This document shows positions 1 through 64,000 of a stretch of 64,000 nt of DNA, piece by piece. The notes beneath the pieces were generated by a model. That model made no database searches and had not been told where the DNA came from. It saw nothing but the letters and a program-made list of their open reading frames with translations. The translations under genes were made by a program, and so were the position numbers. Origin of the DNA: Microcaldota archaeon (lineage in GTDB: Archaea; Micrarchaeota; Micrarchaeia; Micrarchaeales; Micrarchaeaceae); NCBI GenBank assembly GCA_021791535.1, contig JAJYWI010000021.1, positions 42,507 to 106,506 on the forward strand, read 5' to 3'. Numbering within the stretch: the first letter of the stretch is position 1; each line of letters starts with the position of its first letter.

Positions 1-1
1 A

Positions 2-601
2 TACGCATACACCCTTTCAAGGGAGATTATGGGCTCCAAGGTGGTTGCAATAAGCGACTCCGAAGGTGGGGTCTACGACCCTGACGGGCTAGACCTGGCG
101 AAGCTTGATGAGGCGAAGAAGAGGACAGGCACAGTGCAGGGCTACAAGAGCAAGAAAGCCAAGAAGATATCCAACGAGGAGCTGCTTGAGCTAAAGGTAG
201 ACATACTCATACCCGCAGCGATTGAGAATCAGGTGAGGGCCGACAACGCGGACAGGATAAACTGCAAGCTTCTTCTAGAGCTTGCAAACGGGCCTGTTAC
301 ACCCGAAGCTACGAAGATACTTTTCGAGAAGAAGATACTAGACCTGCCAGACTTCCTTGTAAATTCCGGCGGCGTGATAGGTTCGTATTATGAATGGGTG
401 CAGAACATAACCGGAGACTACTGGGACACCGATCTCTTCTATGCAAAGCTTGACAAGAAGATAACCAAGTCATTCAACGCAACAATCGCGATGCAGAAGG
501 AGTATGCAGCGAAGGGCGAGAAGATAAACCCACGCATGGCTGCATACATAATAGCAGTTGAACGCGTTGCAAAGGCGATGAAGGCGCGCGGTTGGTACTA
601 A
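2..601 (+). CDS. gdhA: Glutamate dehydrogenase, C-terminal part (cut by window start)
   Basis: This is the C-terminal 199 residues of an NAD(P)-dependent glutamate dehydrogenase, which interconverts glutamate with 2-oxoglutarate and ammonia. The reading frame is open to the window edge, so the N-terminal catalytic domain lies outside. The Rossmann-domain half is visible: KVVAISDSEGGVYDPDGLD, then LIPAAIENQV, the ANGPVTPEA segment, and LPDFLVNSGGVIGSYYEWVQN, all diagnostic of the family. The ATG at position 29 is an internal methionine, not a start. The stop at 599-601 is followed by a convergent Nudix gene. Confidence 0.95.
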   Translation, partial: YAYTLSREIMGSKVVAISDSEGGVYDPDGLDLAKLDEAKKRTGTVQGYKSKKAKKISNEELLELKVDILIPAAIENQVRADNADRINCKLLLELANGPVTPEATKILFEKKILDLPDFLVNSGGVIGSYYEWVQNITGDYWDTDLFYAKLDKKITKSFNATIAMQKEYAAKGEKINPRMAAYIIAVERVAKAMKARGWY

Positions 602-609
602 ACCGATAT

Positions 610-1020
610 TCAGACATTCCAGCTGAGTAGCTTGCGCGAAATGCAGAGCGGTATTACTTTCTCCTCAATTATGTCAGGAAGCTTGATTCCCTCTCCCTTG
701 TAGTTTTCCTTTATAAACCTGAACTCTTCATATTCTGGATCGGAAAGTTTCGGATTTCCTTTCAACTCAACAAGGTAGGTGGAAAGGCGTACAGTTGCGT
801 CATCAAAAATCGCACCAGATTCAAAGTCGCCCATCTTTTCAAGTATCACAGAGCCGCAGTCCAGCTCCTCCTTTATTTCGCGGGTCAGTGCTTCCTCTTC
901 CGTTTCGCCTTGCTCCACCTTGCCCCCAAGGCTTGTCCATATATCCTTGCCAACTTTCCTCACCATTAGGAACGCGTTATTCTGTATGACGACCGCAGCG
1001 ACTTTGTGTATTATCTTCAT
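610..1020 (-). CDS. Nudix hydrolase
   Basis: A 136-residue Nudix hydrolase, which would cleave a nucleoside diphosphate linked to another group. The Nudix box is complete around residues 32-55: GGKVEQGETEEEALTREIKEE fits Gx5Ex7REUxEE, with the metal-binding glutamates present. The substrate cannot be told from sequence; the short single-domain form resembles MutT-like or 8-oxo-dGTP-type members. It is convergent with gdhA. It starts at an ATG about 34 nt from the end of the region upstream of the DUF429 gene. One of three Nudix genes in the window. Confidence 0.9.
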   Translation of the reverse strand: MKIIHKVAAVVIQNNAFLMVRKVGKDIWTSLGGKVEQGETEEEALTREIKEELDCGSVILEKMGDFESGAIFDDATVRLSTYLVELKGNPKLSDPEYEEFRFIKENYKGEGIKLPDIIEEKVIPLCISRKLLSWNV

Positions 1021-1054
1021 GTACTTATCTTCTTAGCTCGCTTATTTAATGGTT

Positions 1055-1837
1055 TCAAAACAGGTTTTTCTGAGTTCCTTTCATATGGTCGAATATTGGG
1101 GTCACTATGTAACCTTCCTTCATACTGCCCAGTATCGCGCACTTGTCGGGATGTTTCCAATAATAGTAGGCAATGTATGCGCAGAACACTGCATCGAGCA
1201 TGTCTTCGTGTTTCTTCAGCTCCGATTGCCTCATTGCATTCATTTTATCCCCCAACATGACATTGCTACCTATTTTGAGGCTTGGGTTTGCAGAGGATAA
1301 TCCCTTAATCAGCCTCTCGTATCTCTTGAACTCGCTAATGCGGAACGCTTCTTCCCTGTTAGGCTTCGCCTTGTACTTGATTATGCTGTTTAGACCGAAT
1401 AGCACGACCGTGGAGGGGTGCGGATAAACCTCGAATAACTTCCTTGTGCGTTCCATGCCCTTGACATTTGGATTGTGCTTGAACCCTAGTTCCTGCAAAG
1501 CCTTTACTAGTTCTTCGCCGCGTATCTTGCCGTTTGACCATGCACCAAGCCTTGTCCTGTTTGCAGGGTGGGCACCGGCATCGTATTTCCTGAAAAGATC
1601 ACCAACAATCTTCTCTGCGATTCTACGGCCTTCAACATTAGGCACAACGAGCGGCGCGTCTATTGCGATTAGTGCATCCTTCTTACCAACTTTGCCAGAC
1701 ACATAATCGGTTATTTCACTATCTGATACTACTATATCGGCATTCAGCAGCCTTCCCCTTTTCTCATCGCCTTCAATTATTGCTATCCCGGTGTTGTTCT
1801 TCTCAGACCACGCAAGGTCGATTCCAACGAACAACAT
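1055..1837 (-). CDS. DUF429 family protein (predicted RNase H-fold nuclease)
   Basis: A 260-residue member of the DUF429 family. The N-terminus MLFVGIDLAWS has the first acidic strand of an RNase H-like fold. Further family hallmarks are IAIDAPLVVPN, the conserved R-x-C/A-E region (GRRIAEKIVGD) and FEVYPHPSTVVLFG. A nuclease role is predicted for the family but not established. The ATG at 1837 is preferred over one 21 nt upstream because GGTGATT lies just before it, inside the longer version. Confidence 0.75.
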   Translation of the reverse strand: MLFVGIDLAWSEKNNTGIAIIEGDEKRGRLLNADIVVSDSEITDYVSGKVGKKDALIAIDAPLVVPNVEGRRIAEKIVGDLFRKYDAGAHPANRTRLGAWSNGKIRGEELVKALQELGFKHNPNVKGMERTRKLFEVYPHPSTVVLFGLNSIIKYKAKPNREEAFRISEFKRYERLIKGLSSANPSLKIGSNVMLGDKMNAMRQSELKKHEDMLDAVFCAYIAYYYWKHPDKCAILGSMKEGYIVTPIFDHMKGTQKNLF

Positions 1838-1875
1838 GCAATCACCACGTAATGGCACTGGATGTTCCGGTTATT

Positions 1876-2583
1876 TTACCTTCCTTTCCTAAGCAAACCG
1901 TATCCACAGACGAGTGCGGCGATTATCCCGCCTGCAACATCACCTATCACGTAAACATACCAGTTCGTGAAGTTCCCCGACGCTATAGCGGGGCCCATGA
2001 AAACCGCCGGGTTTGCAGCTGCGCCTGTGAACGGGCCAGCGAAGAGCGCGAGTACTACGAGAGTGAGTCCTACGCCTAGGCCGCCGATTCTTGATGCTAT
2101 CTTCTCGTTTGCCGCAGTCATGAAAACAGAGAATACAAGGAAGAAGGTTATCAGCGCCTCTATCATAACGCCTTGCATAACCGTTATGCCAGACGCAAGG
2201 GCAGGTACCCCCCAACCAGCAGCCGCGCCAAGATGTGTCGGTAGGACAGCCATAAGTACAAGGATTGCTATTGTCGCTCCAACTACCTGGGCAAGTATGT
2301 ACGCAATTGTATCGCGCAATCCGATTCTGCGCGCAACGAACATGCCAACCGTAACTGCCGGGTTTATGTGCCCTCCCGATATGTAAAGCGCGGCCGTCAC
2401 GGCGATGCCAAGCGCTATGCCGTATGCCAACGCAACAATCAGTATCGACACCCCACCGGCGTGCATCGCAGTCGTCGAGATGATCGCTCCGACTCCTATC
2501 GAAAGCAGCAAGAACGTCCCAAGCGCCTCAGCGAGGAGCTTCTGCCATAGTTTTATTGCCACGCAATCAAACTGTTTTAACAA
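1876..2583 (-). CDS. Aquaporin / MIP-family channel
   Basis: A 235-residue integral membrane channel of the major intrinsic protein family, moving water or small neutral solutes. Both NPA boxes are visible: SGGHINPAVT near residue 72 and AAANPAVFMGPA near residue 190, each in a re-entrant half-helix. About six hydrophobic segments surround them. The second box is followed by FMGPA rather than the usual R at the selectivity filter, so substrate preference is uncertain. The gene is followed by the DUF429 gene on the same strand. Confidence 0.93.
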   Translation of the reverse strand: MLKQFDCVAIKLWQKLLAEALGTFLLLSIGVGAIISTTAMHAGGVSILIVALAYGIALGIAVTAALYISGGHINPAVTVGMFVARRIGLRDTIAYILAQVVGATIAILVLMAVLPTHLGAAAGWGVPALASGITVMQGVMIEALITFFLVFSVFMTAANEKIASRIGGLGVGLTLVVLALFAGPFTGAAANPAVFMGPAIASGNFTNWYVYVIGDVAGGIIAALVCGYGLLRKGR

Positions 2584-2894
2584 TCATCTTTTATATTTCT
2601 TGCTATGGCATATCAGGTCCTTGACGTCCATCCCATAACGGCCTGATCTTTTGAATATCTCTATAATGTTTGCGTTCCCAAGCTCAATGCCGTTTATTCC
2701 AAGGGATCTTATCACAGTGCTTATCTTCTTTGCGGAATCGGCCTCTATTTCAATGTAGGGCTTGACAAGCGGCCACCTTGCCATGTCTATCTCCCCACCT
2801 TTGTATCTAGCTTTGTATTTCTTTAGGGCTGCACGAAGCGCATTCTCGTCAAAATCTATTATCTTGGTCTCTATTTCCTTCGTAAAACTACAAT
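2584..2894 (-). pseudogene. CYTH-domain (class IV adenylate cyclase-like) remnant
   Basis: A decayed relative of the intact CYTH gene at 38439-38969. It shares EIETKIIDFDEN at the N-terminus and RWP...IEIEA plus GIELGN at the C-terminus. About 85 central residues, which carry the substrate-binding basic strands, are missing, with the frame preserved across the join. No usable start codon remains: the open frame runs straight up into the 3' end of tRNA-Ser(GCT), where the homologue has its ATG. Its abutment on a tRNA 3' end suggests a recombination scar. Confidence 0.7.
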
Positions 2895-2980
2895 CGCCGG
2901 GGGCGAGATTCGAACTCGCGGAAGCCATTTCTGACTAAACAGCTTAGCAGGCTGCCGCCCTACCACTAGGCGACCCCGGC
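2895..2980 (-). tRNA. tRNA-Ser(GCT)
   Basis: On the minus strand the 86-nt sequence has a 7-bp acceptor stem GCCGGGG/CCCCGGC with discriminator G. The anticodon loop is CTGCTAA (anticodon GCT, reading AGC/AGU). A long variable arm is typical of class II tRNA-Ser, and the T loop is TTCGAAT. No CCA is encoded and no intron is seen. The CYTH remnant begins immediately 3' of it. Confidence 0.93.
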
Positions 2981-3111
2981 CCGTTATCATTAGCCACACA
3001 ACCCTTTTATTGCTTCGGAGGATACCCCCCAACCGCTTGCATTGGTTACGTCTTTAGAGGAATGCAGTGCTTGCTTATGCATCAATATGTCCGCTGATCG
3101 CAATGTGCTTT

Positions 3112-3385
3112 TTCGACTAGTGGCAGAAGCCGCCTTGCGCTCTGCACCCATGAAGGATGGTCTGCGCTTTGGCTCGGCCCTGTATCCTAAGAGCATAGCT
3201 TTGCCATGCTTAGGGTTGCTCCTTCCGGCCTGGCCCGGTTCACATAGTGAGCTACCACATAGGGCAGGACGTCTACGCTTCCGCGCAGGTCCGGCACAGA
3301 TGCATGGCACTCGGACGGCATTGGCCCGCCAAAAGGGATTTGCGGATTGGAGACCCTTAGCCTCCAGCCTATCTGCCACAGATAT
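3112..3385 (-). ncRNA. ffs: 7S signal recognition particle RNA
   Basis: Minus-strand structural RNA. The universal SRP helix 8 core is present near 3212-3245, including GGCCAGGCCGGAAGGAGCA, which binds the SRP54 M domain. The ends pair: GTGGCAGA (3372-3379) with TCTGCCAC (3120-3127), which sets the approximate boundaries and an archaeal-type length near 270 nt. A TATA-like ATATTTAAAT lies at 3397-3406, about 25 nt before the inferred 5' end. Its protein partner SRP54 is encoded at 24610-25905. Exact ends are estimated. Confidence 0.88.
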
Positions 3386-3396
3386 AGCCAGTCCCG

Positions 3397-3433
3397 AATT
3401 TAAATATGTTCACCTTCTAATCTGTTTATATAT
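3397..3433. promoter_or_regulatory. Divergent TATA boxes: SRP RNA and aIF2-beta
   Basis: Two back-to-back archaeal TATA elements. ATATTTAAAT on the minus strand serves the SRP RNA. TTTATATA (3425-3432) on the plus strand would place the aIF2-beta transcript start near 3455. This is inferred from spacing alone. Confidence 0.55.
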
Positions 3434-3466
3434 CTAGGCAGCATAAGCATAATGAAAGGATTTAGC

Positions 3467-3883
3467 ATGAGCGACGAAGAGTATATGAAGCTACTTGACC
3501 GCGCCTTCAGCAAGGCGCACATCGTTTCCAGCGAAAGCTCTGACTTCGTGATACCGAAGGTCGATTCGATAGTGCAGGGGAACAAGACAATCGTCAGGAA
3601 CATAGGCATCATAGCAGACAAGGCGAGAAGAGACCCCAAGGAGATAGCGAGGTACATAAGCAGGGAGCTTGCCGTCCCCGTGGGGATCGACGAGCAGCGC
3701 ATGGTGATAAGCGGAAGGTTCCAGGCCGCGGATATGGACAAGCGCATACAGCGCTATTTCGAGATTTACGTCATATGCAGGGAATGCCACAAGCCAGACA
3801 CAAGGCTCGAAGGCGCAGGCCGCGGCATGTTCTATCTAGTTTGCGAGGCGTGCGGCTCGCGCTATGGCGTGAAGCACTACTAG
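3467..3883 (+). CDS. eif2b: Translation initiation factor aIF2 beta subunit
   Basis: A 138-residue aIF2-beta, part of the heterotrimer that delivers initiator Met-tRNA to the small ribosomal subunit. The central alpha/beta domain (VDSIVQGNKTIVRN, REL.VP.GIDEQRMVISGRF) is followed by the C-terminal zinc ribbon CREC...CEAC. The ATG at 3467 is preferred to one 15 nt upstream, because the TATA box at 3425-3432 predicts transcription starting after the upstream ATG. It is followed after 7 nt by aIF1A, forming an initiation-factor pair. Confidence 0.95.
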   Translation: MSDEEYMKLLDRAFSKAHIVSSESSDFVIPKVDSIVQGNKTIVRNIGIIADKARRDPKEIARYISRELAVPVGIDEQRMVISGRFQAADMDKRIQRYFEIYVICRECHKPDTRLEGAGRGMFYLVCEACGSRYGVKHY

Positions 3884-3890
3884 TGGTACT

Positions 3891-4199
3891 ATGAGAAAAA
3901 GTGGAGTCGACGAGAGGAGGGGTGCGCCGATCGAGTACAGGCTGAAGCTTCCGGAACAGGGCGAGGTCATCGGCACTGTGGCGAAGACAGCCGGCGCAAC
4001 GAAATTCTTCGTAGACTGCAGTGATGGGAAGCAGCGGCTCTGCTCCATACCTGGAAGGTTCAGGCGGCGCTTCTGGGTGAAGGAGAACGACGTTGTGATA
4101 GTCAAGCCATGGGTTGTGCAGAGCGATATCAGGGGCGACATAGTCTGGAGGTATAGCGTGATGGACATAAACAAGCTCAGGGAGAAGCAGCTTGTATGA
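3891..4199 (+). CDS. eif1a: Translation initiation factor aIF1A
   Basis: A 102-residue OB-fold initiation factor that binds the A site of the small subunit during start selection. Family features are EGEVIGTV-like EQGEVIGTVAKTAGATKF, CSDGKQRLCSIPGRFRRRFWVKENDVVIVKPW, and a C-terminal WRYS...QV tail. It lies 7 nt after aIF2-beta and is presumably cotranscribed. Confidence 0.95.
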   Translation: MRKSGVDERRGAPIEYRLKLPEQGEVIGTVAKTAGATKFFVDCSDGKQRLCSIPGRFRRRFWVKENDVVIVKPWVVQSDIRGDIVWRYSVMDINKLREKQLV

Positions 4200-4256
4200 A
4201 CTCCTTCCAAAGTGTAGCTTTATCTCTCTACAACTACAGAGTCTTTTTAAACCTGA

Positions 4257-4279
4257 AACGAGTATTCAAATCACTCGTT
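4257..4279. promoter_or_regulatory. Inverted repeat upstream of cdc6
   Basis: A perfect 7-bp inverted repeat, AACGAGT (4257-4263) and ACTCGTT (4273-4279), with a 9-nt AT-rich spacer. It sits between a TATA-like TTTTTAAA (about 4243-4250) and the cdc6 start at 4293. It could be an autoregulatory operator or an Orc1-binding element; no classical ORB motif is recognised. Confidence 0.35.
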
Positions 4280-4292
4280 GTAAGGTGCCATC

Positions 4293-5507
4293 ATGCAAAC
4301 GCTTAACGACCTACTCGGCGAATCAAAAATATTTTTGAGTAGGGAGGCTCTCTCACCGCATTACACTCCGAAGAAGTTGGTGTTCAGGGAGAAGGAGATA
4401 AACAGCATAGAGCGTGCAGTCGCTCCTTCGCTCAAAGGCGACAGGGGGCGAAACCTCTTCATATACGGCAAGACAGGCACTGGGAAAACCTCGTGCGTCA
4501 ACTACGTGATAGAGGAGATAAAGCAGATACCGAACACGAAGGCGAAGATATCGTACATAAACTGCAGGATATACAACTCGAGGTTCAAGGTACTGGCAAA
4601 GGTGACAAGCGACCACCTGCCCACATACGCGAAGCGGGGTTACGGCGCTGTCGACCTCTACGAAAGGCTTAGGAACTGGGTGGAGGAGGACAGCAAGATA
4701 TTCGTCGCCGTGCTGGACGAGATCGACATGGTAAAGGACCTGGACGACCTGATATACACGCTCACGAGGATAAACAGCGACATAAAGGCCGGCGGGGTGT
4801 CCATGATAGGAATATCAAACCGGGTATCCTTCAAGGAGGACCTAGATCCGAGGAGCCTTTCGGCACTTTACGAGACGGAGCTCGTCTTCCCACCGTATTA
4901 TGCCACAGAGCTCTATGCGATAATAAAAGAAAGGGCGGAAATCGGCTTCAGGAAGGGCGTTGCGAGCGACGAGGTGCTGCACTACATAGCTGCACAGGCG
5001 GCTAAGGAGGGCGGCGACGCGCGGTTCTCGCTAAAGGTGCTTGCCAGGGCAGGAGAGCTCAGCGAAGAGCGGAAGATCCCAACCATAACAATGACGGAGG
5101 CGCAGGACGGCGTCAGGATGGCCGAGAACGAATCCGTTTACGAGCTGATAGGGACGCTTCCAGAGCACCAGAAGCTTGTGCTATACTCTGTTGCGCTGCT
5201 CACCCGGAGCGGCGGCACGTACAAGAAGCTCACCGATGGCGTCGACACCTACCTGTTCAGCGGAGAGGTCTACAACCGCTACAGGTCAATATGCGATAAC
5301 ATGAAGAAGGAGCCGAAGAGTGAACGGTGGTACAGGAAATACCTGTCTGAGCTTGAGATGCAGGGCCTGATAGCAGCTTTCGAATCAGGCAAGGGAATAC
5401 GCGGGCACACCAAGCTTGTCAAGCTTTTGGTGCCTACGAAGAAGACGTGCGATGTGCTTGAGAAAGACCTTTTCGGAGTGCCTGAGCATAACGGGGGGGC
5501 TGCGTAG
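4293..5507 (+). CDS. cdc6: Orc1/Cdc6 replication initiator
   Basis: A 404-residue AAA+ ATPase that recognises replication origins and loads MCM. Walker A is GKTGTGKT near residue 60 and Walker B is VAVLDEID near residue 148. Sensor 1 is in GVSMIGISNR, sensor 2 in GDARFSLKVLARAGE, and a winged-helix C-terminal region follows (from about 290). The ATG at 4293 follows a short leader. An origin is often close to this gene in archaea, but none is proven here. The next gene, RNase P p30, starts 9 nt downstream. Confidence 0.95.
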   Translation: MQTLNDLLGESKIFLSREALSPHYTPKKLVFREKEINSIERAVAPSLKGDRGRNLFIYGKTGTGKTSCVNYVIEEIKQIPNTKAKISYINCRIYNSRFKVLAKVTSDHLPTYAKRGYGAVDLYERLRNWVEEDSKIFVAVLDEIDMVKDLDDLIYTLTRINSDIKAGGVSMIGISNRVSFKEDLDPRSLSALYETELVFPPYYATELYAIIKERAEIGFRKGVASDEVLHYIAAQAAKEGGDARFSLKVLARAGELSEERKIPTITMTEAQDGVRMAENESVYELIGTLPEHQKLVLYSVALLTRSGGTYKKLTDGVDTYLFSGEVYNRYRSICDNMKKEPKSERWYRKYLSELEMQGLIAAFESGKGIRGHTKLVKLLVPTKKTCDVLEKDLFGVPEHNGGAA

Positions 5508-5515
5508 GTGCTTCT

Positions 5516-6031
5516 TTGTACTACGATATTGTTTTCAGCTCATGCAACATCGACGGCAGCCTTGTATCAAGGCTTGGATTCTCAAAGATCGGCGTGATAC
5601 CAGATAGTATAGCATTCTTGGATCTCGAAAAGCAGGGTGTTGGTAAGGAAAGGAAGGTGATTGCCAGCGGCCCTGCCGGAAAGCTCATATCGGCTGCGAA
5701 CATGGGCGTCGCTGCTGTATACCTGAAAGGCATGGAAGCGGACAAGAAGCTGATGGCCTCGTTGGCGGACAATGGCGTGGCCCTATGCATATCGCTATCA
5801 GACATAACGGAGAACGACGGGCTCAGGCGTTCCCATACGATATTCAAGGCCGGCCGCCTGCTCTCAAGTGCGAGGAAAAACGGCGTCGACATCGCTTTCG
5901 TGACCCTAGCAAGGTCGAGGAGCAGCATGTGCTCCTACATGCAGATTGTCGAGCTCGCGAAGCTCATAGGTGCCGAAGAGAGCTACGCCAGGAAGAGCAT
6001 AAGCGAGGTTAACGGCAGGCTGGTGGTCTGA
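5516..6031 (+). CDS. rnp3: RNase P protein component 3 (Rpp30)
   Basis: A 171-residue RNase P subunit with the TIM-barrel-like fold of the p30 family, supporting tRNA 5'-end maturation. Typical segments are YYDIVFSS at the N-terminus, GVALCISLSDI, and HTIFKAGRLLSSARKNGVDIAFVTLARS. A TTG start is used: GGTG lies 5 nt upstream and no ATG fits the family N-terminus. Its stop overlaps the start of the Pop5 homologue, so the two RNase P proteins are translationally coupled. Confidence 0.9.
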   Translation: MYYDIVFSSCNIDGSLVSRLGFSKIGVIPDSIAFLDLEKQGVGKERKVIASGPAGKLISAANMGVAAVYLKGMEADKKLMASLADNGVALCISLSDITENDGLRRSHTIFKAGRLLSSARKNGVDIAFVTLARSRSSMCSYMQIVELAKLIGAEESYARKSISEVNGRLVV

Positions 6032-6345
6032 TGATGCGGGAAAAACATAGATATATAGCTGTGGAGTCTGGCCATGCGGTTACGGAACCCGAGAGGGATG
6101 ACTTCGCGACAGGGCTCCGTATTGCGCTAATGCGCTGCATAGGCGAATCAAACTTCCACATGGTGAACCCAAGAGTAGTCGAATTCCTCAATGACAACAC
6201 CTTCATACTAAGGACCAGCCTAGCAGGCTGCGGCCATGTCATAGCTGCGCTTGCGCTCATCAAGAGGATAGGCGGCCGGGACGCGTACTTCTACACCTTG
6301 GGTGCTTCGGGAACCATCAAGGCGCTCAAAAAGAAACGGATGTGA
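6031..6345 (+). CDS. rnp2: RNase P protein component 2 (Pop5)
   Basis: A 104-residue Pop5-family protein, the partner of Rpp30 in archaeal RNase P. The C-terminal YFYTLGASGTIKALKKK is the family signature, and the N-terminal RYIAVE matches the RNP-like fold. The start ATG overlaps the rnp3 stop (TGATG). The stop codon lies at the very edge of an IS200/IS605-type end sequence. Confidence 0.88.
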   Translation: MMREKHRYIAVESGHAVTEPERDDFATGLRIALMRCIGESNFHMVNPRVVEFLNDNTFILRTSLAGCGHVIAALALIKRIGGRDAYFYTLGASGTIKALKKKRM

Positions 6346-6500
6346 CATCCTCCGGCGGCCGAAGCCGCGGGCTTGCATGGCGGTTTCTTCGGTCGCGATA
6401 TCCCACCCAATATGTTTCCACACCAGCTGCATGTAGCTGTTGTTTTCCTCTGGCCAACGCCTAAAACTCTGCAGCCTGCGCTTTCATCCAACCTTTAAAA
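6346..6500 (-). mobile_element. IS200/IS605-type right-end remnant
   Basis: Read on the minus strand, this stretch ends AAGCCCGCGGCTTCGGCC...GGAGGATGTCA, the hairpin-plus-tail that closes many IS200/IS605 (tnpB) elements and forms the end of their omega RNA. The stem is GCGGC/GCCGC with a TTCG loop at 6355-6368. Upstream of it a degraded frame contains CSWCGNIL, reminiscent of the TnpB zinc finger. No transposase or complete TnpB is present. The element abuts the rnp2 stop codon. Confidence 0.5.
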
Positions 6501-6604
6501 AGGTGGGTTTTAGGCTCGTTGCATTTATAAGCTTATATGCCCAATTACAATACGCTATTTTGTTTGACTGCTTTACCTGATTTACTTTAGTTTATGGTGT
6601 GAAG

Positions 6605-7303
6605 ATGTATCCGCAACAGACAGCATACGACAGGGGAGTGATGTTCGCTCCAGACGGCAGGCTTTTCCAGGTAGAATACGCAAGAGAGGCGGTCAAGAAG
6701 GGCGCAACGTCGGTAGGAATGGTAACGAAGGACAGCATAGTGTTCGTAGCTCATAAGAACATAACCGCGCCGCTTACCGTGCCCGCAAGCGTACAGAAGA
6801 TATTCCGCATCGATTCGTACATAGGCGTAACATACAGCGGTATAGTCGCCGATGGTCTGCACCTCATCAACATAATGAGAAGCAAGACGCAGACGCACAG
6901 GATGGTCTATAACGAGACAGAGTCGGTAGAGAGCATATCCAGGGACGTGTCAGAGGAGCTTCTTCTCGCCACGCAGTACGGCGGGATAAGGCCATATGCG
7001 ATATCCGTGCTGATAGGCGGCATCGACAAGGAGCCGAGGCTCTACGAGATAGACCCCGGGGCGACTGTTGCAGGCTACAAGGCAGATGCGATAGGGACAG
7101 GGAAGATCATAGCAGACGAGATGCTTACAAAAGAATACAGCGACGACATAAGCACAGAGGAGGCTTTGGCGCTGGGAGTGAAGATAATCAAGAAAGTAGC
7201 TGACAAGCAGCAGATAAACGAGAACAGCATCGACATAGCAACGATAACAAGGAAGGACGGCTTTGCGATGATGTCTCCTGACAAGGTATCTAAGTATCTC
7301 TGA
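6605..7303 (+). CDS. psmA: 20S proteasome alpha subunit
   Basis: A 232-residue alpha-type subunit forming the outer rings of the 20S proteasome. The alpha signature is YDRGVMFAPDGRLFQVEYAREAV at residues 8-30, with an N-terminal gating extension. There is no catalytic threonine, as expected for alpha. The ATG at 6605 is chosen because GGTG lies just upstream; a GTG six nt earlier is in frame. It leads a run of same-strand genes: SBDS, Rrp4, Rrp41, Rrp42, eL37, and RpoP, the classic archaeal proteasome-exosome superoperon. Confidence 0.97.
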   Translation: MYPQQTAYDRGVMFAPDGRLFQVEYAREAVKKGATSVGMVTKDSIVFVAHKNITAPLTVPASVQKIFRIDSYIGVTYSGIVADGLHLINIMRSKTQTHRMVYNETESVESISRDVSEELLLATQYGGIRPYAISVLIGGIDKEPRLYEIDPGATVAGYKADAIGTGKIIADEMLTKEYSDDISTEEALALGVKIIKKVADKQQINENSIDIATITRKDGFAMMSPDKVSKYL

Positions 7304-7339
7304 TATTTCTCTTACTATTCTGATGGAATCGTGAAGAAC

Positions 7340-8032
7340 ATGGCTTCTTCTAAGACAGTCATAGCAAAGTACGAAAGGAATGGCTCCGAGTTCGAGATAT
7401 TCGTAGATTCGGAGCTCGCGCACGACTACATAACCGGCAAGATAACCGACCCGCTCAGGGTCCTTGAGGCCGAGGAGATATTCAAGGACGCCAGAAAAGG
7501 CGAGAGGCAGAACAGCGAGAAGATAAAGAAGGTATTCGGCACGGACGACCTGGCGAAGGTGGTGGACACCATACTGAAGAAGGGCAACGTGCCTATAACA
7601 ACAGAGCAGAGGAACCGGCTCGTAGAGGACAAGAGGAAGCAGATAATCGCGTTGATAGCCAAGAACTCGATAGACCCGAGGACGAATGCACCGAACCCAC
7701 CGATGAGGATCGAGAACGCAATGAGAGAGGCGAAGGTGGCGATAGACCCATTCAAGAGCGCCAACGAGCAGATAGATGAGATAGTGAAAAGGCTGAGCGT
7801 GGTTATGCCGCTGAAGTTTACCACTGCCAAGATAAGCGTGACCATACCGGCCGAGTATGCCAATGGGTGCTTCGGTGTGCTCAAGCAGTACGGTCTCAAA
7901 TCTGAGCAATGGCTGCAGGACGGCTCTCTGCAGGCGATCCTCGAGTTCCCTGCCGGGATGCAGAGCGAGTTCTTCGATAGGATAAACAAGGCAACGCAGG
8001 GCAGGGCCGAGACAAAACTTTTGGAGAGTTGA
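7340..8032 (+). CDS. sdo1: SBDS family ribosome maturation protein
   Basis: A 230-residue homologue of Shwachman-Bodian-Diamond syndrome protein, which helps release anti-association factor from the large subunit. The FYSH domain ([19 protein letters not shown]...) is at the N-terminus. The middle domain includes [19 protein letters not shown], and a ferredoxin-like C-terminal domain follows. An in-frame GTG lies three codons upstream of the chosen ATG. It precedes rrp4 by 4 nt. Confidence 0.95.
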
Positions 8033-8036
8033 TACG

Positions 8037-8642
8037 ATGAAGGAGATAATATTGCCTGGCGACCTTGTCTCTGACAAGCCTATCAGGAACAGTTACACGT
8101 ACATCGAAGATGGGAAGACCTACTCGATGGTGCTTGGCACTATAGAGAGGGAGCCGCTGTCTATAGTTCCGCTAGAGAGCGTATGGAGTCCCCGTATAGA
8201 GGACACTGTCGTCGGCATAGTCACATCGGCAAGAAACAGCGTATACGAGGTGGATCTGAGGTTCCACGGGAGGAGCATAATAATAGGCGGCAAATTCGAG
8301 AGGTTTTCGTTCAACGTCGGCGATGTCGTTGAGGCGACAGTTAAGGATATAGAGGAGAAGCGCACCATAATACTGAGTTATCCGAGGCTGCTTTCCGGTG
8401 GCACGCTCATTAGCGTCAAGACGGCGAAGATACCGAGGATAATAGGCCGGGACAATACGATGATAAAGCAGATAGCTGATAAATCGAAAAGCAGCATCAT
8501 AGTTGGCAAGAACGGCCTGATATGGCTCAAGGGCGGCGACATAGCGCTTGCCACGAAGGCGATACTGACCGTGCAGGAGGAGGCGCACGTGTCAGGCCTT
8601 ACAGAACGAATAAAGAAACTTATGGAAAATGGAGAACGGTGA
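8037..8642 (+). CDS. rrp4: Exosome complex RNA-binding subunit Rrp4
   Basis: A 201-residue cap subunit of the archaeal exosome. Domain order is the N-terminal LPGD...G strand region, an S1 domain (IEDTVVGIVTSARNSVYEVDL, residues 58-120) and a KH domain (IPRIIGRDNTMIKQIADKS...). It guides RNA into the Rrp41/Rrp42 hexamer. The stop is 4 nt before the rrp41 ATG. Confidence 0.95.
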   Translation: MKEIILPGDLVSDKPIRNSYTYIEDGKTYSMVLGTIEREPLSIVPLESVWSPRIEDTVVGIVTSARNSVYEVDLRFHGRSIIIGGKFERFSFNVGDVVEATVKDIEEKRTIILSYPRLLSGGTLISVKTAKIPRIIGRDNTMIKQIADKSKSSIIVGKNGLIWLKGGDIALATKAILTVQEEAHVSGLTERIKKLMENGER

Positions 8643-8646
8643 ATAT

Positions 8647-9393
8647 ATGGCATCAAAAGCTAACAGACCGGATTTGGTTGTCGATGGGAAGCGGCTTGAC
8701 GGCCGCGCAATGGACGAGCTGCGCCAATTGAAGATTGAGGCGAACGTGCTGAAGAACGCCGACGGATCGGCGTATCTGGAGTGGGGCAGGAACAAGGTGC
8801 TCGCGGCCGTATACGGACCCACCGAGACGCAGCCGAAGCACATGGCAGACCAGACGAAGGCGATAATAAAGTGCAGGTACCAGATGGCCCCGTTCTCGTC
8901 ACTCGAGGACCATGGGAGGACCGGCCCAAACAGGCGCGCAATCGAGATATCGAAAGTGACGAAGGAGGCCTTCGAGAACGTCGTTATGCTGAATGAGTTC
9001 CCAGGAAGTATGATAAACATATTCATCGAGATACTCCAGAGCGACGGCGGTACAAGAGCGGCAGGCATAACTGCAGCCGCCGTGGCGCTCGCCGGCGCGG
9101 GCATACACATGAAGGACCTGATATATGCCGTGTCTGTCGGAAAGATCGGGGAGCACCTGGTATTGGACCTCAACATGAAGGAGGACAACTATTCCGATTC
9201 TGACATGCCGATGGCGATATCCCCGAGGAACAACAACATACTGCTGCTGCAGATGGACGGTGAGTACACTGGGGAGGAGCTGCACAGGGCAATGGAGATG
9301 GCGATAGAGGCCGGCAAGACGATAGGCAAGATCCAGAGAGATGCGCTCCGCAGCGTCTACACCAATGTAGCGGAGAAATACGAGAGTGTTTGA
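8647..9393 (+). CDS. rrp41: Exosome catalytic subunit Rrp41
   Basis: A 248-residue RNase PH-like phosphorolytic 3'-5' exoribonuclease. RLDGRAMDELR at the N-terminus, the RNA-binding arginines in GRTGPNRRAIEISK, and the phosphate/catalytic segment QSDGGTRAAGITAA are all present. Asp in DSDMPMAI marks the active site, as in active archaeal Rrp41. The ATG at 8647 is preceded by GGTGA; an in-frame ATG 18 nt earlier overlaps rrp4. Confidence 0.96.
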   Translation: MASKANRPDLVVDGKRLDGRAMDELRQLKIEANVLKNADGSAYLEWGRNKVLAAVYGPTETQPKHMADQTKAIIKCRYQMAPFSSLEDHGRTGPNRRAIEISKVTKEAFENVVMLNEFPGSMINIFIEILQSDGGTRAAGITAAAVALAGAGIHMKDLIYAVSVGKIGEHLVLDLNMKEDNYSDSDMPMAISPRNNNILLLQMDGEYTGEELHRAMEMAIEAGKTIGKIQRDALRSVYTNVAEKYESV

Positions 9394-10173
9394 ATGGAAG
9401 CTATAGGAGATATAAAGAGCGGGTACATAAGGGAGCTGCTATCCAAGGGCCTCAGGGAGGACTCGAGGAAGGTTTCCGATTTCAGGAGCATAAAGGTGGC
9501 CAAGAACGTCATAGAGAACGCTGAAGGATCAGCGCAGGTGGACCTTGGCAACACAAGGGTTCTTGCAGGCGTCAAGGTAATACTCGGAGAACCTATGTCA
9601 GACACTCCGAATGAGGGCACGCTCGCGATGTCGGCCGAACTGCTTCCGCTCGCATCTGCAGAGTACGAGGCCGGTCCTCCTAGCCCAAACGCAATAGAGC
9701 TGGCCAGGGTGGTGGACAGGGGCATACGCGCCGGCAAATGCGTCGACATGACCAGCCTTTTCATAGAGGAGGGCAAGTCGTGGAATGTCTACGTAGACAT
9801 CTATGTATTGAATTACGACGGCAACCTTTTCGACGCAAGCTGCCTTGCGGCAATGAGCGCGCTTGCCTGCACCAAGATGCCAGAATACGAAAACGGGGCA
9901 GAGGTTCGGGAGAAAAGGGTTAAAGAGCTTAAGATAGATAATATCGTGACATCGGCCACCTTCGCCAAGATAAACGGCGGAATACTGCTCGACCCAAACG
10001 GCAACGAGGAGAATGCGGCTGCGGCGAGGCTGACCGTAGCTACTGACGGCAAGTTCATACGCGCGATGCAGAAGGGCCTAAGCGGCAGCTTCTCAGCGAA
10101 AGAGGTAGAGGAGATGGCAGATATGGCGATGAAGAAGCACGATGAGCTCAAAAGACGCGTAATGGGTGCATGA
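9394..10173 (+). CDS. rrp42: Exosome structural subunit Rrp42
   Basis: A 259-residue RNase PH paralogue that forms the heterohexameric ring with Rrp41. It has the Rrp42 N-terminus (IRELLSKGLREDSRKVSDFR) and the usual RNase PH fold. The Rrp41-type RPNRR and QSDGGTRAAG motifs are absent, as expected for the non-catalytic partner. It starts directly after the rrp41 stop. Confidence 0.95.
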   Translation: MEAIGDIKSGYIRELLSKGLREDSRKVSDFRSIKVAKNVIENAEGSAQVDLGNTRVLAGVKVILGEPMSDTPNEGTLAMSAELLPLASAEYEAGPPSPNAIELARVVDRGIRAGKCVDMTSLFIEEGKSWNVYVDIYVLNYDGNLFDASCLAAMSALACTKMPEYENGAEVREKRVKELKIDNIVTSATFAKINGGILLDPNGNEENAAAARLTVATDGKFIRAMQKGLSGSFSAKEVEEMADMAMKKHDELKRRVMGA

Positions 10174-10177
10174 TCGC

Positions 10178-10420
10178 ATGGCAAATGCAAGCATAAGATA
10201 CGGGGCAAGGGTAAGGAAGAGATACGCAGCCGTAAAGCAGCAGAAGCGCGCGTTGTACAGGTGCGAGATGTGCGGCAGGGATGCAGTCAAAAGGATAGGC
10301 ACGAGCATATGGAGATGCAGGCACTGCGGAGCGACATACGCAGGCGGCGCCTACTCAATGACAACAGCAGCAGGAGAGGTCGCGAGAAGGCTTGTCTCGG
10401 ATTACGCTAGGAGGAGATAA
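10178..10420 (+). CDS. rpl37ae: Ribosomal protein eL43 (L37Ae)
   Basis: An 80-residue zinc-ribbon protein of the large subunit. The N-terminal RYGARVRKRYAAVKQQKRALY is typical, followed by the zinc site CEMCGR...CRHCG and the conserved GGAYSMTTAAG. The ATG at 10178 gives the family N-terminus MANASIRYG. It overlaps the next gene by one nucleotide. Confidence 0.93.
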   Translation: MANASIRYGARVRKRYAAVKQQKRALYRCEMCGRDAVKRIGTSIWRCRHCGATYAGGAYSMTTAAGEVARRLVSDYARRR

Positions 10421-10776
10421 TGGTAGAGATAGTATACGACCCTATACACACGCTGGTTGTGCACGATGTGGCGAAAGTACCGCTGGAGGATCTCATAAGG
10501 GAAAGGATAACTCCCGGCGTGACGCTGCCGCTCTACTGGTGCGCAGGCGTGCTTTTCAGCTTCGCCTCTGCGCCGATTGCGGACGAGATAATGAAGGACT
10601 ACTTCAAAGGGAAGATCCACTGGATGGAGGTGCACTATACGGAGATGAAGGAATACAAGTCGGTGCTGGAACTGGACGACGAGCACTACGGAGGCAAGGT
10701 GACCATCAGGGTGATAGACACCGCGGCATCACAGATACACAACGATTTTGTAGGATGGCTCAAGAAGAGGAGATGA
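10420..10776 (+). CDS. Uncharacterised 118-residue protein in the exosome operon
   Basis: A family could not be assigned. The protein is a compact alpha/beta sequence, with a WCAGV segment in the middle and a C-terminal IHNDFVGWLKKRR. There is no signal peptide or membrane helix. It lies between eL43 (1-nt overlap) and RpoP (4-nt gap), so it is almost certainly cotranscribed with exosome and RNA polymerase genes. This position is usually held by small RNA-processing or transcription proteins in other archaea. Confidence 0.75.
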   Translation: MVEIVYDPIHTLVVHDVAKVPLEDLIRERITPGVTLPLYWCAGVLFSFASAPIADEIMKDYFKGKIHWMEVHYTEMKEYKSVLELDDEHYGGKVTIRVIDTAASQIHNDFVGWLKKRR

Positions 10777-10780
10777 TATT

Positions 10781-10912
10781 ATGGCATACGTTTGCGTGCA
10801 CTGCGGGAAGAAGATAAAGCAGCTTGATAATTTCATAAGGTGCCAGTACTGCGGCTCAAGGGTGATAGTGAAGAGCAGGCCGAACCTCTCAAGAGAGGTG
10901 AAGACCGACTAG
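10781..10912 (+). CDS. rpoP: RNA polymerase subunit RpoP (Rpo12)
   Basis: A 43-residue zinc-ribbon subunit of archaeal RNA polymerase. It reads MAYVCVHCGKKI, then RCQYCGSRVIVKSRP. The two CxxC pairs and the CPYCGxRILxKxRP-like C-terminus are diagnostic. It begins 4 nt after the preceding gene and ends the plus-strand run. The stop abuts the convergent PRC-barrel gene. Confidence 0.92.
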   Translation: MAYVCVHCGKKIKQLDNFIRCQYCGSRVIVKSRPNLSREVKTD

Positions 10913-11152
10913 CTACTTGCTGCCCACTATTATGCTCTCTGATACGTTCTTTACCCGCTCGTACTTGACGCTGTTCTTCGCAAGCAGCATCGCAGTGTTG
11001 TCGCTCCTCGTGAGCTGCTCCGCCTTAATCAGAAGGAGGTTAGCCACCTTTCCACTTTCAAAATCCAGTATAGCATCCTCTACCAGGCCTATCTTCTTAC
11101 CCTCGTTCGTTATTATCTCCTTGCCGTATAGTTCAGAAAGCAGAATAGCCAT
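10913..11152 (-). CDS. PRC-barrel domain protein
   Basis: A 79-residue single PRC-barrel protein. The pattern LLSELYGKEIITNEGKKIGLVEDAILDFESG, followed by alternating strands, is typical. Stand-alone archaeal PRC-barrel proteins are linked to RNA metabolism and, in some lineages, to FtsZ-based division (CdpB). Two FtsZ genes and SepF are also in this window, so a division role is possible but unproven here. Confidence 0.82.
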   Translation of the reverse strand: MAILLSELYGKEIITNEGKKIGLVEDAILDFESGKVANLLLIKAEQLTRSDNTAMLLAKNSVKYERVKNVSESIIVGSK

Positions 11153-11156
11153 TCCA

Positions 11157-11678
11157 TCACTTGATATTCATAATCCTTTGAGATGCAAATATTCTTATTA
11201 TGTATGCTCTCAGCTCCTCCATGAACGCCTTTTCGTCCTTGCCTAGCTCTGAGAGCTCAGAGGCATCGAACATGGACATGTTGCCATGGACAAGGTTCCC
11301 CAAGTACTCGTCAGTAAGGTGGTAGCCCTTTGTGCCGCATCTTCCGCATACGTATAGCGGCATGACCGGGGCTTTGGTAGGGGACCGCAGCGTCTCAATA
11401 TACCTGGAGAGGGGCGCGTTCCCGCAGCCCGGGCATTCCTTCTGCAGCGTCACCTCCCTGTACTGCCGTATCTCCGCATCTGCACCCATGCTAACAACGA
11501 AATTTTCTGCCGCTCTGCGCACGTCATTACTATCGATAAGCCGCTGGTCGGTCACGCTGCCTATCCTATCGAACCTGCTCTCTAGCGTATGGTCGCCGAC
11601 AGGCTCGAAGAGCACCGTAGCCATTACTCCGCAATCATCGTAGTCTATGCGGACCTTCCCTGTGCTGCTAGTCGCCAT
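11157..11678 (-). CDS. Zinc-ribbon protein of unknown function
   Basis: A 173-residue cytosolic protein with a CPGC...CGRC zinc site near residues 87-118, flanked by alpha/beta segments. I do not recognise the family. The ATG at 11678 is used; a GTG 12 nt upstream, touching the histone stop, is an alternative. It is the second gene after the histone, probably in one transcript with histone and PRC-barrel. Confidence 0.65.
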   Translation of the reverse strand: MATSSTGKVRIDYDDCGVMATVLFEPVGDHTLESRFDRIGSVTDQRLIDSNDVRRAAENFVVSMGADAEIRQYREVTLQKECPGCGNAPLSRYIETLRSPTKAPVMPLYVCGRCGTKGYHLTDEYLGNLVHGNMSMFDASELSELGKDEKAFMEELRAYIIRIFASQRIMNIK

Positions 11679-11690
11679 CCCAACCTTCAC

Positions 11691-11918
11691 TCAATCGCCG
11701 AACCTCAGTCTGTACGAGTCTATATCCTCCTTAAGTATCGTCTTCCTGCCATTCTTCCTAGCCTGCGCCATTGCGTATTTGGCTATCCTCCTTGCCTTGC
11801 CCTCCAATATCGCTGAAAGCGATTCGGCGGCCTTATCCGTCAATCTCACAGGGCCCCTCCTGCTTACTATCCTCTTTATCGCAATTTTGGGTATCCTTGT
11901 CAATGCACCATCCCGCAA
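11691..11918 (-). CDS. Archaeal histone
   Basis: A 75-residue single histone-fold protein. It has TRIPKIAIKRIVSRRGPVRLTDKAAESLSAILEGKARRIAKYAMAQARKNGRKTILKEDI, which has the three helices and the loop RK-T pattern (GRKTILKEDI) of HMf-type histones. It has no long tails. It leads the minus-strand group histone, zinc ribbon, PRC-barrel. Confidence 0.88.
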   Translation of the reverse strand: MRDGALTRIPKIAIKRIVSRRGPVRLTDKAAESLSAILEGKARRIAKYAMAQARKNGRKTILKEDIDSYRLRFGD

Positions 11919-12076
11919 GATTCAGCACTCAAGATCATCTTCACAGCTATAGGCTCAGCGTAGTGCATTATCATCATTATGCTATTCTGGCTTGCAAGCA
12001 ATAAAAAGGTTACCCTGGCGCAACACGCACCTTTTTAATCTTTAATGGTGGAAGTACTACCTGCTGTGGTGAATTA

Positions 12077-12397
12077 ATGAGTGTAACCGACGTGACGGAC
12101 TCGACATTCGAGGAGGAAGTGGTAAAATCGAAGCTGCCTGTTGTAATAGACATATGGGCTGAGTGGTGCGGGCCCTGCCGTCTATTCAGTCCTATATTCG
12201 ATGAACTCTCCTCAGATTACGATGGGAAGGTAAAATTCGTGAAGATTGATGCAGATTCGAACGAGGCAATAACCAAGAAGTACAACATAATGAGCATACC
12301 TACTACGCTTTTGATAGAGAAGGGCGAGCTTAAAGCGATGAATGTCGGGGCGATCCCTAAGGAGGCGCTGAAGAAGTGGATAGATAAGAACATATGA
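12077..12397 (+). CDS. trx: Thioredoxin
   Basis: A 106-residue thioredoxin with the active site WAEWCGPCR near residue 28 and the cis-proline loop SIPTTLL. It would reduce disulfides in cytosolic proteins. It stands alone, with a TATA-like TTTTTAATC about 45 nt upstream of its ATG. Confidence 0.95.
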   Translation: MSVTDVTDSTFEEEVVKSKLPVVIDIWAEWCGPCRLFSPIFDELSSDYDGKVKFVKIDADSNEAITKKYNIMSIPTTLLIEKGELKAMNVGAIPKEALKKWIDKNI

Positions 12398-12460
12398 CTT
12401 CTAGAGCGCCTGCACAGAAGACTTTAATATCTATCAACATGTTCCTAATGAGTGAGAGTG

Positions 12461-12558
12461 ATGGCTAGCCAACACGCAGCGCGCCAACTGAGCGACTGAT
12501 GCTAGCCATGGCCATATCCTCATGCAAATCGCTATTCCTTATGCCGGCTTATGGCATA
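12461..12558 (+). promoter_or_regulatory. Inverted repeats upstream of hisS
   Basis: Two structures lie in the trx-hisS gap. ATGGCTAGC (12461-12469) pairs perfectly with GCTAGCCAT (12501-12509) around a 31-nt loop. TATGCC (12540-12545) pairs with GGCATA (12553-12558) around a 7-nt loop. A TATA-like TTTAATAT at 12423-12430 would start transcription near 12450. This could be a small RNA or an untranslated leader element of hisS. C-box-like GTGATGG and CTGA are present but no complete C/D arrangement. Confidence 0.35.
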
Positions 12559-12583
12559 TCTATTAAAACCAGTATAGGTGAAT

Positions 12584-13882
12584 ATGAGTATCCTGATGGA
12601 TACGGAGTTGGTGGCCATGCCTGACATACCATTCCCAAGGGGGATGCGAGACCTTATGCCCAACGAGGCGCTCTTCAGGAACGAGCTCCTGAAGAAGATA
12701 GAGAGCGTTTTCCAGAGGTACGGCTTCCTTACGATAGATACGCCCACGCTGGAGTCTGTGAAGGTTCTAAATGCGAAAGGCGGAATAGGCGAGGATACGA
12801 AGCTCATCTTCGAGACAAAGAACGATGAGCTGGCCCTCAGGTATGACTTCACCGTATCGTTAGCGCGGTACGTGGCCATGCATCAGGGCCTGCCCCTGCC
12901 GCTCAAGAGATACGTGATAGGCAAGGCGTGGAGGCGGGAGGAGCCACAGAGGCTGCGCTACCGCGAATTCACACAGGCTGACGTCGACATAGTCGGCGGC
13001 GACACCGTGTATGCTGATGCCGAGGTGATATACACCGTAGCGAAGGCCCTCGACGAGGTCGGCGTGTCCTATTTCATAAAGATAAACAATCGCGCGATGA
13101 TGGATTCGCTGCTCGCCTCATTCGGCATAAAAGGCGCACAGTTCATGGAGGTGCTCAGGGTTATCGACAAGCTTGACAAGCTTGGTAGGGACAAAGTGAC
13201 TGAGCTGCTGGGCGCGCTCGGCCTGAACAGGGACCAGATAAGCAGGATAGATGACCTGATAAACATGCAGGGAACCAATAGCGAGAAACTCGATTTTGCA
13301 GCTACAGTCTCGAAAGACAGCTCGGTTGAGGAGCTCAGGTCTACCATAGCACTCGCAGAGTCCTATGGAATAAAGGGCGCCATAAAGGTAGATTTCTCCG
13401 CAGTGCGAGGCTTCGACTACTATACCGGCATGGTGATGGAGATTGCGAGCACGGAAGGCGAGAAGAGCGCTCTGGGCGCAGGCGGAAGGTACGACAAGCT
13501 CATTGGCCTCTACTCAGTGAAGAGCCTGCCTGCAACAGGCGCATCCATAGGGGTAGATCGGCTGCTCGACATGATGGGATTCTCAGAATCACCCAAGCAG
13601 ACATACTCAAAGCTATTTGTGATAAACGTCAAGGAGTCAAACTACAAGTATGCGTTGAAGACCGCGAACTGGTTCCGCGACAAAGGCATAGCTACAGATA
13701 TAAACTTATCGACAAGAAACATATCCAACCAGTTGTCCTATGCGAATTCGCTAAAGTTCGGCTACGCCGCGATTGTCGGTGACGTCGAGGAGCAGGCTGG
13801 CAAGCTGAAGCTTAGGAACCTGGTAAGCGGCGATGAGTCTGTGATGACGCCGGAAGAGGCGCTCGCCGAGATAAACAAGTGA
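12584..13882 (+). CDS. hisS: Histidyl-tRNA synthetase
   Basis: A 432-residue class II synthetase charging tRNA-His. Motif 1 is in FPRGMRDLMP...; motif 2 is AWRREEPQRLRYREFTQADVD; histidine-specific sequences are RGFDYYTGMVMEI and GGRYDKLIG; motif 3 is GASIGVDRLLDMM. The C-terminal anticodon-binding domain starts near residue 335. GTG six nt upstream and ATG 12 nt downstream are alternative starts. Confidence 0.96.
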   Translation: MSILMDTELVAMPDIPFPRGMRDLMPNEALFRNELLKKIESVFQRYGFLTIDTPTLESVKVLNAKGGIGEDTKLIFETKNDELALRYDFTVSLARYVAMHQGLPLPLKRYVIGKAWRREEPQRLRYREFTQADVDIVGGDTVYADAEVIYTVAKALDEVGVSYFIKINNRAMMDSLLASFGIKGAQFMEVLRVIDKLDKLGRDKVTELLGALGLNRDQISRIDDLINMQGTNSEKLDFAATVSKDSSVEELRSTIALAESYGIKGAIKVDFSAVRGFDYYTGMVMEIASTEGEKSALGAGGRYDKLIGLYSVKSLPATGASIGVDRLLDMMGFSESPKQTYSKLFVINVKESNYKYALKTANWFRDKGIATDINLSTRNISNQLSYANSLKFGYAAIVGDVEEQAGKLKLRNLVSGDESVMTPEEALAEINK

Positions 13883-13887
13883 TAAAG

Positions 13888-14391
13888 ATGGCAAAATCCG
13901 AACTCGAAAGGGTGACCGAAGAGAAGGTAGCAAAGGGAGGCATACTGGTCAAGTTCTATTTCGACATGCAGAGCGAAGAGAAGGATAAGCTGCAGCCCCT
14001 GCTCGTCGACCTCATAAACGAGCGTTTGCTCAAGGAGCCTGGTGTCGTCTACTGCTACGGTGCCATAGAGGAGCCGATAAAGCACGATAAGTACTATATA
14101 ACGAGCGCAGCTGTGCACGTCCTGTTCGAGAGTTTCAGGAACCTCATTATAATAGCGTTCAAGTATGCGCCAATAGGCGTCGAGATCCTCAGGCCGCAGA
14201 AGGACCTGCACGTAAGCGTCTGGGACCTCCAATCTGTGTTGTTGGACGTGGCGCAGTTCTCAACCGAGTACTCCAGGTACATACTCGAAAAAGTGTTGAG
14301 GCCGGAAGACATGCAGGCCATACAGGAGAACTTGAAAAACAGGGAGGAGATAGGCAAGCGGCTCATCGAGAAGAAGGAAAAGAAGGAATAG
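13888..14391 (+). CDS. Uncharacterised archaeal protein downstream of hisS
   Basis: A 167-residue soluble protein with an acidic/basic C-terminal helix rich in Lys and Glu. No catalytic motif is recognised. The central stretch VVYCYGAIEEPIKHDKYYITSAAVHVLFESFRNL looks like an alpha/beta ligand or protein-interaction domain. The start codon lies 5 nt after the hisS stop, so the genes are probably cotranscribed. Confidence 0.7.
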   Translation: MAKSELERVTEEKVAKGGILVKFYFDMQSEEKDKLQPLLVDLINERLLKEPGVVYCYGAIEEPIKHDKYYITSAAVHVLFESFRNLIIIAFKYAPIGVEILRPQKDLHVSVWDLQSVLLDVAQFSTEYSRYILEKVLRPEDMQAIQENLKNREEIGKRLIEKKEKKE

Positions 14392-14425
14392 GTAGCGCGT
14401 GCGCACTCCAAGCCGGCTGCGCAGC

Positions 14426-15490
14426 TCAAGTGGAGTTGTACATTGTCAGGTTGATCAGTATGCCGCGCTGCTGGTTCGGCGTATCTGAGAGGCGGAACCC
14501 GCCGGCAAGCATAAAGTACTGGGTGCCTACAGAGCTAGACACAAGCCTTATCCTGACTATCTTGCCTGCTACTGTTGTCAGCGGTATGGTGGCATTCCTG
14601 AATATCGACGTTGTGACGTTCTTGCCCTTTATTGTCGAGTTGGGGAGGGAGAGGTTGAACGTATTGTAAGCGGCCACTATTGCCGGGCTTCCGTTGCGCA
14701 GAATCTCAACGTATATATTGCCGTGCTGGTTGCTCACTATCTTGAAGTTCAGGAACGGCTTATTGGCTATAAACTCCGAAGATGTAAGGTTGCCGGGAGC
14801 GGTCTGCGTGCCGCACCTGTATGTGCTGGCCACATACTGTCCGGGGGAGCTGTTCCACGGAGAGCTGAGATAGCACTTTACTATCGCGTTGTTCGCATAT
14901 GTGATGTTGAATGGCTTTGTGCCGAATCCAGCTCCGGACGCGTTCCACCCAGTATACTGGCCATTAGAGAAGTTGCCGTTATACACGAAGTTATACGCCT
15001 GCTGCGGCGGGGATGTCGTAGAGTTGAATATAAGCATGGACTGGCCGCAGCTCCCGCCTCCAGCCCCTGTTGTGAACGTTATATTGTATACCTGCTTCGG
15101 ACCGGTCAGTTCTGTCAGGAAGGTCGTGCAGTTGTAGCTTATCGTCTGGTTAACATACGTTCCGTTGTTCGCTCCGACCACAAGGAGATGCGCGGTGTCC
15201 GCATCGCCAGCCGCTGCCCATATGCCTATTGAATTAGTGGTGAGCAGGCAGTGCGCCTGCGTTGTGCTGTTTGTCTTGTTAACCGACAACGTGTACGAAT
15301 AGCAATCGTATAGGGTCCCCCTGTTTATGGTTGTTGTGGCCGGCACGCCACTTATCGTTGTTGCCGCGGTCACTGTCGTGGCGGCGGAAGTCGTTAGGCC
15401 GTGGTGCGTGAGGAGGAACCCGCTCTCTACATAAGCGAGTATTGCAGCCAATATTATAATCACGATTATGGTGACAGCGAAGCGCTTCAT
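14426..15490 (-). CDS. Membrane-anchored surface protein, Asn/Thr-rich
   Basis: A 354-residue protein with one N-terminal hydrophobic helix (FAVTIIVIIILAAILAYV), a Thr/Ala-rich linker, and a long extracellular region. That region has many N-x-S/T sequons and paired cysteines (CYSYTL, CTTF, SCGQ, KCYL, RCGT). It resembles other proteins in this window with the same layout (30537, 39858, 46991). The ATG at 15490 follows GGTG at a good distance; an in-frame GTG lies 9 nt upstream. Function unknown. Confidence 0.75.
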   Translation of the reverse strand: MKRFAVTIIVIIILAAILAYVESGFLLTHHGLTTSAATTVTAATTISGVPATTTINRGTLYDCYSYTLSVNKTNSTTQAHCLLTTNSIGIWAAAGDADTAHLLVVGANNGTYVNQTISYNCTTFLTELTGPKQVYNITFTTGAGGGSCGQSMLIFNSTTSPPQQAYNFVYNGNFSNGQYTGWNASGAGFGTKPFNITYANNAIVKCYLSSPWNSSPGQYVASTYRCGTQTAPGNLTSSEFIANKPFLNFKIVSNQHGNIYVEILRNGSPAIVAAYNTFNLSLPNSTIKGKNVTTSIFRNATIPLTTVAGKIVRIRLVSSSVGTQYFMLAGGFRLSDTPNQQRGILINLTMYNST

Positions 15491-15610
15491 GCATGACACC
15501 TGCTACATCAGGTATTTAACCTCGTCAGTTTAATATATGTTGTCCTTTTATATGGATAAGCGGTGTGATGTTTGGGAAGCATACCTAGGAAATGGAAGAA
15601 AAAGGGAAGA

Positions 15611-15685
15611 ATGCGCTGGAAGTGGAAGAAGAAGCGCAGGAAGAGGTTGAAGAGGGCGCAGAAGAGGAGAGTCGGAGAGCTCTGA
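15611..15685 (+). CDS. rpl41e: Ribosomal protein eL41, probable
   Basis: A 24-residue peptide, MRWKWKKKRRKRLKRAQKRR plus VGEL. It closely follows the eL41 pattern of Trp/Lys start followed by RRxKRxxRKxR. eL41 bridges the two ribosomal subunits. The same frame extends upstream to a TTG at 15572 with GGTG six nt before it, which would give 37 residues. A TATA-like TTTAATATA lies near 15529-15537. The stop abuts the convergent secY stop. Confidence 0.6.
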   Translation: MRWKWKKKRRKRLKRAQKRRVGEL

Positions 15686-17155
15686 TCACTTCGCTATTTT
15701 CTCAAGTATCGGGTATGTCTCATACAGCCTATCCTGCTCGAGCTGCTGGTAGAGCATGTATATTATGCCGACTGTGAGCAGTATGCCCATCCCTGTGCCT
15801 ACAGCGCCCGTGAGCGTCGCAAGCGCAGCGAGAAGGCCTACGAATATGCTGCCAAGCACGGTTATGGTCGGTATGTACTTGTTAAGTATGCCCTCGACTA
15901 TCCTCGGATCCCTTCTGAACCCAGGAATCTGCCAGCCCATGTCACCCAATTGCTCTGATATGCTCTTTGGGTTCTGCCCGGTCATCTCAACCCAGAACTT
16001 TCCGAAGACTATGCAGAGTATGACAAGCACAACCGTGTAGACTATCACATGCACCCACTCCGGCACAAGCACAAAGCCTCCCCATGGGAGGAAGAGCTGG
16101 GTCGTGTGCGTCGCCAGGTACGTGAAATAGGTGCTGTATCCGCCTATGCCTCCATAATTGGCTGAGTACGGGAGCGGGAATGTCGGTGATATCAGGTACG
16201 CGATGCCGCCATTAAGCTGGAGCGTCGTTCCCCCTCCGGTAGTGCCGACAGGCTGGTACAGCGCGAAGAACTTCGCAAGTCCTGCAAGCGATCCCTTCAC
16301 ATTTGCGAGGAACCGCAGCCAAACTGTTGCGCTAAGCTCCAGTGACGACGCCAGTATCACCGGAAGCACGCTGACATACAGGAACGGTATCGGAAGGCGG
16401 CCGCCAACGCCCCTCAGCTGCTCGAACGACAGCGGGAGCTCTATCTTCATTTCATAAGCGTATATGCTGACCAGGAAAACGAGTATCGCAAAGAACAGCG
16501 GTCCGAACGCGAGCATCGCGTTAGGTATGGCTGACGCGCCTCCAGCCTGAACTGCCGCTATCGCCTCCGGTATCAATATCCCGAACGTACCAGCCACTAT
16601 CGCGTATGATACCCCAGCGGCGATGAAGACGTTTATGCCTGATGTTATGCCGTACTTCGTCATCATCTCGTCAAGATAGATTATCATTATGGCACCGATG
16701 GCGAGCTGCAGCACCACTAGCCCTACTACGGCGCTTGAGGCCACAGGCACATATCCTGTCACTACGAATATCGCAGACTCTACTACAGCGATGACTATCG
16801 CAGCCAGCTTCTGCAGGGTCTGGAAGCGCGCCCTCTGCGCAGTATCGTTCATGTCCATTTTTATTATCCCTGAACCTGCGATCAGCTGCAGCACTATGCT
16901 AGAGAGCACTATCGGGCCTATTCCTACCGTTATGACGCTGCCTATCCTCGCAGCGAATATTATGCTTACCAGCTGGAGCAGCGGCTGCGTTATCGCCTGT
17001 TGGTTGATGCCTATCGCATAGGTGTTGTAGAGCAGGAAGTAGATTCCGAGGATACCGGCCGTCCAGTACATTTTTTCTCTAAGCGATAGCGGAGTGGCTG
17101 GGCCACGTATCGTCGGTATGAACCTCGATATCCTGTCCATGAACTCCAGTGCCAT
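15686..17155 (-). CDS. secY: Preprotein translocase subunit SecY (Sec61 alpha)
   Basis: A 489-residue, ten-helix channel protein. The N-terminus FIPTIRGPATPLSLREKMYWT is the SecY/Sec61 signature region. FRRDPRIVEGILNKYIP is the conserved cytosolic loop 5 that contacts the ribosome and SRP pathway. It is not in a ribosomal protein operon here; upstream on the same strand is a V4R-like gene. Confidence 0.96.
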   Translation of the reverse strand: MALEFMDRISRFIPTIRGPATPLSLREKMYWTAGILGIYFLLYNTYAIGINQQAITQPLLQLVSIIFAARIGSVITVGIGPIVLSSIVLQLIAGSGIIKMDMNDTAQRARFQTLQKLAAIVIAVVESAIFVVTGYVPVASSAVVGLVVLQLAIGAIMIIYLDEMMTKYGITSGINVFIAAGVSYAIVAGTFGILIPEAIAAVQAGGASAIPNAMLAFGPLFFAILVFLVSIYAYEMKIELPLSFEQLRGVGGRLPIPFLYVSVLPVILASSLELSATVWLRFLANVKGSLAGLAKFFALYQPVGTTGGGTTLQLNGGIAYLISPTFPLPYSANYGGIGGYSTYFTYLATHTTQLFLPWGGFVLVPEWVHVIVYTVVLVILCIVFGKFWVEMTGQNPKSISEQLGDMGWQIPGFRRDPRIVEGILNKYIPTITVLGSIFVGLLAALATLTGAVGTGMGILLTVGIIYMLYQQLEQDRLYETYPILEKIAK

Positions 17156-17166
17156 CTACTCACCGT

Positions 17167-18207
17167 TCACTCCGCCGCTTTTCCGGTTATCCGCATCAGA
17201 TACGCGCCTCGTCTGGCCACTCTTGTCACCTTTGCGCCCTCAGCGATATGGTTCTTCAGCAGGCCGTTAATTAGCGCGATAGAGATATCGACGAACTCGC
17301 TCCTAGAGTGCATCCTGTCGAACGAAACATCAATCCTTATGGGACTAAGGCTTTTAACGCTTGCCTTGCCGATGCCGAGCAGCCTTATCACCCGCTCGAT
17401 CCTTGCCGCAGCAGTCCTTGCTGCTATTTTTGCCTTGCCTGTGAAGATTGCCGATGCCAGTTCGCTGCCTATGTACGACGCCACATGCCCAATCTCGTCC
17501 TGGTAAGGCCTCTCGAGCACGGCCGACATCGCAAGGCTGCGGTACTCCGGAGATGCGTGCATCTCGCTCTCCCTCTCCGCCTTTACCGTCTGCCTGGCCA
17601 GGTGTTCCACAAACCTGTGTATCGCAGCTTTGGCATCGCCGTGTACCTTTTCCATAAAGACGTCATACTTTGAAGAGAAGATGCACGAACCAGAGCCGTT
17701 GTTCGAGCACGCGCGCTCCACTACATCTACATACTGCTTCCTCGACGCCGTGGCGAAGCCGGATATGACGCCCGCCTCAAACGAGTGCATGTTGATGCCA
17801 AGGAACTCCTTTGACCTGTCGTACATCCGCATGTCGAGCCTGTCTGGGAATACGTTGTACATCACGCCTGCGTATCCAGCGTGCTCGAAGAACTTCACGA
17901 GGTCGCTTATCGATTCCTCATACAAAAGGTACCCTTTCGAATCGCTCAGCATCGAATATAGGTGCCTGCCTATGCGCATACCAGATCTCCTGCTTAAGCC
18001 GGACAGGCTTGGCGTAAGGTTTGCGAGCAGCGATGTGAATAGGACAGCGCTCTCAGGCATCCTTTCAGATACCTCTCCGCCGAGTATCCGTCCTATCAGA
18101 ATGCTCTCGCTCCCCCTAATGTAATGATGCGGTGCTATTATTGTGACCTGTTTCTGGCGCTGCGCAGACTTGCGCGCGCTCCGCAACGTGCGTTTCCCCT
18201 GCGCCAT
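17167..18207 (-). CDS. V4R-like domain protein, uncharacterised
   Basis: A 346-residue soluble protein. The middle region ends in SFEAGVISGFATASRKQYVDVVERACSNNGSGSCIFSS. This resembles V4R (4-vinyl reductase) small-ligand domains, which end in a Gly-x-x-x-C-x-F element. The N-terminus is very basic, and the C-terminal 100 residues form a separate alpha/beta part. It is 11 nt upstream of secY. V4R assignment is tentative and the role is unknown. Confidence 0.5.
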   Translation of the reverse strand: MAQGKRTLRSARKSAQRQKQVTIIAPHHYIRGSESILIGRILGGEVSERMPESAVLFTSLLANLTPSLSGLSRRSGMRIGRHLYSMLSDSKGYLLYEESISDLVKFFEHAGYAGVMYNVFPDRLDMRMYDRSKEFLGINMHSFEAGVISGFATASRKQYVDVVERACSNNGSGSCIFSSKYDVFMEKVHGDAKAAIHRFVEHLARQTVKAERESEMHASPEYRSLAMSAVLERPYQDEIGHVASYIGSELASAIFTGKAKIAARTAAARIERVIRLLGIGKASVKSLSPIRIDVSFDRMHSRSEFVDISIALINGLLKNHIAEGAKVTRVARRGAYLMRITGKAAE

Positions 18208-18265
18208 ACTCTGTCTTTTACAGCTTAGTTAATAAAAGCTTGTTTCTAGCGCCCCCTTTCATACA

Positions 18266-18742
18266 TCATGACAGTTTCCAAGAGTTGTAGGCTATCAGGA
18301 CGATATTGATTGCGATGAGCGCAGACACTATCTCTATCGAGTAGTTGACTATGAACGCGTTGGCTACCGATACCTCAGCTATGCTGAGACCGAACGCCGT
18401 TATCCCATAAAGCAGCGGCGCTGAGCAGCCGCATCCGGATATGACCCCCGCGAAGACGGTAGCGAATGCGCCTGCCGTGCCTGCCTTCACCCCTAGGCGT
18501 CCTTTCGATGTATTCCTCAGAGTGAATACCCCTATAGTGAGCATCATTGACGCTGTTATGACAAGCGCGTATATCAACGGCTTTGGTACTGTTATAAGCA
18601 GCACGCCGTAGTTCTGCAGGCGTATCAGGTAGGTGAAGATCAGGTAGTACACGGCCGCAACCGCTATGTTCAGCGCTATGTACTGTGGCCTGTATACGCG
18701 CGCGAGCGCTCTGCCAATGCTTGATGGTCTCAATCTACACAC
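18266..18742 (-). CDS. Small membrane protein with CGC motif
   Basis: A 158-residue protein with four predicted membrane helices. GVISGCGCSAPLLYG, in the third helix, carries closely spaced cysteines. The GTG start overlaps the end of the upstream DUF929 gene by 8 nt, indicating translational coupling. Pairing of a thioredoxin-like extracytoplasmic protein with a cysteine-bearing membrane protein suggests a disulfide relay, but no known family (DsbD, VKOR) is recognised. Confidence 0.65.
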   Translation of the reverse strand: MCRLRPSSIGRALARVYRPQYIALNIAVAAVYYLIFTYLIRLQNYGVLLITVPKPLIYALVITASMMLTIGVFTLRNTSKGRLGVKAGTAGAFATVFAGVISGCGCSAPLLYGITAFGLSIAEVSVANAFIVNYSIEIVSALIAINIVLIAYNSWKLS

Positions 18743-19841
18743 CCATACGGCTCTCTATCTTAGGTATGACAGGAAGCGAGCACACCGAGGCATTATTGCC
18801 GATGCTGCTGCACATCAGGGCCACATAGACATCCGCACCAGCATATTCGGTCCAGGCGAACTGCGTAGCCGGATGCGCAAGTTGCGCGTATACCTGCGCG
18901 TGGGTCATGCCCGTGAGCGGCAGCGTTGAGCCTGTAGGCGGGCCGTTACCGAAGTCCACCGCATCCGCACCGCTTGCAACATATTCTCCCCATATCGTGT
19001 ATGGCGTGCCACCGAAAGTGTTTATCTGCAGTATGTAATTGAACGCGTCTATGTACGCTGGTATCCCTGTCTCATTCAGTATCTTCTGCACCTTTGAGAA
19101 CGGGTTGAGCGTGAATCCTCCGGTTATTGGGTTGATGTCCTCCATAGGCAGGAAGTTGATGTAGCTGCTGTTGTAGAAACTGCCTGGGTTTACTGTAGAT
19201 GCGTTGTACTCGACAGGCCTCCAGTACAATGTAGGTACGTCGCCGTCGCCCAGGCTGCTGTAGCCGGTATAAAGGCGGGAGAAGCTGCCGAACCTGCTCA
19301 GCGCAAGTGCCATGGCCCACCTGTTCTCGCCGCACCACACGCAAGTTATGCTCCCATAGTAGATGACCGAAGGCTTGCCGTTCACGATGAAGTTGTTGAC
19401 CTTCAGCGGGGAAACCCCGACACTGTTGTTCAGCGTCCCGTTGAGAAGCATCTCTCCGGCAGTCTCGAAGTATGAGGCGGGAGCGTTGTTTATTATTGAG
19501 AGGTCTGTGCTGTTCAGCGGAGCGTTAAGATTGGTAAGCCTGTCGCCGAACGTGCCATTCTGCGTTATGATCGGATAGCCTGGCAAGCTGGTCGGAGGCA
19601 CAGGCAACTGGCTCTTTATGTCGTACGCCGGGTAGCTGGCATGCTGTCCCTGGGCTATGCTATTTGTCCGGTTCGCAAGCGTCGTGAGCTGCTGCGATAG
19701 CCTTACATTCTGGTTCGAGAGTGACGTTATGACTGTGCGTTGGTAGAGCGCTATGATCACTAGCACAGCTACCGCCGCCGCAAGTATTATGCAGCCTGCC
19801 CTTGGTCTTCTCCGCTTTGCTCTAGAACTCTTGGTGTTCAT
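18735..19841 (-). CDS. DUF929 family thioredoxin-like secreted protein
   Basis: A 368-residue protein with an N-terminal membrane anchor (ILAAAVAVLVIIAL), then a coiled linker and a DUF929 domain. The key segment is GKPSVIYYGSITCVWCGENRWAMALALSRFG. This has a CxxC redox motif at the thioredoxin position and the family's C..x..RWA..ALSRFG signature. It faces the cell exterior and probably acts on protein disulfides. It is coupled to the CGC membrane protein. Confidence 0.8.
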   Translation of the reverse strand: MNTKSSRAKRRRPRAGCIILAAAVAVLVIIALYQRTVITSLSNQNVRLSQQLTTLANRTNSIAQGQHASYPAYDIKSQLPVPPTSLPGYPIITQNGTFGDRLTNLNAPLNSTDLSIINNAPASYFETAGEMLLNGTLNNSVGVSPLKVNNFIVNGKPSVIYYGSITCVWCGENRWAMALALSRFGSFSRLYTGYSSLGDGDVPTLYWRPVEYNASTVNPGSFYNSSYINFLPMEDINPITGGFTLNPFSKVQKILNETGIPAYIDAFNYILQINTFGGTPYTIWGEYVASGADAVDFGNGPPTGSTLPLTGMTHAQVYAQLAHPATQFAWTEYAGADVYVALMCSSIGNNASVCSLPVIPKIESRMGV

Positions 19842-19943
19842 TCCGCATTCCGAAAAAAGGTTAACTTAATAATATTGTCCGGCTAAAGTATTTATATACG
19901 TGTGTGCATGCAGACCAAGCAGCTTCTTCAGAAGCCGGAAACA

Positions 19944-20726
19944 ATGCAGAAGAGCGTAGTGGAGATGGCCGATGCCCATTGCCACCTGAGCATACTGAGC
20001 GATCCACAGATAATACGCGACGCCGTGCTTTACGGTGTATCCACAATAATAACCGATGGGGTAGACACGCCGTCGAACATAAAGACGCTCGAGGTCGCAG
20101 ACAACAAGAATGTATTCGGCGCTGTGGGCGTAGACCCAGAGCACGCGTTGGCGATAGATGAAAGCTCTTTCGATAGGGAGATGGAGTTCAACATCGGCCT
20201 TGCAAGGAGGAATGCGGATCGCATAGTGGCTATAGGCGAAATAGGCCTTGACTACTCAATAGGCGGAGGACCGCGCAACATTGTCAGGCAGAAGAAGGTA
20301 TTTGGAAGATTTATAGACCTGGCAGAGGAGCTGAGGCTGCCTGTATCTGTGCATGCTAGGAATGCGATAGGCGATGTGCTCGATTTCCTTGTGGAACGGG
20401 AAGCAAAGAGGGTGCACCTGCACTTCTTCGAAGGAGGGGTTGAGGAGGCAAGAGTTGCACTGAAGCACGGCTATCTGATATCCGTGCCCCCGATCGAGTC
20501 GTCTAAGAGGAAAAGGGTTATTGCGATGATGCCTATAGAGAGCCTGATGGCCGAGAGCGATTCGCCTGTGGTCGGGCAGAACCCTAAGTCTGTCGAGAAG
20601 CCCATCAGGTACATAGCCGGGATAAAGAGGATGCCGTTCGAGCAGGTTGCAGCTGCGCTTGTTGCAAACACGAAGCGGTTCTTTGACGTGAATACGAAGG
20701 GCAGCGTGAAGATGATGCGTTATTAA
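19944..20726 (+). CDS. TatD family metal-dependent hydrolase
   Basis: A 260-residue TIM-barrel nuclease of the TatD family. Metal ligands are visible: DAHCHL at the N-terminus, GEIGLDY, VHARNA, HLHFFEGG and AESDSP. Members are 3'-5' exonucleases or deoxyribonucleases. Starts at 19902 and 19908 are in frame, but a TATA box TTTATATA at 19891-19898 predicts transcription from about 19920. The ATG at 19944 is therefore preferred. Confidence 0.85.
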   Translation: MQKSVVEMADAHCHLSILSDPQIIRDAVLYGVSTIITDGVDTPSNIKTLEVADNKNVFGAVGVDPEHALAIDESSFDREMEFNIGLARRNADRIVAIGEIGLDYSIGGGPRNIVRQKKVFGRFIDLAEELRLPVSVHARNAIGDVLDFLVEREAKRVHLHFFEGGVEEARVALKHGYLISVPPIESSKRKRVIAMMPIESLMAESDSPVVGQNPKSVEKPIRYIAGIKRMPFEQVAAALVANTKRFFDVNTKGSVKMMRY

Positions 20727-20750
20727 CTTTTGCTTCTCATTATTCACGAT

Positions 20751-20864
20751 GGGCCCATAGCTCAGCTTGGATAGAGCGACAGCCTTCTAACAAACTTCTT
20801 AGAAAGAAGTTCGATCAAGAAAGAGGAAAGCTGAAGGTCGCGGGTTCAAATCCCGCTGGGCCCG
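20751..20864 (+). tRNA. tRNA-Arg(TCT) with intron
   Basis: Acceptor stem GGGCCCA/TGGGCCC with discriminator G. D arm GCTC...GAGC, anticodon loop CTTCTAA (anticodon TCT), and T arm GCGGG TTCAAAT CCCGC. A 39-nt intron follows position 37 (about 20790-20828) and folds on AACTTCTT/AAGAAGTT, as in bulge-helix-bulge introns. Mature length is 75 nt. Accessory DNA begins directly 3' of it. Confidence 0.93.
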
Positions 20865-20933
20865 AGGAAATTTACCGTCGTAAAAGTCGTTCTGTTTAGC
20901 GCATGCTTTAAATAACTAAAATGGTGAATAACT

Positions 20934-21182
20934 ATGATGAAAGTTAATTCAAATGCCTTAGAAAAGCTGCATCCGCAGCTAGATTACGTCTATTATGGCG
21001 ACTGTTTAGAATATATGCGCCGTATGCCTAATTCTTGTGTAGATTTGATTATTACAGATCCTCCTTTCAATATTGGTAAAAAGTATGATTCGTATAAAGA
21101 CAATCTCAGGTTCGAAGAATATCTAAATTGGTGTTATCAATGGCTCGATGAAGCGGTCAGAATATTGAAACCAGAAGGCAGC
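20934..21182 (+). pseudogene. DNA methyltransferase (N4/N6 type), truncated
   Basis: The N-terminal third of a site-specific DNA methylase. YYGDCLEYMRRMPNSCVDLIITDPPFNIGKKYD contains the catalytic DPPF and the start of the SAM-binding region. Homology stops near ILKPEG (about 21180) and the frame then runs through unrelated sequence to a stop at 21240. The rest of the enzyme is absent. Base composition is more AT-rich than neighbouring core genes. It lies 70 nt after tRNA-Arg in accessory DNA. Confidence 0.8.
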
Positions 21183-21241
21183 TTAAGTCAAAGGAAGGTA
21201 TTTATATGTAGACAAGGTGAGCCTTGGTTAAGGGTGAAATG

Positions 21242-21541
21242 ATGCGCGTAGATTTTAGGGTGGAACAAGCTCAAGGAGCTAAACTAATCGTACAAGGAGG
21301 AAGTAGTGTTGCTGGAGGTGAATTTTTAGGCGGGATTCTGCGAAGAGATGGTGAGGTTCTTGGAAGAATAGGCACAGTGTTTCGGCAGGGAGAAGATAGC
21401 AGAGTTACTGCGGCAGAGGTGTGGCCTGTAGATTTAGGCGAACGTCTAAAAAGCTTTATGAGACGTAGGAAGCCGGTCCCTTATGCTGGAGAGCCTACAT
21501 ATTATAGACGTTATCCAAGTTGGACTCAGATCATCGAATAA
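21242..21541 (+). CDS. Uncharacterised cassette protein
   Basis: A 99-residue protein with no recognised family. The first half is Gly-rich with short strands, and the C-terminus has an RRRKPVPY...YYRRYPSW segment. A TATA-like TATTTATATG at 21199-21208 suggests a nearly leaderless message. It is embedded between a truncated methylase and a copy of the dispersed right-end sequence, so it is probably cargo of the tRNA-linked cassettes. Confidence 0.55.
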   Translation: MRVDFRVEQAQGAKLIVQGGSSVAGGEFLGGILRRDGEVLGRIGTVFRQGEDSRVTAAEVWPVDLGERLKSFMRRRKPVPYAGEPTYYRRYPSWTQIIE

Positions 21542-21547
21542 ATAGGA

Positions 21548-21570
21548 GTTTCAAGACCGTTCTGCTTGCG
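21548..21570 (+). repeat. Cassette right-end sequence, partial copy
   Basis: The sequence TTTCAAGACCGTTCTGCTTG starts just after the cassette gene. It matches the left half of the 42-nt right block found complete at 53058-53100 and 58841-58882. The second half of the hairpin (GGTCTTTCAAC) is missing here, so this copy is decayed or cut. Confidence 0.75.
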
Positions 21571-21689
21571 TAATACCTGTTGGTGTAGTCGTCCTTTATT
21601 TTAGCAGTACAGGTAAATTTGACCGGCCCAGGAAAGGGCTCGGCAAAGGATTTTAACCATGCGCCTGAAATCATAAATAGGGTGCTTGG

Positions 21690-22691
21690 TTGAGCCCGGA
21701 TTTTTCGATTGTGACAACAAAGACGCCGCTTAGGGTCACGTTTACTGGCGGAGGCACGGATCTTATGGACTACTACACGAGACGCGGGCCTGGCGCAGTC
21801 GTCTCTGCCGCAATAAATAAGTATATCTATGTGACAGCGGCAAGGAATTTCTACCACGATGAGATAAGGGTTTCATATTCAAAGAGCGAGGACAAGCTCA
21901 AAAGCGTCGACGAGATACAGCATCCGGCAGTAAGGGAGGCGCTACGCCTGCTTGGCATAAATGGAGGCCTGCAGATTGTGAGCATAACCGAAATACCTTC
22001 AAAGGGTACTGGCCTTGGCTCGAGCAGCAGCTTCCTTGTTGGATTGCTTTACGCGTTGCACACTTGGCTTGGCGAGCCGGTGTCGCAGGAGCAGCTTGCA
22101 AGCGAAGCATTCCACATAGAAAGGGAGGTGCTCAAGGAAGAGGGAGGCAAGCAAGACCAGTATATTGCTGCGTACGGCGGCATAAGGCTCATGGAGTTCA
22201 ACAGCGACGAAAGCGTCTCAATGAGGCCCATAGTGCTCAAGAGCGACAGGCGCGAGCTACTGCAGTCGAGCTTAATGATGTTCTACACAGGCAGGGAGAG
22301 AAGCTCTGTGGAGATACACAAAGAGCAGGTAAAGGGCATAGAGGCCAAGCTGGATATCTACGATGAAATGCGCGACATGACGTACAAGACATACGACGCT
22401 ATCGCTAAATGCGATATCGAGGAGCTCGGCGCGCTAATGGATGCAAACTGGCAGTTTAAGAAGAAGCTGAGCAGCGGCATAAGCGATAGCGCGATAGACG
22501 CTTATTATGAAAAGGCGATAAGGGCCGGAGCCATTGGCGGCAAGCTGATGGGCGCTGGGGGCGGAGGCTTCCTGCTCTTTGTGGCGCCCAAGGAGAAGCA
22601 TGCTGATATCGCAAGCGCGCTTGGCCTACAGGAGGAGCCTTTCAGGCTCGATCCCCTTGGCTCAAGGATCATGAACATGGAAGGGCTGTGA
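21690..22691 (+). CDS. GHMP-family sugar kinase
   Basis: A 333-residue GHMP kinase most like D-glycero-D-manno-heptose-7-phosphate kinase and related sugar kinases. N-terminal TKTPLRVTFTGGGTDL, the ATP loop IPSKGTGLGSSSSF and the C-terminal GGKLMGAGGGGFLLF are the three GHMP motifs. A TTG start is used with GGTG five nt before it. It probably feeds glycan precursor synthesis for surface glycoproteins. Confidence 0.85.
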   Translation: MSPDFSIVTTKTPLRVTFTGGGTDLMDYYTRRGPGAVVSAAINKYIYVTAARNFYHDEIRVSYSKSEDKLKSVDEIQHPAVREALRLLGINGGLQIVSITEIPSKGTGLGSSSSFLVGLLYALHTWLGEPVSQEQLASEAFHIEREVLKEEGGKQDQYIAAYGGIRLMEFNSDESVSMRPIVLKSDRRELLQSSLMMFYTGRERSSVEIHKEQVKGIEAKLDIYDEMRDMTYKTYDAIAKCDIEELGALMDANWQFKKKLSSGISDSAIDAYYEKAIRAGAIGGKLMGAGGGGFLLFVAPKEKHADIASALGLQEEPFRLDPLGSRIMNMEGL

Positions 22692-22788
22692 TTTGCTGCT
22701 TCACGATACCTTTACGACTACTGCCCCTACGGCAAACGGCGCTTTTTGTACAAAACCACCGATGTCCCCGCATGCCGCATATAAAAGC

Positions 22789-23232
22789 TTAGCCGCTGTG
22801 CTCGGTTTTCTCGGCTGCCGCATCATTGCCAGGCCTGCCTCCCCTCTTTGACTGCTTCTCTATCCTGGCGTTGGCGAACTCTACCGCAAGGTCCTCATCC
22901 GCCGCGCTCTCCATCCATGCCTTTATGTAAATGGCGATGTTCCTGAACGGTTTGGAGAACCTGTCTGTGAGTTCGTACGCGCCGCTCTCATGCTTGAGCA
23001 GGCCGAGCTGCACGGCAAAGTCCAGGTACCTCTTTGCAGTAGCTACAGGTATGTTCTGCGGGGCCTCCTTAAGCCTGAGCGAGTGCTTCCTTTTAACCTC
23101 GAGCAGCAACGCCGCGAACCTGTAAGCTTCTGTTTCGTTGTCGTAGAAGAGCCTTGCTATGTCCTTTACGTTCACGCCCTTCAGCTTATCCTTGAGAGGC
23201 GCATCTTCGAACTCCCAGTACTTTATCGCCAT
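22789..23232 (-). CDS. Putative winged-helix protein
   Basis: A 147-residue soluble protein. VATAKRYLDFAVQLGLLKHESGAYELTDRF reads like a winged helix-turn-helix with recognition helix and wing, and the C-terminus is a charged disordered tail. It could be a transcription regulator or protein-interaction domain. It is separated from the GTPase gene downstream by about 60 nt. Confidence 0.5.
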   Translation of the reverse strand: MAIKYWEFEDAPLKDKLKGVNVKDIARLFYDNETEAYRFAALLLEVKRKHSLRLKEAPQNIPVATAKRYLDFAVQLGLLKHESGAYELTDRFSKPFRNIAIYIKAWMESAADEDLAVEFANARIEKQSKRGGRPGNDAAAEKTEHSG

Positions 23233-23293
23233 TGCTCCACTAATTATAAAATAACACGGAAAGGGTATTTAATCCTATTCCATAAATACGGAA

Positions 23294-24397
23294 TCATCTC
23301 TCCTTAATGAATGTTATTATGTCACCGTCTTCCAGCACGTGCGCGACGCCGACCTTCTGGTTGGCGAACCTAGCGCTCCTGCCGGATACCTGCGCGCACT
23401 TCAGCCTGTCGACTATCTGCGCATGGAACTTCCTCGCCGCCTCACCCACCGTTGCACCCCGCCTTAGCACCATCGAATGTGTATCCTCCCCGATTCTAGG
23501 TTTCAGGTATACCGTTATTATATCAAGCGCATCGTATATCTCGGCCTTAAGCCTATCGATGTTGGTCTTCTCTGTCGCGCTTACAGGGACTACGGCAAGT
23601 CCATACTTCTTTGACAGCGAGTCACCCACAGCGCGATAATCCTCCCTTGTGTCTATCTTGTTCAGCGCTACGATCGCCTTCATGTATTGCGCCGTGTTTG
23701 TTATTATGTCGATGAGCGTATCCTCGTCTGCCCTAGCCCATACCGAGACCACCGCGTTGTGGATGCCGAGCCCTTTCAATATCTCCTCCAGATAGCTGTC
23801 AGGCATGCCAGATCTATTTGTTTCGATTTTGATCCCGCCAGCAGGCTTCTCGCTTATCTGCACCGATGGCTTTCTCTCGTTTATCCGTATCTTGAGCGCA
23901 TGGAATTCTGCCAGGAGCCTGTCGAACTGCTCCAGGTTGTTTATGTCCACCACGAAGACGATAAGCTCAGCCGGCTTCAGCGCCGCGGCGACCATCCTGC
24001 CCCTTCCTGCGCCAAGGTGTGCATCCTCTATCAATCCAGGCAGGTCAAATATCTGTATATGAGAACCCTTGTACACCATCGTGCCTGGCACCACGGTAGT
24101 TGTCGTGAAGGCGTATTGTGCAGTTTTTGACCTAGTGTTTGCCAGGGCATTTATCAGCGACGATTTCCCTGCGCTCGGGAAACCTACCAGCGCAACGGTC
24201 GCATCGCCGCTCTTCTTCACGAAATATCCCTCTCCGTGCTTCTTCCTGCCTGACGCAACTATCTCCTTCTTTATCCTTGCGATCTTCGCGCGCAGCATGC
24301 CAAGGTGCAGGTTTGTAGCCTTATTGTACTTCGTTTTCTTGTACTCCTCGGTGAGCTCCTCCAGTTTTGTCGTCAGGGATTCTGTTTTTTCGGTCAT
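23294..24397 (-). CDS. DRG-family GTPase with TGS domain
   Basis: A 367-residue Obg/DRG-type GTPase linked to ribosome function. N-terminal coiled helix, then G1 GFPSAGKSS, G2 TTTTVVPG, G3 DLPGLIEDA, G4 NKID and G5 SATEKTN. A C-terminal TGS domain ends with VAHVLEDGDIITFIKE. The ATG at 24397 lies about 20 nt from a TATA-like AATATACA, so the message may be leaderless; a GTG three codons upstream is possible. Confidence 0.94.
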   Translation of the reverse strand: MTEKTESLTTKLEELTEEYKKTKYNKATNLHLGMLRAKIARIKKEIVASGRKKHGEGYFVKKSGDATVALVGFPSAGKSSLINALANTRSKTAQYAFTTTTVVPGTMVYKGSHIQIFDLPGLIEDAHLGAGRGRMVAAALKPAELIVFVVDINNLEQFDRLLAEFHALKIRINERKPSVQISEKPAGGIKIETNRSGMPDSYLEEILKGLGIHNAVVSVWARADEDTLIDIITNTAQYMKAIVALNKIDTREDYRAVGDSLSKKYGLAVVPVSATEKTNIDRLKAEIYDALDIITVYLKPRIGEDTHSMVLRRGATVGEAARKFHAQIVDRLKCAQVSGRSARFANQKVGVAHVLEDGDIITFIKER

Positions 24398-24497
24398 CTG
24401 ATACACAATTGTATATTTCAGTAAATAAATGTGGCTAAAATTGCCTTTTGTTTATCCCCCGTAGTTATATTCGGATGTTATTTTAAATACTTATCAT

Positions 24498-24572
24498 ATG
24501 AGTGGTTATAAAGTGGATGAAATGGCAAGGAAAATGAAGAGAAGGAAGGCAACAAGAAAAAGGAAGAGATAG
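24498..24572 (+). CDS. Very short basic peptide gene, candidate
   Basis: A 24-codon frame whose last 16 residues, MARKMKRRKATRKRKR, are almost all Lys/Arg. It sits alone between two divergent core genes, with TATA-like TTTTAAATACTT at 24481-24492 and a T-rich stretch after the stop. If transcription begins near 24512, the ATG at 24522 would be used, giving 16 residues. It resembles tiny ribosomal proteins such as eL41, but identity is not established. Confidence 0.4.
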   Translation: MSGYKVDEMARKMKRRKATRKRKR

Positions 24573-24609
24573 TTAGTCTCCTCCTTAGTTTTATTTCTAT
24601 TTTTTTCTA

Positions 24610-25905
24610 TCACATCATCTTAGCGAAGCGTTTCCTGAATGCGCGGTCGTTCTTCAGGTTGTCGAACATCTTCCTCATCTTGTTGAAGTCGGAGATCAGC
24701 TGGTGCACCTCCTTCTCCGTCGTGCCGCTGCCCTTCGCTATCCTCCTTATCCTCCCGGGGTTGTGGAGTATGCGCTCGTCGCTCCTCTCCTCCTTTGTCA
24801 TGGATCCGATTATCACCTTGTACCTGTTGAGCTTCTCCTCTCCCTGCTCCATCATCTCCTTAGGGACTTCTGTGGCGCCCATCATTCCGAATATGCTCTG
24901 CAAAGGGCCCATCTTGCCCATCGCGCGAAGCTGCGCATAGAATGACTCGAAATTCAGCTCATCCATTTCCAGCTCCTCCGGCTTTATCTCGGCCTCTTTC
25001 ACGGCATTTTGCACGCTTGCTACTAGCCCAGCCATGTCAGGCACCCCGAGCAGCGCGCCTATGAACTTGTCAGACCTGTACGGCTCTATGTTCGCCAGCT
25101 TCTCTCCGGTGCCTATGAACATCACGGCAGACCTCGCTGCGTTTGTGGCGCTCAGCGCGCCGCCTCCCTTGCCTGATCCGTCAATCTTTGTCACTACCAC
25201 CCCAGTAACCCCAACTGCGCTGTTGAACTGCGCCGCCTGCCTGCCGGCCACCTGGCCTATATCGGCACTTATCACCATTATCTTCTCGTCAGGCTTGAAA
25301 GCGCTGGAGACCCTCTTCAGCTCCTCTATCAGCTGCCCGTCCAGCGCGCTCCTGCCGCTAGTGTCGCACACTACCACCTGCTTCTCCTTGAACCGCTCGA
25401 GGCCCTCCTTCGCTATCTTAGCAGCATCCTTCTCGCCCTTTTTCCCGAAGAACGATACGTTTGCCTGTTTAGCCAGGGTCTCAAGCTGCTCGTAGGCCGC
25501 AGGCCTTGAAACATCGCAGCAGATCAGTGCCGCGCTCAGCCCCCTGTCCTGGTAATACTTGGCTAGTTTCGCCGCCGTAGTTGTTTTGCCCGACCCATAG
25601 AGGCCCATCAGCAGTATCCTCTGCCTCTTGAGCTTTGGCTCGTAGGACTGCCCCATCAGGGCAACCAGCTCATCGTAAACTATATTGGTTATGTAGTCCG
25701 TCGGCGCAACTCCGGGAGGCGGCCTGCTCTTCAGCGCCTTCTCCTCTATCCTATCGGTTAACTCACGCACAAGCGCAACATCGACATCTGCGCTGAGAAG
25801 GCTCTTCTGCAGCTCCTTGTTAAATTCCCTTATCGTCTTCGCGTCTATGATAGTGGCGCGCTTGAGCTTCGCTATCGCCTTCCTCAGGCCTTCGCCAAGA
25901 TCCAT
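24610..25905 (-). CDS. srp54: Signal recognition particle GTPase SRP54 (Ffh)
   Basis: A 431-residue SRP54. The N domain is followed by the G domain: GLYGSGKTTTAAKLA, DTSGRSALD, TKIDGSGKGGG. The Met-rich M domain has PGRIRRIAKGSGT and binds helix 8 of the 7S RNA encoded at 3112-3385. It targets nascent membrane proteins to SecY (15686-17155). All three SRP-Sec components are thus within the window. Confidence 0.97.
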   Translation of the reverse strand: MDLGEGLRKAIAKLKRATIIDAKTIREFNKELQKSLLSADVDVALVRELTDRIEEKALKSRPPPGVAPTDYITNIVYDELVALMGQSYEPKLKRQRILLMGLYGSGKTTTAAKLAKYYQDRGLSAALICCDVSRPAAYEQLETLAKQANVSFFGKKGEKDAAKIAKEGLERFKEKQVVVCDTSGRSALDGQLIEELKRVSSAFKPDEKIMVISADIGQVAGRQAAQFNSAVGVTGVVVTKIDGSGKGGGALSATNAARSAVMFIGTGEKLANIEPYRSDKFIGALLGVPDMAGLVASVQNAVKEAEIKPEELEMDELNFESFYAQLRAMGKMGPLQSIFGMMGATEVPKEMMEQGEEKLNRYKVIIGSMTKEERSDERILHNPGRIRRIAKGSGTTEKEVHQLISDFNKMRKMFDNLKNDRAFRKRFAKMM

Positions 25906-25967
25906 AAAACTCGCCTATAGTATCTTGATGCTCCATATTTATAACTTCTATTCGTATTTAGCGTGTT

Positions 25968-27104
25968 ATGCCCAGACTGAAGATGGTTCTAGCGCAGGCG
26001 AACCTAGCGCTCAAAGGCGGCGCAGAATTCACCATACTTAAGATCGCGCAGCATTACAATACACTGATATACACTGCTGAATACGACAGGAACAGGACAT
26101 ATGACGGATTCAAGGAGTTTGATGTGCGGACGATAAGCAAGGGCGGTTTTACTGGCGTGCTCCCATATGGAAGGATGTCGCAAGGCCTTGACTATGGCCT
26201 ATCCTTCTACAACTTCAAGGTCAAAGAGGATTACGACGTCATCAATGCTCACATAGGGCCAAGCCACTGGATAAGGAACAACAACGAGAGGGTGATGTGG
26301 CACTGCCATACGCCTATGAGGGACATATACGACCTTTATGAGTACAGGATGATGATGAGGAGCCCGCTCGCCAGGCCAGTGTACAGGCTAGGCACCAGGA
26401 TAGTGAAGGGCATGGACCAGGGCGTGGTCAAGAGGATAGAGAAGATCGTGACAAACAGCGAGATAACCCTTGCGCGGATCAAGAAGTACTACAATAGGGG
26501 TGCGACGATAGTCGGGACGGGCGTCGATTGGAGGGATTTCAAGAGGGACGGAGACGGTAAATATTTCTTCTACCCATCAAGATTCTCCCCAAACAAGAGG
26601 CAGGATTATGCTATAAGGGCGTTCCAGTTGTTCAAGAAGCGCACCAAAGGATACAGGCTGGTGCTGTGCGGAGTGACATCGAAGGACCAGTTCTATTACA
26701 ACTACTATAAGCGGGTTAAGGAGCAGGCCGCGAAGGTCGGCGATGTAACGGTGCTCGCTGATATATCCGAAAAGGAGAAGGCAAACCTCTATTCAAGGGC
26801 AACCGCCGTGCTGTTTACGTCTGTTATGGAAGACATGGGCCTTGTGCCGCTTGAGGCGATGGCGAGCGGCAAGCCTGTCATATCTGTCAATGAGGGCGGG
26901 CCGACCATAAGCGTGAAGGACGGCCGCACAGGATTCCTGGTGGGCAGCGAAACCGAGATGGCTAGGCGCATGCAGCAGATTGCCGATGACGAGAGCCTAG
27001 CTGAGAGGCTTGGCAAGGCAGGGCTAAACAGCGCAAAAAGGGAATGGTCGTGGGAGTCATTCTTCAAGCGGTACGACGCAGCTATAAGGGGAATGAGGCT
27101 ATGA
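25968..27104 (+). CDS. Glycosyltransferase family 4 (GT-B)
   Basis: A 378-residue GT-B glycosyltransferase. The N-terminal domain opens MVLAQANLALKGGAEFT. The C-terminal nucleotide-sugar domain carries FTSVMEDMGLVPLEAMASGKPVISVNEGGP, equivalent to the E-x7-E motif of group 1 transferases. No membrane helix. It may build glycans on the many sequon-rich surface proteins here. It overlaps the end of the TBP gene by 6 nt in convergent orientation. Confidence 0.9.
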   Translation: MPRLKMVLAQANLALKGGAEFTILKIAQHYNTLIYTAEYDRNRTYDGFKEFDVRTISKGGFTGVLPYGRMSQGLDYGLSFYNFKVKEDYDVINAHIGPSHWIRNNNERVMWHCHTPMRDIYDLYEYRMMMRSPLARPVYRLGTRIVKGMDQGVVKRIEKIVTNSEITLARIKKYYNRGATIVGTGVDWRDFKRDGDGKYFFYPSRFSPNKRQDYAIRAFQLFKKRTKGYRLVLCGVTSKDQFYYNYYKRVKEQAAKVGDVTVLADISEKEKANLYSRATAVLFTSVMEDMGLVPLEAMASGKPVISVNEGGPTISVKDGRTGFLVGSETEMARRMQQIADDESLAERLGKAGLNSAKREWSWESFFKRYDAAIRGMRL

Positions 27105-27407
27105 CTTCTGCGTTATCGCCTTGACCGGAGATGGCCCTATCACGTATCTCGATATTACCTTTGCAGCGTAGTCCAGCGCCTTCTTTATGTTCGCCTCAGT
27201 ACTGGCGCCGGTGCAGATCATCTTGCCGTTCTTGAAGAGTATTATTGACACTCGCGGCTCCGCAATCTTGAATATGGCGCCAGGAAACTGCTCAGGCTCG
27301 TAGTCGACCTCCTTCACCTTCTTAGACAGCAGGTAGAGGTCTATCTCAGCGTGCAGGTCGGCGCTTACAACTATGTTCTCTATCTTTATTACAGGATTAG
27401 TTATCAT
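27099..27407 (-). CDS. Single-repeat TATA-binding protein (half TBP)
   Basis: A TBP-family protein with only one of the usual two repeats. From residue 5 it reads IKIENIVVSADL..EIDL, VDYEPEQFPGAIFKI, EPRVSIILFKNGKMICTGA, and a closing helix, then stops. Both intercalating phenylalanines of a TBP repeat are conserved (EQFPG and LFKNGK). Canonical archaeal TBPs are about 180-200 residues. The frame extends upstream to TTG 27452 (117 residues), but the TATA box at 27461-27470 places transcription start near 27440, favouring ATG 27407. It would have to act as a dimer. Confidence 0.85.
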   Translation of the reverse strand: MITNPVIKIENIVVSADLHAEIDLYLLSKKVKEVDYEPEQFPGAIFKIAEPRVSIILFKNGKMICTGASTEANIKKALDYAAKVISRYVIGPSPVKAITQKS

Positions 27408-27452
27408 CCCGTCCTTAGCTTTCTTTGGTTTTGCTGCCGTTTTAAACACCAA

Positions 27453-27514
27453 CGTACCACTATTTATATGTGCAAAGGTTTAAATACTATTGAGCGTTCT
27501 GGGCTGGTGAAAAC
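27453..27514. promoter_or_regulatory. Divergent promoter, half-TBP and GGR genes
   Basis: A 62-nt intergenic region with two archaeal TATA elements. CATATAAATA on the minus strand (27461-27470) serves the TBP gene. GTTTAAATACT on the plus strand (27478-27488) serves the flavoprotein, whose ATG lies about 30 nt beyond. Inferred from sequence and spacing. Confidence 0.55.
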
Positions 27515-28606
27515 ATGGATGGGGAGGTCGCCATTGTTGGCGGCGGCGTGATAGGCCTTGTGCTAGCCAAGGAGCTGGCGGGGAGCGGAGTCGATGTTAC
27601 GGTTTATGAGGCGCGCAGGAGGGCCGGCGAAGGCGCCAACAAGGCATCGGGAATCGTATCCGTAGGCGGTTTGGCCAGCATAGGCGTGGATTATCACGAT
27701 GCTGTACTCAATTCTCTTGACGGCGCTGCGCTCTACGCAGGCGAGGAGAAGCTGAGCATAAAGGCGAAGGAAACCAAGGCGTATGTGCTCGACAGGGAGG
27801 TATTCGCCAGGCTGTGCGCAGATGAGGCAATCGAAGCAGGCGCAAGAATAGAGTTTGGGAAAAAGTTAGACAAGGATACGGTCAAGGAGCTTTCGCGTGG
27901 CAGGATAGTCGCAGGAGCTGACGGCGTTGTATCCGGCGTGGCTAGCCAATTCGGCTTCCCTGAGATAAACGATTATGTGCTTACATACAAGGCGGAATAC
28001 GCAGGCGCCGACGTGCGCGACCTGCACTCCTGCGAGCTTTTCTTCTCAGATGCGCCAAAGAGGTTCTTCGGCTGGACGGTGCCGCATTCTAAATCGGTCC
28101 TTGAGGTTGGGATAGGCGAGTGGATACGCACCAGGCGCAACAGCGTGTCGGTGTTCAATGCGTTCATAAAGAACAGCATTGTCTCGGCGGAGATACGCGG
28201 CGCAACGAAGGAATCTGGCCTGGCGAGCATAATACCTCTGCAGGCCAGGAAAGCGACAGTCAAGGGCAATGTGCTGCTCGTCGGAGACGCTGCCGGCCAG
28301 GTCAAGGCAACTACCGGAGGCGGGCTTGTTTTCGGCGCACTGTGCGCCAAGACTGCGGCGGAAGCCATAGTAAACCATCTCAGGAACGGCGCGCCGCTCT
28401 CTATGTACGATAGGATGTGGCGCCGGAGATACATGGCTGACCTCCAGATGCACAGGGCTATACATCGCTATTATTCAAGCTTGGGCCCGAGAGGCGCGCG
28501 GCTGCTTTTCAGGCTCGCCAGAACGCTTGGCGTCGAGGGGTTCCTCAGTGAATACGGAGACATGGACAGCCCGCGCAAGGTCGCGAAGAGGATTTTTGTG
28601 AGATGA
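27515..28606 (+). CDS. Geranylgeranyl reductase-family flavoprotein
   Basis: A 363-residue FAD-dependent oxidoreductase. N-terminal Rossmann VAIVGGGVIGLVLAKELA and the second FAD motif GNVLLVGDAAGQVKATTGGG are characteristic of geranylgeranyl reductases. These saturate the isoprenoid chains of archaeal lipids. Size and the final GGG motif agree with digeranylgeranylglycerophospholipid reductase, though other members act on menaquinone or have unknown substrates. Confidence 0.85.
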   Translation: MDGEVAIVGGGVIGLVLAKELAGSGVDVTVYEARRRAGEGANKASGIVSVGGLASIGVDYHDAVLNSLDGAALYAGEEKLSIKAKETKAYVLDREVFARLCADEAIEAGARIEFGKKLDKDTVKELSRGRIVAGADGVVSGVASQFGFPEINDYVLTYKAEYAGADVRDLHSCELFFSDAPKRFFGWTVPHSKSVLEVGIGEWIRTRRNSVSVFNAFIKNSIVSAEIRGATKESGLASIIPLQARKATVKGNVLLVGDAAGQVKATTGGGLVFGALCAKTAAEAIVNHLRNGAPLSMYDRMWRRRYMADLQMHRAIHRYYSSLGPRGARLLFRLARTLGVEGFLSEYGDMDSPRKVAKRIFVR

Positions 28607-28777
28607 GACTCCAGCTCCTCCCATGCATCGGAACCAATCCCACCGAAGCAAACGCATGCGTCTATGCGGATTCCAGCACCGTTGACTGCTCCTCTGGCGT
28701 GCGTGCCCTAAAGATATAAATAGCTTAACCGCTCATAGTAGCTCGGCTGTTTCTAACAACATGAAACGCGTGATTTA

Positions 28778-29176
28778 ATGAGCCAGTTTGGAGTCCAGCT
28801 TCATTCAAGGTCGCATACAAAAGCCTCAGGCAACGGCAAGCGCAAGATAAAATCAAGGGACAAGTGCAGGAGCGAGATAGGGAGCTACTTCTCGGCTACG
28901 AAGATGTCGGAGGAGAACGCCTACAGGGCGCACAGAAAGCGCGGCGGCCATCTGACAATGGTGCTGAAGAGCGCTGGTTATGCCAACCTGCTGACAAAGC
29001 AGGGCTACAAGAAGGTCAAGATAAAAGGAGTGCTTGAGTCAAAGGATAACAGGAACTTCGCGCGTCAAAACATAATAACGAAGGGCACGATAATCAATAC
29101 TGAGTTTGGCAAGGCGCAGGTGACAAACAGGCCTGGCAGAGAGGGCAGCGTCAATGCGCTCCTTCTAGAGGCTTGA
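28778..29176 (+). CDS. rps8e: Ribosomal protein eS8
   Basis: A 132-residue small-subunit protein. RKRGGHLTMVLKSAGYANLL, the NRNFARQNIITKGTIINTEFGKAQVTNRPGREGSVNALLLE tail, is the eS8 signature. GTGATTT lies just before the ATG and a TATA-like sequence near 28714. It heads an operon with an unknown gene and a carbamoyltransferase. Confidence 0.93.
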   Translation: MSQFGVQLHSRSHTKASGNGKRKIKSRDKCRSEIGSYFSATKMSEENAYRAHRKRGGHLTMVLKSAGYANLLTKQGYKKVKIKGVLESKDNRNFARQNIITKGTIINTEFGKAQVTNRPGREGSVNALLLEA

Positions 29177-29180
29177 GCTG

Positions 29181-29558
29181 ATGCCTGCAGTTGTATACGA
29201 ATGCAGCGTTTCAGAATCCCAGGAGCTGAAGAAGTTCCTGGAATACGACCCATACCTCGACAAGAGCCTTGATGCCGAACAGCTGAAGAAGCTCAACAGC
29301 GACAGCGACGCAAATATAATATTCTCAAGGCAGGAGTTCATGCTCAGGGATGGAGCATCTCTCGGCCTATCCAAGGACAAGCTCTACCTATACATAAACG
29401 CCAGCGAGGATTTCCTGGCCGGTGCCGAAAAGAAGCTCAAGAATAAATTCAAGAGCATAAGGCGTGCGCCGAAAGAGGATGAGGAAAAGTTCATAGATGT
29501 TGTAGAAGAAGAGCACAGCAGGGGCAACGCCGGGATCGGCGCCATATTCGGTGGTTGA
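29181..29558 (+). CDS. Uncharacterised protein between eS8 and carbamoyltransferase
   Basis: A 125-residue soluble protein, acidic in its C-terminal third and ending in a Gly-rich GNAGIGAIFGG tail. Mixed alpha/beta with no motif I recognise. It starts 4 nt after eS8 and ends 6 nt before the carbamoyltransferase, so it belongs to that transcript. Confidence 0.7.
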   Translation: MPAVVYECSVSESQELKKFLEYDPYLDKSLDAEQLKKLNSDSDANIIFSRQEFMLRDGASLGLSKDKLYLYINASEDFLAGAEKKLKNKFKSIRRAPKEDEEKFIDVVEEEHSRGNAGIGAIFGG

Positions 29559-29564
29559 ACGAAC

Positions 29565-30506
29565 GTGATAAGCTCCGATGACCTGTCGCGCGACCAGATA
29601 ATGCACATATTCAGGATAGCTGACGACCTTAAGAGCAGCAAGGTCGAGATAACGATAAAGGAGCACGCTATACTCGCATTGCTGTTCGACAAGCCCTCGC
29701 TGCGGACCCGCGTATCGCTCGAAGTAGCAATGGCCCAGCTCGGAGGCAACAGCGTCTACCTGGAGAACCAGATGACCCACCTGCAAAGCGGCGAAACGTT
29801 ATCCGACACGACAAGGATACTCAGCAACTATTGCGATTTCATAGCCGTAAGGACGTTCAGCCAGGACCAGCTAGTAGAGATGGCATCAGTATCGCGCGTG
29901 CCGGTGATAAATGCACTTACGGATGTTGAGCACCCCACGCAGGCGCTAGCTGACGTATACACTATAATGCAGCACGTCGGTCGCATCCGCGACGCGAAGA
30001 TCGCATTCATGGGGAACGTGGCTTCGAATGTTGCTAACTCGCTGATGATAACTGCGGCCAAGCTGGGCGCCGAGGTCGCACTCATAGGACCAGCCAACGA
30101 AAACCCCCCAAACAGCTTGTACTACAACAAGGCAAGGGAATACAGCAAGGTGTATACCGACTCGTCTGTCGAGAGCGGGCTTGAAGATGCAGACATAGTC
30201 TACACAGATACGTACGTTGACATGGGCCACATAAAGGGATCCGACGACTACGTGCAGACAGAGCAGGAGAGGCACGCAGAGGATAGGATAAAGATATTCT
30301 CCCCGTACCAGCTCAATGCGAAGGCACTATCGTATGCGGCGAAAACCGCGCTTGTGATGCACGACATGCCGGCGCACAGGGGGGTGGAGATCACAAACGA
30401 TGTGATGGACGGCCCCAGAAGCATAGTGTGGGAGCAGGCGGCGAACAAGCTGCTCCTGAACAAGGCGATACTGCTATACCTCTCGGAGATCGGCCCATCT
30501 AGATAA
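29565..30506 (+). CDS. Ornithine/aspartate carbamoyltransferase family enzyme
   Basis: A 313-residue carbamoyltransferase transferring the carbamoyl group from carbamoyl phosphate to an amino group. The phosphate-binding loop is KPSLRTRVSLE and the carbamoyl site is EHPTQALADVYT. MPAHRGVEITNDVMDGPRSIVWEQAANKL matches the ornithine branch. The ornithine-binding HCLP motif reads HDMP, with the cysteine replaced by aspartate, so the amino substrate is uncertain. GTG start. No other arginine or pyrimidine genes adjoin. Confidence 0.82.
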   Translation: MISSDDLSRDQIMHIFRIADDLKSSKVEITIKEHAILALLFDKPSLRTRVSLEVAMAQLGGNSVYLENQMTHLQSGETLSDTTRILSNYCDFIAVRTFSQDQLVEMASVSRVPVINALTDVEHPTQALADVYTIMQHVGRIRDAKIAFMGNVASNVANSLMITAAKLGAEVALIGPANENPPNSLYYNKAREYSKVYTDSSVESGLEDADIVYTDTYVDMGHIKGSDDYVQTEQERHAEDRIKIFSPYQLNAKALSYAAKTALVMHDMPAHRGVEITNDVMDGPRSIVWEQAANKLLLNKAILLYLSEIGPSR

Positions 30507-30536
30507 GTATAAATTCTTATTCTGAGACGCAGTAAC

Positions 30537-31190
30537 ATGGACCTTCTCGCCAAAGTCGGAATCGGCGCTGCAATACTCATCATCATATTCGCAGGAGTGC
30601 TCGTTTTCAGGTATGCTGTCGCGAGACCAGGGCCGCTTTCGGCATCGCAGGCGCAGCAGATAGTGCAGCGCGACCTGAGGCTCTCCTATCCGAACGCCAC
30701 GATAAACGTGATAAATGTAACGCCATCGACGCTATCCTCGGGCAGCTGGAACGTGTTCGTGAGCCTGGTGTACAACGCCACAAGGCCGTGCCCAACCGTG
30801 TATCTCGAGCAGTATGACTACCCGGCTACCGGGCTGGTGCCTAGCGTCGCCAATCTCTACACGCAGCACTGCATAATATACGGCCTCTCGAACACCTACC
30901 TGCCGTACTACACGTACCTGATAACCTCGCCAGAGATAGCTATAGCAAAGTCGTTCAATACCTCATTTCCAGCGCTTGTCGTTTATGTCAACACATATGG
31001 ATACAACAGCACCAACGTGTATGCATCGCATTACCAGAACCTCACGCTAAGCAGAAGCGTATTGCCATCAGGCAGGAGCTTCATCGACGTATGGCTTGTG
31101 AACTACACAAACGTGCGTGCCCCGTACTCGGAATACGTGATCCTGAACTCATCAGGCTCTATCCTGTTCAACTACACCCTTTCACGCTGA
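30537..31190 (+). CDS. Membrane-anchored surface protein
   Basis: A 217-residue protein. One N-terminal helix (VGIGAAILIIIFAGVLVF) is followed by an extracellular domain with repeated N-x-S/T sequons and two cysteines (RPCPTV, QHCIIY) that could form a disulfide. Same architecture as the proteins at 14426, 39858 and 46991. It lies 30 nt after the carbamoyltransferase. Function unknown. Confidence 0.7.
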   Translation: MDLLAKVGIGAAILIIIFAGVLVFRYAVARPGPLSASQAQQIVQRDLRLSYPNATINVINVTPSTLSSGSWNVFVSLVYNATRPCPTVYLEQYDYPATGLVPSVANLYTQHCIIYGLSNTYLPYYTYLITSPEIAIAKSFNTSFPALVVYVNTYGYNSTNVYASHYQNLTLSRSVLPSGRSFIDVWLVNYTNVRAPYSEYVILNSSGSILFNYTLSR

Positions 31191-31386
31191 AAAATCACCA
31201 TAACGATATTACAAAAGTAAATCAAAATATACTATGATAAACAGCCATATACTACGATGAACAAAATTTACGCCTTTTCCATCTCATGAAGCGGGGGTTT
31301 TCAGTCACGAAATTAAAACTACTACTATCAGAAACAGATGCACAAGGTTTTTAAAGCTATTTATTGCATTAATTGCAGGCGATAAA

Positions 31387-32451
31387 ATGAGCGACCTCGT
31401 TAACGACCTATTGGGACAACCCAGCGGAAGCAGCACGACACCACAGGAAGACTTTAGTTCCTCGCAGATAAAGATTGTTACAGCCGGATACGGCGGAGCT
31501 GGCTGCAACATAGTCAACCGGCTTATAAAGGCCGGGGTTAAGGGCACGGAATTCGTTGCTGTTAATACAGATGCGCAGCACTTCAAGATAATAGATGATA
31601 GGATCAAGAAGGTGCTGATAGGAAAGTCGCTAACAAGGGGGCTCGGCGCAGGCGGCGACCCTCAGATGGGCAGGAAGGCCGCTGAGATAGACAGGAACCT
31701 CATAGAGGAGTCGCTGTCAGGCTCGCAGCTCGTATTCCTATGCGCCGGAATGGGAGGCGGCACAGGAACAGGAGGCATATCAGTAGCTGCGCAGGTGGCG
31801 AAGGAGCAGGGCGCCATAGTCGTAGCTATGGTAACGTACCCGTTCGACCTCGAAAGGGTGAGGAAGGTAAAGGCGGAGGAGGGCATCCAGGAGCTGAGGA
31901 AGCACTGCGACAGCGTTATAATACTGGACAACAACACCCTGGTTAGGCTTGTGCCGAACCTTCCGATGAACGAGGCGTTCGCGCTAGCCGATTCGGTTCT
32001 GGCTAAGGCAATAGGAGGCCTCGTATGGACGATAACGCAGCCAAGCATGATAAACATAGACTTCGCTGACGTAAGGAGCATAATGGTAGGCGGAGGCGTG
32101 GGCTTCATAGCTGTTGGAACAGGAAGAGGCGCTGACAAGGTGAACTCCGCTGCTGAAGGAGTGCTGAAGAACAAGCTCCTTGACGTAGACTTCGAGGGCG
32201 CAAGCGGCGCGCTTGTTCACATATCCGGAGGTTCATCACTTACGATTGGCGACGCAGTCCATGCCGGTGAGATAATCACCGAGAGGATGGACCAGAAGGC
32301 CAACGTGAAGTGGGGCGCCAGGATAATCCCAGGTTACGAAGACCAGCTCGAGATCGTGGCAATAGTGACAGGTGTCAAGGGAGCGAGCATAGTCGGGAGG
32401 CTGGAGGAGAAGAAGCAGGAATCTTACAGCGACCTTGAGATGATCGGCTAA
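31387..32451 (+). CDS. ftsZ1: Cell division protein FtsZ1
   Basis: A 354-residue tubulin-like GTPase forming the division ring. GTP-binding: GYGGAGCNIVNRL, the tubulin signature CAGMGGGTGTGG near residue 118, and the T7 catalytic loop NIDFADV. The short N-terminal tail resembles archaeal FtsZ1. A 196-nt AT-rich upstream region holds a TATA-like TTTTTAAA near 31350. The paralogue ftsZ2 follows after 25 nt and sepF is 3.5 kb downstream. Confidence 0.96.
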   Translation: MSDLVNDLLGQPSGSSTTPQEDFSSSQIKIVTAGYGGAGCNIVNRLIKAGVKGTEFVAVNTDAQHFKIIDDRIKKVLIGKSLTRGLGAGGDPQMGRKAAEIDRNLIEESLSGSQLVFLCAGMGGGTGTGGISVAAQVAKEQGAIVVAMVTYPFDLERVRKVKAEEGIQELRKHCDSVIILDNNTLVRLVPNLPMNEAFALADSVLAKAIGGLVWTITQPSMINIDFADVRSIMVGGGVGFIAVGTGRGADKVNSAAEGVLKNKLLDVDFEGASGALVHISGGSSLTIGDAVHAGEIITERMDQKANVKWGARIIPGYEDQLEIVAIVTGVKGASIVGRLEEKKQESYSDLEMIG

Positions 32452-32476
32452 CCACATTGGCATTTAGGTGAGTTCA

Positions 32477-33487
32477 ATGTTGGGAAACCATTCCGGGGAG
32501 GAATTCGTAGCTAAGCTTGCGGTAGTTGGAGTAGGAGGGCAGGGCTGCAACCTTGTGAACAGGCTGTACAAGAGCGGCATAAGGAGCGCAGACACCCTTC
32601 TTCTAAATACAGATGCCAAGCATCTCGGCATAGTCAATGCTGACAAGAAGATACTAATAGGCAAGGAGATAACACGCGGACTAGGGGCTGGCGGATTCCC
32701 TGAAGTCGCGGAGAAGTGCGCAGAAGCCTCGAAGAACGAGATAGCAGAGGCCATAGCTGGATACGACATGGTTTTCGTTGCAGCAGGAATGGGCGGAGGG
32801 ACTGGCGGAGGCGCTGCGCCGGTTGTAGCGAAGATAGCCAAGGAGCAGGGAGCGCTGGTTGTAGCATTCGTAACCTATCCATTCTCGCTTGAGAGGAGCA
32901 GGAAGAACAAGGCCGATTGGTCGCTCCAGCAGCTCGGAAAGCACACTGACACAACTGTTGTGATAGAGAATGACAGAGTGCTTAGCTATGCACCCAACCT
33001 GCCGATGGAGAAGGCGTTCGAGCTTGTTGACAGCGTTGCGTGCAACGCTGTAAAGGGCATCGCAGACACGATAATGCTGCCTAGCCTAATAAACCTGGAT
33101 TTCGCAGACGTGAGGACCGTCATGCGCGGCGCTGGGACTGCTGTGATAAACCTTGGCGCAGGAAGCGGGCATGACAAGGTTGACAAGGCGATAAAGTCAA
33201 CGCTCACCCACCCGATGCTGAATGTCGACCTGCTAGGCGGCAAGAGCGCGCTTGTTCATGTAGCTGGCGGCACCTCCCTTACGATACAGGAGGCGACGGC
33301 GATAGGCCAAGGGGTAACAGAGGGCCTTGATGAGCGGGCTAACGTGATCTTCGGCGCAAGGCTGATACCAGAGCTGAACGACCAGATAAGGGTGATGTCG
33401 ATAGTGACAGGAGTCACACCGAAGTTCGGCCTCGGGATAGATAGGAGCGCCACGCCGCTAACCGACATGAGCCTAGAGCTGATCTGA
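32477..33487 (+). CDS. ftsZ2: Cell division protein FtsZ2
   Basis: A 336-residue second FtsZ. It has GVGGQGCNLVNRL, signature AAGMGGGTGGGAAP, and T7 loop NLDFADV, so GTP hydrolysis residues are intact. The AGGTG at 32466-32470 supports the ATG at 32477. Many euryarchaea and DPANN use two FtsZs, FtsZ1 for assembly and FtsZ2 for constriction. Here they are adjacent and probably cotranscribed. Confidence 0.96.
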   Translation: MLGNHSGEEFVAKLAVVGVGGQGCNLVNRLYKSGIRSADTLLLNTDAKHLGIVNADKKILIGKEITRGLGAGGFPEVAEKCAEASKNEIAEAIAGYDMVFVAAGMGGGTGGGAAPVVAKIAKEQGALVVAFVTYPFSLERSRKNKADWSLQQLGKHTDTTVVIENDRVLSYAPNLPMEKAFELVDSVACNAVKGIADTIMLPSLINLDFADVRTVMRGAGTAVINLGAGSGHDKVDKAIKSTLTHPMLNVDLLGGKSALVHVAGGTSLTIQEATAIGQGVTEGLDERANVIFGARLIPELNDQIRVMSIVTGVTPKFGLGIDRSATPLTDMSLELI

Positions 33488-33548
33488 GCGCGCTCCAGGA
33501 ATAATTTATTAACCCTCTTGTTCAAACTAGAATGTAGCAGGTGAAGAC

Positions 33549-33953
33549 GTGGGGGACGATGTAACGATTGTATCGATGAAAGATGTCAGGGTAGGCCGCT
33601 ACATAATAATCGATGGCATACCGTGCAGGGTGGTCGATATAGAGACAAGCTCCCCAGGCAAGCATGGATCCGCAAAGATGCGCGTCACAGGCATCGGCAT
33701 GTTCGACGGGCAGAAGAAAACGCTGCTCAAGCCGTCCAGTGCAGACGCTGAAGCGCCCGTGATAATAAAGAAGAAGGCGCAGGTGGTCTCTGTTAGTGAC
33801 TCCACGGCGCAGCTTATGGATTCTGATACATATGAGGTTTACGACCTGCCTATTACAGATGAGTTCAAGGGGAAGCTGAAGCCTGGCGCGACTGTTGAGA
33901 TCGTGGAGGCGATGAGCAGGAGGGCGCTATCGCGCACGCTTGGCAACGAGTGA
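33549..33953 (+). CDS. eif5a: Translation factor aIF5A
   Basis: A 134-residue aIF5A that rescues stalled ribosomes. The hypusine/deoxyhypusine loop SSPGKHGSAK is intact, with its lysine available for modification. SH3-like N-domain and OB C-domain follow the family layout. GTG start with AGGTGA ten nt upstream. It leads the operon aIF5A-eS24-eS27. Confidence 0.94.
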   Translation: MGDDVTIVSMKDVRVGRYIIIDGIPCRVVDIETSSPGKHGSAKMRVTGIGMFDGQKKTLLKPSSADAEAPVIIKKKAQVVSVSDSTAQLMDSDTYEVYDLPITDEFKGKLKPGATVEIVEAMSRRALSRTLGNE

Positions 33954-33957
33954 TTCC

Positions 33958-34320
33958 ATGGAAGTCAGCATACTATCGGACAAGAGCAACCCGAACACTA
34001 AAAGAAGGGAGATATCGTTTGCTGTTGTGCAGGACGACAAGACCGCATCGAGGGAAGAGGTGAAGCAGGAACTCTGCAAGAGGCTTGGCCTAAACCCTGA
34101 TACAACGATAATAACGCATATGAAGCAGGAGTTCGGCATGAAGAGAAGCATCGGAGTGGCGCATTCCTATGCGTCAAAGGAGCAGATCGGCGGCGCGGAG
34201 CCGAAGTACCTGATTGAACGCTTATCAAAGAAGGGCGAGGCGAAAGCTGAGCAGGCGAATGCCGGGGAGGCCAAGCAGGAAAAGGGGGCAGGAGCGGCTG
34301 GGCCGGAGAAAAAGGAATGA
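33958..34320 (+). CDS. rps24e: Ribosomal protein eS24
   Basis: A 120-residue small-subunit protein. MEVSILSDKSNPNTKRREISFAV and KQEFGMKRSIGVAHSYASKEQ are typical. The C-terminal 35 residues are a Lys/Ala/Glu-rich extension beyond the usual end. The ATG at 33958 follows GTGATTCC; the preceding gene's stop is 4 nt before. Confidence 0.93.
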   Translation: MEVSILSDKSNPNTKRREISFAVVQDDKTASREEVKQELCKRLGLNPDTTIITHMKQEFGMKRSIGVAHSYASKEQIGGAEPKYLIERLSKKGEAKAEQANAGEAKQEKGAGAAGPEKKE

Positions 34321-34326
34321 TGATTG

Positions 34327-34476
34327 ATGGCCGACAAGAAGCAGAAGCAGACTAAGCAGTACAAGCCTGGGCGGGTGTGCCCCAAGTGCGGAAGGAGGAT
34401 GGCTGAGCACCAGGATAGGTTCTCGTGCGGCAACTGCCACTATACTGAGTTCAAAGGCCATGAGAAGAGAGGATAA
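34327..34476 (+). CDS. rps27ae: Ribosomal protein eS31 (S27Ae)
   Basis: A 49-residue zinc-ribbon protein, [20 protein letters not shown], then [10 protein letters not shown]. It is the partner of eS24 in most archaea. The start ATG is preceded by GATTG immediately after the eS24 stop. Confidence 0.92.
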
Positions 34477-34480
34477 CCTC

Positions 34481-35230
34481 ATGCCCCGGATCAAAAAGGG
34501 AAGCGCGAGCCATGAGCGGCCTATGAGATACGCCGTGTATGTCGCCTTCCTTGCCCTTATCGTATTGCTTCTTGAAACCTCAAACCTTTACGCCACCGGG
34601 AAGCTTGGCGAGAATGCCTATCTGGTGTATGCGTCAATAGCGCAGTCGTTCATATTTTCGTTTGTAGTCTTGGCATACCTGTTTGCCAGCGGCAGGAGCC
34701 TAAGGCAGGCGTTGGCCAGGTTAGGCCTGGCGCGGAAGCAATGGAAGAGCGCGTACATAGCTTATGGCATAGCCATATTCGTATCGATATTCATTCTTGA
34801 GATACTGCTAGGGGTGTTCCAGGCGGTCACAGGCGTGCAGCTCCCGACCAATGTCGCAAAGCTGTTCAGCGGGCTGCCGTTCTACTTCCTGCTCTTCTCT
34901 GTCTTCATTGCCCCGATAAACGAGGAGATACTTTTCAGGGGCTTCCTTGTGCCAGGCATAGGGAATGTGCTATTATCCGGTCGGAAGAATGCAAGGAGGG
35001 GCACCGCAGCATACAAGAGTGCGATGTGGGCCGGGATAATACTGAGCGCACTGCTCTTCGGCGTGCTCCACTACCTGTCGTACAACTCGATATCGGAGCT
35101 GATAGCCGCACTGGTGTTCGGCCTGATCGCTGGCTATGTAAGGATAAAGAAGGATTCGCTGTATCCCTCAATAATAGCCCACATGCTTGTCAACTTCCTT
35201 GGATTGCTGGTGCTGGCGATACTAATATGA
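34481..35230 (+). CDS. CPBP-family intramembrane metalloprotease
   Basis: A 249-residue membrane protein with about seven helices. The family (CAAX protease/bacteriocin-processing) motifs are APINEEILFRG (EExxxR), FGVLHY, and HMLVN, together the glutamate-zinc catalytic core. Possible roles are prenylated-protein processing or peptide maturation. The ATG at 34481 is taken; an earlier ATG overlaps eS31. It overlaps the next gene by four nt (ATGA). Confidence 0.88.
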   Translation: MPRIKKGSASHERPMRYAVYVAFLALIVLLLETSNLYATGKLGENAYLVYASIAQSFIFSFVVLAYLFASGRSLRQALARLGLARKQWKSAYIAYGIAIFVSIFILEILLGVFQAVTGVQLPTNVAKLFSGLPFYFLLFSVFIAPINEEILFRGFLVPGIGNVLLSGRKNARRGTAAYKSAMWAGIILSALLFGVLHYLSYNSISELIAALVFGLIAGYVRIKKDSLYPSIIAHMLVNFLGLLVLAILI

Positions 35231-35907
35231 ATGAACTACGCGTCGTGGTTGTCGGGCCGATGTATCAGCAGAACCTGGGCTACATAGCCAGGGTATCAAA
35301 AAACTTCGGCGTACCGAGGCTGTACATCGTTAATCCGAGGTGCAACTACAAGGGCAAGGAGGCAATCAGATACTCGAAGCATGCAAAGGAGCTGCTGCAG
35401 AGCGCGAGAGTGTCAAGATCGATAAACGATGCAACAAGGGGCACATTCGTTGTGGGAACAACCGCCTTATGGAGGAAGACCAGCCAGGCGTTCCACAACG
35501 TGCACACTCCGGGAGAGCTGCTAAAATTGCTGAAAAGGAACAAGATAAGCAGGATATCCCTGCTGATTGGCAGGGATGATACTGGGCTAACGAAAGGAGA
35601 ACTGATGGGGTGCGATGCAACCGTATTCATACCAACTAGCGCAGGATACCCTGTGCTGAACATATCGCACGCGCTCGCGATACTCCTCTACGTCTTCTCA
35701 AGCCATGAACTGAGTGGCAGGCCAAACGCCCCCGACAAGAGGGACATTGAGAGGATGAACAGGCTAATTGGCATATTCGTATCAAAGAGGAAGGGGATAC
35801 GCGACAGGAAGGCGGTAGCTATGGCCCTCAGGCATATCATAGCAAGGTCGTCGCCAACTAAAGGCGAGCTAAAGGCCATATCAGTTGCATTGTCGCCCAG
35901 GGAGTGA
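35227..35907 (+). CDS. SPOUT (SpoU/TrmJ-like) RNA 2'-O-methyltransferase
   Basis: A 226-residue trefoil-knot methyltransferase using SAM to methylate ribose 2'-OH in tRNA or rRNA. Motif 1 is NLGYIARVSKNFGV, motif 2 IGRDDTGLTKGEL, motif 3 PVLNISHALAILLY. These match the TrmJ branch, which modifies position 32 in tRNA. Coupled to the CPBP gene by ATGA overlap. Confidence 0.88.
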   Translation: MNELRVVVVGPMYQQNLGYIARVSKNFGVPRLYIVNPRCNYKGKEAIRYSKHAKELLQSARVSRSINDATRGTFVVGTTALWRKTSQAFHNVHTPGELLKLLKRNKISRISLLIGRDDTGLTKGELMGCDATVFIPTSAGYPVLNISHALAILLYVFSSHELSGRPNAPDKRDIERMNRLIGIFVSKRKGIRDRKAVAMALRHIIARSSPTKGELKAISVALSPRE

Positions 35908-35962
35908 GCATAGCCAAGAATGAGGGTTACGAAAACCCCGTCAAAAACTAAGGTCCTTCTGA

Positions 35963-36340
35963 TTATTTCTTCGGAGCTTGCCTCCTGCTCTTTATTATCT
36001 TGACCTTTGTCGGGGTTAGCAGTATCTTTGCATCGTCAAGCCTGGCTATGTCCCCGTTAGTCTTCTGCACATAGTCCTTCAGCTTGTCTATCAGTCCCTT
36101 AAGTGTGTTAGGCCTCTTCGCCATCTCAGATATGTTAAGCAGTATAATGTTCTTCCTGCGCAGCTCGTCCTCGATGAGCGCAAGGTCAGATTCCTGCTGC
36201 AGCGCAACAGGCTTGATGTAGAAATCTGCTGGTTCATTCATCACGTCTACATTCTCCATCTCTGCAGAATTCATGTATTCCTCTACGTCCAGTTCCTTCG
36301 ATGTGCCCAGCACACCTCCCAGCTTGTTGAAGATGCTCAT
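35963..36340 (-). CDS. sepF: Cell division protein SepF
   Basis: A 125-residue FtsZ membrane anchor. It has an amphipathic N-terminal membrane-targeting helix (MSIFNKLGGVLG), a linker, and the SepF core: YIKPVALQQESDLALIEDELRRKNIILLNISEMAKRP and the GDIARLDDAKILLTPTKVKI strand region. The ATG at 36340 follows GGTGATGGA, and fits the anchor better than an upstream in-frame ATG. In archaea SepF tethers FtsZ2 to the membrane. The FtsZ genes are 3.5 kb upstream. Confidence 0.92.
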   Translation of the reverse strand: MSIFNKLGGVLGTSKELDVEEYMNSAEMENVDVMNEPADFYIKPVALQQESDLALIEDELRRKNIILLNISEMAKRPNTLKGLIDKLKDYVQKTNGDIARLDDAKILLTPTKVKIIKSRRQAPKK

Positions 36341-36478
36341 TCCATCACCATAGTCGCCAACAAGGTATAGCATATCTCTTTTTTAATACTTTCTCTTTTG
36401 CGGAAGAGAAGGAGCCGCGTTTCCATCCTACGCCAAGCAAAGATTAAAAACATACCATGATTATACTAAACGGTGCAA

Positions 36479-36838
36479 ATGATAAAGCTGAAGAGGGTCT
36501 ATGAGCCGATAAGCGTGACCGACGGAGAGCGCATCCTCGTCGACAGGCTTTGGCCCAGGGGCATACGGCACAGCACATCCAACATAGACATATGGATCAA
36601 GAACGTCGCGCCTAGCAAGGAGCTGAGGAAGTGGTATTCCCATGACCCGAAGAAGTGGATGCGCTTCAAGAAGCGGTATAAAAAGGAGCTGGATGGCAAT
36701 ACGGCTCTCAACAAGTTGATCAGGATAGTGCAGAGCGCAGACCCGGTCACCTTTCTGTATGCGGCTAGGGACCAGAGGCACAACAATGCGGTGGTGCTGC
36801 TCGAGGTAGTCAAAAGGATGATGAAAACAAAGGCATAA
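36479..36838 (+). CDS. DUF488 family protein (YeaO-like)
   Basis: A 119-residue protein. LVDRLWPRGIRHS near the N-terminus, KELRKWYSHDPKKWMRFKKRY and a C-terminal VTFLYAARDQRHNNAVVLLEVV segment define the YeaO-type DUF488 family. Function is not established. GGTG at 36472-36475 supports the ATG at 36479. A second, differently shaped DUF488 protein is at 53336. Confidence 0.85.
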   Translation: MIKLKRVYEPISVTDGERILVDRLWPRGIRHSTSNIDIWIKNVAPSKELRKWYSHDPKKWMRFKKRYKKELDGNTALNKLIRIVQSADPVTFLYAARDQRHNNAVVLLEVVKRMMKTKA

Positions 36839-36848
36839 GGCGCGTTTT

Positions 36849-37220
36849 TTGGAGAATGTGATAGTTGACACAAGCAGCATACTCTTCGGCATGGCAGCCA
36901 AAAAGGACGTCTTCAGCATAGCCGCCAAGAGGTTCCATAAGCCAGTGCTCATATCAAGAGGCGTACTGAACGAGCTTTTAGGAATATCCAAGAACAAGGG
37001 CAGAAGGGGAGCGTCGGCGAGAGCTGCCCTCGCACTGATAAGGGTTAAAAATGTTAAAGTGCATAGAGATAAAGGAAGCGTCGACTCCTGGATCGCTGGC
37101 TCAGCCGCAAAGCATAATAACACAGTCGTCATAACGAATGATACGGCTCTTTTCAGGAAGGTGAGGTCAGTAAACAGGAACGTTTTCAAGCTTTCAAGGA
37201 GCGGAACTCTAAGAGGATGA
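36849..37220 (+). CDS. PIN-domain ribonuclease (archaeal Fcf1-like)
   Basis: A 123-residue PIN domain: VIVDTSSILFG has the first Asp, LNELLG the Glu, DSWIAGSA the third acidic, and VVITNDTALFRKV the fourth. The set forms the metal site. Its position directly before Rpo7 and Spt4 is the usual archaeal arrangement for a Fcf1/Utp24-like PIN gene linked to RNA processing, not a toxin. TTG start is listed; GTG 36858 is an alternative. Confidence 0.8.
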   Translation: MENVIVDTSSILFGMAAKKDVFSIAAKRFHKPVLISRGVLNELLGISKNKGRRGASARAALALIRVKNVKVHRDKGSVDSWIAGSAAKHNNTVVITNDTALFRKVRSVNRNVFKLSRSGTLRG

Positions 37221-37807
37221 GTGAGAGATTGTACAGCATATACAGTGTAAAGGACACATTCAAGATGCCGCCCGAATATTTCGGCGAGGACATAGAGAAG
37301 GTCGCCACCACAATAATCCAGAACAAGTATGAAGGGAGAATAGACAAGGACATGGGCGTGGTGGTCTCGGTGTTCAACGTGAGGGACATAGGCGACGGCA
37401 TGATATATCCCGGGGATCCGGCTACGCACCACGATGTTCAGTTCGACGTGCTCGCCTATACGCCTCAGGTCGACGAAGTCGTGCCAGGGATGGTTACCGA
37501 GCTTGTGGAATTCGGCGCATTCGTCAGGATAGGCCCGATGGACGGACTTGTCCACGTCTCGCAGATAGCCGGCGAATTCCTCACATTTGACAAGAAGAAC
37601 CAGGCGTTCGTATCCAGGAAGAGCAGCATAAGCCTGAAGAAGGGCGACATCGTCTACGCAAAGGTGTCGACCGTGAGCATGAAGAACACGATAAAGGACT
37701 CGAAGATAGCGCTTACGATGAAGCCTGACGGCCTGGGCAGGCCGGAATGGGCGAACATGGCAAGCGCGAGGGCGAGGGCCAGGAAGGGAGGTTCAAGAAA
37801 GAGATGA
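37217..37807 (+). CDS. rpoE: RNA polymerase subunit Rpo7 (RpoE)
   Basis: A 196-residue stalk subunit of RNA polymerase. The N-terminal tip domain (YSIYSVKDTFKMPPEYFG) is followed by an S1 domain (VPGMVTELVEFGAFVRIGPMDGLVHVSQIAGE). The C-terminus has a basic Arg/Lys extension. It overlaps the PIN gene by four nt. With Rpo4 it binds emerging RNA. Confidence 0.95.
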   Translation: MSERLYSIYSVKDTFKMPPEYFGEDIEKVATTIIQNKYEGRIDKDMGVVVSVFNVRDIGDGMIYPGDPATHHDVQFDVLAYTPQVDEVVPGMVTELVEFGAFVRIGPMDGLVHVSQIAGEFLTFDKKNQAFVSRKSSISLKKGDIVYAKVSTVSMKNTIKDSKIALTMKPDGLGRPEWANMASARARARKGGSRKR

Positions 37808-37811
37808 TGCA

Positions 37812-38072
37812 ATGGCAGCAGCAAAACTTGTACATAGCACGCAGAGAGGGGAGGAGGGGTGCACATCTTGCGGTTCAGGAATATACGGCCAGGCGGTAAG
37901 CGGCGTCATCGACACCTACGGGGTCCCAACAACCGATAAGGAGTGGAGAGAGGTGAGAAGGATAGCCAGGCAGGACTTGGAAGCGGCAGGTTTCCCGACG
38001 GTTGACACGAAAATGCTTAATGCAGCAGTCTCTGAACACAAGCAGAAGATGCCGGCAAAGCTGGAGGAATGA
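37812..38072 (+). CDS. Small unknown protein between Rpo7 and Spt4
   Basis: An 86-residue soluble protein with one CTSCGSGIYG cysteine pair and helical remainder, ending in EHKQKMPAKLEE. I do not recognise the family. It starts 4 nt after rpoE and ends 4 nt before spt4, so it is cotranscribed with stalk and elongation factors. Confidence 0.65.
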   Translation: MAAAKLVHSTQRGEEGCTSCGSGIYGQAVSGVIDTYGVPTTDKEWREVRRIARQDLEAAGFPTVDTKMLNAAVSEHKQKMPAKLEE

Positions 38073-38076
38073 CACT

Positions 38077-38271
38077 ATGGCAGAGGAAAAGGCGTGCAGG
38101 AACTGCAGATTGATTGTAAGGCACACTGACACATGCCCGCTGTGCGGATCGAAGGAACTGACAGACAAGATCGGGGGCTACATAATCATACTGAATGCGG
38201 AGAAGTCTGAAGTTGCGAAGAAGATGAACCTGAAGATGAACAGCATCTACGCCCTGGACATAAAAGGTTGA
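38077..38271 (+). CDS. spt4: Transcription elongation factor Spt4 (RpoE2)
   Basis: A 64-residue zinc-binding Spt4: EEKACRNCRLIV, then CPLCGSKELTDKIGGYIIILNAEKSEVAKKM. It binds Spt5 to keep RNA polymerase processive. The ATG at 38077 gives the canonical N-terminus; frames further upstream overlap the preceding gene. Confidence 0.92.
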   Translation: MAEEKACRNCRLIVRHTDTCPLCGSKELTDKIGGYIIILNAEKSEVAKKMNLKMNSIYALDIKG

Positions 38272-38438
38272 AACGGCTGGCGTTCAGGTGGTCATGGCTG
38301 TGAAATAAGCGTCCATTGATGACAAGGAGCCTGTTTTTAAGGCTGCCCACCAGTTCTGATCCATCGGGCGAAAAACGATAAAGAGTTGCATCAGGGTGAA
38401 TGACATTTCAGGATAGGCGGTAAAGTTTAGGTGAAATT

Positions 38439-38969
38439 ATGATAGAAATTGAGACAAAAATAATAGATTTTGATGAAAACAGGCTCAAAGCAGAGCTAAA
38501 GAAAAGGGGCATACGAGGTACTGGAGAAATACTGCAGAGAAGATGGATTTTTAATTTGTCTAAGAATGATGGTTCGGATGAATTCATAAGGGTCAGGACC
38601 GATGGCAAAAAATGCACAATCGCATACAAGTATAGAAAAGGTGAGGGGCTTGGAAATACTGAAGAAATCGAGGTAGCAACAGACAACTTCGATAATGCTG
38701 CAGAAATCTTTTCAAAGTTAATCAAAAGTAAGAAATACCAAGAAAATAAAAGAGAAACCTTCATGTTAGGTGCGGTGGAGATAACAATCAACAGATGGCC
38801 GATGATTCCGCCTGTTTTGGAGATAGAAGCGCCCAGTGAAAAGGAAGTGCGAGACGTAATAAAGGAATTTAGTATCGCCGGCAAGGAGTTAGGCAACATA
38901 GGATGGGAAAAGCTCTATAAGCAATACGGAATAGACCTGAACGCGTACGAATTTTTAAAATTCAAATGA
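38439..38969 (+). CDS. CYTH-domain protein (class IV adenylate cyclase-like)
   Basis: A 176-residue CYTH (CyaB/thiamine triphosphatase) tunnel-fold protein. Signature IEIETKI at the N-terminus, basic strand RVRTDG, AYKYRKG, and acidic EIE pairs lining the metal site. Members cleave or cyclise triphosphates; specificity is unknown. AT-rich relative to neighbours. A partial copy lies at 2584-2894. It is convergent with the FKBP gene. Confidence 0.88.
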   Translation: MIEIETKIIDFDENRLKAELKKRGIRGTGEILQRRWIFNLSKNDGSDEFIRVRTDGKKCTIAYKYRKGEGLGNTEEIEVATDNFDNAAEIFSKLIKSKKYQENKRETFMLGAVEITINRWPMIPPVLEIEAPSEKEVRDVIKEFSIAGKELGNIGWEKLYKQYGIDLNAYEFLKFK

Positions 38970-39066
38970 TTTTATAGTAGTGATATCTAGCCGGAGTAAA
39001 TCGCGAAGGTAAAATTCCGGTTGATCAATTGAGGATTAACTCCAATTTCTTAAATGGATTTATTAT

Positions 39067-39789
39067 CTAGTCTTTGCCGTCCGCTGCCTTTTTCGGCTCG
39101 CTCTCCTTGGCGATCTCCGCCCGCTCGTAGTCCTCCTGCACTTCTACCTTGTCTATGTCCTTCATCAGCGACAGTATAGACGCAACCAGGCTGGACTTGC
39201 CAACGAAATAATCGGCATTCTTCTTTGTCTTGCTGTCATACGATAGCACCATCTCCTTGCCCTTCATCGAAACCGAGCTTGGCTTCACGTTGTATGTCTT
39301 GCCGAGCGCCTCGACCCGTTGCGCAGGCTCAGTGATATTCCCGACTATTCTAACCTCGTATGTTATGTCCCTGCCTGCGTAAGGGTGATTTGCATCGACG
39401 ACCACCCTACCCGAGTTCACGCTCTTCACGGTTGCGGCCATATTCTCTACTTCTACCCTCATCCCAGGATACGGGTTCAACTCCCTTGCTCTGAAGTCCG
39501 ATAGCGGCATCACCCTCACAAGCTCTTCGTGCCTGCTGCCGAACGCATCCTCTGGCTTGAACGTGAACTTCTTCATCTCGTTGAGGTTCATTCCTCGAAG
39601 CTCCCTGTCAAGCCCCTTTATCACGCTGTTGGATCCGAGGATGACAAGCGTGGGACCATACGATGAGTCCTTGTTGAAGATGCCCTTTTCTTTCGCTAGC
39701 TTCTCGTCTGTCGTAGCTATCAGGTCGTTGGTTGCCGCGTCCCATGCGCTGTATTCTACCTCCAGGAAATCTCCTTCTTTGAAAGCCAT
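39067..39789 (-). CDS. FKBP-type peptidyl-prolyl isomerase (SlyD-like)
   Basis: A 240-residue archaeal FKBP. GDFLEVEYSAWDA..., GSNSVIKGLDRELRGMNLNEMKKF and PEDAFG are the FKBP segments. VVVDANHPYAGRDITYEVRI closes the domain around an inserted flap (IF) domain. An additional C-terminal domain of about 90 residues follows. It is a proline isomerase and chaperone. Confidence 0.93.
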   Translation of the reverse strand: MAFKEGDFLEVEYSAWDAATNDLIATTDEKLAKEKGIFNKDSSYGPTLVILGSNSVIKGLDRELRGMNLNEMKKFTFKPEDAFGSRHEELVRVMPLSDFRARELNPYPGMRVEVENMAATVKSVNSGRVVVDANHPYAGRDITYEVRIVGNITEPAQRVEALGKTYNVKPSSVSMKGKEMVLSYDSKTKKNADYFVGKSSLVASILSLMKDIDKVEVQEDYERAEIAKESEPKKAADGKD

Positions 39790-39857
39790 AAGATTACCGA
39801 TAGCTATAATTGCTTAAATATGTATAAAAAGATGAGGATTAATCTAAAAGTGAGACC

Positions 39858-40439
39858 ATGGAGCAGGAAAGGAAGAAGAAGCTCACGCTTTTCATCGGCG
39901 CGATAGTAGTCGGCGTAATGTTCGTGACATCGTATGCGGCTTTCGGCAGCAACGGCTCTGCGCCTACAAGCAGCACTACGATAAGGCAGAACACCTACGC
40001 GGTGTTCGGCAGCGTGAATGCCATCGTCACTGGATATGGCAGCAGCCTCATGATAACCCTGGACAACAAAAGCGCAGGCAACGCACTGAACAGCACGCTC
40101 TCAAAGCTGGAGGCGAACAACACGATAACCAACTTCATACCGACAACCGGAGGTTTTCTGGTTTATGCTACAGGGAACTTCCCGTATACTGCGCAGGAGA
40201 CTCTATACGGCTCCCTCCCCAAGAACTCCATATCGCTGAACGGGACCGAGGTCATAAGCACCCCGAACGCGTTCGTCCTCTACTACTATGGCACGGCCAT
40301 AGACGTCTACACAAACATCACCAACTTCACCGTGCCGTCCAGCCTGCTTAAGCCTATCGGCTACAAGACCAAGGTGAACGTGCAGGCGCTTGTGCTGCAG
40401 GATGGCCGCGTATACGATAGCAACATACAGGTGACCTGA
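39858..40439 (+). CDS. Membrane-anchored surface protein
   Basis: A 193-residue protein. Basic N-terminus MEQERKKKLT, one hydrophobic helix (LFIGAIVVGVMFVTSYAAF), then a Ser/Thr linker and extracellular domain with several N-x-S/T sequons. The stop overlaps the gltX start (TGATGG), so the pair is translationally coupled. Function unknown; similar architecture to 14426, 30537 and 46991. Confidence 0.7.
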   Translation: MEQERKKKLTLFIGAIVVGVMFVTSYAAFGSNGSAPTSSTTIRQNTYAVFGSVNAIVTGYGSSLMITLDNKSAGNALNSTLSKLEANNTITNFIPTTGGFLVYATGNFPYTAQETLYGSLPKNSISLNGTEVISTPNAFVLYYYGTAIDVYTNITNFTVPSSLLKPIGYKTKVNVQALVLQDGRVYDSNIQVT

Positions 40440-42145
40440 TGGCCGACATAGGTGCGATAATACGCAAGTACGCGCTTAAGAACGCGCACGATTACGGCAA
40501 GGCGAGCGAGGGCAGCGTACTCGGCAAGGTCATACCGTACTCGAAGGACGTCAAGGTCCAGGACCTGAAGAAGCTTGTATCTGAGGAGGTCTTGAAGGTA
40601 AACGGCATGGACCGCACTGCGATTGAAAGGGAGTACGGCAGCTTCAAGGATGAGTTTGAGCAGAAAGAGCGCGAAACCCTTGAAAAGACCGCGATGCCGC
40701 AGATCAGGATAGATGGTGCAGTAAAAGGCAAGGTCGTGACTAGGATATCCCCGGCGCCTACCGGCTACATGCACATAGGCCACGTAAAGCAGGCGCTCCT
40801 TAGCGAGGAGGCGTCCAGGATCTACGATGGCAAATTCTACAGGTATTTCGATGATACCGACCCGGAGCTGTGCAAGCAGGAGTACGTGGACTCGATGATG
40901 AAGGACCACGAATGGCTTGGCATGAGGTTCGACAAGACATACTACGCCAGCGACCACATCGCAGAGATGTACAAGTACGCGGAGCAGCTGATCGATGCTA
41001 AGAATGCGTATGTATGCACCTGCTCAAGGGAGACGATGAAGGAGAGGAGGTTCCTAGGCATCGGATGCGAGCACAGGAAGGAGAGCGTTGAAGGGAACAG
41101 GAGGCTCTTCAGCGACATGCTAGATGGCAGGATGGCCGAGGGCGGGTCCACCGTGCGATTTAAAGGGGACATGGCATCGAAGAACACAGCGATGCGCGAC
41201 CCAGTCATAATGCGGATAGTGGACACGCCGCACTACAGGACCGGCAAGAAGTACCGGGTGTGGCCTACATATGATTTCAATACGCCAATAGTGGATTCGC
41301 TCAACGGAATAACTGACATAATACGCAGCAAGGAGTATGAGCTGCGCGATGAAGAGAGTAGGGCGATACTCGCCGCGCTTGGGCTGCGCATACCGCGCAT
41401 GCACCTCGAGGCCAGACTCAACATAAGGGGCAACATAACGCAAAAAAGAGAAATAAGGAAGCTGATAGACGAGAAAAGGCTACAGGGATGGGACGACCCA
41501 AGGCTGCTTACAGTTATGGCGCTGAGGCGTAGGGGCATCATGCCGCAAGCGATAAGGAATTTCGTGCTCAGGCTTGGCATGACAAAGACGGACAGCACCG
41601 TACCGATGGATGCGTTGCTAGCTGAGAACAAGAAAGTGATAGACCCTACTGCAAAGCACCTCTATTTCGTGCCTGATCCGGTCAAGATGGTTGTAAAGGG
41701 TGCGGCGCGGTCCAAGGCGAAGCTGAGGCTGCATCCAACGAAGGATTATGGATTCCGCGAGTATGATGTAGGCGAATATTTCTACATAAGCAAAGATGAC
41801 GCAAGCGGCATAGAAGCAGGCGCTGGCGTAAGGCTGAAGGACTTCATGGACGTAAAGGCGACGAAGAAGGGCAGCAGCATAGAGGCCGTAATCGACCCCG
41901 AAGCCAGCGGCAGGATAGTCCAGTGGGTATCGGATGGCAACTATTTAGAGTGCACAGTGCTCGTGCCCTTGCCGATAGTCGACGACGAAGGCAGGTTCAG
42001 CCCAAACAGCCTAAGAACCGTGTCAGGATACGTGGAAAGCTACGCCGAGAAGCTGAGGGAGCGCGAGATAGTGCAGTTCGAGAGGTTCGGCTACTGCATA
42101 CTCGATGACAAGAAGAGGATGCAGTTCATCTTCATCTCAAAGTGA
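40439..42145 (+). CDS. gltX: Glutamyl-tRNA synthetase, archaeal type
   Basis: A 568-residue class I synthetase. HIGH equivalent is PAPTGYMHIGHVKQALL near residue 110. YRYFDDTDPE and the WGDDPR-like QGWDDPRLLTVMALRRRGI segments are typical. It has the beta-barrel anticodon domain of archaeal GluRS. Such enzymes often also charge tRNA-Gln, with a transamidase correcting it. The ATG overlaps the preceding stop. Confidence 0.95.
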   Translation: MADIGAIIRKYALKNAHDYGKASEGSVLGKVIPYSKDVKVQDLKKLVSEEVLKVNGMDRTAIEREYGSFKDEFEQKERETLEKTAMPQIRIDGAVKGKVVTRISPAPTGYMHIGHVKQALLSEEASRIYDGKFYRYFDDTDPELCKQEYVDSMMKDHEWLGMRFDKTYYASDHIAEMYKYAEQLIDAKNAYVCTCSRETMKERRFLGIGCEHRKESVEGNRRLFSDMLDGRMAEGGSTVRFKGDMASKNTAMRDPVIMRIVDTPHYRTGKKYRVWPTYDFNTPIVDSLNGITDIIRSKEYELRDEESRAILAALGLRIPRMHLEARLNIRGNITQKREIRKLIDEKRLQGWDDPRLLTVMALRRRGIMPQAIRNFVLRLGMTKTDSTVPMDALLAENKKVIDPTAKHLYFVPDPVKMVVKGAARSKAKLRLHPTKDYGFREYDVGEYFYISKDDASGIEAGAGVRLKDFMDVKATKKGSSIEAVIDPEASGRIVQWVSDGNYLECTVLVPLPIVDDEGRFSPNSLRTVSGYVESYAEKLREREIVQFERFGYCILDDKKRMQFIFISK

Positions 42146-42664
42146 CCTCCTCCTCATGAAATTAACGTAGTAAAGGAATGCTGCAACGCCCAGAGGGTCC
42201 GGCACCCTGCCCTCCTTTACCAGGCGCATCGCTTTATCGAGGCTCATGACTCTAACCTTTATTAACTCATCCTTATCCGGATGCCTCTTCGCCTCGCGCA
42301 GCCCCTCGGCCAGGAAAACCCTCACCGCGTTCTGCTTTATGAAAGCAGGGCTGATGTAGCACTTGAAGAGAAGCTTCAGGCTCTCAGCTCTGTATCCAGC
42401 CTCCTCCCCCATCTCCCGCGCAGCCGCAGCGGCATAGCTCTCGCCCCGCTTCGTCTTTCCGGTTATCACAGAGTATACGTAATTCTTCAGCAGGGGTCTG
42501 TACTCCTGCAGCAGCACCACCCTGCCCCTGTCAAGTACGGGGAGCACCGCGATAATGTTGCAGTGCATCCTCACATAGGTCACGCGCTTGCGCATCCTTC
42601 TAGGAAGCTTCGCATTCATCATCTCAAGCGAATAATTCTTTGTCTTTATCAGCGTCCTCGCCAT
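42137..42664 (-). CDS. Nudix hydrolase, ADP-ribose pyrophosphatase-like
   Basis: A 175-residue Nudix protein. Nudix box GKTKRGESYAAAAAREMGEEAGY near residues 68-90 has the full Gx5Ex7REUxEExGU pattern. Upstream VVLLQEYRPLLKNYVYSVITGK resembles ADP-ribose pyrophosphatases. It overlaps the end of gltX by 9 nt, converging, and lies 7 nt downstream of a TPR-like gene on the same strand. Confidence 0.88.
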   Translation of the reverse strand: MARTLIKTKNYSLEMMNAKLPRRMRKRVTYVRMHCNIIAVLPVLDRGRVVLLQEYRPLLKNYVYSVITGKTKRGESYAAAAAREMGEEAGYRAESLKLLFKCYISPAFIKQNAVRVFLAEGLREAKRHPDKDELIKVRVMSLDKAMRLVKEGRVPDPLGVAAFLYYVNFMRRRSL

Positions 42665-42671
42665 GCAATCA

Positions 42672-43490
42672 CTACACCTTCATAGCCTCCTCTATTTCCG
42701 ATGCTAGCACGGAGAGCTGCACGCTCTGGAGGTGTGGTTGCAGTACACCCACAACTTTTCCGGCATCGCCGTACCTCTTCATGTCGAATAGCGCCATCGC
42801 TATGTAGAAAAGCGCGTTGATCGAGAATGAATCCGGCTTGAGGAGCAGCTCCGCATCCTTTAGCGCCAGGCCGGGCTCCAGAAGGTTTATCTCAAGCATC
42901 ATCCTCGAGTACGTGCCAAGGTAGCTGTCAATGCCATTTATCCTCTCAGCAAGCACGGAAGCCTCCCTGAGGTTCGAGAGCTTCATGTGGCATATGAAAG
43001 AGAGGTAAAGCGCGCTTATCGGAGGCCTCTCCTCATTCAGGTAATTGGAGCAGGCGCTTATGGCGTCATTGAGCAGACCCCTGGCCGCAGATGCGAACTT
43101 AGCCGCGTTGTCCCTCAAGCCGGCGTTCTCCTCCATGAAGCCATTTCTATCGTACCTTATCCCGGCTATCTGGGAGTTTGACTGCCTTATGCGCAGAAGC
43201 GCCTCTGCGTAAAGGTAAGCCGGGTCCTTGCTCTCTTTATACAGCGCATCGTACGCGCTCGCCGCCCCATCGTAATCGTTCGCCTCGGCCAGCTCCGTTA
43301 TCTTCGATATAGACTGAGGAGCATTGGCGTCGCGAGCGCCGCCTTGGCCAGGTGCGAGAGGCAGCTCGCATAAGCTGCATATCCCGGCGTGCCCGACTAT
43401 CATAGTATCTGCGCCGCAATAATTGCAAGTCGTACGCCTGCCGCTCTTCGCAACGAACTCCAAAGCCTTAGAGTATGTGCCAATCCCCAT
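42672..43490 (-). CDS. Zinc-finger and helical-repeat protein, uncharacterised
   Basis: A 272-residue soluble protein. The N-terminus has two CxxC pairs (CNYCGAD...CSLCELP). The rest is a string of helices with TPR-like spacing (ASAYDALYKESKDPAYLYAEALLRI). The architecture suggests a scaffold. It precedes the Nudix gene by 7 nt. Confidence 0.55.
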   Translation of the reverse strand: MGIGTYSKALEFVAKSGRRTTCNYCGADTMIVGHAGICSLCELPLAPGQGGARDANAPQSISKITELAEANDYDGAASAYDALYKESKDPAYLYAEALLRIRQSNSQIAGIRYDRNGFMEENAGLRDNAAKFASAARGLLNDAISACSNYLNEERPPISALYLSFICHMKLSNLREASVLAERINGIDSYLGTYSRMMLEINLLEPGLALKDAELLLKPDSFSINALFYIAMALFDMKRYGDAGKVVGVLQPHLQSVQLSVLASEIEEAMKV

Positions 43491-43545
43491 CGATTAGATA
43501 TGGGAAGCGGTTTATTTAGCAATTTCCCTATGCGCCATGGCCATG

Positions 43546-44202
43546 TTACCTCTTCCTCAGCACCGCGAACATGTGGAGCCTGTCAAAAGGCTCCAGGGCA
43601 ACAGTCTGCAATAGGTCAAACTCGTCACTGAGCAGCTCAAGCTCCCTCTTGAAGACGATCTTTGGATCCTTCGAGACATCGGCACTCTGCGACTTTATTA
43701 CGAAATACGCTATGCCACTACGCTTCAGGAATCTTGCGTTTGCCTTGAGCATCTGCGCCTGTTCCCTGGCAGAAGCGTCCTGGTATATTATGTCGCACTG
43801 CTCAACCGTATCAGCATATCTATCTGGGTACCTCGCATCGGCCAGTATAGGTAGCATGTTGCCTCTCATCTCGCAGACCCGTACTAGCTCGCGCATGTTC
43901 CTCTCCGAGAGCTCTATGCAGTACAGGCTGCCGTTCTTGGCTATATCGCTTATGTGGCTCGCTGTCGTCCCTGTAGCCGCACCTATGTAGAGGACGCTGC
44001 TCCTTTCATCGAACGCGAAATGCTTGAGCCCATTAAGTATTGCGGCTGCAAGTTTGCTCCTATAAGGGTTCCACATCCTGTACTCTATCCCGTCCTCTGT
44101 CTCAAGCCCCTCGGTGTACGCCCTCCTTCCCGGCGTGATGTTCCTGGTGGCCAGCAGCCCGCCTATCTTGTAAACCCCGGGAAAGACCTCCTTTACTGCC
44201 AT
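43546..44202 (-). CDS. flpA: Fibrillarin-like rRNA/tRNA 2'-O-methyltransferase
   Basis: A 218-residue fibrillarin, the catalytic part of C/D box RNPs. Motifs: ATRNITPGRRAYTE, WNPYRSKLAAAILNGL, SAM loop VLYIGAATGTTASHISDI, YQDAS, and a conserved C-terminus EPFDRLHMFAVLRKR. The usual partner gene nop5 is not adjacent. Ribose methylation guided by sRNAs is expected on rRNA and tRNA. Confidence 0.95.
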   Translation of the reverse strand: MAVKEVFPGVYKIGGLLATRNITPGRRAYTEGLETEDGIEYRMWNPYRSKLAAAILNGLKHFAFDERSSVLYIGAATGTTASHISDIAKNGSLYCIELSERNMRELVRVCEMRGNMLPILADARYPDRYADTVEQCDIIYQDASAREQAQMLKANARFLKRSGIAYFVIKSQSADVSKDPKIVFKRELELLSDEFDLLQTVALEPFDRLHMFAVLRKR

Positions 44203-44255
44203 CTAAGCACTGCACACCTGCCGGTATGCCAGCCTAGCTTTGGCCTCAAAACTAC

Positions 44256-44669
44256 TTATTGCTTTGCGTACGCGTAGCTTATCAGCCTCCTGGCCAATGC
44301 CCCTTTGTTCAGCACGGTGTTGTACTCGTGCCTCTCCTCAACCCCTGTCAGTATGTCCTCCTCCGCGTGCTCTATCTCCAGCTCCTCCTCCACCACGTCA
44401 GCCATCTCGTCCTCTATCGACATGAGCTCCTCCTTTATGCCTTGCGGGAGATCTGTCCTGGTCGTGAGGTACGCTATCGACACCCTCTCCGGCGGGCTCC
44501 TGTGCGTCTTCTTGAAGAAGAGGGCTCGCAGCACGCGCTCTATAGCGCTGCTGTAGAGGAGTGATGCCGCTACGAGCTCCTTCGAGTCCCTTCTCCGCCT
44601 CGCCAGCTCGAAGTCTCTCTGTGCCTTCTTCAGGAGGCCATACCCCTCAGGGCCACCGCCCCTACCCAT
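44256..44669 (-). CDS. Helical protein, possibly HEPN-like
   Basis: A 137-residue, almost all-helical protein. LLKKAQRDFELARRRRDSKELVAASLLYSSAIERVLRALFF resembles the first helices of HEPN-type proteins. An acidic stretch (VVEEELEIEHAEED) follows. No catalytic motif (R-x4-6-H) is clearly seen. The ATG at 44669 follows GGTGGAAGG. Assignment is weak. Confidence 0.45.
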   Translation of the reverse strand: MGRGGGPEGYGLLKKAQRDFELARRRRDSKELVAASLLYSSAIERVLRALFFKKTHRSPPERVSIAYLTTRTDLPQGIKEELMSIEDEMADVVEEELEIEHAEEDILTGVEERHEYNTVLNKGALARRLISYAYAKQ

Positions 44670-44773
44670 GCCTTCCACCACCTAAAACTCCCAAACTAGA
44701 TTTAAATACTTTCCACGCATTTAGATTTAACGAGATACCCAAAAGTTCCTTTACTGCAAAATCTGGTATAAGA

Positions 44774-47002
44774 ATGGAAGGCCTTCCGTCGAACAGGTTC
44801 GTAGCCGGGCTCGCGTCCCTAGCCGGCAGCGGCGTGACAAGGGACGAGATGATAAAGTACTTCACAAAGCTTGTGGAGGAATCGTACGGCGTAGAGAAGG
44901 TCTCCATCAGGGACGTTGATGGCATCTCAGACGGTTCTGCCGTGTGCACGCAGCTGATATCTACAAGGAAGCCGTTCGTGGACAACAACCTGAGCGAGTA
45001 CTCGATGTCGCCTGAGCTAGCTGGCTATGGCAGCAGCGGCTACAGGAGCTACGCTGCAGTGCCTATACTCGCGGATGGCAGGGTCGTCTCAATGCTGGAG
45101 ATGCTCTCGCACATGGAGAACAGGTTCACCGATGATGCCATGCGGGACATCTCTGTAAGCGCCCTGCTCATAGGCTTCGCGCTCGCCTACAAGGCGGAGA
45201 GAAACAGGAGCACAGCCCTCGCAGGGTACTTCGACGCTGTGTTCAACAGCGGCAGCCCGCAGATGCTCGTTTCGCCCGACGGGAAGATAGTCAAGGCTAA
45301 CAAAGCGGCCATCAGGAACTTCAGAGTGCAGCAGGGCGCAGAGATAAAAAGCGCGCTCGGGGTTGATTACGGCACGCTGATGTCCATGGCGGGCTCGCAT
45401 GGCACTATAGCAGTTGAGATGGACGGGGCTAGCAGGGCGTACTCGGCGGCGGTGAGCAAGGCTAGCGACGCCCTGCTCCACGTGTCGCTCCAGGACGTGT
45501 CAGACGTATCTGCTATAAGGGGAGCGATGCAGTCGATATCGCAGAGCGCAGACACCATGATATTATTCACTGACGCCCTGCTGAACATGGTCGATGCAAC
45601 CGACAGCTTCGAGAAGATATTGGGCTATGAGCGCAGGATAATGATGGGCAAACCGATAGCCGACATAATAAGCGACAAGCGGCGCGAGGACTTTGCGGCA
45701 TCATTGAAGGGCGATGACAAGAAGGCATCAGTGGGCAGGACCGATGTGGTCTCGATAGGCGGATATCCGATAAGGATGCACTATTCCGCAGTGAAGTCTG
45801 TCGGAGGGTACTCCATAATGTTTACTAGATCAGATGCCGAGAAGTACGTGGAAGACCTGCGCGAAGGGTTCAACGACTTTATAGCCAACGCCGCAGAGAT
45901 GGTAATAAGGGTTGATGGCATGGGGTACATCACCTCGTGCAACCTTGCAACCGAATCGACCCTCGGTTATGCGCGGGAAGACCTTGTTGGGAAAGAGATA
46001 CGGAGCGTATACAAGGACCAGGCGATAGTGGATAGGGATATGGCATACGCAAGGAACCTTGGCAAGCCTGACAATTCATATGTGGATCTGCTAGGCAAGA
46101 ATGGCGAAATCGTACCAGGCACCCAGTCGATAAGGTTCCTCACAGATCAGGACGGCAACTCCGAATACGTGATAGTGATACGTGAGCTGCTGACAAAAAG
46201 GATCCTGGATGACAGGGAGCTTGCGCTGTCGAAGATGGAGCGAGAGATGAAGCAGCTCAGGTCCACCGGCGAGCTGAAATCGCAGTTCATATACAACATA
46301 TCGCACGAGCTCAAAACGCCAATGACAAACATCAAGGGCTTTGCGAAGCTGCTGTACAGCGGCGAATTCGGGCAGCTGAACGATGACCAGAAGCAGTACA
46401 TACAGACGATATCCGATGAGGCTGACAGGCTGATGCTGATAATACAGCAGGTGCTTGATTCTGCTAAACTGGACGCGCAGAAGATAAAGCTGGAGCTGAA
46501 GGATGTAGACCTGAACTCGATGCATGATAACCCAAGCATAGTCGCCCTGAAGGAGTCGGCAGAGGAGAAGGGGCTGTCGTTCAAGTGGGACGTCGCATAC
46601 GATGTGCCTACTGTGAAGGCGGATCCGAACAGGCTCATCCAGATATTCGTGAATCTGATAGGCAACTCGATAAAGTTCACAGAGCGCGGCGGCATACATG
46701 TTAAGATATCGAAAAAGACGAAAGGCAAGGTCCAGTGCGATATCATAGATACCGGCATAGGCATAAGCGAGGAGGACCGCCACAGGCTATTCAGGAAGTT
46801 CTACCAGGTGCAGGCGAAGAAGGACCTCGTCAAGCAGGACGGTGCAGGCACGGGGCTTGGGCTCTCCATAACAAAAGAGCTGGTCAAGCTGCATTCCGGC
46901 GAGATATCCTTCGAGTCGCAGCCAGGCAAGGGCACGAGATTCTGGTTCACCCTTAGGATAAAGCCGAAGGCCAGAAGGCAGAAGCAGCCATCAGGCAACT
47001 AG
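44774..47002 (+). CDS. Sensor histidine kinase, GAF and PAS domains
   Basis: A 742-residue cytosolic kinase. A GAF domain (about residues 20-145) is followed by three PAS-like segments (about 155-260, 260-370, 375-490). A dimerisation/phosphoacceptor domain YNISHELKTPMTNIKGFAKLL follows, and a HATPase domain with NSIKFTERGG, DTGIGISEEDRHRLFRKFY and GAGTGLGLSITKEL. No membrane helix, so it senses an intracellular ligand. The TATA box TTTAAATACTT (44700-44710) excludes longer starts. A likely partner is the regulator at 48027. Confidence 0.92.
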   Translation: MEGLPSNRFVAGLASLAGSGVTRDEMIKYFTKLVEESYGVEKVSIRDVDGISDGSAVCTQLISTRKPFVDNNLSEYSMSPELAGYGSSGYRSYAAVPILADGRVVSMLEMLSHMENRFTDDAMRDISVSALLIGFALAYKAERNRSTALAGYFDAVFNSGSPQMLVSPDGKIVKANKAAIRNFRVQQGAEIKSALGVDYGTLMSMAGSHGTIAVEMDGASRAYSAAVSKASDALLHVSLQDVSDVSAIRGAMQSISQSADTMILFTDALLNMVDATDSFEKILGYERRIMMGKPIADIISDKRREDFAASLKGDDKKASVGRTDVVSIGGYPIRMHYSAVKSVGGYSIMFTRSDAEKYVEDLREGFNDFIANAAEMVIRVDGMGYITSCNLATESTLGYAREDLVGKEIRSVYKDQAIVDRDMAYARNLGKPDNSYVDLLGKNGEIVPGTQSIRFLTDQDGNSEYVIVIRELLTKRILDDRELALSKMEREMKQLRSTGELKSQFIYNISHELKTPMTNIKGFAKLLYSGEFGQLNDDQKQYIQTISDEADRLMLIIQQVLDSAKLDAQKIKLELKDVDLNSMHDNPSIVALKESAEEKGLSFKWDVAYDVPTVKADPNRLIQIFVNLIGNSIKFTERGGIHVKISKKTKGKVQCDIIDTGIGISEEDRHRLFRKFYQVQAKKDLVKQDGAGTGLGLSITKELVKLHSGEISFESQPGKGTRFWFTLRIKPKARRQKQPSGN

Positions 47003-47932
47003 TATGCCGCATGCGTTTCCGAACGCCTGCGCCTGTGTCATTGATCCCTGCAGGGATGTGTAGCTCAAGTCCTTGAATATCCCTTCTATTGTCGTGTTCA
47101 GTATGTTGCCAGTAGTGAGGTTGACCTTAAGTATGAGCACAGGGCCAGAGGATAGCGAGGAGTTCGAAAGGGTCGACCACGTTGCGTTGTAGTTTCCACT
47201 GCCAACGCTCGTTACCGAGAATGACATGCGGTAAGGCGCTTGCGCAGTTACGTTCGCGTATGTTGCAGGTCCTGATGGCAGCCTGCTATACTGCTTCGCA
47301 TAGTCGTTGTTGTATATCGTCTGGGTGCAATTGGCCGTGTTTGCATAAGCCGTCGTGTAATTCTGCATCAGGCCGTACCACTCGTTGTTCTTAAGGTAGT
47401 TGACTATGCGCTCCTCTGGAGTGGTCGCCTGGACCGTGGTGGTTGCGGCTGTCGTCTGCCTCGCTATAGATGTTGTGGTATTCGATGATGGCACCACCTG
47501 CTGGCTGATCACGTGTATCCTGCCAGAGCTTGGCTGTTCATTGAGATACGACTGCAGAGGCGTTATGGTTATGGATGCGCTGCTGTTAGTCAGCGAGTTA
47601 AGCTTTATCTGCATGTCTGCATACGAGTGCATGCCAGCGTTAACGTTAGTCGAGTTGTAGAGGATAAGCGTCACGTTCAGGATTGGATTTATGTACACTG
47701 GCGACCTGCCTATGTATACATATGCTACATTCGATGCCGGGGCGGCGCCGTGGAGCAGCACTATGTACTGCACGCCGCTGACCCTCACTACCGCAGGCGT
47801 GTTTGAAATAGTCAGCGTTGTAGGCCCGGATACGCTTATTGCACCGCTTCCTACCGTTATGAACAGGCCGACAACTACCGCTATCACAACAGCGACGATT
47901 ACTGCCAAGCCGATATGCAGCCTGCGCACCAT
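46991..47932 (-). CDS. Membrane-anchored surface protein
   Basis: A 313-residue protein. The N-terminal helix is LHIGLAVIVAVVIAVVVGLFITV. A beta-rich domain, a Thr-rich linker (TTTVQATTPEE) and a second domain with N-x-S/T sequons and cysteines follow. It overlaps the kinase 3' end by 12 nt in convergent orientation. Start at ATG 47932 gives a clean positive-charge-then-helix signal; a longer frame begins at 47950. Confidence 0.7.
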   Translation of the reverse strand: MVRRLHIGLAVIVAVVIAVVVGLFITVGSGAISVSGPTTLTISNTPAVVRVSGVQYIVLLHGAAPASNVAYVYIGRSPVYINPILNVTLILYNSTNVNAGMHSYADMQIKLNSLTNSSASITITPLQSYLNEQPSSGRIHVISQQVVPSSNTTTSIARQTTAATTTVQATTPEERIVNYLKNNEWYGLMQNYTTAYANTANCTQTIYNNDYAKQYSRLPSGPATYANVTAQAPYRMSFSVTSVGSGNYNATWSTLSNSSLSSGPVLILKVNLTTGNILNTTIEGIFKDLSYTSLQGSMTQAQAFGNACGILVA

Positions 47933-48026
47933 CGAATCAATACATATCATAATCCAAGGTTTATAAATGCAACGAGCAGAAAACCCGCCTTTTTAAATGC
48001 TGGATGAAGCCGCGGCTGAATAATAC

Positions 48027-49292
48027 ATGCCGGTTCGGCAAGGAAAGCATAATATTCTTTACGTTGATATTCTCATCGGCGATCGGATGTCTGCAAGCAA
48101 CGTACCTGTCAAGGAAGTAGTAATGGCGCTGGTAAACGAGAAGCAGCAGCTTACCTACAACGAGCTGAGCGACATGATGTTCAGCAGAGGCGTCTCTGAG
48201 CCCGACCTGAAGGGCTCGCTAAAGGAGCTTGAGGATTCAAAGCTGATAGCTTCCAGGAGCAGCGGCGGGGTGCTCACGTACTATGTGCTCAACCAGGGAG
48301 ACTCGCCAAGGAGAGTCCTCATAATAGAAGACGACAAGAACATAAGCAAGCTGATGGCCCTCTCGATAGGCAAGGGCTTCGAGATAGGCCAGATATACGA
48401 CGGAGGAGAGGCGATAGAGGCGATAAGGGTGGCAAAGCCCGAGCTCGTCATACTCGACCTTATGCTGCCGCACAAAGACGGGCTGGACATATGCCAGACG
48501 ATAAAGAGCGACCCGAGCACCAACAACATAGTAGTCATACTCGTAAGCGCGATGGACCCGACGAGCAACAGGTTCAAGGGAATAAAGTACGGAGCCGACT
48601 ATTACATAAAGAAGCCGTTCGACCCCAACGAGCTCCGCACCCTTGTGACGATATTCCTAAAGAAGAAAGGGAAGAGGTTCGATCCGCTCATAGACCTGCC
48701 TGACGAAGAGCGAATATCGAAGGAGGTGGAGAGGTCGATAAAGGAAGGCGCGCAGTACACGATAGGCACCCTCAAGATAGGCGGCCTCGGCGCATACGCC
48801 AGGAGGTTCGGCGAGCACGCCGGCGTAGTCATACTCAGGCTGATATCCCAGCTCTTGCAGGATTCGGTGAGAACGAAAGGTCCAGGTACGTTCGTCGGCT
48901 TCCTGAACAGCGACGAGTTCGTCCTTGCAGGGAAGAAGGGCGAGGTCGAGGCCGTGATAGAGGAGGTCAACAACGAGTTCACAGCCGTGTTGCCGTTCAT
49001 ACTGCAGGATGCTGGCTACAAGCTGATAGACCTGAGCATAGACAGCCTCTTCGAGTCTAAGGAGGTCCCGAAGCTCACTCTCGAGTACGAAGAGTCTGAC
49101 AGGGACCAGATAAAGCAGAGGAGGAGCGAGATACTCCAGGGCAGGGGAGGTGGTTTCGGCGGCGCAGGCGCATACACATACGACGAGCTTCAGAAGCTGT
49201 TCGGATCCAAGAACCTCGACATAAAGATAACGAGGGATGCTAACGGCGTAAGGCTCCACATAGGAAAGAACGCCGATGGCAGGGATGGGTAG
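48027..49292 (+). CDS. Response regulator: winged helix, receiver, GGDEF-like domain
   Basis: A 421-residue regulator. Residues about 20-85 form a winged-helix-like domain (VKEVVMALVNEKQQLTYNELSDMMF). Residues 90-210 are a receiver with IEDDKN, phosphoacceptor ILDLMLP, VSAMD and KKPFD. Residues 215-330 align with GGDEF cyclases (FDPLIDLPDE.., FLNSDEFVLAG) but the catalytic GGDEF reads NSDEF. TATA-like TTTTTAAAT lies about 30 nt upstream, suggesting a leaderless message; ATG 48087 is an alternative. Probably phosphorylated by the kinase at 44774. Confidence 0.85.
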   Translation: MPVRQGKHNILYVDILIGDRMSASNVPVKEVVMALVNEKQQLTYNELSDMMFSRGVSEPDLKGSLKELEDSKLIASRSSGGVLTYYVLNQGDSPRRVLIIEDDKNISKLMALSIGKGFEIGQIYDGGEAIEAIRVAKPELVILDLMLPHKDGLDICQTIKSDPSTNNIVVILVSAMDPTSNRFKGIKYGADYYIKKPFDPNELRTLVTIFLKKKGKRFDPLIDLPDEERISKEVERSIKEGAQYTIGTLKIGGLGAYARRFGEHAGVVILRLISQLLQDSVRTKGPGTFVGFLNSDEFVLAGKKGEVEAVIEEVNNEFTAVLPFILQDAGYKLIDLSIDSLFESKEVPKLTLEYEESDRDQIKQRRSEILQGRGGGFGGAGAYTYDELQKLFGSKNLDIKITRDANGVRLHIGKNADGRDG

Positions 49293-49294
49293 AG

Positions 49295-49840
49295 ATGACC
49301 AGCTGGCGCGCGAAAAGATCCCAGGCGACCATCGATTTCCTAACATCTTACGGAATAGTGATAGTCGTTGTTGCGATTACTGTGGCGCTGATATTCGAGC
49401 TCGGGGTATTCTCGCCGCAGTTCGCGCCGACGTACTGCAACGCAGCGCCGTCTTTTTCGTGTTCAGCGTTCATCATGGCGTCTAACGGCACATTCACGTT
49501 CCTGCTATCGCAGTCGATTGGATCCTCAATAAGGATAACCGCCATAGGCTGCTCCAGCGAGATAAACGGCACTGGGGTTGGGCCCAGGTACGGCAATGTG
49601 CAGATGATAGGTGCGTCAAACTATTATCCGACAAGCTTCACGCCGGGCACTGCGCTATTCTCCAACATGCCGAAGCAGTTCAGCGTCTACTGCTACGATG
49701 CTCCTGGCAGCTCGCCGGCATCCGGCTCGCTTGGATCCACGTTCACCGGTTACGTGTGGCTGAATTACACCTATTCGGGGCTTCCTAGCACATACAGGAC
49801 GAACCAGCAGGTGATATCGTTCAGCACCACATATACTTGA
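49295..49840 (+). CDS. Archaeal prepilin-like protein (class III signal)
   Basis: A 181-residue protein. The N-terminus KRSQATIDFLTSYGIVIVVVAITVALIFELGVF matches class III (type IV pilin) signal sequences, with cleavage expected after KR and a hydrophobic assembly helix. The C-terminal domain has several cysteines and sequons. The ATG lies 2 nt after the regulator stop. It could be a surface filament subunit; no pilus ATPase or peptidase gene is nearby. Confidence 0.75.
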   Translation: MTSWRAKRSQATIDFLTSYGIVIVVVAITVALIFELGVFSPQFAPTYCNAAPSFSCSAFIMASNGTFTFLLSQSIGSSIRITAIGCSSEINGTGVGPRYGNVQMIGASNYYPTSFTPGTALFSNMPKQFSVYCYDAPGSSPASGSLGSTFTGYVWLNYTYSGLPSTYRTNQQVISFSTTYT

Positions 49841-49863
49841 ATAATTAAAAAGGTAATGATTGA

Positions 49864-50724
49864 ATGGATTTCAGTGATTGGTTGCGGGCCGGAACCATGT
49901 TGAAGATATCTTTCATATTCACGGTAGCCGCGCTGATGCTGCCGCAGCTCGCCAGTGCGTCTTATGTGAGCATCATACAGCCGTTCAATACTACTGTGTA
50001 TTCGCAAAACGCTGTCGTCTATATAGGTAAGGATGGGCCAGGGCAGACCTTCTACATCACGATATCCGCTGCAACGACGAACAGCACAGGGGTAGTAAAC
50101 AACCTTGGCTGGAACAAGTTCGTCGTGACAGGGCTGCCGCAGGGGTGGATAGCGCAGAACTCGTCGCTATACAACCCGACGCTGTCAGTCAAGATAACCC
50201 CGTCTTCCGGCGCGCCGAACGGCACATACAGGTTCAACCTTACTGCGGTGAACATAGGCAATTACTCCAAGCTTGGCGCTCTCAGGTTTATTGCAGAAGT
50301 GAACGTCACGCCTGACGTCTTCAAGCTCGGGGTGTCACCAAGTACGGCTCAAGTAAGCGTCAGCGAGCCTACCGACATATACGTCTCAATCAACAATACT
50401 GGCGTGTCTGATAGCCTCTTCCTTATAAGCCTGTCAGGTCTGCCTGCATACAACATAACGCAGAGCGTGATAGCGCTGCACCATACAACAGAAACGTTCA
50501 CATATCCTGTCACGCTCGGTGAACCTGGCGTGTACAATGTCAACATCAGCGTCAAATCGGTCGCCAGCCCGTTAATATACAAGCAAAGCAGCGTAAGGAT
50601 AATAACGCAGGCCACGTTGCTGAACGACTACTACGCGACCGGGAGCGGCATAATCGCCTTCCCTATAGTCTACGAGCCGGTCTACGCCGTGATGTACCTG
50701 ATAAGCCTAATCCTCAGGCACTAG
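49864..50724 (+). CDS. Secreted protein with Ig-like repeats and C-terminal helix
   Basis: A 286-residue exported protein. Signal peptide LKISFIFTVAALMLPQLASA follows a short N-terminal stretch (or starts at ATG 49897). Two beta-sandwich regions follow, the second resembling NEW3/CARDB-like folds (FKLGVSPSTAQVSVSEPTDIYVSINNTGVSDS). A C-terminal hydrophobic stretch could anchor it. Many sequons. It lies 23 nt after the prepilin gene and may be exported with it. Confidence 0.65.
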   Translation: MDFSDWLRAGTMLKISFIFTVAALMLPQLASASYVSIIQPFNTTVYSQNAVVYIGKDGPGQTFYITISAATTNSTGVVNNLGWNKFVVTGLPQGWIAQNSSLYNPTLSVKITPSSGAPNGTYRFNLTAVNIGNYSKLGALRFIAEVNVTPDVFKLGVSPSTAQVSVSEPTDIYVSINNTGVSDSLFLISLSGLPAYNITQSVIALHHTTETFTYPVTLGEPGVYNVNISVKSVASPLIYKQSSVRIITQATLLNDYYATGSGIIAFPIVYEPVYAVMYLISLILRH

Positions 50725-50763
50725 ATAGAAAGGCTCTAAAATGGTTGTGCACAAAACGAATAA

Positions 50764-50835
50764 GCCCGAATAGCTCAGTGGTAGAGCGACTGGCTGTTAA
50801 CCAGTAGGTCGCAGGTTCGATCCCTGCTTCGGGCG
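50764..50835 (+). tRNA. tRNA-Asn(GTT)
   Basis: A 72-nt tRNA: acceptor GCCCGAA/TTCGGGC, discriminator G, D arm GCTC...GAGC, anticodon loop CTGTTAA (GTT), T arm GCAGG TTCGATC CCTGC. No intron and no encoded CCA. Its 3' half recurs degenerately at 52262-52306, 1.4 kb downstream. Confidence 0.95.
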
Positions 50836-50923
50836 TAAGGGCGGGAGGTCCTATGCCTTTTTCTCAATCAGCCCACATATCCCAGGCACAGAACGTCTCA
50901 TCCCATAACCTGTTTCGGGCACC

Positions 50924-51271
50924 TTAATATCCGACATCTTTACTCCTTTTCTTATGTACGAATTCCCTTCTAAGTCTAAATGCAAGCCTTCCATCCGAAT
51001 GCCTCATCGGTACACCCAAAACTGTGCTGCAAGTAGGGCAAACGAGCTTTGGTGCGTCTTCAGGGACCTTTATCTTTGCATCCTTCTGTAACTTTGCTAG
51101 TTCTGGCGGTGCAGATATCCTGTTAAAGTAGCATCTTATGAGAGGACCAGGACCATCCTTTTGATACCAAAGAACCTTTGTATCGCCGCATTTCTTGCAG
51201 AAAACATCAAGCATAACGGCCTTGCCTCCTCTAACCCTCCTATATTGGTCATTTTTCATTTTGACCCTCAT
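50924..51271 (-). CDS. Zinc-ribbon protein, uncharacterised cargo
   Basis: A 115-residue protein with two CxxC pairs: FCKKCGD and LVCPTCSTVLGV. The stretch DTKVLWYQKDGPGPLIRCYFNRI lies between them, and a basic C-terminus follows. GAGGTGA precedes the ATG at 51271. Family unknown. It lies inside the interval bounded by tRNA-Asn and its degenerate 3' copy, so it is probably accessory. Confidence 0.6.
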   Translation of the reverse strand: MRVKMKNDQYRRVRGGKAVMLDVFCKKCGDTKVLWYQKDGPGPLIRCYFNRISAPPELAKLQKDAKIKVPEDAPKLVCPTCSTVLGVPMRHSDGRLAFRLRREFVHKKRSKDVGY

Positions 51272-51329
51272 GGCTTCACCTCATTGACACTAAGTTTTGA
51301 GATGAATCAATTATACATCTTTCCTTACA

Positions 51330-51380
51330 GAAGGATTAGCAGAAAGCCCATGACTTTCAATCGTGGGATGAATGCGGATT
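51330..51380 (+). mobile_element. IS200/IS605-type right-end remnant
   Basis: The sequence AAAGCCCATGACTTTCAATC followed by GTGGGATGAATGCGG is the hairpin and tail that closes IS200/IS605-type (tnpB/omega RNA) elements. The frame ends in RGMNAD, similar to common TnpB termini. No transposase remains. It lies in a 342-nt region (51272-51613) that otherwise holds only AT-rich DNA and the promoter of the antitoxin gene. Confidence 0.5.
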
Positions 51381-51613
51381 AGACAAACACATATGTATAC
51401 AAATATTGATAAACAATATACTATCAAAGGATTAAATGGACTATGAACACAACGGGACAAGTGTGGCGATGATAAACTACCACAGCCTTCCGCTCAGAAT
51501 ATAAGAGGTCAATATTGGTAGGGGATATAAAGAAAAGGATGGATGAAATTATGGAAACTGTGGCAAAGAGAAAATAATAAATATGTTTCTTCACATAATA
51601 TTTATGTGATTTA

Positions 51614-51856
51614 ATGCCGAATATTACCCTTGTAATTAGCAAGGAGCTTAAGATGGAAATGAAGAGGCACCCCTCTGTCAAATGGTCGAGCGCGGTAAGG
51701 AACGCCATAGAGCAGAAACTTGCGGATTTCAGAGAGGCTGAAAGTATAGCAAAAAGAAGCAAGTTCAGCTTGAAAGATTGGAAATCAATAAGCGAAAAGA
51801 TATCAAGGGATGCTGCAAGACACGCAAGGGCGCTTCTCCATGAAAGTAACGGTTGA
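51614..51856 (+). CDS. VapB-like antitoxin
   Basis: An 80-residue protein with a ribbon-helix-helix-like N-terminus (NITLVISKELKMEMKRHPSVKWSSAVRNAIEQKLADF) followed by an amphipathic tail. This is the layout of VapB antitoxins. It overlaps the PIN-domain gene by 17 nt. A TATA-like AATATTTATG lies near 51597. Likely autoregulates the pair. Confidence 0.82.
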   Translation: MPNITLVISKELKMEMKRHPSVKWSSAVRNAIEQKLADFREAESIAKRSKFSLKDWKSISEKISRDAARHARALLHESNG

Positions 51857-52250
51857 CGCCAACGTACTGTTTGCGTGTCTGATAAAGGACTCAACAACCA
51901 GGAAGCTCTTCTTCAATCCCGCTCTGTCTCTCTTTGCACCAGAATTCATCGTAGAGGAACTGCTGCAGCACATCATAGAGATACGGGGAAAATCGGCCTT
52001 AGGGGAGGAAGAACTGCACCGCCTGATAGCAAAGGTTTTTGGACAGCTAACGCTTGTACCTGATAGGGCACTTAAACCATTCCTGCCAGCCGCAGCAAGC
52101 CTTGTTAAGGATCCAAAGGACTGGTTGTATCTTTCATGCGCGTTGCATGAAGACACTTTAATCTGGAGCAATGACAACGACTTCAGCGAACAAGAAAGAG
52201 TCAGGGTTGTTACTACAAAGGAGCTCATCGCTCTTGTAGGATTACTATAG
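51840..52250 (+). CDS. VapC-like PIN-domain toxin
   Basis: A 136-residue PIN ribonuclease. Catalytic acids: VTVDANVLFACL, FIVEELLQH, KDWLYLSCA (Asp) and SNDNDF. It overlaps the antitoxin by 17 nt. The pair sits inside the tRNA-Asn-bounded interval, so it may stabilise an integrated element. VapC toxins cut tRNA or rRNA. Confidence 0.88.
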   Translation: MKVTVDANVLFACLIKDSTTRKLFFNPALSLFAPEFIVEELLQHIIEIRGKSALGEEELHRLIAKVFGQLTLVPDRALKPFLPAAASLVKDPKDWLYLSCALHEDTLIWSNDNDFSEQERVRVVTTKELIALVGLL

Positions 52251-52261
52251 ATCAGAGAAAG

Positions 52262-52306
52262 CGGCCGTTAACCAGTAGATTGCAGGTTCGATCCCTGCTT
52301 CGGACG
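52262..52306 (+). repeat. Degenerate copy of tRNA-Asn 3' half
   Basis: About 45 nt repeat the anticodon-loop-to-acceptor part of tRNA-Asn (50791-50835) with about five mismatches. GTTAACCAGTAG and GCAGGTTCGATCCCTGCTTC are identical. It forms a decayed direct repeat bounding a 1.47-kb accessory segment, as left by integration into a tRNA gene. Confidence 0.85.
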
Positions 52307-52440
52307 CTCTCTTAAATAAATAGGCAGATAATTTATCAAGTTTTTATCTACCTAACTGATTACTTCAGTTGAAAATAACGATCCAAAGCCATTCGTCGAA
52401 TTTGCATTCAAACAGTATTATCTGCAGATAAAGGAATTTT

Positions 52441-52501
52441 TAAGCTAGAATTCCTTTGAGAGCATGGCACTATCTATGAAACGAGAAGGGCATGGATAGT
52501 G
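52441..52501 (+). repeat. Cassette left-end block, tRNA-Asn locus
   Basis: A roughly 61-nt block shared with 57629-57690. Common parts are AAGCTA..TTTC..., GAGAGCA, CACTATCTATGAAA, and GGGCATGGATAGT. It contains the imperfect inverted repeat CACTATCTATG (52468-52478) / CATGGATAGTG (52491-52501). The DUF5680 gene follows, with a TATA-like TTAATATTTT about 25 nt from its ATG. Confidence 0.75.
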
Positions 52502-52557
52502 CGTAGATAGTAGAAGGCTTAGATAAGGCTTAATATTTTGATGGGCAAAGCCAGAGT

Positions 52558-53058
52558 ATGCCAAAGAAAAGCAAGCCTACGGAGCTCGATATGAAAAGTG
52601 AGGTGCGTAAGTTCCTTATTGTTGCTAACCTTAGAGGTTATGCTGCTGATAACACCAAAGCTTGGATAAAGGAGAAAGATGGTTCTACAACAATAGTCTA
52701 TGAGCGCGAAGACTGGAAGTACCACGATAACTTTTTCGGAGGTGAACCCTATGGCGGTAGAGAGGTCGTATTTTACAAAGGTGAACCAGTATGGATGATG
52801 GTTTACTATGGTGCTATAGTAGAAACAGAATCAGATGTTAAAGGACTCTACCAGTTTTTACAACGGGCTTTGAGAGCTGATCCGGAGAGTAACCCATACA
52901 GAGGGCCGAAGAGCTTCAAAGAAGGTGAGCTTGAATACAGAAATTCTTGGACCGGTGAAGTAGAAAGCTTTTCCGGCGAGGAGGGCATTTACAGAGCAGG
53001 AAAAAGAATATACTGGGCAAAGTATTTAGGCGGTTTTGTAGACCAAAGAGCGGAATAG
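52558..53058 (+). CDS. DUF5680 family protein
   Basis: A 166-residue protein. WKYHDNFFGGEPYGGREVVFYKGEPVWMMVYYGAI is the hallmark of the DUF5680 family, with the YGGREVV and W.M.Y.G motifs. Function unknown; these genes often travel on mobile DNA. Nearly leaderless transcript. It is the only gene between the left and right blocks of this cassette. Confidence 0.8.
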   Translation: MPKKSKPTELDMKSEVRKFLIVANLRGYAADNTKAWIKEKDGSTTIVYEREDWKYHDNFFGGEPYGGREVVFYKGEPVWMMVYYGAIVETESDVKGLYQFLQRALRADPESNPYRGPKSFKEGELEYRNSWTGEVESFSGEEGIYRAGKRIYWAKYLGGFVDQRAE

Positions 53059-53100
53059 CTTCAAGACCGCTCTGCTTAACGCAGTTATTGGTCTTTCAAC
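53058..53100 (+). repeat. Cassette right-end block, tRNA-Asn locus
   Basis: A 42-nt block closely matching 58841-58882. It reads GCTTCAAGACCGCTCTGCTT, then a spacer, then GGTCTTTCAAC. AAGACC and GGTCTT pair, with CTGC/GCAG nested inside, forming a hairpin. It follows the DUF5680 stop codon immediately. Confidence 0.78.
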
Positions 53101-53132
53101 ATGTTCGACTTTCCTACAATCGCATCTGCGTT

Positions 53133-53192
53133 ATGACATCGTATATGACGGGCACGCAGATAGTTGTTGACGGAGGCGTACTCCTGGTGTAA
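53133..53192 (+). pseudogene. Short-chain dehydrogenase C-terminal fragment
   Basis: The last 19 codons read MTSYMTGTQIVVDGGVLLV, the C-terminal signature of SDR oxidoreductases (S-S-Y-x-T-G-x..VDGG). No upstream SDR sequence exists; the cassette right block lies just before it. A disrupted end of a former gene, or acquired debris. Confidence 0.6.
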
Positions 53193-53335
53193 TTACCGTT
53201 GCACAGTGTTTCAACTTCCAGTTAAATATCTTTTAAGGACTCTAGTAAGCAGTAGTCCTGCTCAGATGGTGCGGTCTCCCTTCCAGCTTCCTTCCCGCAG
53301 CCCACAATAAAAAGTCTATGTACAGTGCAGATACT

Positions 53336-53860
53336 TTATTTATACACTATCTTCATCTTTCTTACCCTTGCGCTTTTCGTTAGTTCATGGCCCTTTGCAT
53401 TGGTAGCGCTGAAAATGTGCTTTACTCCAATCCCTCTTACCGCGAGCGCATCGGCTATTAACGACCTATGGCATCTCCAAGGTACGGCCTCCGCGCACAT
53501 AAGGGCCAAGCGCCGCCTTTTTGCCATCTTCATCAAAGCATTTATGTTATCTCCGAATTCCTTTGTCTGCATATAGTCAGCGAAGCCCCTAAACGACGCA
53601 TTATACCAATACGTATTTACCGAATCCTTAGAGGGGCGCCTCAGCCCGCCCAGCCCTTTCATATGCACGTAGCGTATGCGGTGCCGTTTCAGCCCCGCCG
53701 CAAGCCTTTTCTCGTTGAATTGCGGGTTGGCCCTTGACTTTGGTATGGTGCGTATATCCACCAACTCCTCTATCCCGTACGCTTCAAGTATCTTCACGAA
53801 CTCGCTAAACTTACGCGTAGAATGGCCTATGGTAAAGACCAATGGTCTATCTCTTGGCAT
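53336..53860 (-). CDS. DUF488 family protein
   Basis: A 174-residue DUF488 protein. TIGHSTRKFSEFVKIL at the N-terminus, VDIRTIPKSRANPQFN, and CAEAVPWRCHRSLIADAL at the C-terminus, with its conserved Cys and His, mark the family. Function unproven; these occur beside DNA repair genes. It overlaps the DNA glycosylase gene by 14 nt, suggesting a functional link. Confidence 0.88.
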   Translation of the reverse strand: MPRDRPLVFTIGHSTRKFSEFVKILEAYGIEELVDIRTIPKSRANPQFNEKRLAAGLKRHRIRYVHMKGLGGLRRPSKDSVNTYWYNASFRGFADYMQTKEFGDNINALMKMAKRRRLALMCAEAVPWRCHRSLIADALAVRGIGVKHIFSATNAKGHELTKSARVRKMKIVYK

Positions 53861-54368
53861 TCGTCGCCACCCTATTTATCTTCCTCAGTTCTCTTACCCT
53901 GACAAGTGCCCTGCCTCTTATCGGAAAGTGCATCACGTATGCCTTTGAGCCGCAAATGTCGTTTTGCCAACCGAATTTAAAATTGCCGTGTCCTATGAAC
54001 TTCGAGTAAGTGACCTTTCCTATAAAACAGACGACACTTGGTTTATTCGCGGATATCAGGCGCAATATCCTTTTTCTGCCACTGACCTCTTCTCCGCGCC
54101 TCAATTGAGACACGTCACGCGACGGCCTGGCTATTATGTTCGTGAAATTAAGATTGTATACCTGCCGGAACTTGTTCTCGTATATCCTCTTCAGTTCCAT
54201 ATCGTTTTTTAGGTCATCGACATCTTCGTTTATTATGCCGGCACGGCTCAGGAGATACCAAAACATCTTGTTATTCGAGAAAGGGACACCGCGGCTGTAC
54301 GATCCGTAATGCGGGTTTATCCCAACGAACAATATCCTTGCGTTTTTCGATGAGATATAACGTATCAT
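53847..54368 (-). CDS. Uracil-DNA glycosylase superfamily (MUG/TDG-like)
   Basis: A 173-residue glycosylase-fold protein. LFVGINPHYGSYSRGVPFSNNKMFWYLLSRAGII corresponds to motif A (GINP) and the following loop of the mismatch-specific uracil/thymine glycosylases. It would excise uracil or thymine from G mismatches. It overlaps the DUF488 gene. Confidence 0.82.
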   Translation of the reverse strand: MIRYISSKNARILFVGINPHYGSYSRGVPFSNNKMFWYLLSRAGIINEDVDDLKNDMELKRIYENKFRQVYNLNFTNIIARPSRDVSQLRRGEEVSGRKRILRLISANKPSVVCFIGKVTYSKFIGHGNFKFGWQNDICGSKAYVMHFPIRGRALVRVRELRKINRVATNAKR

Positions 54369-54439
54369 GGTTATCAGACCCGCGATGAACTTAAGAACTG
54401 TAAGCCGAATCGGGCAGGCTCCGCGTTCAAACGCCGCGC

Positions 54440-54835
54440 TTACTTTGCCTGGCCGGCGAAGTAGCGCTTCCCGCGCAGTATGAATCTCTTATCCATCTTC
54501 TTTGGCGCGAAATACCTCTTCGTGAACTCTATTACCTTCTTCGGGTCGAACTCCTTGCAGCTGTATACGTCTATGGATATGAAGTTCCTCACGCTCATAG
54601 TGTGTATCACTATCGATGAGTCGGCAAGCGGCACCCAGCCGCTCAGCCCTGTCTTGCTCGGGAAGGTCTTCCTGTCGGTCCTGAATATCGATGGCGGAGC
54701 CTGCTTTTTCATCCCTATAAAATCGACCATCTTGTCAAGATAGCTGTAGCAGTGGTCTAGCTCGCCGCAGACCTCCGGCTTGCAGTGATAGCAGTCGAGC
54801 AGAAGCTCGTAGCCAAAGACCCCCTTGTTCCTCAT
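54440..54835 (-). CDS. S-adenosylmethionine decarboxylase-like protein (SpeD family)
   Basis: A 131-residue SpeD-fold protein. FGYELLLDCYHCKPE and SGWVPLADSSIVIHTMSVRNFISIDVYSC are the family's core. The usual self-processing site E-S-H reads D-S-S here, so cleavage could still yield a pyruvoyl group but specificity may differ. Some SpeD homologues decarboxylate ornithine or arginine instead. Possibly polyamine synthesis. Confidence 0.75.
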   Translation of the reverse strand: MRNKGVFGYELLLDCYHCKPEVCGELDHCYSYLDKMVDFIGMKKQAPPSIFRTDRKTFPSKTGLSGWVPLADSSIVIHTMSVRNFISIDVYSCKEFDPKKVIEFTKRYFAPKKMDKRFILRGKRYFAGQAK

Positions 54836-54877
54836 ACCCTGCCCTAGCGATAAGGCGGGCCGCCATCGATCTGATGG

Positions 54878-55015
54878 TCAGCCTCCTATCCTGAACATCT
54901 TCGTGCCGCAGACAGAGCACGCGCCGGTCATCGCCTTCTTGCCGTTCTTCATTGTTACCTGCTTCGCGTCCTTCATCTCCCTCTTCTGCTTGCACTTAAC
55001 GCAATACGCTTCCAT
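54878..55015 (-). CDS. DUF5679 small zinc-ribbon protein
   Basis: A 45-residue protein, MEAYCVKCKQKREMKDAKQV then CSVCGTKMFRIGG. Two CxxC pairs and the KREMKDA core match DUF5679. These tiny proteins are common in archaea and Chloroflexota with unknown role. It is separated from the SpeD gene by 42 nt. Confidence 0.85.
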   Translation of the reverse strand: MEAYCVKCKQKREMKDAKQVTMKNGKKAMTGACSVCGTKMFRIGG

Positions 55016-55123
55016 ACAATCGCCAGTAATACCTATAGATGTGCCTATTTAAAAATGTTCCTTACAAGCATGGTTTGGGGGCTGAGAGGCGTGGAGCTTG
55101 CGCGCCACGCCGCCTGTGCAGGA

Positions 55124-55318
55124 TCAGTTGCTTTTCTTCTTGAGCTCCTGTATACTCTCCTCTATGCCTTTTGCCTCCTGCTCCAGCGATTTCTTGTACT
55201 CGGATAGGACCTCTATCCTCTCCTCCTTAGTCAGGAAGCCCCTCGCGTCCTCGTACGCTCCGCATCCGCACCCGCATCCCCTGCCGCTGCCACATCCGCA
55301 CATTCCATATCTTCGCAT
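55124..55318 (-). CDS. Cys-rich small protein (DUF5320-like)
   Basis: A 64-residue protein starting MRRYGMCGCGSGRGCGCGCG. A helical EERIEVLSEYKKSLEQEAKGIEESIQELKKK coiled segment follows. This Cys/Gly head plus coiled tail is typical of DUF5320-like proteins, which accompany PadR regulators. GGTGAAAAA precedes the ATG at 55318. It is divergent from the PadR gene. Confidence 0.7.
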   Translation of the reverse strand: MRRYGMCGCGSGRGCGCGCGAYEDARGFLTKEERIEVLSEYKKSLEQEAKGIEESIQELKKKSN

Positions 55319-55407
55319 TTTTTCACCAGTTCTTATATATATGACATCATATATTACAGCTGGCAAATATTTAAATATATCGGTTGTCCTATATGTAATT
55401 GGTTAGA
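55319..55407. promoter_or_regulatory. Divergent promoter with AT-rich operator-like region
   Basis: The 89-nt gap between the Cys-rich gene and the PadR gene contains TATATATGACATCATATATT (about 55335-55354) and a second TTTAAATATAT (about 55371-55381). The first is near-palindromic and could be bound by the PadR protein. Inferred from sequence only. Confidence 0.5.
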
Positions 55408-55713
55408 ATGAGGTACAAGTACGGGTGCGACATGCGCGGCATGTTCTCCTTCCAGATATTGTGGCTGCTATCGAAGAGGAAGATGTCCGGCGAGGAGATA
55501 GCCAGGGAGATAGCCAAAAGGAGGGGGGAGAAGCCGAAAGCCGGCACTCTGTATCCAGCGCTGAAGGAGCTAAGGATGGCGAACATGGTTAACGGCGTAA
55601 GGAGCGGGAGGACCATAACATACTCGCTCACGGCTCATGGCAGAATATGCTTAAGGCACGCTCTGACGTACTTCTGCAGGTCTTTCGGGGATGTTTTCAA
55701 TGACGCTAAATAA
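55408..55713 (+). CDS. PadR-family transcriptional regulator
   Basis: A 101-residue winged-helix regulator. ILWLLSKRKMSGEEIAREIAKRRGEKPKAGTLYPALKELRMANMVNGV has the PadR recognition helix GTLYPALKxL. The C-terminal dimerisation helix is short. It probably controls itself and the divergent Cys-rich gene. Confidence 0.88.
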   Translation: MRYKYGCDMRGMFSFQILWLLSKRKMSGEEIAREIAKRRGEKPKAGTLYPALKELRMANMVNGVRSGRTITYSLTAHGRICLRHALTYFCRSFGDVFNDAK

Positions 55714-55793
55714 CGTATTTAAATATTTACGCCAAATTATATAAGGAGCGTTTTGCATTATAGTATATACCATCAATCAACAGGGGCCTTGCA

Positions 55794-57488
55794 ATGACAA
55801 AATATGTCCTCGTATCTGACTCAACGCTTGTCGCGCACTACAGGCACTTCCCATTATTGACCTTTCTGCCGTGTGCGCCATCAGAGCTTGTCCCAAAGTC
55901 CGTGTACTATTTCCTGAAGGGGCCTCAGGACGCCCCAATGCCAAACGGCGAGGCGGCCACAGCCCCTTACTCTATAAGGAAGCTTGAGGCCGCGCTGCTC
56001 AAGGCAGGCGTGAGGAGGGAGGACATAGCCGTGCCGCACGAGAGCCGTCTCGCTGACTTCATAAAGGACGACACAGAGGTAATAGCGGTATCAACCATGG
56101 ACCCGCTAGGGACAGGCCCGCTGACAATGTCGTACAACGTGCTCTTCGGCACGACACACACGCCATGGGTGAGAGTCGAATGGGAGAGGCTAATGAGGAA
56201 GATAAACGCGCTGAGGGCCGGCAAGAAGGCTAAGCTGATTGTTGGTGGCCCAGGGGTCTGGGAGTTCACGATAGAGCCGGAAGCTGTGCAGAGGTACGGC
56301 ATAGACTATGCTGTGCAGGGAGAGTGCGATGACATAGCCGCCCAGGTCTTCGAGCAGACCGCCACCGGAAATATAGACAGCAGCCTATTCTCTAACGGCT
56401 TCATATCCTATGATATGCAGTTCCACAAGAGCTACAACGAGCACAACAGGTTCCTCTCAAGGAAGCTCGGCCTGGCAAAGGGTGCGCCGACGCTAGAGGA
56501 GCTGCCTCCAATAGTGAGGCCTGCGATGATGGGGCTGGCCGAGACGATGCGCGGATGCGGCATAGGCTGCGACTTCTGCGAGGTCACCCTGAGGCCGATG
56601 AGGTACTATTCGCCTGAGAGGATAGGCGAGGAGGTTAAGGTCAACATGCAATCAGGAGCGACTAACGCATGGCTGCAGACAGACGAGATATTCGCCTACA
56701 AGCACCTCAACGCAAAGTTCGAGCCGAACCAGGAGGCGCTGATAGAGCTGTTCAGCTATATAATGTCGATACCTGGCTTGAAGAGCACAAACCCCACGCA
56801 CGGAAGGATATCGATACCGGCTGCATATCCGGAACTTATAGGGAAGATCTCATCGATAGTCAAGGCCTCGCCATCCAACTGGATAGGAGTTCAGGTCGGA
56901 GTAGAAACAGGCAGCGACAAGCTCGCCCAGAAGCACATGCCGAACAAGACGCTGCCTCTCAAGATAGGCGCCGACGGCACGTGGCAGGAGATAGTATGGA
57001 AGGGAACCAGCAACATGAACAAGTACTACTGGAGGCCTGCCTTCACAGTGCAAGTCGGCCAGATGGTAGAGACACCGGAGGACAATTGGGATACCGTCGC
57101 GCTGATAAACTGGATGAGCAATTCCACCATAGAGGGCACCAGCAGGCCTTTCGAGTTCACTGCTACGCCCATGCAGAACGTGCCGCTGGGGCTGATAAAG
57201 AGCAGGGCGTTTTCGGCGATAAACCTAGACGAAGCGCAGATGGCAGTGTATTATGCCAGCTACAGGCACCTGGCGAAGATGGCGATGCGCGACGCAAGGA
57301 GGGACAGCAAGGGCAACATGCTAGTGAAGAATGGAACCGCAGGGCTCATCTACGTGGGCGGCTGGTCGATGATGAAGTTAGTTGAAGGAATAGCGAAGAA
57401 ACACAAGGTCGACATAGAGAAGGTTAAAAGATGGGGCCTAGACAGGGAGAAGAACAAGCAGACAGCGGTCATGGCAAGCAGAGTCTAA
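55794..57488 (+). CDS. Radical SAM enzyme with N-terminal cobalamin-binding-like region
   Basis: A 564-residue radical SAM protein. The cluster motif is MRGCGIGCDFCEVTLRPMRYYSP near residue 258 (CxxxCxxC). The N-terminal 230 residues have the alpha/beta pattern of B12-binding domains, with IVGGPGVWEF. A long C-terminal region follows. Substrate unknown; such enzymes methylate or rearrange unactivated carbons. Single gene, followed by tRNA-Lys. Confidence 0.85.
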   Translation: MTKYVLVSDSTLVAHYRHFPLLTFLPCAPSELVPKSVYYFLKGPQDAPMPNGEAATAPYSIRKLEAALLKAGVRREDIAVPHESRLADFIKDDTEVIAVSTMDPLGTGPLTMSYNVLFGTTHTPWVRVEWERLMRKINALRAGKKAKLIVGGPGVWEFTIEPEAVQRYGIDYAVQGECDDIAAQVFEQTATGNIDSSLFSNGFISYDMQFHKSYNEHNRFLSRKLGLAKGAPTLEELPPIVRPAMMGLAETMRGCGIGCDFCEVTLRPMRYYSPERIGEEVKVNMQSGATNAWLQTDEIFAYKHLNAKFEPNQEALIELFSYIMSIPGLKSTNPTHGRISIPAAYPELIGKISSIVKASPSNWIGVQVGVETGSDKLAQKHMPNKTLPLKIGADGTWQEIVWKGTSNMNKYYWRPAFTVQVGQMVETPEDNWDTVALINWMSNSTIEGTSRPFEFTATPMQNVPLGLIKSRAFSAINLDEAQMAVYYASYRHLAKMAMRDARRDSKGNMLVKNGTAGLIYVGGWSMMKLVEGIAKKHKVDIEKVKRWGLDREKNKQTAVMASRV

Positions 57489-57528
57489 AGCTTTATATCC
57501 TTCACAGAGATATCATCACGTCAGCCAT

Positions 57529-57603
57529 GGGTCTGTAACTCAGTTTGGCTAGAGTGGCAGGCTTTTAACCTGTAAGTCGGGGGTTCAAATCCCCCCAGAC
57601 CCG
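57529..57603 (+). tRNA. tRNA-Lys(TTT)
   Basis: A 75-nt tRNA: acceptor GGGTCTG/CAGACCC, discriminator G, D arm ACTC...GAGT, anticodon loop CTTTTAA (TTT), T arm GGGGG TTCAAAT CCCCC. No intron. The last 49 nt plus one base recur exactly at 59043-59092. Confidence 0.95.
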
Positions 57604-57628
57604 AGTAAAATTTGCGACGACAAAATTT

Positions 57629-57690
57629 CTGAGCTAAAATTTCTTCGAGAGCAAGACACTATCTATGAAATGTGATGGGCATGGATAGTA
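57629..57690 (+). repeat. Cassette left-end block, tRNA-Lys locus
   Basis: Match to 52441-52501, located 26 nt after tRNA-Lys. It contains GAGAGCAAGACACTATCTAT and GGGCATGGATAGT, with the pairing CACTATCTATG (57657-57667) / CATGGATAGT (57680-57689). A TATA-like GCTTAAATATTTC follows at 57708-57720, leading into the cassette gene. Confidence 0.78.
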
Positions 57691-57741
57691 AGCGTATACG
57701 TAGGAATGCTTAAATATTTCCTATGCCGTATAAGATTACTG

Positions 57742-58296
57742 ATGGTGGGCAAGGAGAAGGAAGTTGCAGCACAGGACGGCAAAGCAACGACTTCTGAGAG
57801 GGCGTTTGGGCAAAGGGATTACGTTGCTCTATTCGGTAATGTTCTAAGGGCTACAAGCACCGGAAAGCACTACAAATACACCATCTTGCTACCAATAAGA
57901 GAATACTACGAGGGTGCAGAAGGCAATGCCAAAACAGTATTCACCAAGAAAGACGTAAAACAGCTTAGGCGGCTTTTACGTGGCGACTTTGGCGGTGTAA
58001 CATTCAGTTATTCAACTGGAGACTGGATAGATGACGATGGTAGAAACGTGGTTAATGACCACGCACAATACGAAGTTTCGGGCCAGAAAAACAGCATGGT
58101 GCGAAAGTATTTTGCAGAGCTAAAGGCAAGATTGTTATTGCATGCAGATGAAGTAAGAAACATACCGCAGAACGACATATACGTGCAAAGGTCAGCGGTC
58201 AATTTAGGAGATGATGTATTCGAAAAGCCGCCCCTGGAAGAGTTAAGCGGCAGGTTAACGAAACTAAAGGAAAAGCTTAATAATCTAAAAAGATGA
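57742..58296 (+). CDS. Uncharacterised cassette protein
   Basis: A 184-residue protein without a recognised family. SERAFGQRDYVALFGNVLRATSTGKHYKYTILLPIREYYEG is followed by a region rich in Lys/Asp and a C-terminal coiled LSGRLTKLKEKLNNLKR. Start at ATG 57742, about 30 nt after the TATA box. AT-richer than core genes. It overlaps the next gene by 4 nt. Confidence 0.6.
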   Translation: MVGKEKEVAAQDGKATTSERAFGQRDYVALFGNVLRATSTGKHYKYTILLPIREYYEGAEGNAKTVFTKKDVKQLRRLLRGDFGGVTFSYSTGDWIDDDGRNVVNDHAQYEVSGQKNSMVRKYFAELKARLLLHADEVRNIPQNDIYVQRSAVNLGDDVFEKPPLEELSGRLTKLKEKLNNLKR

Positions 58297-58595
58297 TATG
58301 GATGGCAGCGACAAATATTGAAGCGGAAGGTCGAAATATGTGGGTATCACAAGATAGATCGCTTGAAGTTCCCTATGCGTTACAGAGGGTTACGATTAGA
58401 TTCAAGAGCGAAAAGGCCGATCTTGAAGCCCAGGAGATACTAGGCAGAATGGGCAAAGTGCATTACTTTGAAGGCCCTGATGGCAAAGAAAGAGTAAGCA
58501 TAACCGAGGAGATGCTCAAAGTGCTTGAGGAGAAGCATATCCATTTCGAGCGCATTACAAGGCCTGCGCCCGTAAGTAACACCCTGAGAAAGTAA
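58293..58595 (+). CDS. Uncharacterised small cassette protein
   Basis: A 100-residue protein, family unknown. VPYALQRVTIRFKSEKADLEAQEILGRMGKVHYFEGPDGKERVSI suggests a small alpha/beta fold. Overlaps the preceding gene (ATGA), so the pair forms the cassette's operon. ATG 58302 is an alternative start. Confidence 0.55.
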   Translation: MIWMAATNIEAEGRNMWVSQDRSLEVPYALQRVTIRFKSEKADLEAQEILGRMGKVHYFEGPDGKERVSITEEMLKVLEEKHIHFERITRPAPVSNTLRK

Positions 58596-58840
58596 CTAGA
58601 TTGTATGTCACAAAAGAGATCCGACAGGGATGTATTCGTGGTATGTTGTGGTATGGAAGGAGCAAGAGCTATGGCTAGAATTGATACCGTTTTGATAGAC
58701 GCGCAAGGAACAATACTGTAAATAACAAGCAGTATAGTGAACTATTGAGGCTCGGAATACCCCGTGAGATTGTTAGCGCGTCGCCGTCTTATAAGCCACC
58801 TGCGGTGAAAACCCAAAGAAAGTAACAATCTAGTTATAAA
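58596..58840 (+). other. Gene-poor cassette interior with HAD-like remnant
   Basis: No intact gene. A 16-codon stub at 58671-58721, MARIDTVLIDAQGTIL then stop, resembles motif I of HAD hydrolases (the nucleophile Asp in DAQGT). The rest shows no recognisable coding sequence. It lies between the cassette genes and the right block and looks like eroded cargo. Confidence 0.45.
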
Positions 58841-58882
58841 GTTTCAAGACCGTTCTGCTTGCGCAGTTATTGGTCTTTCAAC
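58841..58882 (+). repeat. Cassette right-end block, tRNA-Lys locus
   Basis: The 42-nt block GTTTCAAGACCGTTCTGCTT, GCGCAGTTATT, GGTCTTTCAAC nearly matches 53058-53100. AAGACC pairs with GGTCTT and CTGC with GCAG in a nested hairpin. It lies 160 nt before the tRNA-Lys 3' copy. Confidence 0.8.
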
Positions 58883-59042
58883 GTTCGATTTCTAACAAAA
58901 CCGCACCAGGTGGCTATATAAACTTCAAGTTCTACAATGCTCTTGGAAAATCTGGTTCGAAAATCGGAAAACGCTTTTGAGGAAATGATTGCATGCTGCA
59001 TCAAAAACCGGGTTCGAATTACGGCGACAAAAGGCTAGAGAG

Positions 59043-59092
59043 TGGCAGGCTTTTAACCTGTAAGTCGGGGGTTCAAATCCCCCCAGACCCGA
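59043..59092 (+). repeat. Perfect copy of tRNA-Lys 3' part (attachment-site repeat)
   Basis: Fifty nucleotides identical to 57555-57604, beginning TGGCAGGCTTTTAACCTGTA and ending CCAGACCCGA. They cover anticodon arm, variable loop, T arm and acceptor 3' strand. GGCTAGAG just before it also matches, with an extra AG. With tRNA-Lys it brackets about 1.5 kb, the expected footprint of integration into a tRNA gene. Confidence 0.93.
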
Positions 59093-59132
59093 AGCCTTAA
59101 ATATCTGGAAAAGGTCAGCTCCTACGGTCACT

Positions 59133-59717
59133 GTGCCTGAAACGAAACCTTTCACTAACGCTGCTTCAAAGAAGATAGCCGAGTTAGACTGGATAGACGG
59201 AGGCAGCATCCACAGGCTAATTCCTACGCTTCGAGGCTCAGGGCAGGACTTTGGCTTCGGCGTTGAATGCCAGCTGCCAGGAGAGATATACTGGAAATGG
59301 ATACCGCTGCTTACAGGCTCGGAAGAGTTCAGGAAACGGATAGAGGATGAAATAAGAGCATCCATGTGCGACAATGGCCTTGATTGGCCGACGTACCTGA
59401 GGCTGAATTGGTCAAGGAACGGGCTGAACCTGGAGACCAACGGCGTGAACGGCTGCACGGTCTACGTGCTTAAATCGGAGTCAAGATACACGGAGCACAA
59501 CGTTGATAACCTTAGGCAGGCAATGGTGCTGCAATTCGCGCTGTCCATCTACACGAGAAGGATGATGCAATTTCTAGATTTCTTAGAGTCGCAGGGCACC
59601 GAAGGGTCAGTGCTGGAGGACAGCAAGCCGCTTGGAGAAGAGGACACAATAGAGGTAACAATCAGATTGGTCTCAACGAAGAAAAAAGGGCGCGCCCTGC
59701 GGAGATTGGATGTTTGA
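59133..59717 (+). CDS. Uncharacterised protein after the tRNA-Lys element
   Basis: A 194-residue soluble protein of unknown family. KIAELDWIDGGSIHRLIPTLRGSGQDFGFGVECQLPGEIYWKWIPLL has a WIDGG loop and alternate strands. GTG start, about 35 nt after a TATA-like CTTAAATATC (59095-59104). It lies just outside the element. No export signal. Confidence 0.65.
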   Translation: MPETKPFTNAASKKIAELDWIDGGSIHRLIPTLRGSGQDFGFGVECQLPGEIYWKWIPLLTGSEEFRKRIEDEIRASMCDNGLDWPTYLRLNWSRNGLNLETNGVNGCTVYVLKSESRYTEHNVDNLRQAMVLQFALSIYTRRMMQFLDFLESQGTEGSVLEDSKPLGEEDTIEVTIRLVSTKKKGRALRRLDV

Positions 59718-59821
59718 GCAGAAACCCATATCTATTTAAACGTTGAAGCAGTAATACCACAATAAGTCAGCTCTTTGGCTATCACAACCTCTAAATATGG
59801 TTGCGAATAATATAGATAGAT

Positions 59822-59936
59822 GCCAGGGTGGCAGAAACCGGTAACGCGTACGCCTGGAATTTTTTCCTGAAAGCGTATGGCTCTTCGGAGCCGTCTGGGT
59901 TCAAATGCCTTAGAGCTGAATATCCCAGCCCTGGCG
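59822..59936 (+). tRNA. tRNA-Ser(GGA) with two introns
   Basis: Acceptor GCCAGGG/CCCTGGC, discriminator G, long variable arm. The anticodon stem TACGC/GCGTA encloses 19 nt instead of 7. Removing 12 nt after position 37 (59860-59871) gives loop CTGGAAA with anticodon GGA. The T stem CTGGG/CCCAG encloses TTCAAAT plus 17 extra nt (about 59907-59923), a second insertion at a non-canonical T-loop site. Removal of both gives a normal class II tRNA-Ser. The uS13 gene starts 14 nt later. Confidence 0.85.
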
Positions 59937-59950
59937 TCATGTGTGCTTCC

Positions 59951-60616
59951 ATGGCAGACGAGAACGCCGCACCTGCGGCAAAGGAGGAAAAGAAGGCAGA
60001 GGCGCCGAAGAAGGAGCAGCCGAAGGCCGAGCCTCCTTCGCAGCCGAGACAGCACAAGAAAGAGGCGAGGCCGCAGCACGAGAAGACGGCAACGTCAATA
60101 ATAAGGATGGGAGGCAAGGACATAAACGGCGAGCTCGGCCTCGAAAGGGCGCTGATGCAGATAAAGGGCGTAGGCAGCAATCTCGCCCATTCGGTATCGT
60201 TTGCCGTGGAAAAGGAATTCCACATACAGAAAAATACGAAGCTTGGGTCGTTAAGCGAGGAGCAGATAGAGTCTATAGAATCTGTGATAAAAGACCCAGC
60301 GAAGTACGGCATACCAAAGTACATGATAAACAGAAGAAACAACCCCGACAGCGGTGTGGATTCGCACCTGATAGGCAGCGACCTCACCTTTGCCGTGAGG
60401 CAGGATGTCAACCGCGATGTAGGGATAAGGACGTGGCGCGGCTACAGGCACCAGCATGGCCAGAAGGTGCGTGGCCAGCATACGAAGAGCACAGGCAGGA
60501 CAGGCGCGACAGTCGGAGTCATGAAGAAGGCGGCGAAGCAGCAGCTCGCAGCCGCCCAGCAGGAGAAGGGCGGAGCCGCTGCGTCGCCAGCAGCCGCGCC
60601 GTCAGCTAAGAAGTGA
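59951..60616 (+). CDS. rps13: Ribosomal protein uS13
   Basis: A 221-residue uS13. The core (SIIRMGGKDINGELGLERALMQIKGVGSNLAHSVSF... GIRTWRGYRHQHGQKVRGQHTKSTGRTGATVGV) is standard. It has an extra N-terminal 45-residue Ala/Lys/Glu-rich tail and an Ala/Gln-rich C-terminal tail. It is the first gene of uS13-uS4-uS11. A reading frame upstream runs through tRNA-Ser and is not part of the gene. Confidence 0.93.
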   Translation: MADENAAPAAKEEKKAEAPKKEQPKAEPPSQPRQHKKEARPQHEKTATSIIRMGGKDINGELGLERALMQIKGVGSNLAHSVSFAVEKEFHIQKNTKLGSLSEEQIESIESVIKDPAKYGIPKYMINRRNNPDSGVDSHLIGSDLTFAVRQDVNRDVGIRTWRGYRHQHGQKVRGQHTKSTGRTGATVGVMKKAAKQQLAAAQQEKGGAAASPAAAPSAKK

Positions 60617-60620
60617 TTGA

Positions 60621-61214
60621 TTGGGATCAGCTAAGAGGAACCGAAGGAAATTCGAGAAGCCAAAGGACATCTGGAGCTCCGATAGGATATCCTCTGACAA
60701 CGCGCTCATGGAGGAATACGGGCTCAAGAACATGAAGGAAGTTTGGATCGCGCAGACGCGCGTAGGAAGGGTGCGAAGGAACGCGAGGGAATTCCTCTCA
60801 GGCACCGCAGACACGAAGGATTACGAGAGCGCGATGATCGCCAGGCTGGTCAAGTTCGGTATAGTCAAGGATGGTGCGACCCTCGACGACCTGCTGGACC
60901 TTAACGAGCGTGCATTCATGGAGAGGCGCCTGCAGTCGATAGTGACGCGTAAAGGGCTAGCGAGGACCACGAAGCAGGCTAGGCAGCTCATAACACACGG
61001 CTACATATCAATAGCTGGCAGGAAGGTCAACAGGCCAGGCTACATGGTGAGCCTTGAAGAGGAGAAAGCTGTCGGATACTACAAGCCGATACAGATACAA
61101 GTGCAAGCGGCAAGAGCGCCAGCGGCAACCGGGGCGCCAGAGACCCCCGGAGCAGGCGGAGAGGCGCCTGCAGGTGCGCAGCAGTCTGGCGAAGCTCAAA
61201 GCACTGGGGGATGA
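60621..61214 (+). CDS. rps4: Ribosomal protein uS4
   Basis: A 197-residue uS4 with the S4 RNA-binding domain ([43 protein letters not shown]). The C-terminus has a Gly/Ala/Glu-rich extension of about 35 residues. TTG start following GTGATTGA. Four nt after uS13. Confidence 0.94.
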
Positions 61215-61216
61215 CA

Positions 61217-61717
61217 ATGGCTAAGAAAGATGACGCGAAGAAGCAGGCGCAGCAGGCTGTGAAGAAGGAAGCAAAGGCGAAAGACGTATCATACGAAGCG
61301 AAGGCCATGGAGGAGCCCAAGGCCAAGCCGCGCGCCGATAGGATCGCCGTGGCTCACGTATTCTCATCGAAGAACGACACAATAATAACGCTCACAGATC
61401 TAAGCGGCGCAGAGACCTTCGCTGTCGGAAGCGGCGGCATGGTTGTAAGCGCAGACTCCCAGGAGGGTTCCCCATACGCAGCCATGCAGGCTGCATACAA
61501 GGTTGCGGCGGCTGCGAAGGAGAAGGGCATAACGAACATCAACATATCGATAAGAGCACCTGGCGGCCACGGCGCGAAGACCCCTGGACCTGGTGCGAAC
61601 GCGGTTGTCAGGGTTCTGGCGAGGAGCGGTCTAATCGTGAACAAGATAGAGGACGTAACCCCTATACCAACAGACACGACGAAGAGGCCTGGCGGGAGGA
61701 GAGGAAGGAGGGTCTGA
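61217..61717 (+). CDS. rps11: Ribosomal protein uS11
   Basis: A 166-residue uS11. [58 protein letters not shown] and [17 protein letters not shown] are standard. A 40-residue Lys/Ala-rich N-terminal extension precedes them. The ATG is two nt after the uS4 stop. Confidence 0.95.
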
Positions 61718-61734
61718 TCAAGCGCGGTGAGCGA

Positions 61735-62187
61735 ATGGCCATTGAGCGCTCTGCCGGGGCGATAATCCTAATAACCGACGCCAGAGCGCCAAGCATACTT
61801 ATACTTGAGCAGAACAGCGAGTTCTACCACAGGCCGCCGAAGACGATAGTTTTGGACATAGGCCCCAAGGGGCACATAGAGCCCGGGGAGGACGATGTCA
61901 CAGCCGCAAGGCGTGAGATAAGGGAGGAAATAGGCCTGGATGTAAGGATTGACACCAGCTTCAAAGCTGTCAAGAAATACGTTTACAGTAACAACGGCAA
62001 GGATGTGCGCAAGAAGGTAACCTACTTCATATCGAGAATCAGGATGCGGGACGTCCGCAGGATAAAGCTAAACGAGGAGATATCAAGATATAGGATAGTT
62101 CCGATAGCAAAGGCCGCAAGGGCGCTGAAGTACAAGAGCGACAGGGATGTAATCAAGAAGCTCCGGGAGTACCTCGGCTCTCGCTAA
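61735..62187 (+). CDS. Nudix hydrolase, Ap4A hydrolase-like
   Basis: A 150-residue Nudix protein. The box GHIEPGEDDVTAARREIREEIGLD (residues 45-68) is complete. The SAGAIIL N-terminus and LDIGPKGHIEPGE are like diadenosine tetraphosphate hydrolases. It follows uS11 by 17 nt, with GGTGA before the ATG, and may share that operon. In other archaea rpoD occupies this slot. Confidence 0.88.
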   Translation: MAIERSAGAIILITDARAPSILILEQNSEFYHRPPKTIVLDIGPKGHIEPGEDDVTAARREIREEIGLDVRIDTSFKAVKKYVYSNNGKDVRKKVTYFISRIRMRDVRRIKLNEEISRYRIVPIAKAARALKYKSDRDVIKKLREYLGSR

Positions 62188-62231
62188 TCCCCTTTGTATC
62201 CTGCCCTTCCTCTTCCTCAGTCATTATACGC

Positions 62232-62735
62232 TCAGGGCTTTCTTCCGGCATGCCTCTTCACTTTCCCAAGCGTGGAGCTGTGCTTGCTTATCAGCCCTGC
62301 AAAGGCGTTCTCGTTCATTATGTATGCCTTCGAGCCCTGGTGCTTCAGGTGCATGCCAAGATTCTCCATAAGAAGAGCGTCGTGCGCCTCCAAGTTCCTG
62401 ATGAACATGCCCTTCCTGTCGAAGCCGCCGATGCAGTCGAATAGTCCAGCAAGGTAGCTTCCGGAGTAGTCGTTGACGTACTTGAACGTCTTCGTCCTCC
62501 TCTCCAGCGCCTTGTCGAACAGCCTCTTCAGCCTTGAGTTGTAGAAGGCGGCCCCTCCATCCTTCAGTATTATCTTGTTAGCCCCGACCCCGAGCTCGTT
62601 CACAGCTATCCGTATGAAGCGCTCCAGCATATCGCTGTCGTTTGTAGTGAGCTCTATAGGCTGCCGCCTCTGGCCTGCGCTGTATACGCCGAGCATGTAG
62701 CTTACGTCGGGCGACAACTTCAGCTTGGCTGCCAT
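62232..62735 (-). CDS. LAGLIDADG-fold protein, probably without nuclease activity
   Basis: A 167-residue protein with two degenerate LAGLIDADG-type helices: YMLGVYSAGQ near residue 14 and YLAGLFDCIGGFD near residue 93, the latter close to LAGLIDADGSF. The second acidic metal ligand position is Ile and the first motif lacks an acid, so nuclease activity is doubtful. It may be a domesticated RNA/DNA-binding homing endonuclease. Its own TATA (TTATTAAGCATAAAT) precedes the ATG. It lies just downstream of the 16S gene. Confidence 0.65.
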   Translation of the reverse strand: MAAKLKLSPDVSYMLGVYSAGQRRQPIELTTNDSDMLERFIRIAVNELGVGANKIILKDGGAAFYNSRLKRLFDKALERRTKTFKYVNDYSGSYLAGLFDCIGGFDRKGMFIRNLEAHDALLMENLGMHLKHQGSKAYIMNENAFAGLISKHSSTLGKVKRHAGRKP

Positions 62736-62849
62736 GATAGCTTCTGGGATTTATGCTTAATAAGCGTATTCCTGGCTCGCGCTGTGGTGTAAAAAAGCAG
62801 TCTTGAGGTATTATGGGAGGACCAACGCTTCCTTCTGCACATCTTTTGA

Positions 62850-62872
62850 TAAAACTTTTCATAAAAGTTTTA
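62850..62872 (-). promoter_or_regulatory. Hairpin at the 16S rRNA 3' end
   Basis: A perfect 10-bp inverted repeat TAAAACTTTT (62850-62859) / AAAAGTTTTA (62863-62872) with a 3-nt loop touches the 16S 3' end. It could be a terminator or a processing element. No 23S or tRNA follows on this strand. Confidence 0.5.
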
Positions 62873-63493
62873 CGAGGTGATCTATCCGCAGGTTCCCCTA
62901 CGGATACCTTGTTATGCCTTCGCCCTCCTCACAAAGCCCTAACTCGAAAGTATCCGAAGATACTGCCTCACTAGGACCTCACTTGGGTGACGTGGCAGGC
63001 GGTGTGTGCAAGGAGCTGGGACAGATTCACCGCCTAATAGTGATGGGCGATTACTAGGGATTCCATTTTCATGAGGGCGAGTTTCAGCCCTCAATCCAAA
63101 CTTAGGTCGGTTTTAGGGGATTGGCTCCTCCTTTCGGAGTTGCATCCCATTGTGCCGACCATTGTATGCCGCGTGTAGCCCGGAAGATTCAGAGCATACT
63201 GACGTATCGTCGCCGCCTCCTTCCTCCTCTTTAAACAGAGGCGGTCTCGACAGAGTGCTCGTCCCATCGCTGGAACGGTGGCAACTGTCAATGGCGGTCT
63301 CGCTCGTTCCCGGACTTAACCGGACAGTTCACACCACGAGCTGACGGTCGCCATGCACTACCTCTCGGCTCGTCAGGCAAGATCTTTAGTCTGGCCTTCA
63401 CACTGCCGTCGCTCCCGGTAATATTTCCGACGTTGAATTCAATTAAACCGCAGCATCCACCCCTTGTGTGCTCCCCCGCCAATTGCTTTAAGT

Positions 63494-63520
63494 CTGTTGT
63501 CGTGTAGAACGACACACGAA
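63494..63520 (-). other. Candidate 27-nt micro-intron in 16S rRNA (about E. coli 905)
   Basis: On the sense strand GGTTGAA is followed by 27 extra nt and then ACTTAAAG. Removing them restores the universal GGTTGAAACTTAAAG. The extra sequence forms TGTCGT/ACGACA around a short loop. The site is one where longer archaeal 16S introns are known. Confidence 0.7.
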
Positions 63521-63640
63521 TTCAACCTTGCGGCCGTACTCCCCAGGCGGCAGACTTAACACTTTCGCTACGGTACTGCAGGCGTTCGAGACACCTGCAA
63601 CACCAGAGTCTGCATAATTTACTGCTAGGGCTACTCGGGT

Positions 63641-63670
63641 ATCCAGTGGGCATAGTTTCCTATCACCCAT
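63641..63670 (-). other. Candidate 30-nt micro-intron in 16S rRNA (790 loop)
   Basis: On the sense strand GGATCAGAT is followed by 30 extra nt and then ACCCGAGTAG. Removing them restores the near-universal GGATTAGATACCC context. The insert holds GGGT.ATAG-GAAA-CTATGCCC, a hairpin with a GNRA loop. A TGGG/CCCG helix between two ATA segments at the junctions resembles a bulge-helix-bulge. Confidence 0.7.
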
Positions 63671-64000
63671 ATCTGATCCGATTCGTTCTCCTAGCCTTCG
63701 CTCCTCACTGTCGGATGCGTTCTGGTCAGGCGCCTTCGCCACCGTTGGTCCTCACAGGATTACAGGATTTTACCCCTCCCCCGTGAGTACCCCTGACCTC
63801 ACCCGCTCCCTAGCCTGTGGGTATCCCATGCCCGCATTGACGTTGAGCGCCAATATTTCACATGAGACGGCACAGGCCAGCTACGAGCGCTTTAAGCCCA
63901 ATAATCGTGGACACCACTTGTGCTGCGGGTATTACCGTGGCGGCTGCCACCCGTCTTGCCCAGCACTTATTCGCCAAGCTTGCTATACTTGGCAAAAGGT

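Follow-up and report, generated by a model that had tools for sequence, protein, structure and literature searches.

Single-lobe TATA-binding proteins in Micrarchaeota

All transcription in archaea and eukaryotes is generally held to depend on the TATA-binding protein (TBP), whose two-lobe form is assumed to have stayed fixed since an ancient duplication. Promoter polarity in archaea is set mainly by TFB on the BRE, which would leave room for a symmetric TBP. The YEPEQ glutamates of the canonical C lobe contact TFB (PMC7221094). Single-lobe archaeal TBPs, which are free-standing TBP domains like the one described here, were mentioned by Ravarani et al. 2020, who cited an earlier study (PMC7221094); a single TBP domain in archaea is already known. 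The TBP-like domains of RNase HIII and of DNA glycosylases are also present in single copy, but they are parts of enzymes, whereas the protein studied here is the lobe alone. The earlier study to which Ravarani et al. referred is reportedly that of Brindefalk et al. 2013 on ‘monopartite TBP-domain proteins’. Papers on DPANN archaea list TBP as present, without comment, and we found no report of a Micrarchaeota single-lobe TBP in the literature searched.

The window, by which we mean the whole 64,000-nucleotide stretch of DNA analysed, comes from a Micrarchaeota genome that is 741 kb in length and 93% complete. On its reverse strand, an open reading frame of 117 amino acids with a TTG start (27099..27452; gene A) had been described, in a sequence-only reading, as a TBP with a single repeat that then ends and as carrying both intercalating phenylalanines, and we confirmed both statements. 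A profile search matched PF00352 once, at residues 22–102 (88 bits, E 3.8e-25; the cut-off is 22.9 bits). This is the sole Pfam match in the 117 residues and no repeat adjoins the gene; A has neither two tandem repeats per chain nor a fused enzyme domain, and fits the description of a monopartite TBP-domain protein, in that one TBP domain makes up the whole of its recognisable content. The kinking phenylalanines, F56 (QF56PG) and F73 (LF73KNG), are invariant across 57 single-lobe relatives, as are N26 and V28 in the first strand, the motif YEPEQFPGA that contains the first of these phenylalanines, and G76, C80 and G82. The glutamate pair that contacts TFB in the canonical C lobe (YEPEQF) is therefore present in A and unchanged in all 57 proteins, and we counted this invariance of DNA- and TFB-contact positions in favour of the general-factor reading set out below.

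Modelled with AlphaFold2 together with the 57 relatives, A forms a confident lobe (pLDDT of 90 or more over 70 residues). In Foldseek, this model matches the human TBP lobe (1cdw) at 1.2 Å over 83 residues, as well as single archaeal TBP lobes, and its best non-TBP match has an E value of only 0.07. A different fold, which had been named as an outcome that could overturn the assignment, is ruled out by these matches. A is a true TBP cut down to one lobe. It shares with canonical two-lobe TBPs (1mp9, 1ais, 2z8u and 1cdw) the fold of each lobe, the family model, the kinking phenylalanines and the TFB-contact glutamates, but it has one lobe per chain, so that a saddle would need two chains, and the identities of N and C lobes have been lost.

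Searched in all six frames, the genome yielded exactly two TBP matches: A and a single-lobe gene on another contig (B; G000:C7:37919-38164, contig C7, locus L001), which encodes 104 amino acids and is 45% identical to A. B adjoins a gene that appears to resemble that for ribosomal protein L21e. The sequence-only reading had asked for such a genome-wide search for a two-repeat TBP, and had considered two cases, with A as the genome's sole TBP or as a specialised addition to a normal one. There is a second TBP, but it also has a single lobe, and an ordinary two-lobe TBP elsewhere in the genome is ruled out. The six-frame search likewise excludes a second repeat masked by a frameshift or sequencing error near A, and synteny and conservation are intact. 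TBP co-occurs with one ordinary TFB that has two cyclin repeats, and most of 17 genomes checked also have a single two-cyclin TFB. TATA-like hexamers lie upstream of 15 of 26 starts, compared with 8.0 in shuffled sequences (0 of 500 shuffles were as high), a rough figure because the starts were picked by hand.

Two conserved neighbours, identified by Pfam and synteny, flank A on the forward strand: a glycosyltransferase that is convergent with it (25968..27104; the 3′ ends overlap by 6 nt) and, upstream, a divergent FAD-dependent oxidoreductase (27515..28606). The order FAD oxidoreductase, TBP, glycosyltransferase, SRP54 is retained in most of 25 orthologous loci and, in L047 and L048, A is 88–92% conserved compared with 65–67% for the flanking genes, which together rule out both a pseudogene and an assembly artefact. 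Elsewhere in the window, positions 31387-33487 appear to hold two adjoining FtsZ-like genes.

Translation of A probably starts not at the TTG at 27452 but at a conserved ACG (27440-27438), which gives a probable coding region of 27099..27440 on the reverse strand (about 113 amino acids) that is consistent with the PF00352 match, the AlphaFold2 model and retention of the ACG in orthologs; the 12 nt at 27441-27452 would then probably be an untranslated leader. A Shine–Dalgarno-like GGTG lies 6 nt ahead of the ACG (27447..27450, reverse strand) and is kept upstream of ACG or ATG in orthologs, many of which have no ATG, GTG or TTG at the expected start and instead show GGTG, then 5–6 nt, then ACG. 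An automatic count found the ACG start in 20 of 32 distinct upstream regions of A, and two more were recognized by eye (L053 and L054); the non-ACG regions mostly have ATG, with one TTG and one GCG. Besides the window, ACG accompanied by GGTG occurs at L030, L047, L048, L050, L052, L053, L054, L055, L061, L066, L068, L076, L078, L080, L086 and L089, and in several orthologs (for example, L052, L061, L066 and L068) an in-frame stop codon directly precedes the ACG. As the distance from GGTG to the start is either 5 or 6 nt, the GTG within GGTG is not a start; and as ACG makes up only 32% of threonine codons in the window, a conserved threonine would not always read ACG. Open frames linked to a Shine–Dalgarno motif in the window include one with ACG compared with 14 with ATG, so this start looks specific to A. 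It suggests that A is translated at a low level, which would speak somewhat for a minor partner or an alternative TBP.

Upstream of A, we noted a putative TATA-like element, ATATAAAT (27462..27469, reverse strand), that is absent from some orthologs, and, in the divergent intergenic region, a putative BRE/TATA-like element, CAAAGG-TTTAAATA (27473..27486, forward strand), recognized from the sequence and from upstream regions of orthologs. The latter reads TATTTAAACCTTT on the other strand, a form that is retained upstream of many A orthologs. Its TTTAAA box is self-complementary and could serve both divergent genes.

Across the order, we searched 82 genomes that are each at least 85% complete; most of the genomes surveyed are probably metagenome-assembled. 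TBP matches were found in 80, and only two of these (G017 and G106) have adjacent lobes; the rest have single lobes only. The canonical two-lobe TBP of G017 (L003:1207-1761, contig C43) is an extra copy and probably contamination, because its lobes group with Thermoproteota TBP. G106, from family f2, has a near-identical, in-frame tandem of single lobes (L045:1486-1897) that ends at a contig edge and may be a fresh duplication and fusion or an assembly artefact. In family f1, nearly all genomes carry two TBP copies, identified as A and B in those whose copies were sequenced. B is present in family f2, accompanied in roughly half of the genomes with B by a second copy (A-type in the four that were sequenced), and many f2 genomes have one TBP only, of B-type where sequenced. 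Genomes assembled as one contig agree: three have two single lobes, just A and B (G015, G016 and G049), and one has a single B-type copy (G027).

Extending the survey to the phylum (146 genomes), we found single-lobe TBPs in nine further Micrarchaeota families (f8, f9, f10, f11, f13, f14, f15, f17 and f21) and two-lobe TBPs in nine families (f3–f7, f12, f16, f18 and f20); all 26 Thermoproteota genomes sampled as a control have two-lobe TBPs. Family f11 has three single-lobe copies per genome, some of which are nearly identical (L042, L101 and L102 in G068; L033 and L105 in G074). One genome of the two-lobe family f6, G130, contains a single-lobe TBP (L130:577-864) that has an N-lobe-like start and, by eye, a C-lobe-like end, and that may reflect deletion of a lobe or assembly collapse.

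We consider it likely that single-lobe A and B together constitute a general initiation factor that works as dimers with TFB, and that one lobe was lost in an ancestor, with one later re-fusion. Our best inference is that A would have to dimerise to make a saddle. A and B, as separate single-lobe chains, would act alongside the one ordinary TFB and RNA polymerase. Their first strands would join two chains at the edges, in the manner of the canonical N and C lobes, and the resulting ten-stranded saddle would bend TATA DNA by means of two phenylalanine pairs. A fused relative, G043, in which the lobes are 75% identical, is predicted to form a full saddle (pLDDT 95), so the model shows that near-equal Micrarchaeota lobes can do so. 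The glutamates of YEPEQ are the TFB contacts of the canonical C lobe, so each single lobe could bind TFB; and with the TFB-contact motif YEPEQFPG in both lobes, polarity would be set by TFB on the BRE rather than by TBP. B is seemingly the general form: in genomes of the order with only one TBP, the copies that were sequenced are mostly B-type. If a saddle is indispensable, B would have to homodimerise in genomes that have B alone. A may be the heterodimer partner of B, restoring asymmetry, or a minor alternative TBP.

It is quite possible, although we would not count on it, that A instead stands outside the general machinery as a minor regulator, either as an alternative TBP or as a competitor that pairs with B to shift promoter choice. 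Its dispensability in many f2 genomes that have a single, B-type TBP (where sequenced) is consistent with such a role, as are the long stem branch of A (0.61) and the conserved ACG start, which should hold its translation low. However, A retains the residues that contact DNA and TFB, nearly all f1 genomes carry two copies, and A is better conserved than the genes that flank it.

How the single lobe arose is addressed by the trees. An RpoB′ tree alone left the backbone open and the two-lobe families scattered; the addition of SecY, RpoA′ and seven more outgroups resolved it. In the resulting three-marker tree (RpoB′, RpoA′ and SecY; eight Thermoproteota outgroups, with SecY for one of them only), f10, f13, f15 and f17 branch first (98/99) and the two-lobe families form one clade (100/100) that is nested among single-lobe lineages. 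The tree is rooted on one phylum, Thermoproteota, and omits the long-branched f12, which lands in the same two-lobe clade in another tree. Monophyly of the single-lobe families is rejected with eight outgroups (53.7 log-likelihood units, AU p 2.7e-7) and was not rejected with one outgroup (p 0.118). With a two-lobe outgroup, the single lobe reflects the secondary loss of its partner and is no relic; the suggestion in the sequence-only reading that A resembles the ancestor before duplication thus holds for its architecture and fails for its descent.

In a tree of separate lobes, built from a short alignment of 86 columns, all Micrarchaeota lobes group together to the exclusion of the canonical N and C lobes (100/98). 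The difference between N and C scores is 244 bits for canonical TBP lobes (in-sample) compared with a mean of 17.6 for Micrarchaeota two-lobe proteins, in whose lobes the canonical N/C identity is nearly absent. Making Micrarchaeota N lobes orthologous to their canonical counterparts costs 48.8 log-likelihood units, which speaks against this arrangement but does not reject it (p 0.07); a single clade of all lobes from two-lobe proteins is compatible with the data (p 0.34). The linkers of several two-lobe families are alike by eye (PPK-x-[FY]-x-PK-[FY]). The simplest account of these relationships would be one loss of a lobe in the Micrarchaeota ancestor, followed by one duplication and fusion of the single lobe in a sub-clade. 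More tentatively, and short of what we would expect, the two-lobe TBP may have arisen twice, the second time after a dimer stage in Micrarchaeota, with the A/B heterodimer of the window’s family restoring asymmetry without fusion.

We regard as unlikely a different history, in which the two-lobe TBP was ancestral in Micrarchaeota, gene conversion made its two lobes alike, and recombination between the near-identical repeats then removed one of them on several separate occasions. The lobes of five two-lobe relatives (G042, G043, G044, G107 and G063; loci L113, L114, L115, L125 and L120) share more identical codons than codon usage predicts, which points to gene conversion or to a recent duplication; similarity between lobes is therefore no proof of re-fusion in itself. 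The single lobe of G130, within a two-lobe family, is what in-frame recombination would yield; its start is N-like and its tail C-like by eye, although the chimera score for the later segment (−0.4) does not decide the matter. A similar lean, towards N in the first part and towards C in the last, is seen in several other single-lobe proteins, including A (+10.3 and −10.3, respectively). When single lobes were scored as N/C chimeras, however, the signal was only partial and most single-lobe families showed no clear chimera pattern; constraints at the termini could also cause such a bias. On the three-marker tree, repeated deletion would need at least three to five separate losses, compared with one loss and one gain, and the lobes of two-lobe proteins can be held together against single lobes without conflict with the data, as the clade noted above indicates.

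That a single lobe acts as a monomer on one half of the TATA element, the remaining contact coming from TFB, seems to us improbable. A TBP domain does work as a single copy elsewhere, for example in bacterial RNase HIII (PMC7221094), but half a saddle leaves uncovered the edge strand with which, in canonical TBP, the second lobe pairs, and the existence of two-lobe relatives in the phylum points to a benefit of having both. Loss of the second repeat through assembly collapse or binning is barely credible and is excluded for the order as a whole, because dozens of independent genomes agree, one-contig genomes included, and synteny is conserved, although the similarity between lobes in two-lobe relatives makes a short-read collapse conceivable for isolated genomes such as G130.

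Relative to the single-lobe archaeal TBPs already mentioned in the literature (PMC7221094), those of Micrarchaeota differ in that the single lobe is the sole TBP of whole families, occurs as an A/B pair in one, and is accompanied by a clade whose members apparently regained two lobes. We found no report, in the literature searched, of sole-TBP use across families, of the A/B pair, of the nested re-fused clade or of the ACG start. Micrarchaeota would thus offer a natural series: a homodimer where B is alone, a possible heterodimer where A and B occur together, and a symmetric fusion in the two-lobe relatives. A phylum that combines a living single-lobe, possibly dimeric state with an apparently rebuilt two-lobe form opens both the state proposed to have preceded the TBP duplication and the value of TBP asymmetry to direct tests on natural proteins.

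Follow-up and report, generated by a model that had tools for sequence, protein, structure and literature searches.

The window, a 64,000-nt stretch of one contig of an archaeal genome assembly, carries small elements directly behind three of its tRNA genes. Their GC content is 41-43%, against 52% for the window, and all genomes analysed here, including this one, are metagenome assemblies. The features are listed below, where R1 denotes the covariance model of the right block.

20751-20864, + strand: intron-containing tRNA (Rfam), called Gln by ARAGORN; the anticodon read by eye is TCT, that is Arg
20865-21570, + strand: truncated element with a methylase fragment (20934-21242), a 99-aa ORF (21242-21541) and the first 24 nt of the right block (21547-21570)
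50764-50835, + strand: tRNA-Asn (ARAGORN, Rfam)
50836-52306, + strand: VapBC-like element at tRNA-Asn, with an antitoxin-like ORF (51614-51856) and a PIN_2 toxin (51810-52250); closed on the right by a tRNA 3' copy of 85% identity (52254-52306)
52435-52500, + strand: left block, Asn copy, whose 3' half forms the upstream region of DUF5680
52558-53058, + strand: DUF5680 gene, 166 aa (PF18931, E 7e-31)
53056-53140, + strand: right block of the DUF5680 cassette; the hairpin (53059-53100) is kept, the TATA box and attR are lost
57528-57604, + strand: tRNA-Lys (ARAGORN, Rfam); its last 54 nt (57551-57604) are attL, from the 54-nt repeat
57605-59092, + strand: complete integrase-less element in tRNA-Lys, 1488 bp, 43% GC, delimited by two identical, directly repeated copies of the tRNA 3' end
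57624-57689, + strand: left block, Lys copy, 85% identical to 52435-52500
57742-58296, + strand: cargo ORF1, 184 aa, with a homologue behind tRNA-Gly in genome G006
58293-58595, + strand: cargo ORF2, 100 aa, function not assigned
58840-58882, + strand: right block, hairpin 1, two stems and a conserved internal loop (R1 match, covariation)
58883-58922, + strand: right block, second dyad and TATA box (58915-58922), putative integrase promoter region
58993-59038, + strand: codons from an ATG, in frame through attR (frame by eye), putative remnant of an integrase 5' end
59039-59092, + strand: attR, 54-nt copy of the tRNA-Lys 3' end (repeat search, Rfam)

Two short blocks recur among these elements, and every copy of both lies behind a tRNA gene. 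The left-block identity extends across 66 nt, and its 33-nt core has two matches compared to none in 100 shuffles. The right block is present in two full copies (53059-53100 and 58840-58882) and in one partial copy, where its first 24 nt recur exactly at 21547-21570; these copies are far beyond the shuffle expectation of at most 0.03 matches. The first-pass annotation had described both blocks as repeats at these places, with part of the right block at tRNA-Arg, and in this it was correct. Our search of the whole host genome (741 kb, 25 contigs) gave two left blocks, two full right blocks and the one partial copy, and found neither block outside the window.

The Lys element is the best preserved family member in the window. 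The tRNA-Lys 3' end is duplicated over 54 of 54 nt (57551-57604 and 59039-59092), and the left block, the cargo and the right block all lie inside this duplication. The right block matches R1 at 58839-58925 with 91 bits. Cargo ORF1 has no match in Pfam or NCBIfam. As the earlier reading had it, no recombinase is encoded inside: the HMM search found no integrase, and mobilisation, if any, would occur in trans. The element thus keeps attL and attR, as a 54-nt pair, while the integrase is absent, which is the defining state of what in bacteria is called a CIME, a cis-mobilizable element. A TACGACGACAAA arm motif flanks att in this element, with 11 of 12 letters on each side; it is weak in most other elements, and we make no general claim for it. 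A reading of the Lys left block as an integrase remnant was tried and set aside: the frame followed by eye from the attR codons through the tRNA reaches PDPSKICDDKISELKFLREQDTIYEM and a stop, which faintly recalls EIYDDKIGF of integrases, and at most the block may lie in a frame left from an integrase 5' end. At another locus (L154, G005:C1), tRNA-Lys (5716-5792) is followed by about 25 nt with ACGACGACAAAA and then by a second tRNA-Lys piece, a scar that suggests the deletion of an element from the same tRNA-Lys site.

Behind tRNA-Asn, the DUF5680 cassette follows the VapBC-like element, and the 85% copy of the tRNA 3' end divides the two. Its right block matches R1 with 56.7 bits, and its losses are seen in the alignment with a genome of another genus (G050). 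There, the DUF5680 element measures 851 bp, and its single gene is flanked by tRNA-Asn on one side and an att copy of 53 nt on the other; the HMM search found no integrase in it and both att sites are present, as in a CIME. The Asn and Arg right-block copies of the window are truncated and their right attachment sites are missing, so they lack the pair of sites that marks a CIME. Shortly after the hairpin of the DUF5680 right block, the truncated cassette is joined to what appears to be the 3' end of a short-chain-dehydrogenase-like gene (53132-53192, MTSYMTGTQIVVDGGVLLV), the remainder of which is absent. In the Arg element, the N6_N4 DNA methylase gene (20934-21242) is cut after about 84 residues, probably as an accessory gene broken by deletion.

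The first-pass annotation had placed the borders of a cassette family at the two blocks. The borders are instead copied tRNA 3' ends, and the right block lies inside them as an end module. Hairpin-like ends with differing cargo between them could still be taken for the mobile ends of an IS200/IS605-like or integron-like family. We regard this as extremely improbable, since the copied borders lie outside the blocks, complete relatives have a tyrosine integrase flush at the tRNA, and the left block is absent from relatives except in part. IS200/IS605 elements make no target duplication and their ends are cut at hairpins by a Y1 transposase; a derivative of them is ruled out by borders consisting of 26-60 nt tRNA copies. 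Integron cassettes are joined at attC beside the integron integrase and attI, whereas here tRNA 3' copies stand between the cassettes and the integrases reside in tRNA genes, which rules out this origin as well. The left block is not a family-wide feature, being common to two elements of the host genome. In relatives, only its 3' half (CACTATC..GATAGT) was found, in one genome (G050), where it is the region upstream of DUF5680 as in the window, and the proposal that it forms a family end does not hold.

A DNA search of 85 genomes of the family, using the Lys element as query, recovered the right block at many places. R1 matched 37 places in 26 of the 164 genomes of the order and none outside it, as the same 26 genomes were obtained when 301 genomes of the phylum (Micrarchaeota) were searched. 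The first-pass annotation expected both blocks to lead, in the genome and its relatives, to cassettes near tRNA genes with different genes between: this was borne out for the right block and not for the left, and a common end with cargo varying by element can be retained. The targets include tRNA-Asp, Asn, Lys, Arg and Val, and the tRNA 3' copies that close the elements, 54 of 54 nt in the window, span 26-60 nt in relatives. The cargo comprises VapBC with a kinase-like protein, VapBC with a glyoxalase and EamA, DUF5680, a HigB/ParE-like toxin, an RmlD-like enzyme, a NucS-like nuclease, a HEPN protein and proteins without assignment. Among named genomes, the right-block pattern is found mostly in 'Candidatus Micrarchaeota' records, with one labelled Marsarchaeota, which places the host in the Micrarchaeota by its relatives. 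The pattern has no match in IMG/VR. A loose 22-nt version also matches four Legionella genomes and one gammaproteobacterial contig (L110, L112, L114, L115 and L117), likely by chance or through one common locus. Our searches of the open-access literature yielded no account of elements of this kind from Micrarchaeota. For the ARMAN-like Mia14, a XerD-family integrase is noted in one paper as part of an island.

Three features are common to the aligned right blocks: a hairpin with two stems, then a second dyad (GGTTCGAT..ATCGCACC), then a TATA box. Across 36 copies, the stems of hairpin 1 are paired at 91% and 97%, and nine of its ten pairs are changed on both sides. None of 500 shuffles reached the covariation score, and slid controls were far lower. 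The 36-copy alignment was fitted to the R1 model, and a plain alignment of 13 copies agrees on the covariation. The second dyad is less well supported than hairpin 1. As regards position, most right blocks start 135-259 nt before the tRNA 3' copy. Under a strict criterion, a T-arm follows within 200 nt in 18 of 36 copies, compared to 2.7% of random windows, and none was found in the 33 upstream stretches. At one locus (L080 6324-6552, G048:C20) a pair of right blocks stands in tandem within 230 nt. At four right ends (L101, L102, L103 and L096, in G120, G061, G007 and G158) two different tRNA 3' pieces stand in tandem, Arg-type first, as if the target had changed and the old attachment site had been left as a fossil.

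Could the right block be a conserved RNA, or a terminator travelling with the cargo gene, unrelated to integration? In two copies of the window the block comes shortly after a stop codon, and the stems show covariation of the sort expected for an RNA. On the other hand, the distance to att is kept, there is no Rfam match at gathering scores, and cargo precedes the block on either strand, including the opposite one (L079, L083, L093, L105). As the block is indifferent to cargo strand, a cargo terminator is unlikely, and we give this explanation as a whole very little credence.

The integrase-bearing relatives indicate what the right block may be. Among 162 genomes of the order, 101 encode PF00589 integrases; the ones that measure about 310 aa adjoin tRNA genes flush. 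Of 32 such integrases with a tRNA upstream, 24 have a reading frame that continues without a stop across the tRNA 3' end. In most, the conserved KYG motif follows att at 69-76 codons, and an ATG is found in the first 20 codons behind att in only 3 of 23. When nine complete elements were excised virtually, eight gave an uninterrupted frame supplied with an ATG and a TATA box by the opposite end; L172 was the sole failure. These in-frame junctions place attP inside the integrase gene. Two elements seen whole carry both right block and integrase (G061, 7.4 kb; G076, 11.1 kb), with the block exactly at the ATG/TATA end; in a third (G158) both are present and the element is cut by the contig end. 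Because G061 and G076 have the block where the ATG and TATA box join the integrase, the right block is predicted to be the region that controls an integrase gene with attP in its 5' end. In further integrase elements, the same TATA box is preceded by a GGTTCAGAT..ATCTGAACC-type dyad and hairpin 1 is missing, so that hairpin 1 marks a subfamily. The right ends of L169, L175, L176, L182, L185 and L186 likewise lack hairpin 1, and a perfect dyad immediately precedes their TATA box. The dyad before the integrase TATA box is possibly an operator of wider occurrence.

The three integrases checked match PF00589 and show no PF16795 match at E 0.01. Their nearest NCBIfam model is archaeal XerA, with a score far below the cut-off. 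No match to the integrase was found in IMG/VR, and plasmids returned only distant bacterial matches of about 30% or less. The host genome contains only a fragment of this integrase clade, plus a different integrase at tRNA-His, while its sister genomes G002 and G003 have intact integrases of the clade in the same tRNA-Lys. Integrases are broken or partial at three right-block loci (L084, L086 and L087), and in several integrase-less elements the frame after att soon stops or is shifted.

From this evidence, we consider it quite probable that the window contains three members of one family in different states of decay, that attP lies inside the integrase 5' end, that the right block is the promoter region, and that integrase-less units spread, with the integrase presumably supplied in trans. 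In complete forms, the tyrosine-integrase gene that the element itself carries would contain the crossover site, which is the tRNA 3' end, in its 5' part. When the element is circular, reading would run from the right block (hairpin, dyad and TATA box) through the first ~28-58 codons and attP into the integrase. Integration would part promoter from gene, placing the integrase body behind the tRNA, devoid of promoter and usual start codon, and leaving the right block beside attR; the integrase would thereby silence itself. The hairpin may act as a regulatory or recombination site. The window elements appear to have lost the integrase body and kept the right end, and the Lys element also both attachment sites. 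Without an integrase body they would be non-autonomous, and related elements at the same tRNAs could provide the integrase in trans.

Do the integrase-less units move? The DUF5680 gene is 94% identical between the window and G050 (protein 95%), and at fourfold sites the identity of the window genome to G050 is 86% for DUF5680 against 36% for SecY. These computed values argue for a recent transfer of the unit between genera and, with the att duplications, agree with the earlier claim of mobile, tRNA-linked elements. Cargo ORF1, behind tRNA-Lys in the window, is behind tRNA-Gly in G006, a sister species (tRNA identity by eye). At L105 (4766-6531, G115:C1), tRNA-Lys is followed by an 800-bp toxin mini-element with a right block, an att copy and an element with an intact integrase. 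In G108, two contigs (C40 and C24) end in the same right block, which suggests a tandem of two cassettes at tRNA-Asp, the contigs being joined by inference. Similar integrase-less VapBC elements are found at tRNA-Asp in two genera. The simplest reading is that such units move, presumably with an integrase supplied in trans.

A competing explanation is that the integrase-less elements are trapped remnants, which arrived with an integrase whose gene was silenced and then deleted in place, and are now immobile. The broken and partial integrases at L084, L086 and L087 fit this course, as do the att sites lost from the Asn and Arg copies, and a review describes the same fate, gene capture, in other archaea (PMC8371274). 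Against it stand the DUF5680 unit found without integrase in two genera at 94% identity, the exact 54-nt att copies of the Lys element, and the similar VapBC elements at tRNA-Asp. We rate general immobility as conceivable and somewhat doubtful. Loss of a silenced integrase gene is nonetheless a likely source of integrase-less forms, given the broken integrases, and one source among others. With equal reserve we propose a broader view, in which the integrase-less cassettes would form a trans-mobilised, tandem-stacking system of gene capture on tRNA genes across the order, with the folded right end as a cis site required by a clade of self-splitting integrases whose origin would be independent of the PF16795 lineage.

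The principle is already known from SSV-type integrases and CIMEs. A review assigns the SSV-type ('suicidal', type I) integrases of archaea to a single lineage that has PF16795, and DPANN archaea do not appear in its text (PMC8371274). The likeness consists in attP lying within the integrase gene, in the splitting of the gene by integration into a tRNA gene, and in remnants that persist as captured genes (PMC8371274). In our data, attP in the gene and the split are found in the complete relatives (eight of nine junctions in frame), while the window elements are without the integrase body. The Micrarchaeota elements differ in that integration separates only the promoter and ~28-58 codons from the gene, leaving the catalytic part intact, and in that a covarying hairpin precedes the promoter. 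Since the integrases match PF00589 and not PF16795 (Phage_integr_3), what is new here is a variant of the known principle. With CIMEs (PMC5704250) they share attL and attR without integrase and the tandem with an integrase element (G115 tRNA-Lys); they are much smaller (0.8-4.4 kb), archaeal, and have a common structured right end. Candidate tandems, in which one element could mobilise its neighbour, are L105 and presumably G108 C40/C24. As in ICEclc, the integrase promoter would meet its gene in the circle only; ICEclc is bacterial, and in our elements the integrase ATG lies across att, an arrangement of the start codon that is not known for ICEclc. Its integrase promoter, Pcirc, is at the far end of the element, at position 102,729 (PMC2892462). 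Cryptic integrated elements of Thaumarchaeota are likewise small and in the 3' part of tRNA genes, and the part of that report consulted gives shorter att overall (median 17 bp) and mentions no conserved hairpin end (PMC6563490).

For ultra-small, mostly uncultured archaea, these elements would represent a route of gene acquisition, by which toxin-antitoxin pairs, DUF5680, sugar-nucleotide enzymes and nucleases may be acquired in units of 0.8-4 kb at tRNA genes. The right block provides a searchable marker for such tRNA insertions, and the same cargo at different tRNAs could make changes of target specificity traceable. Finally, the in-frame junctions bear on the published single origin of self-splitting integrases in archaea.
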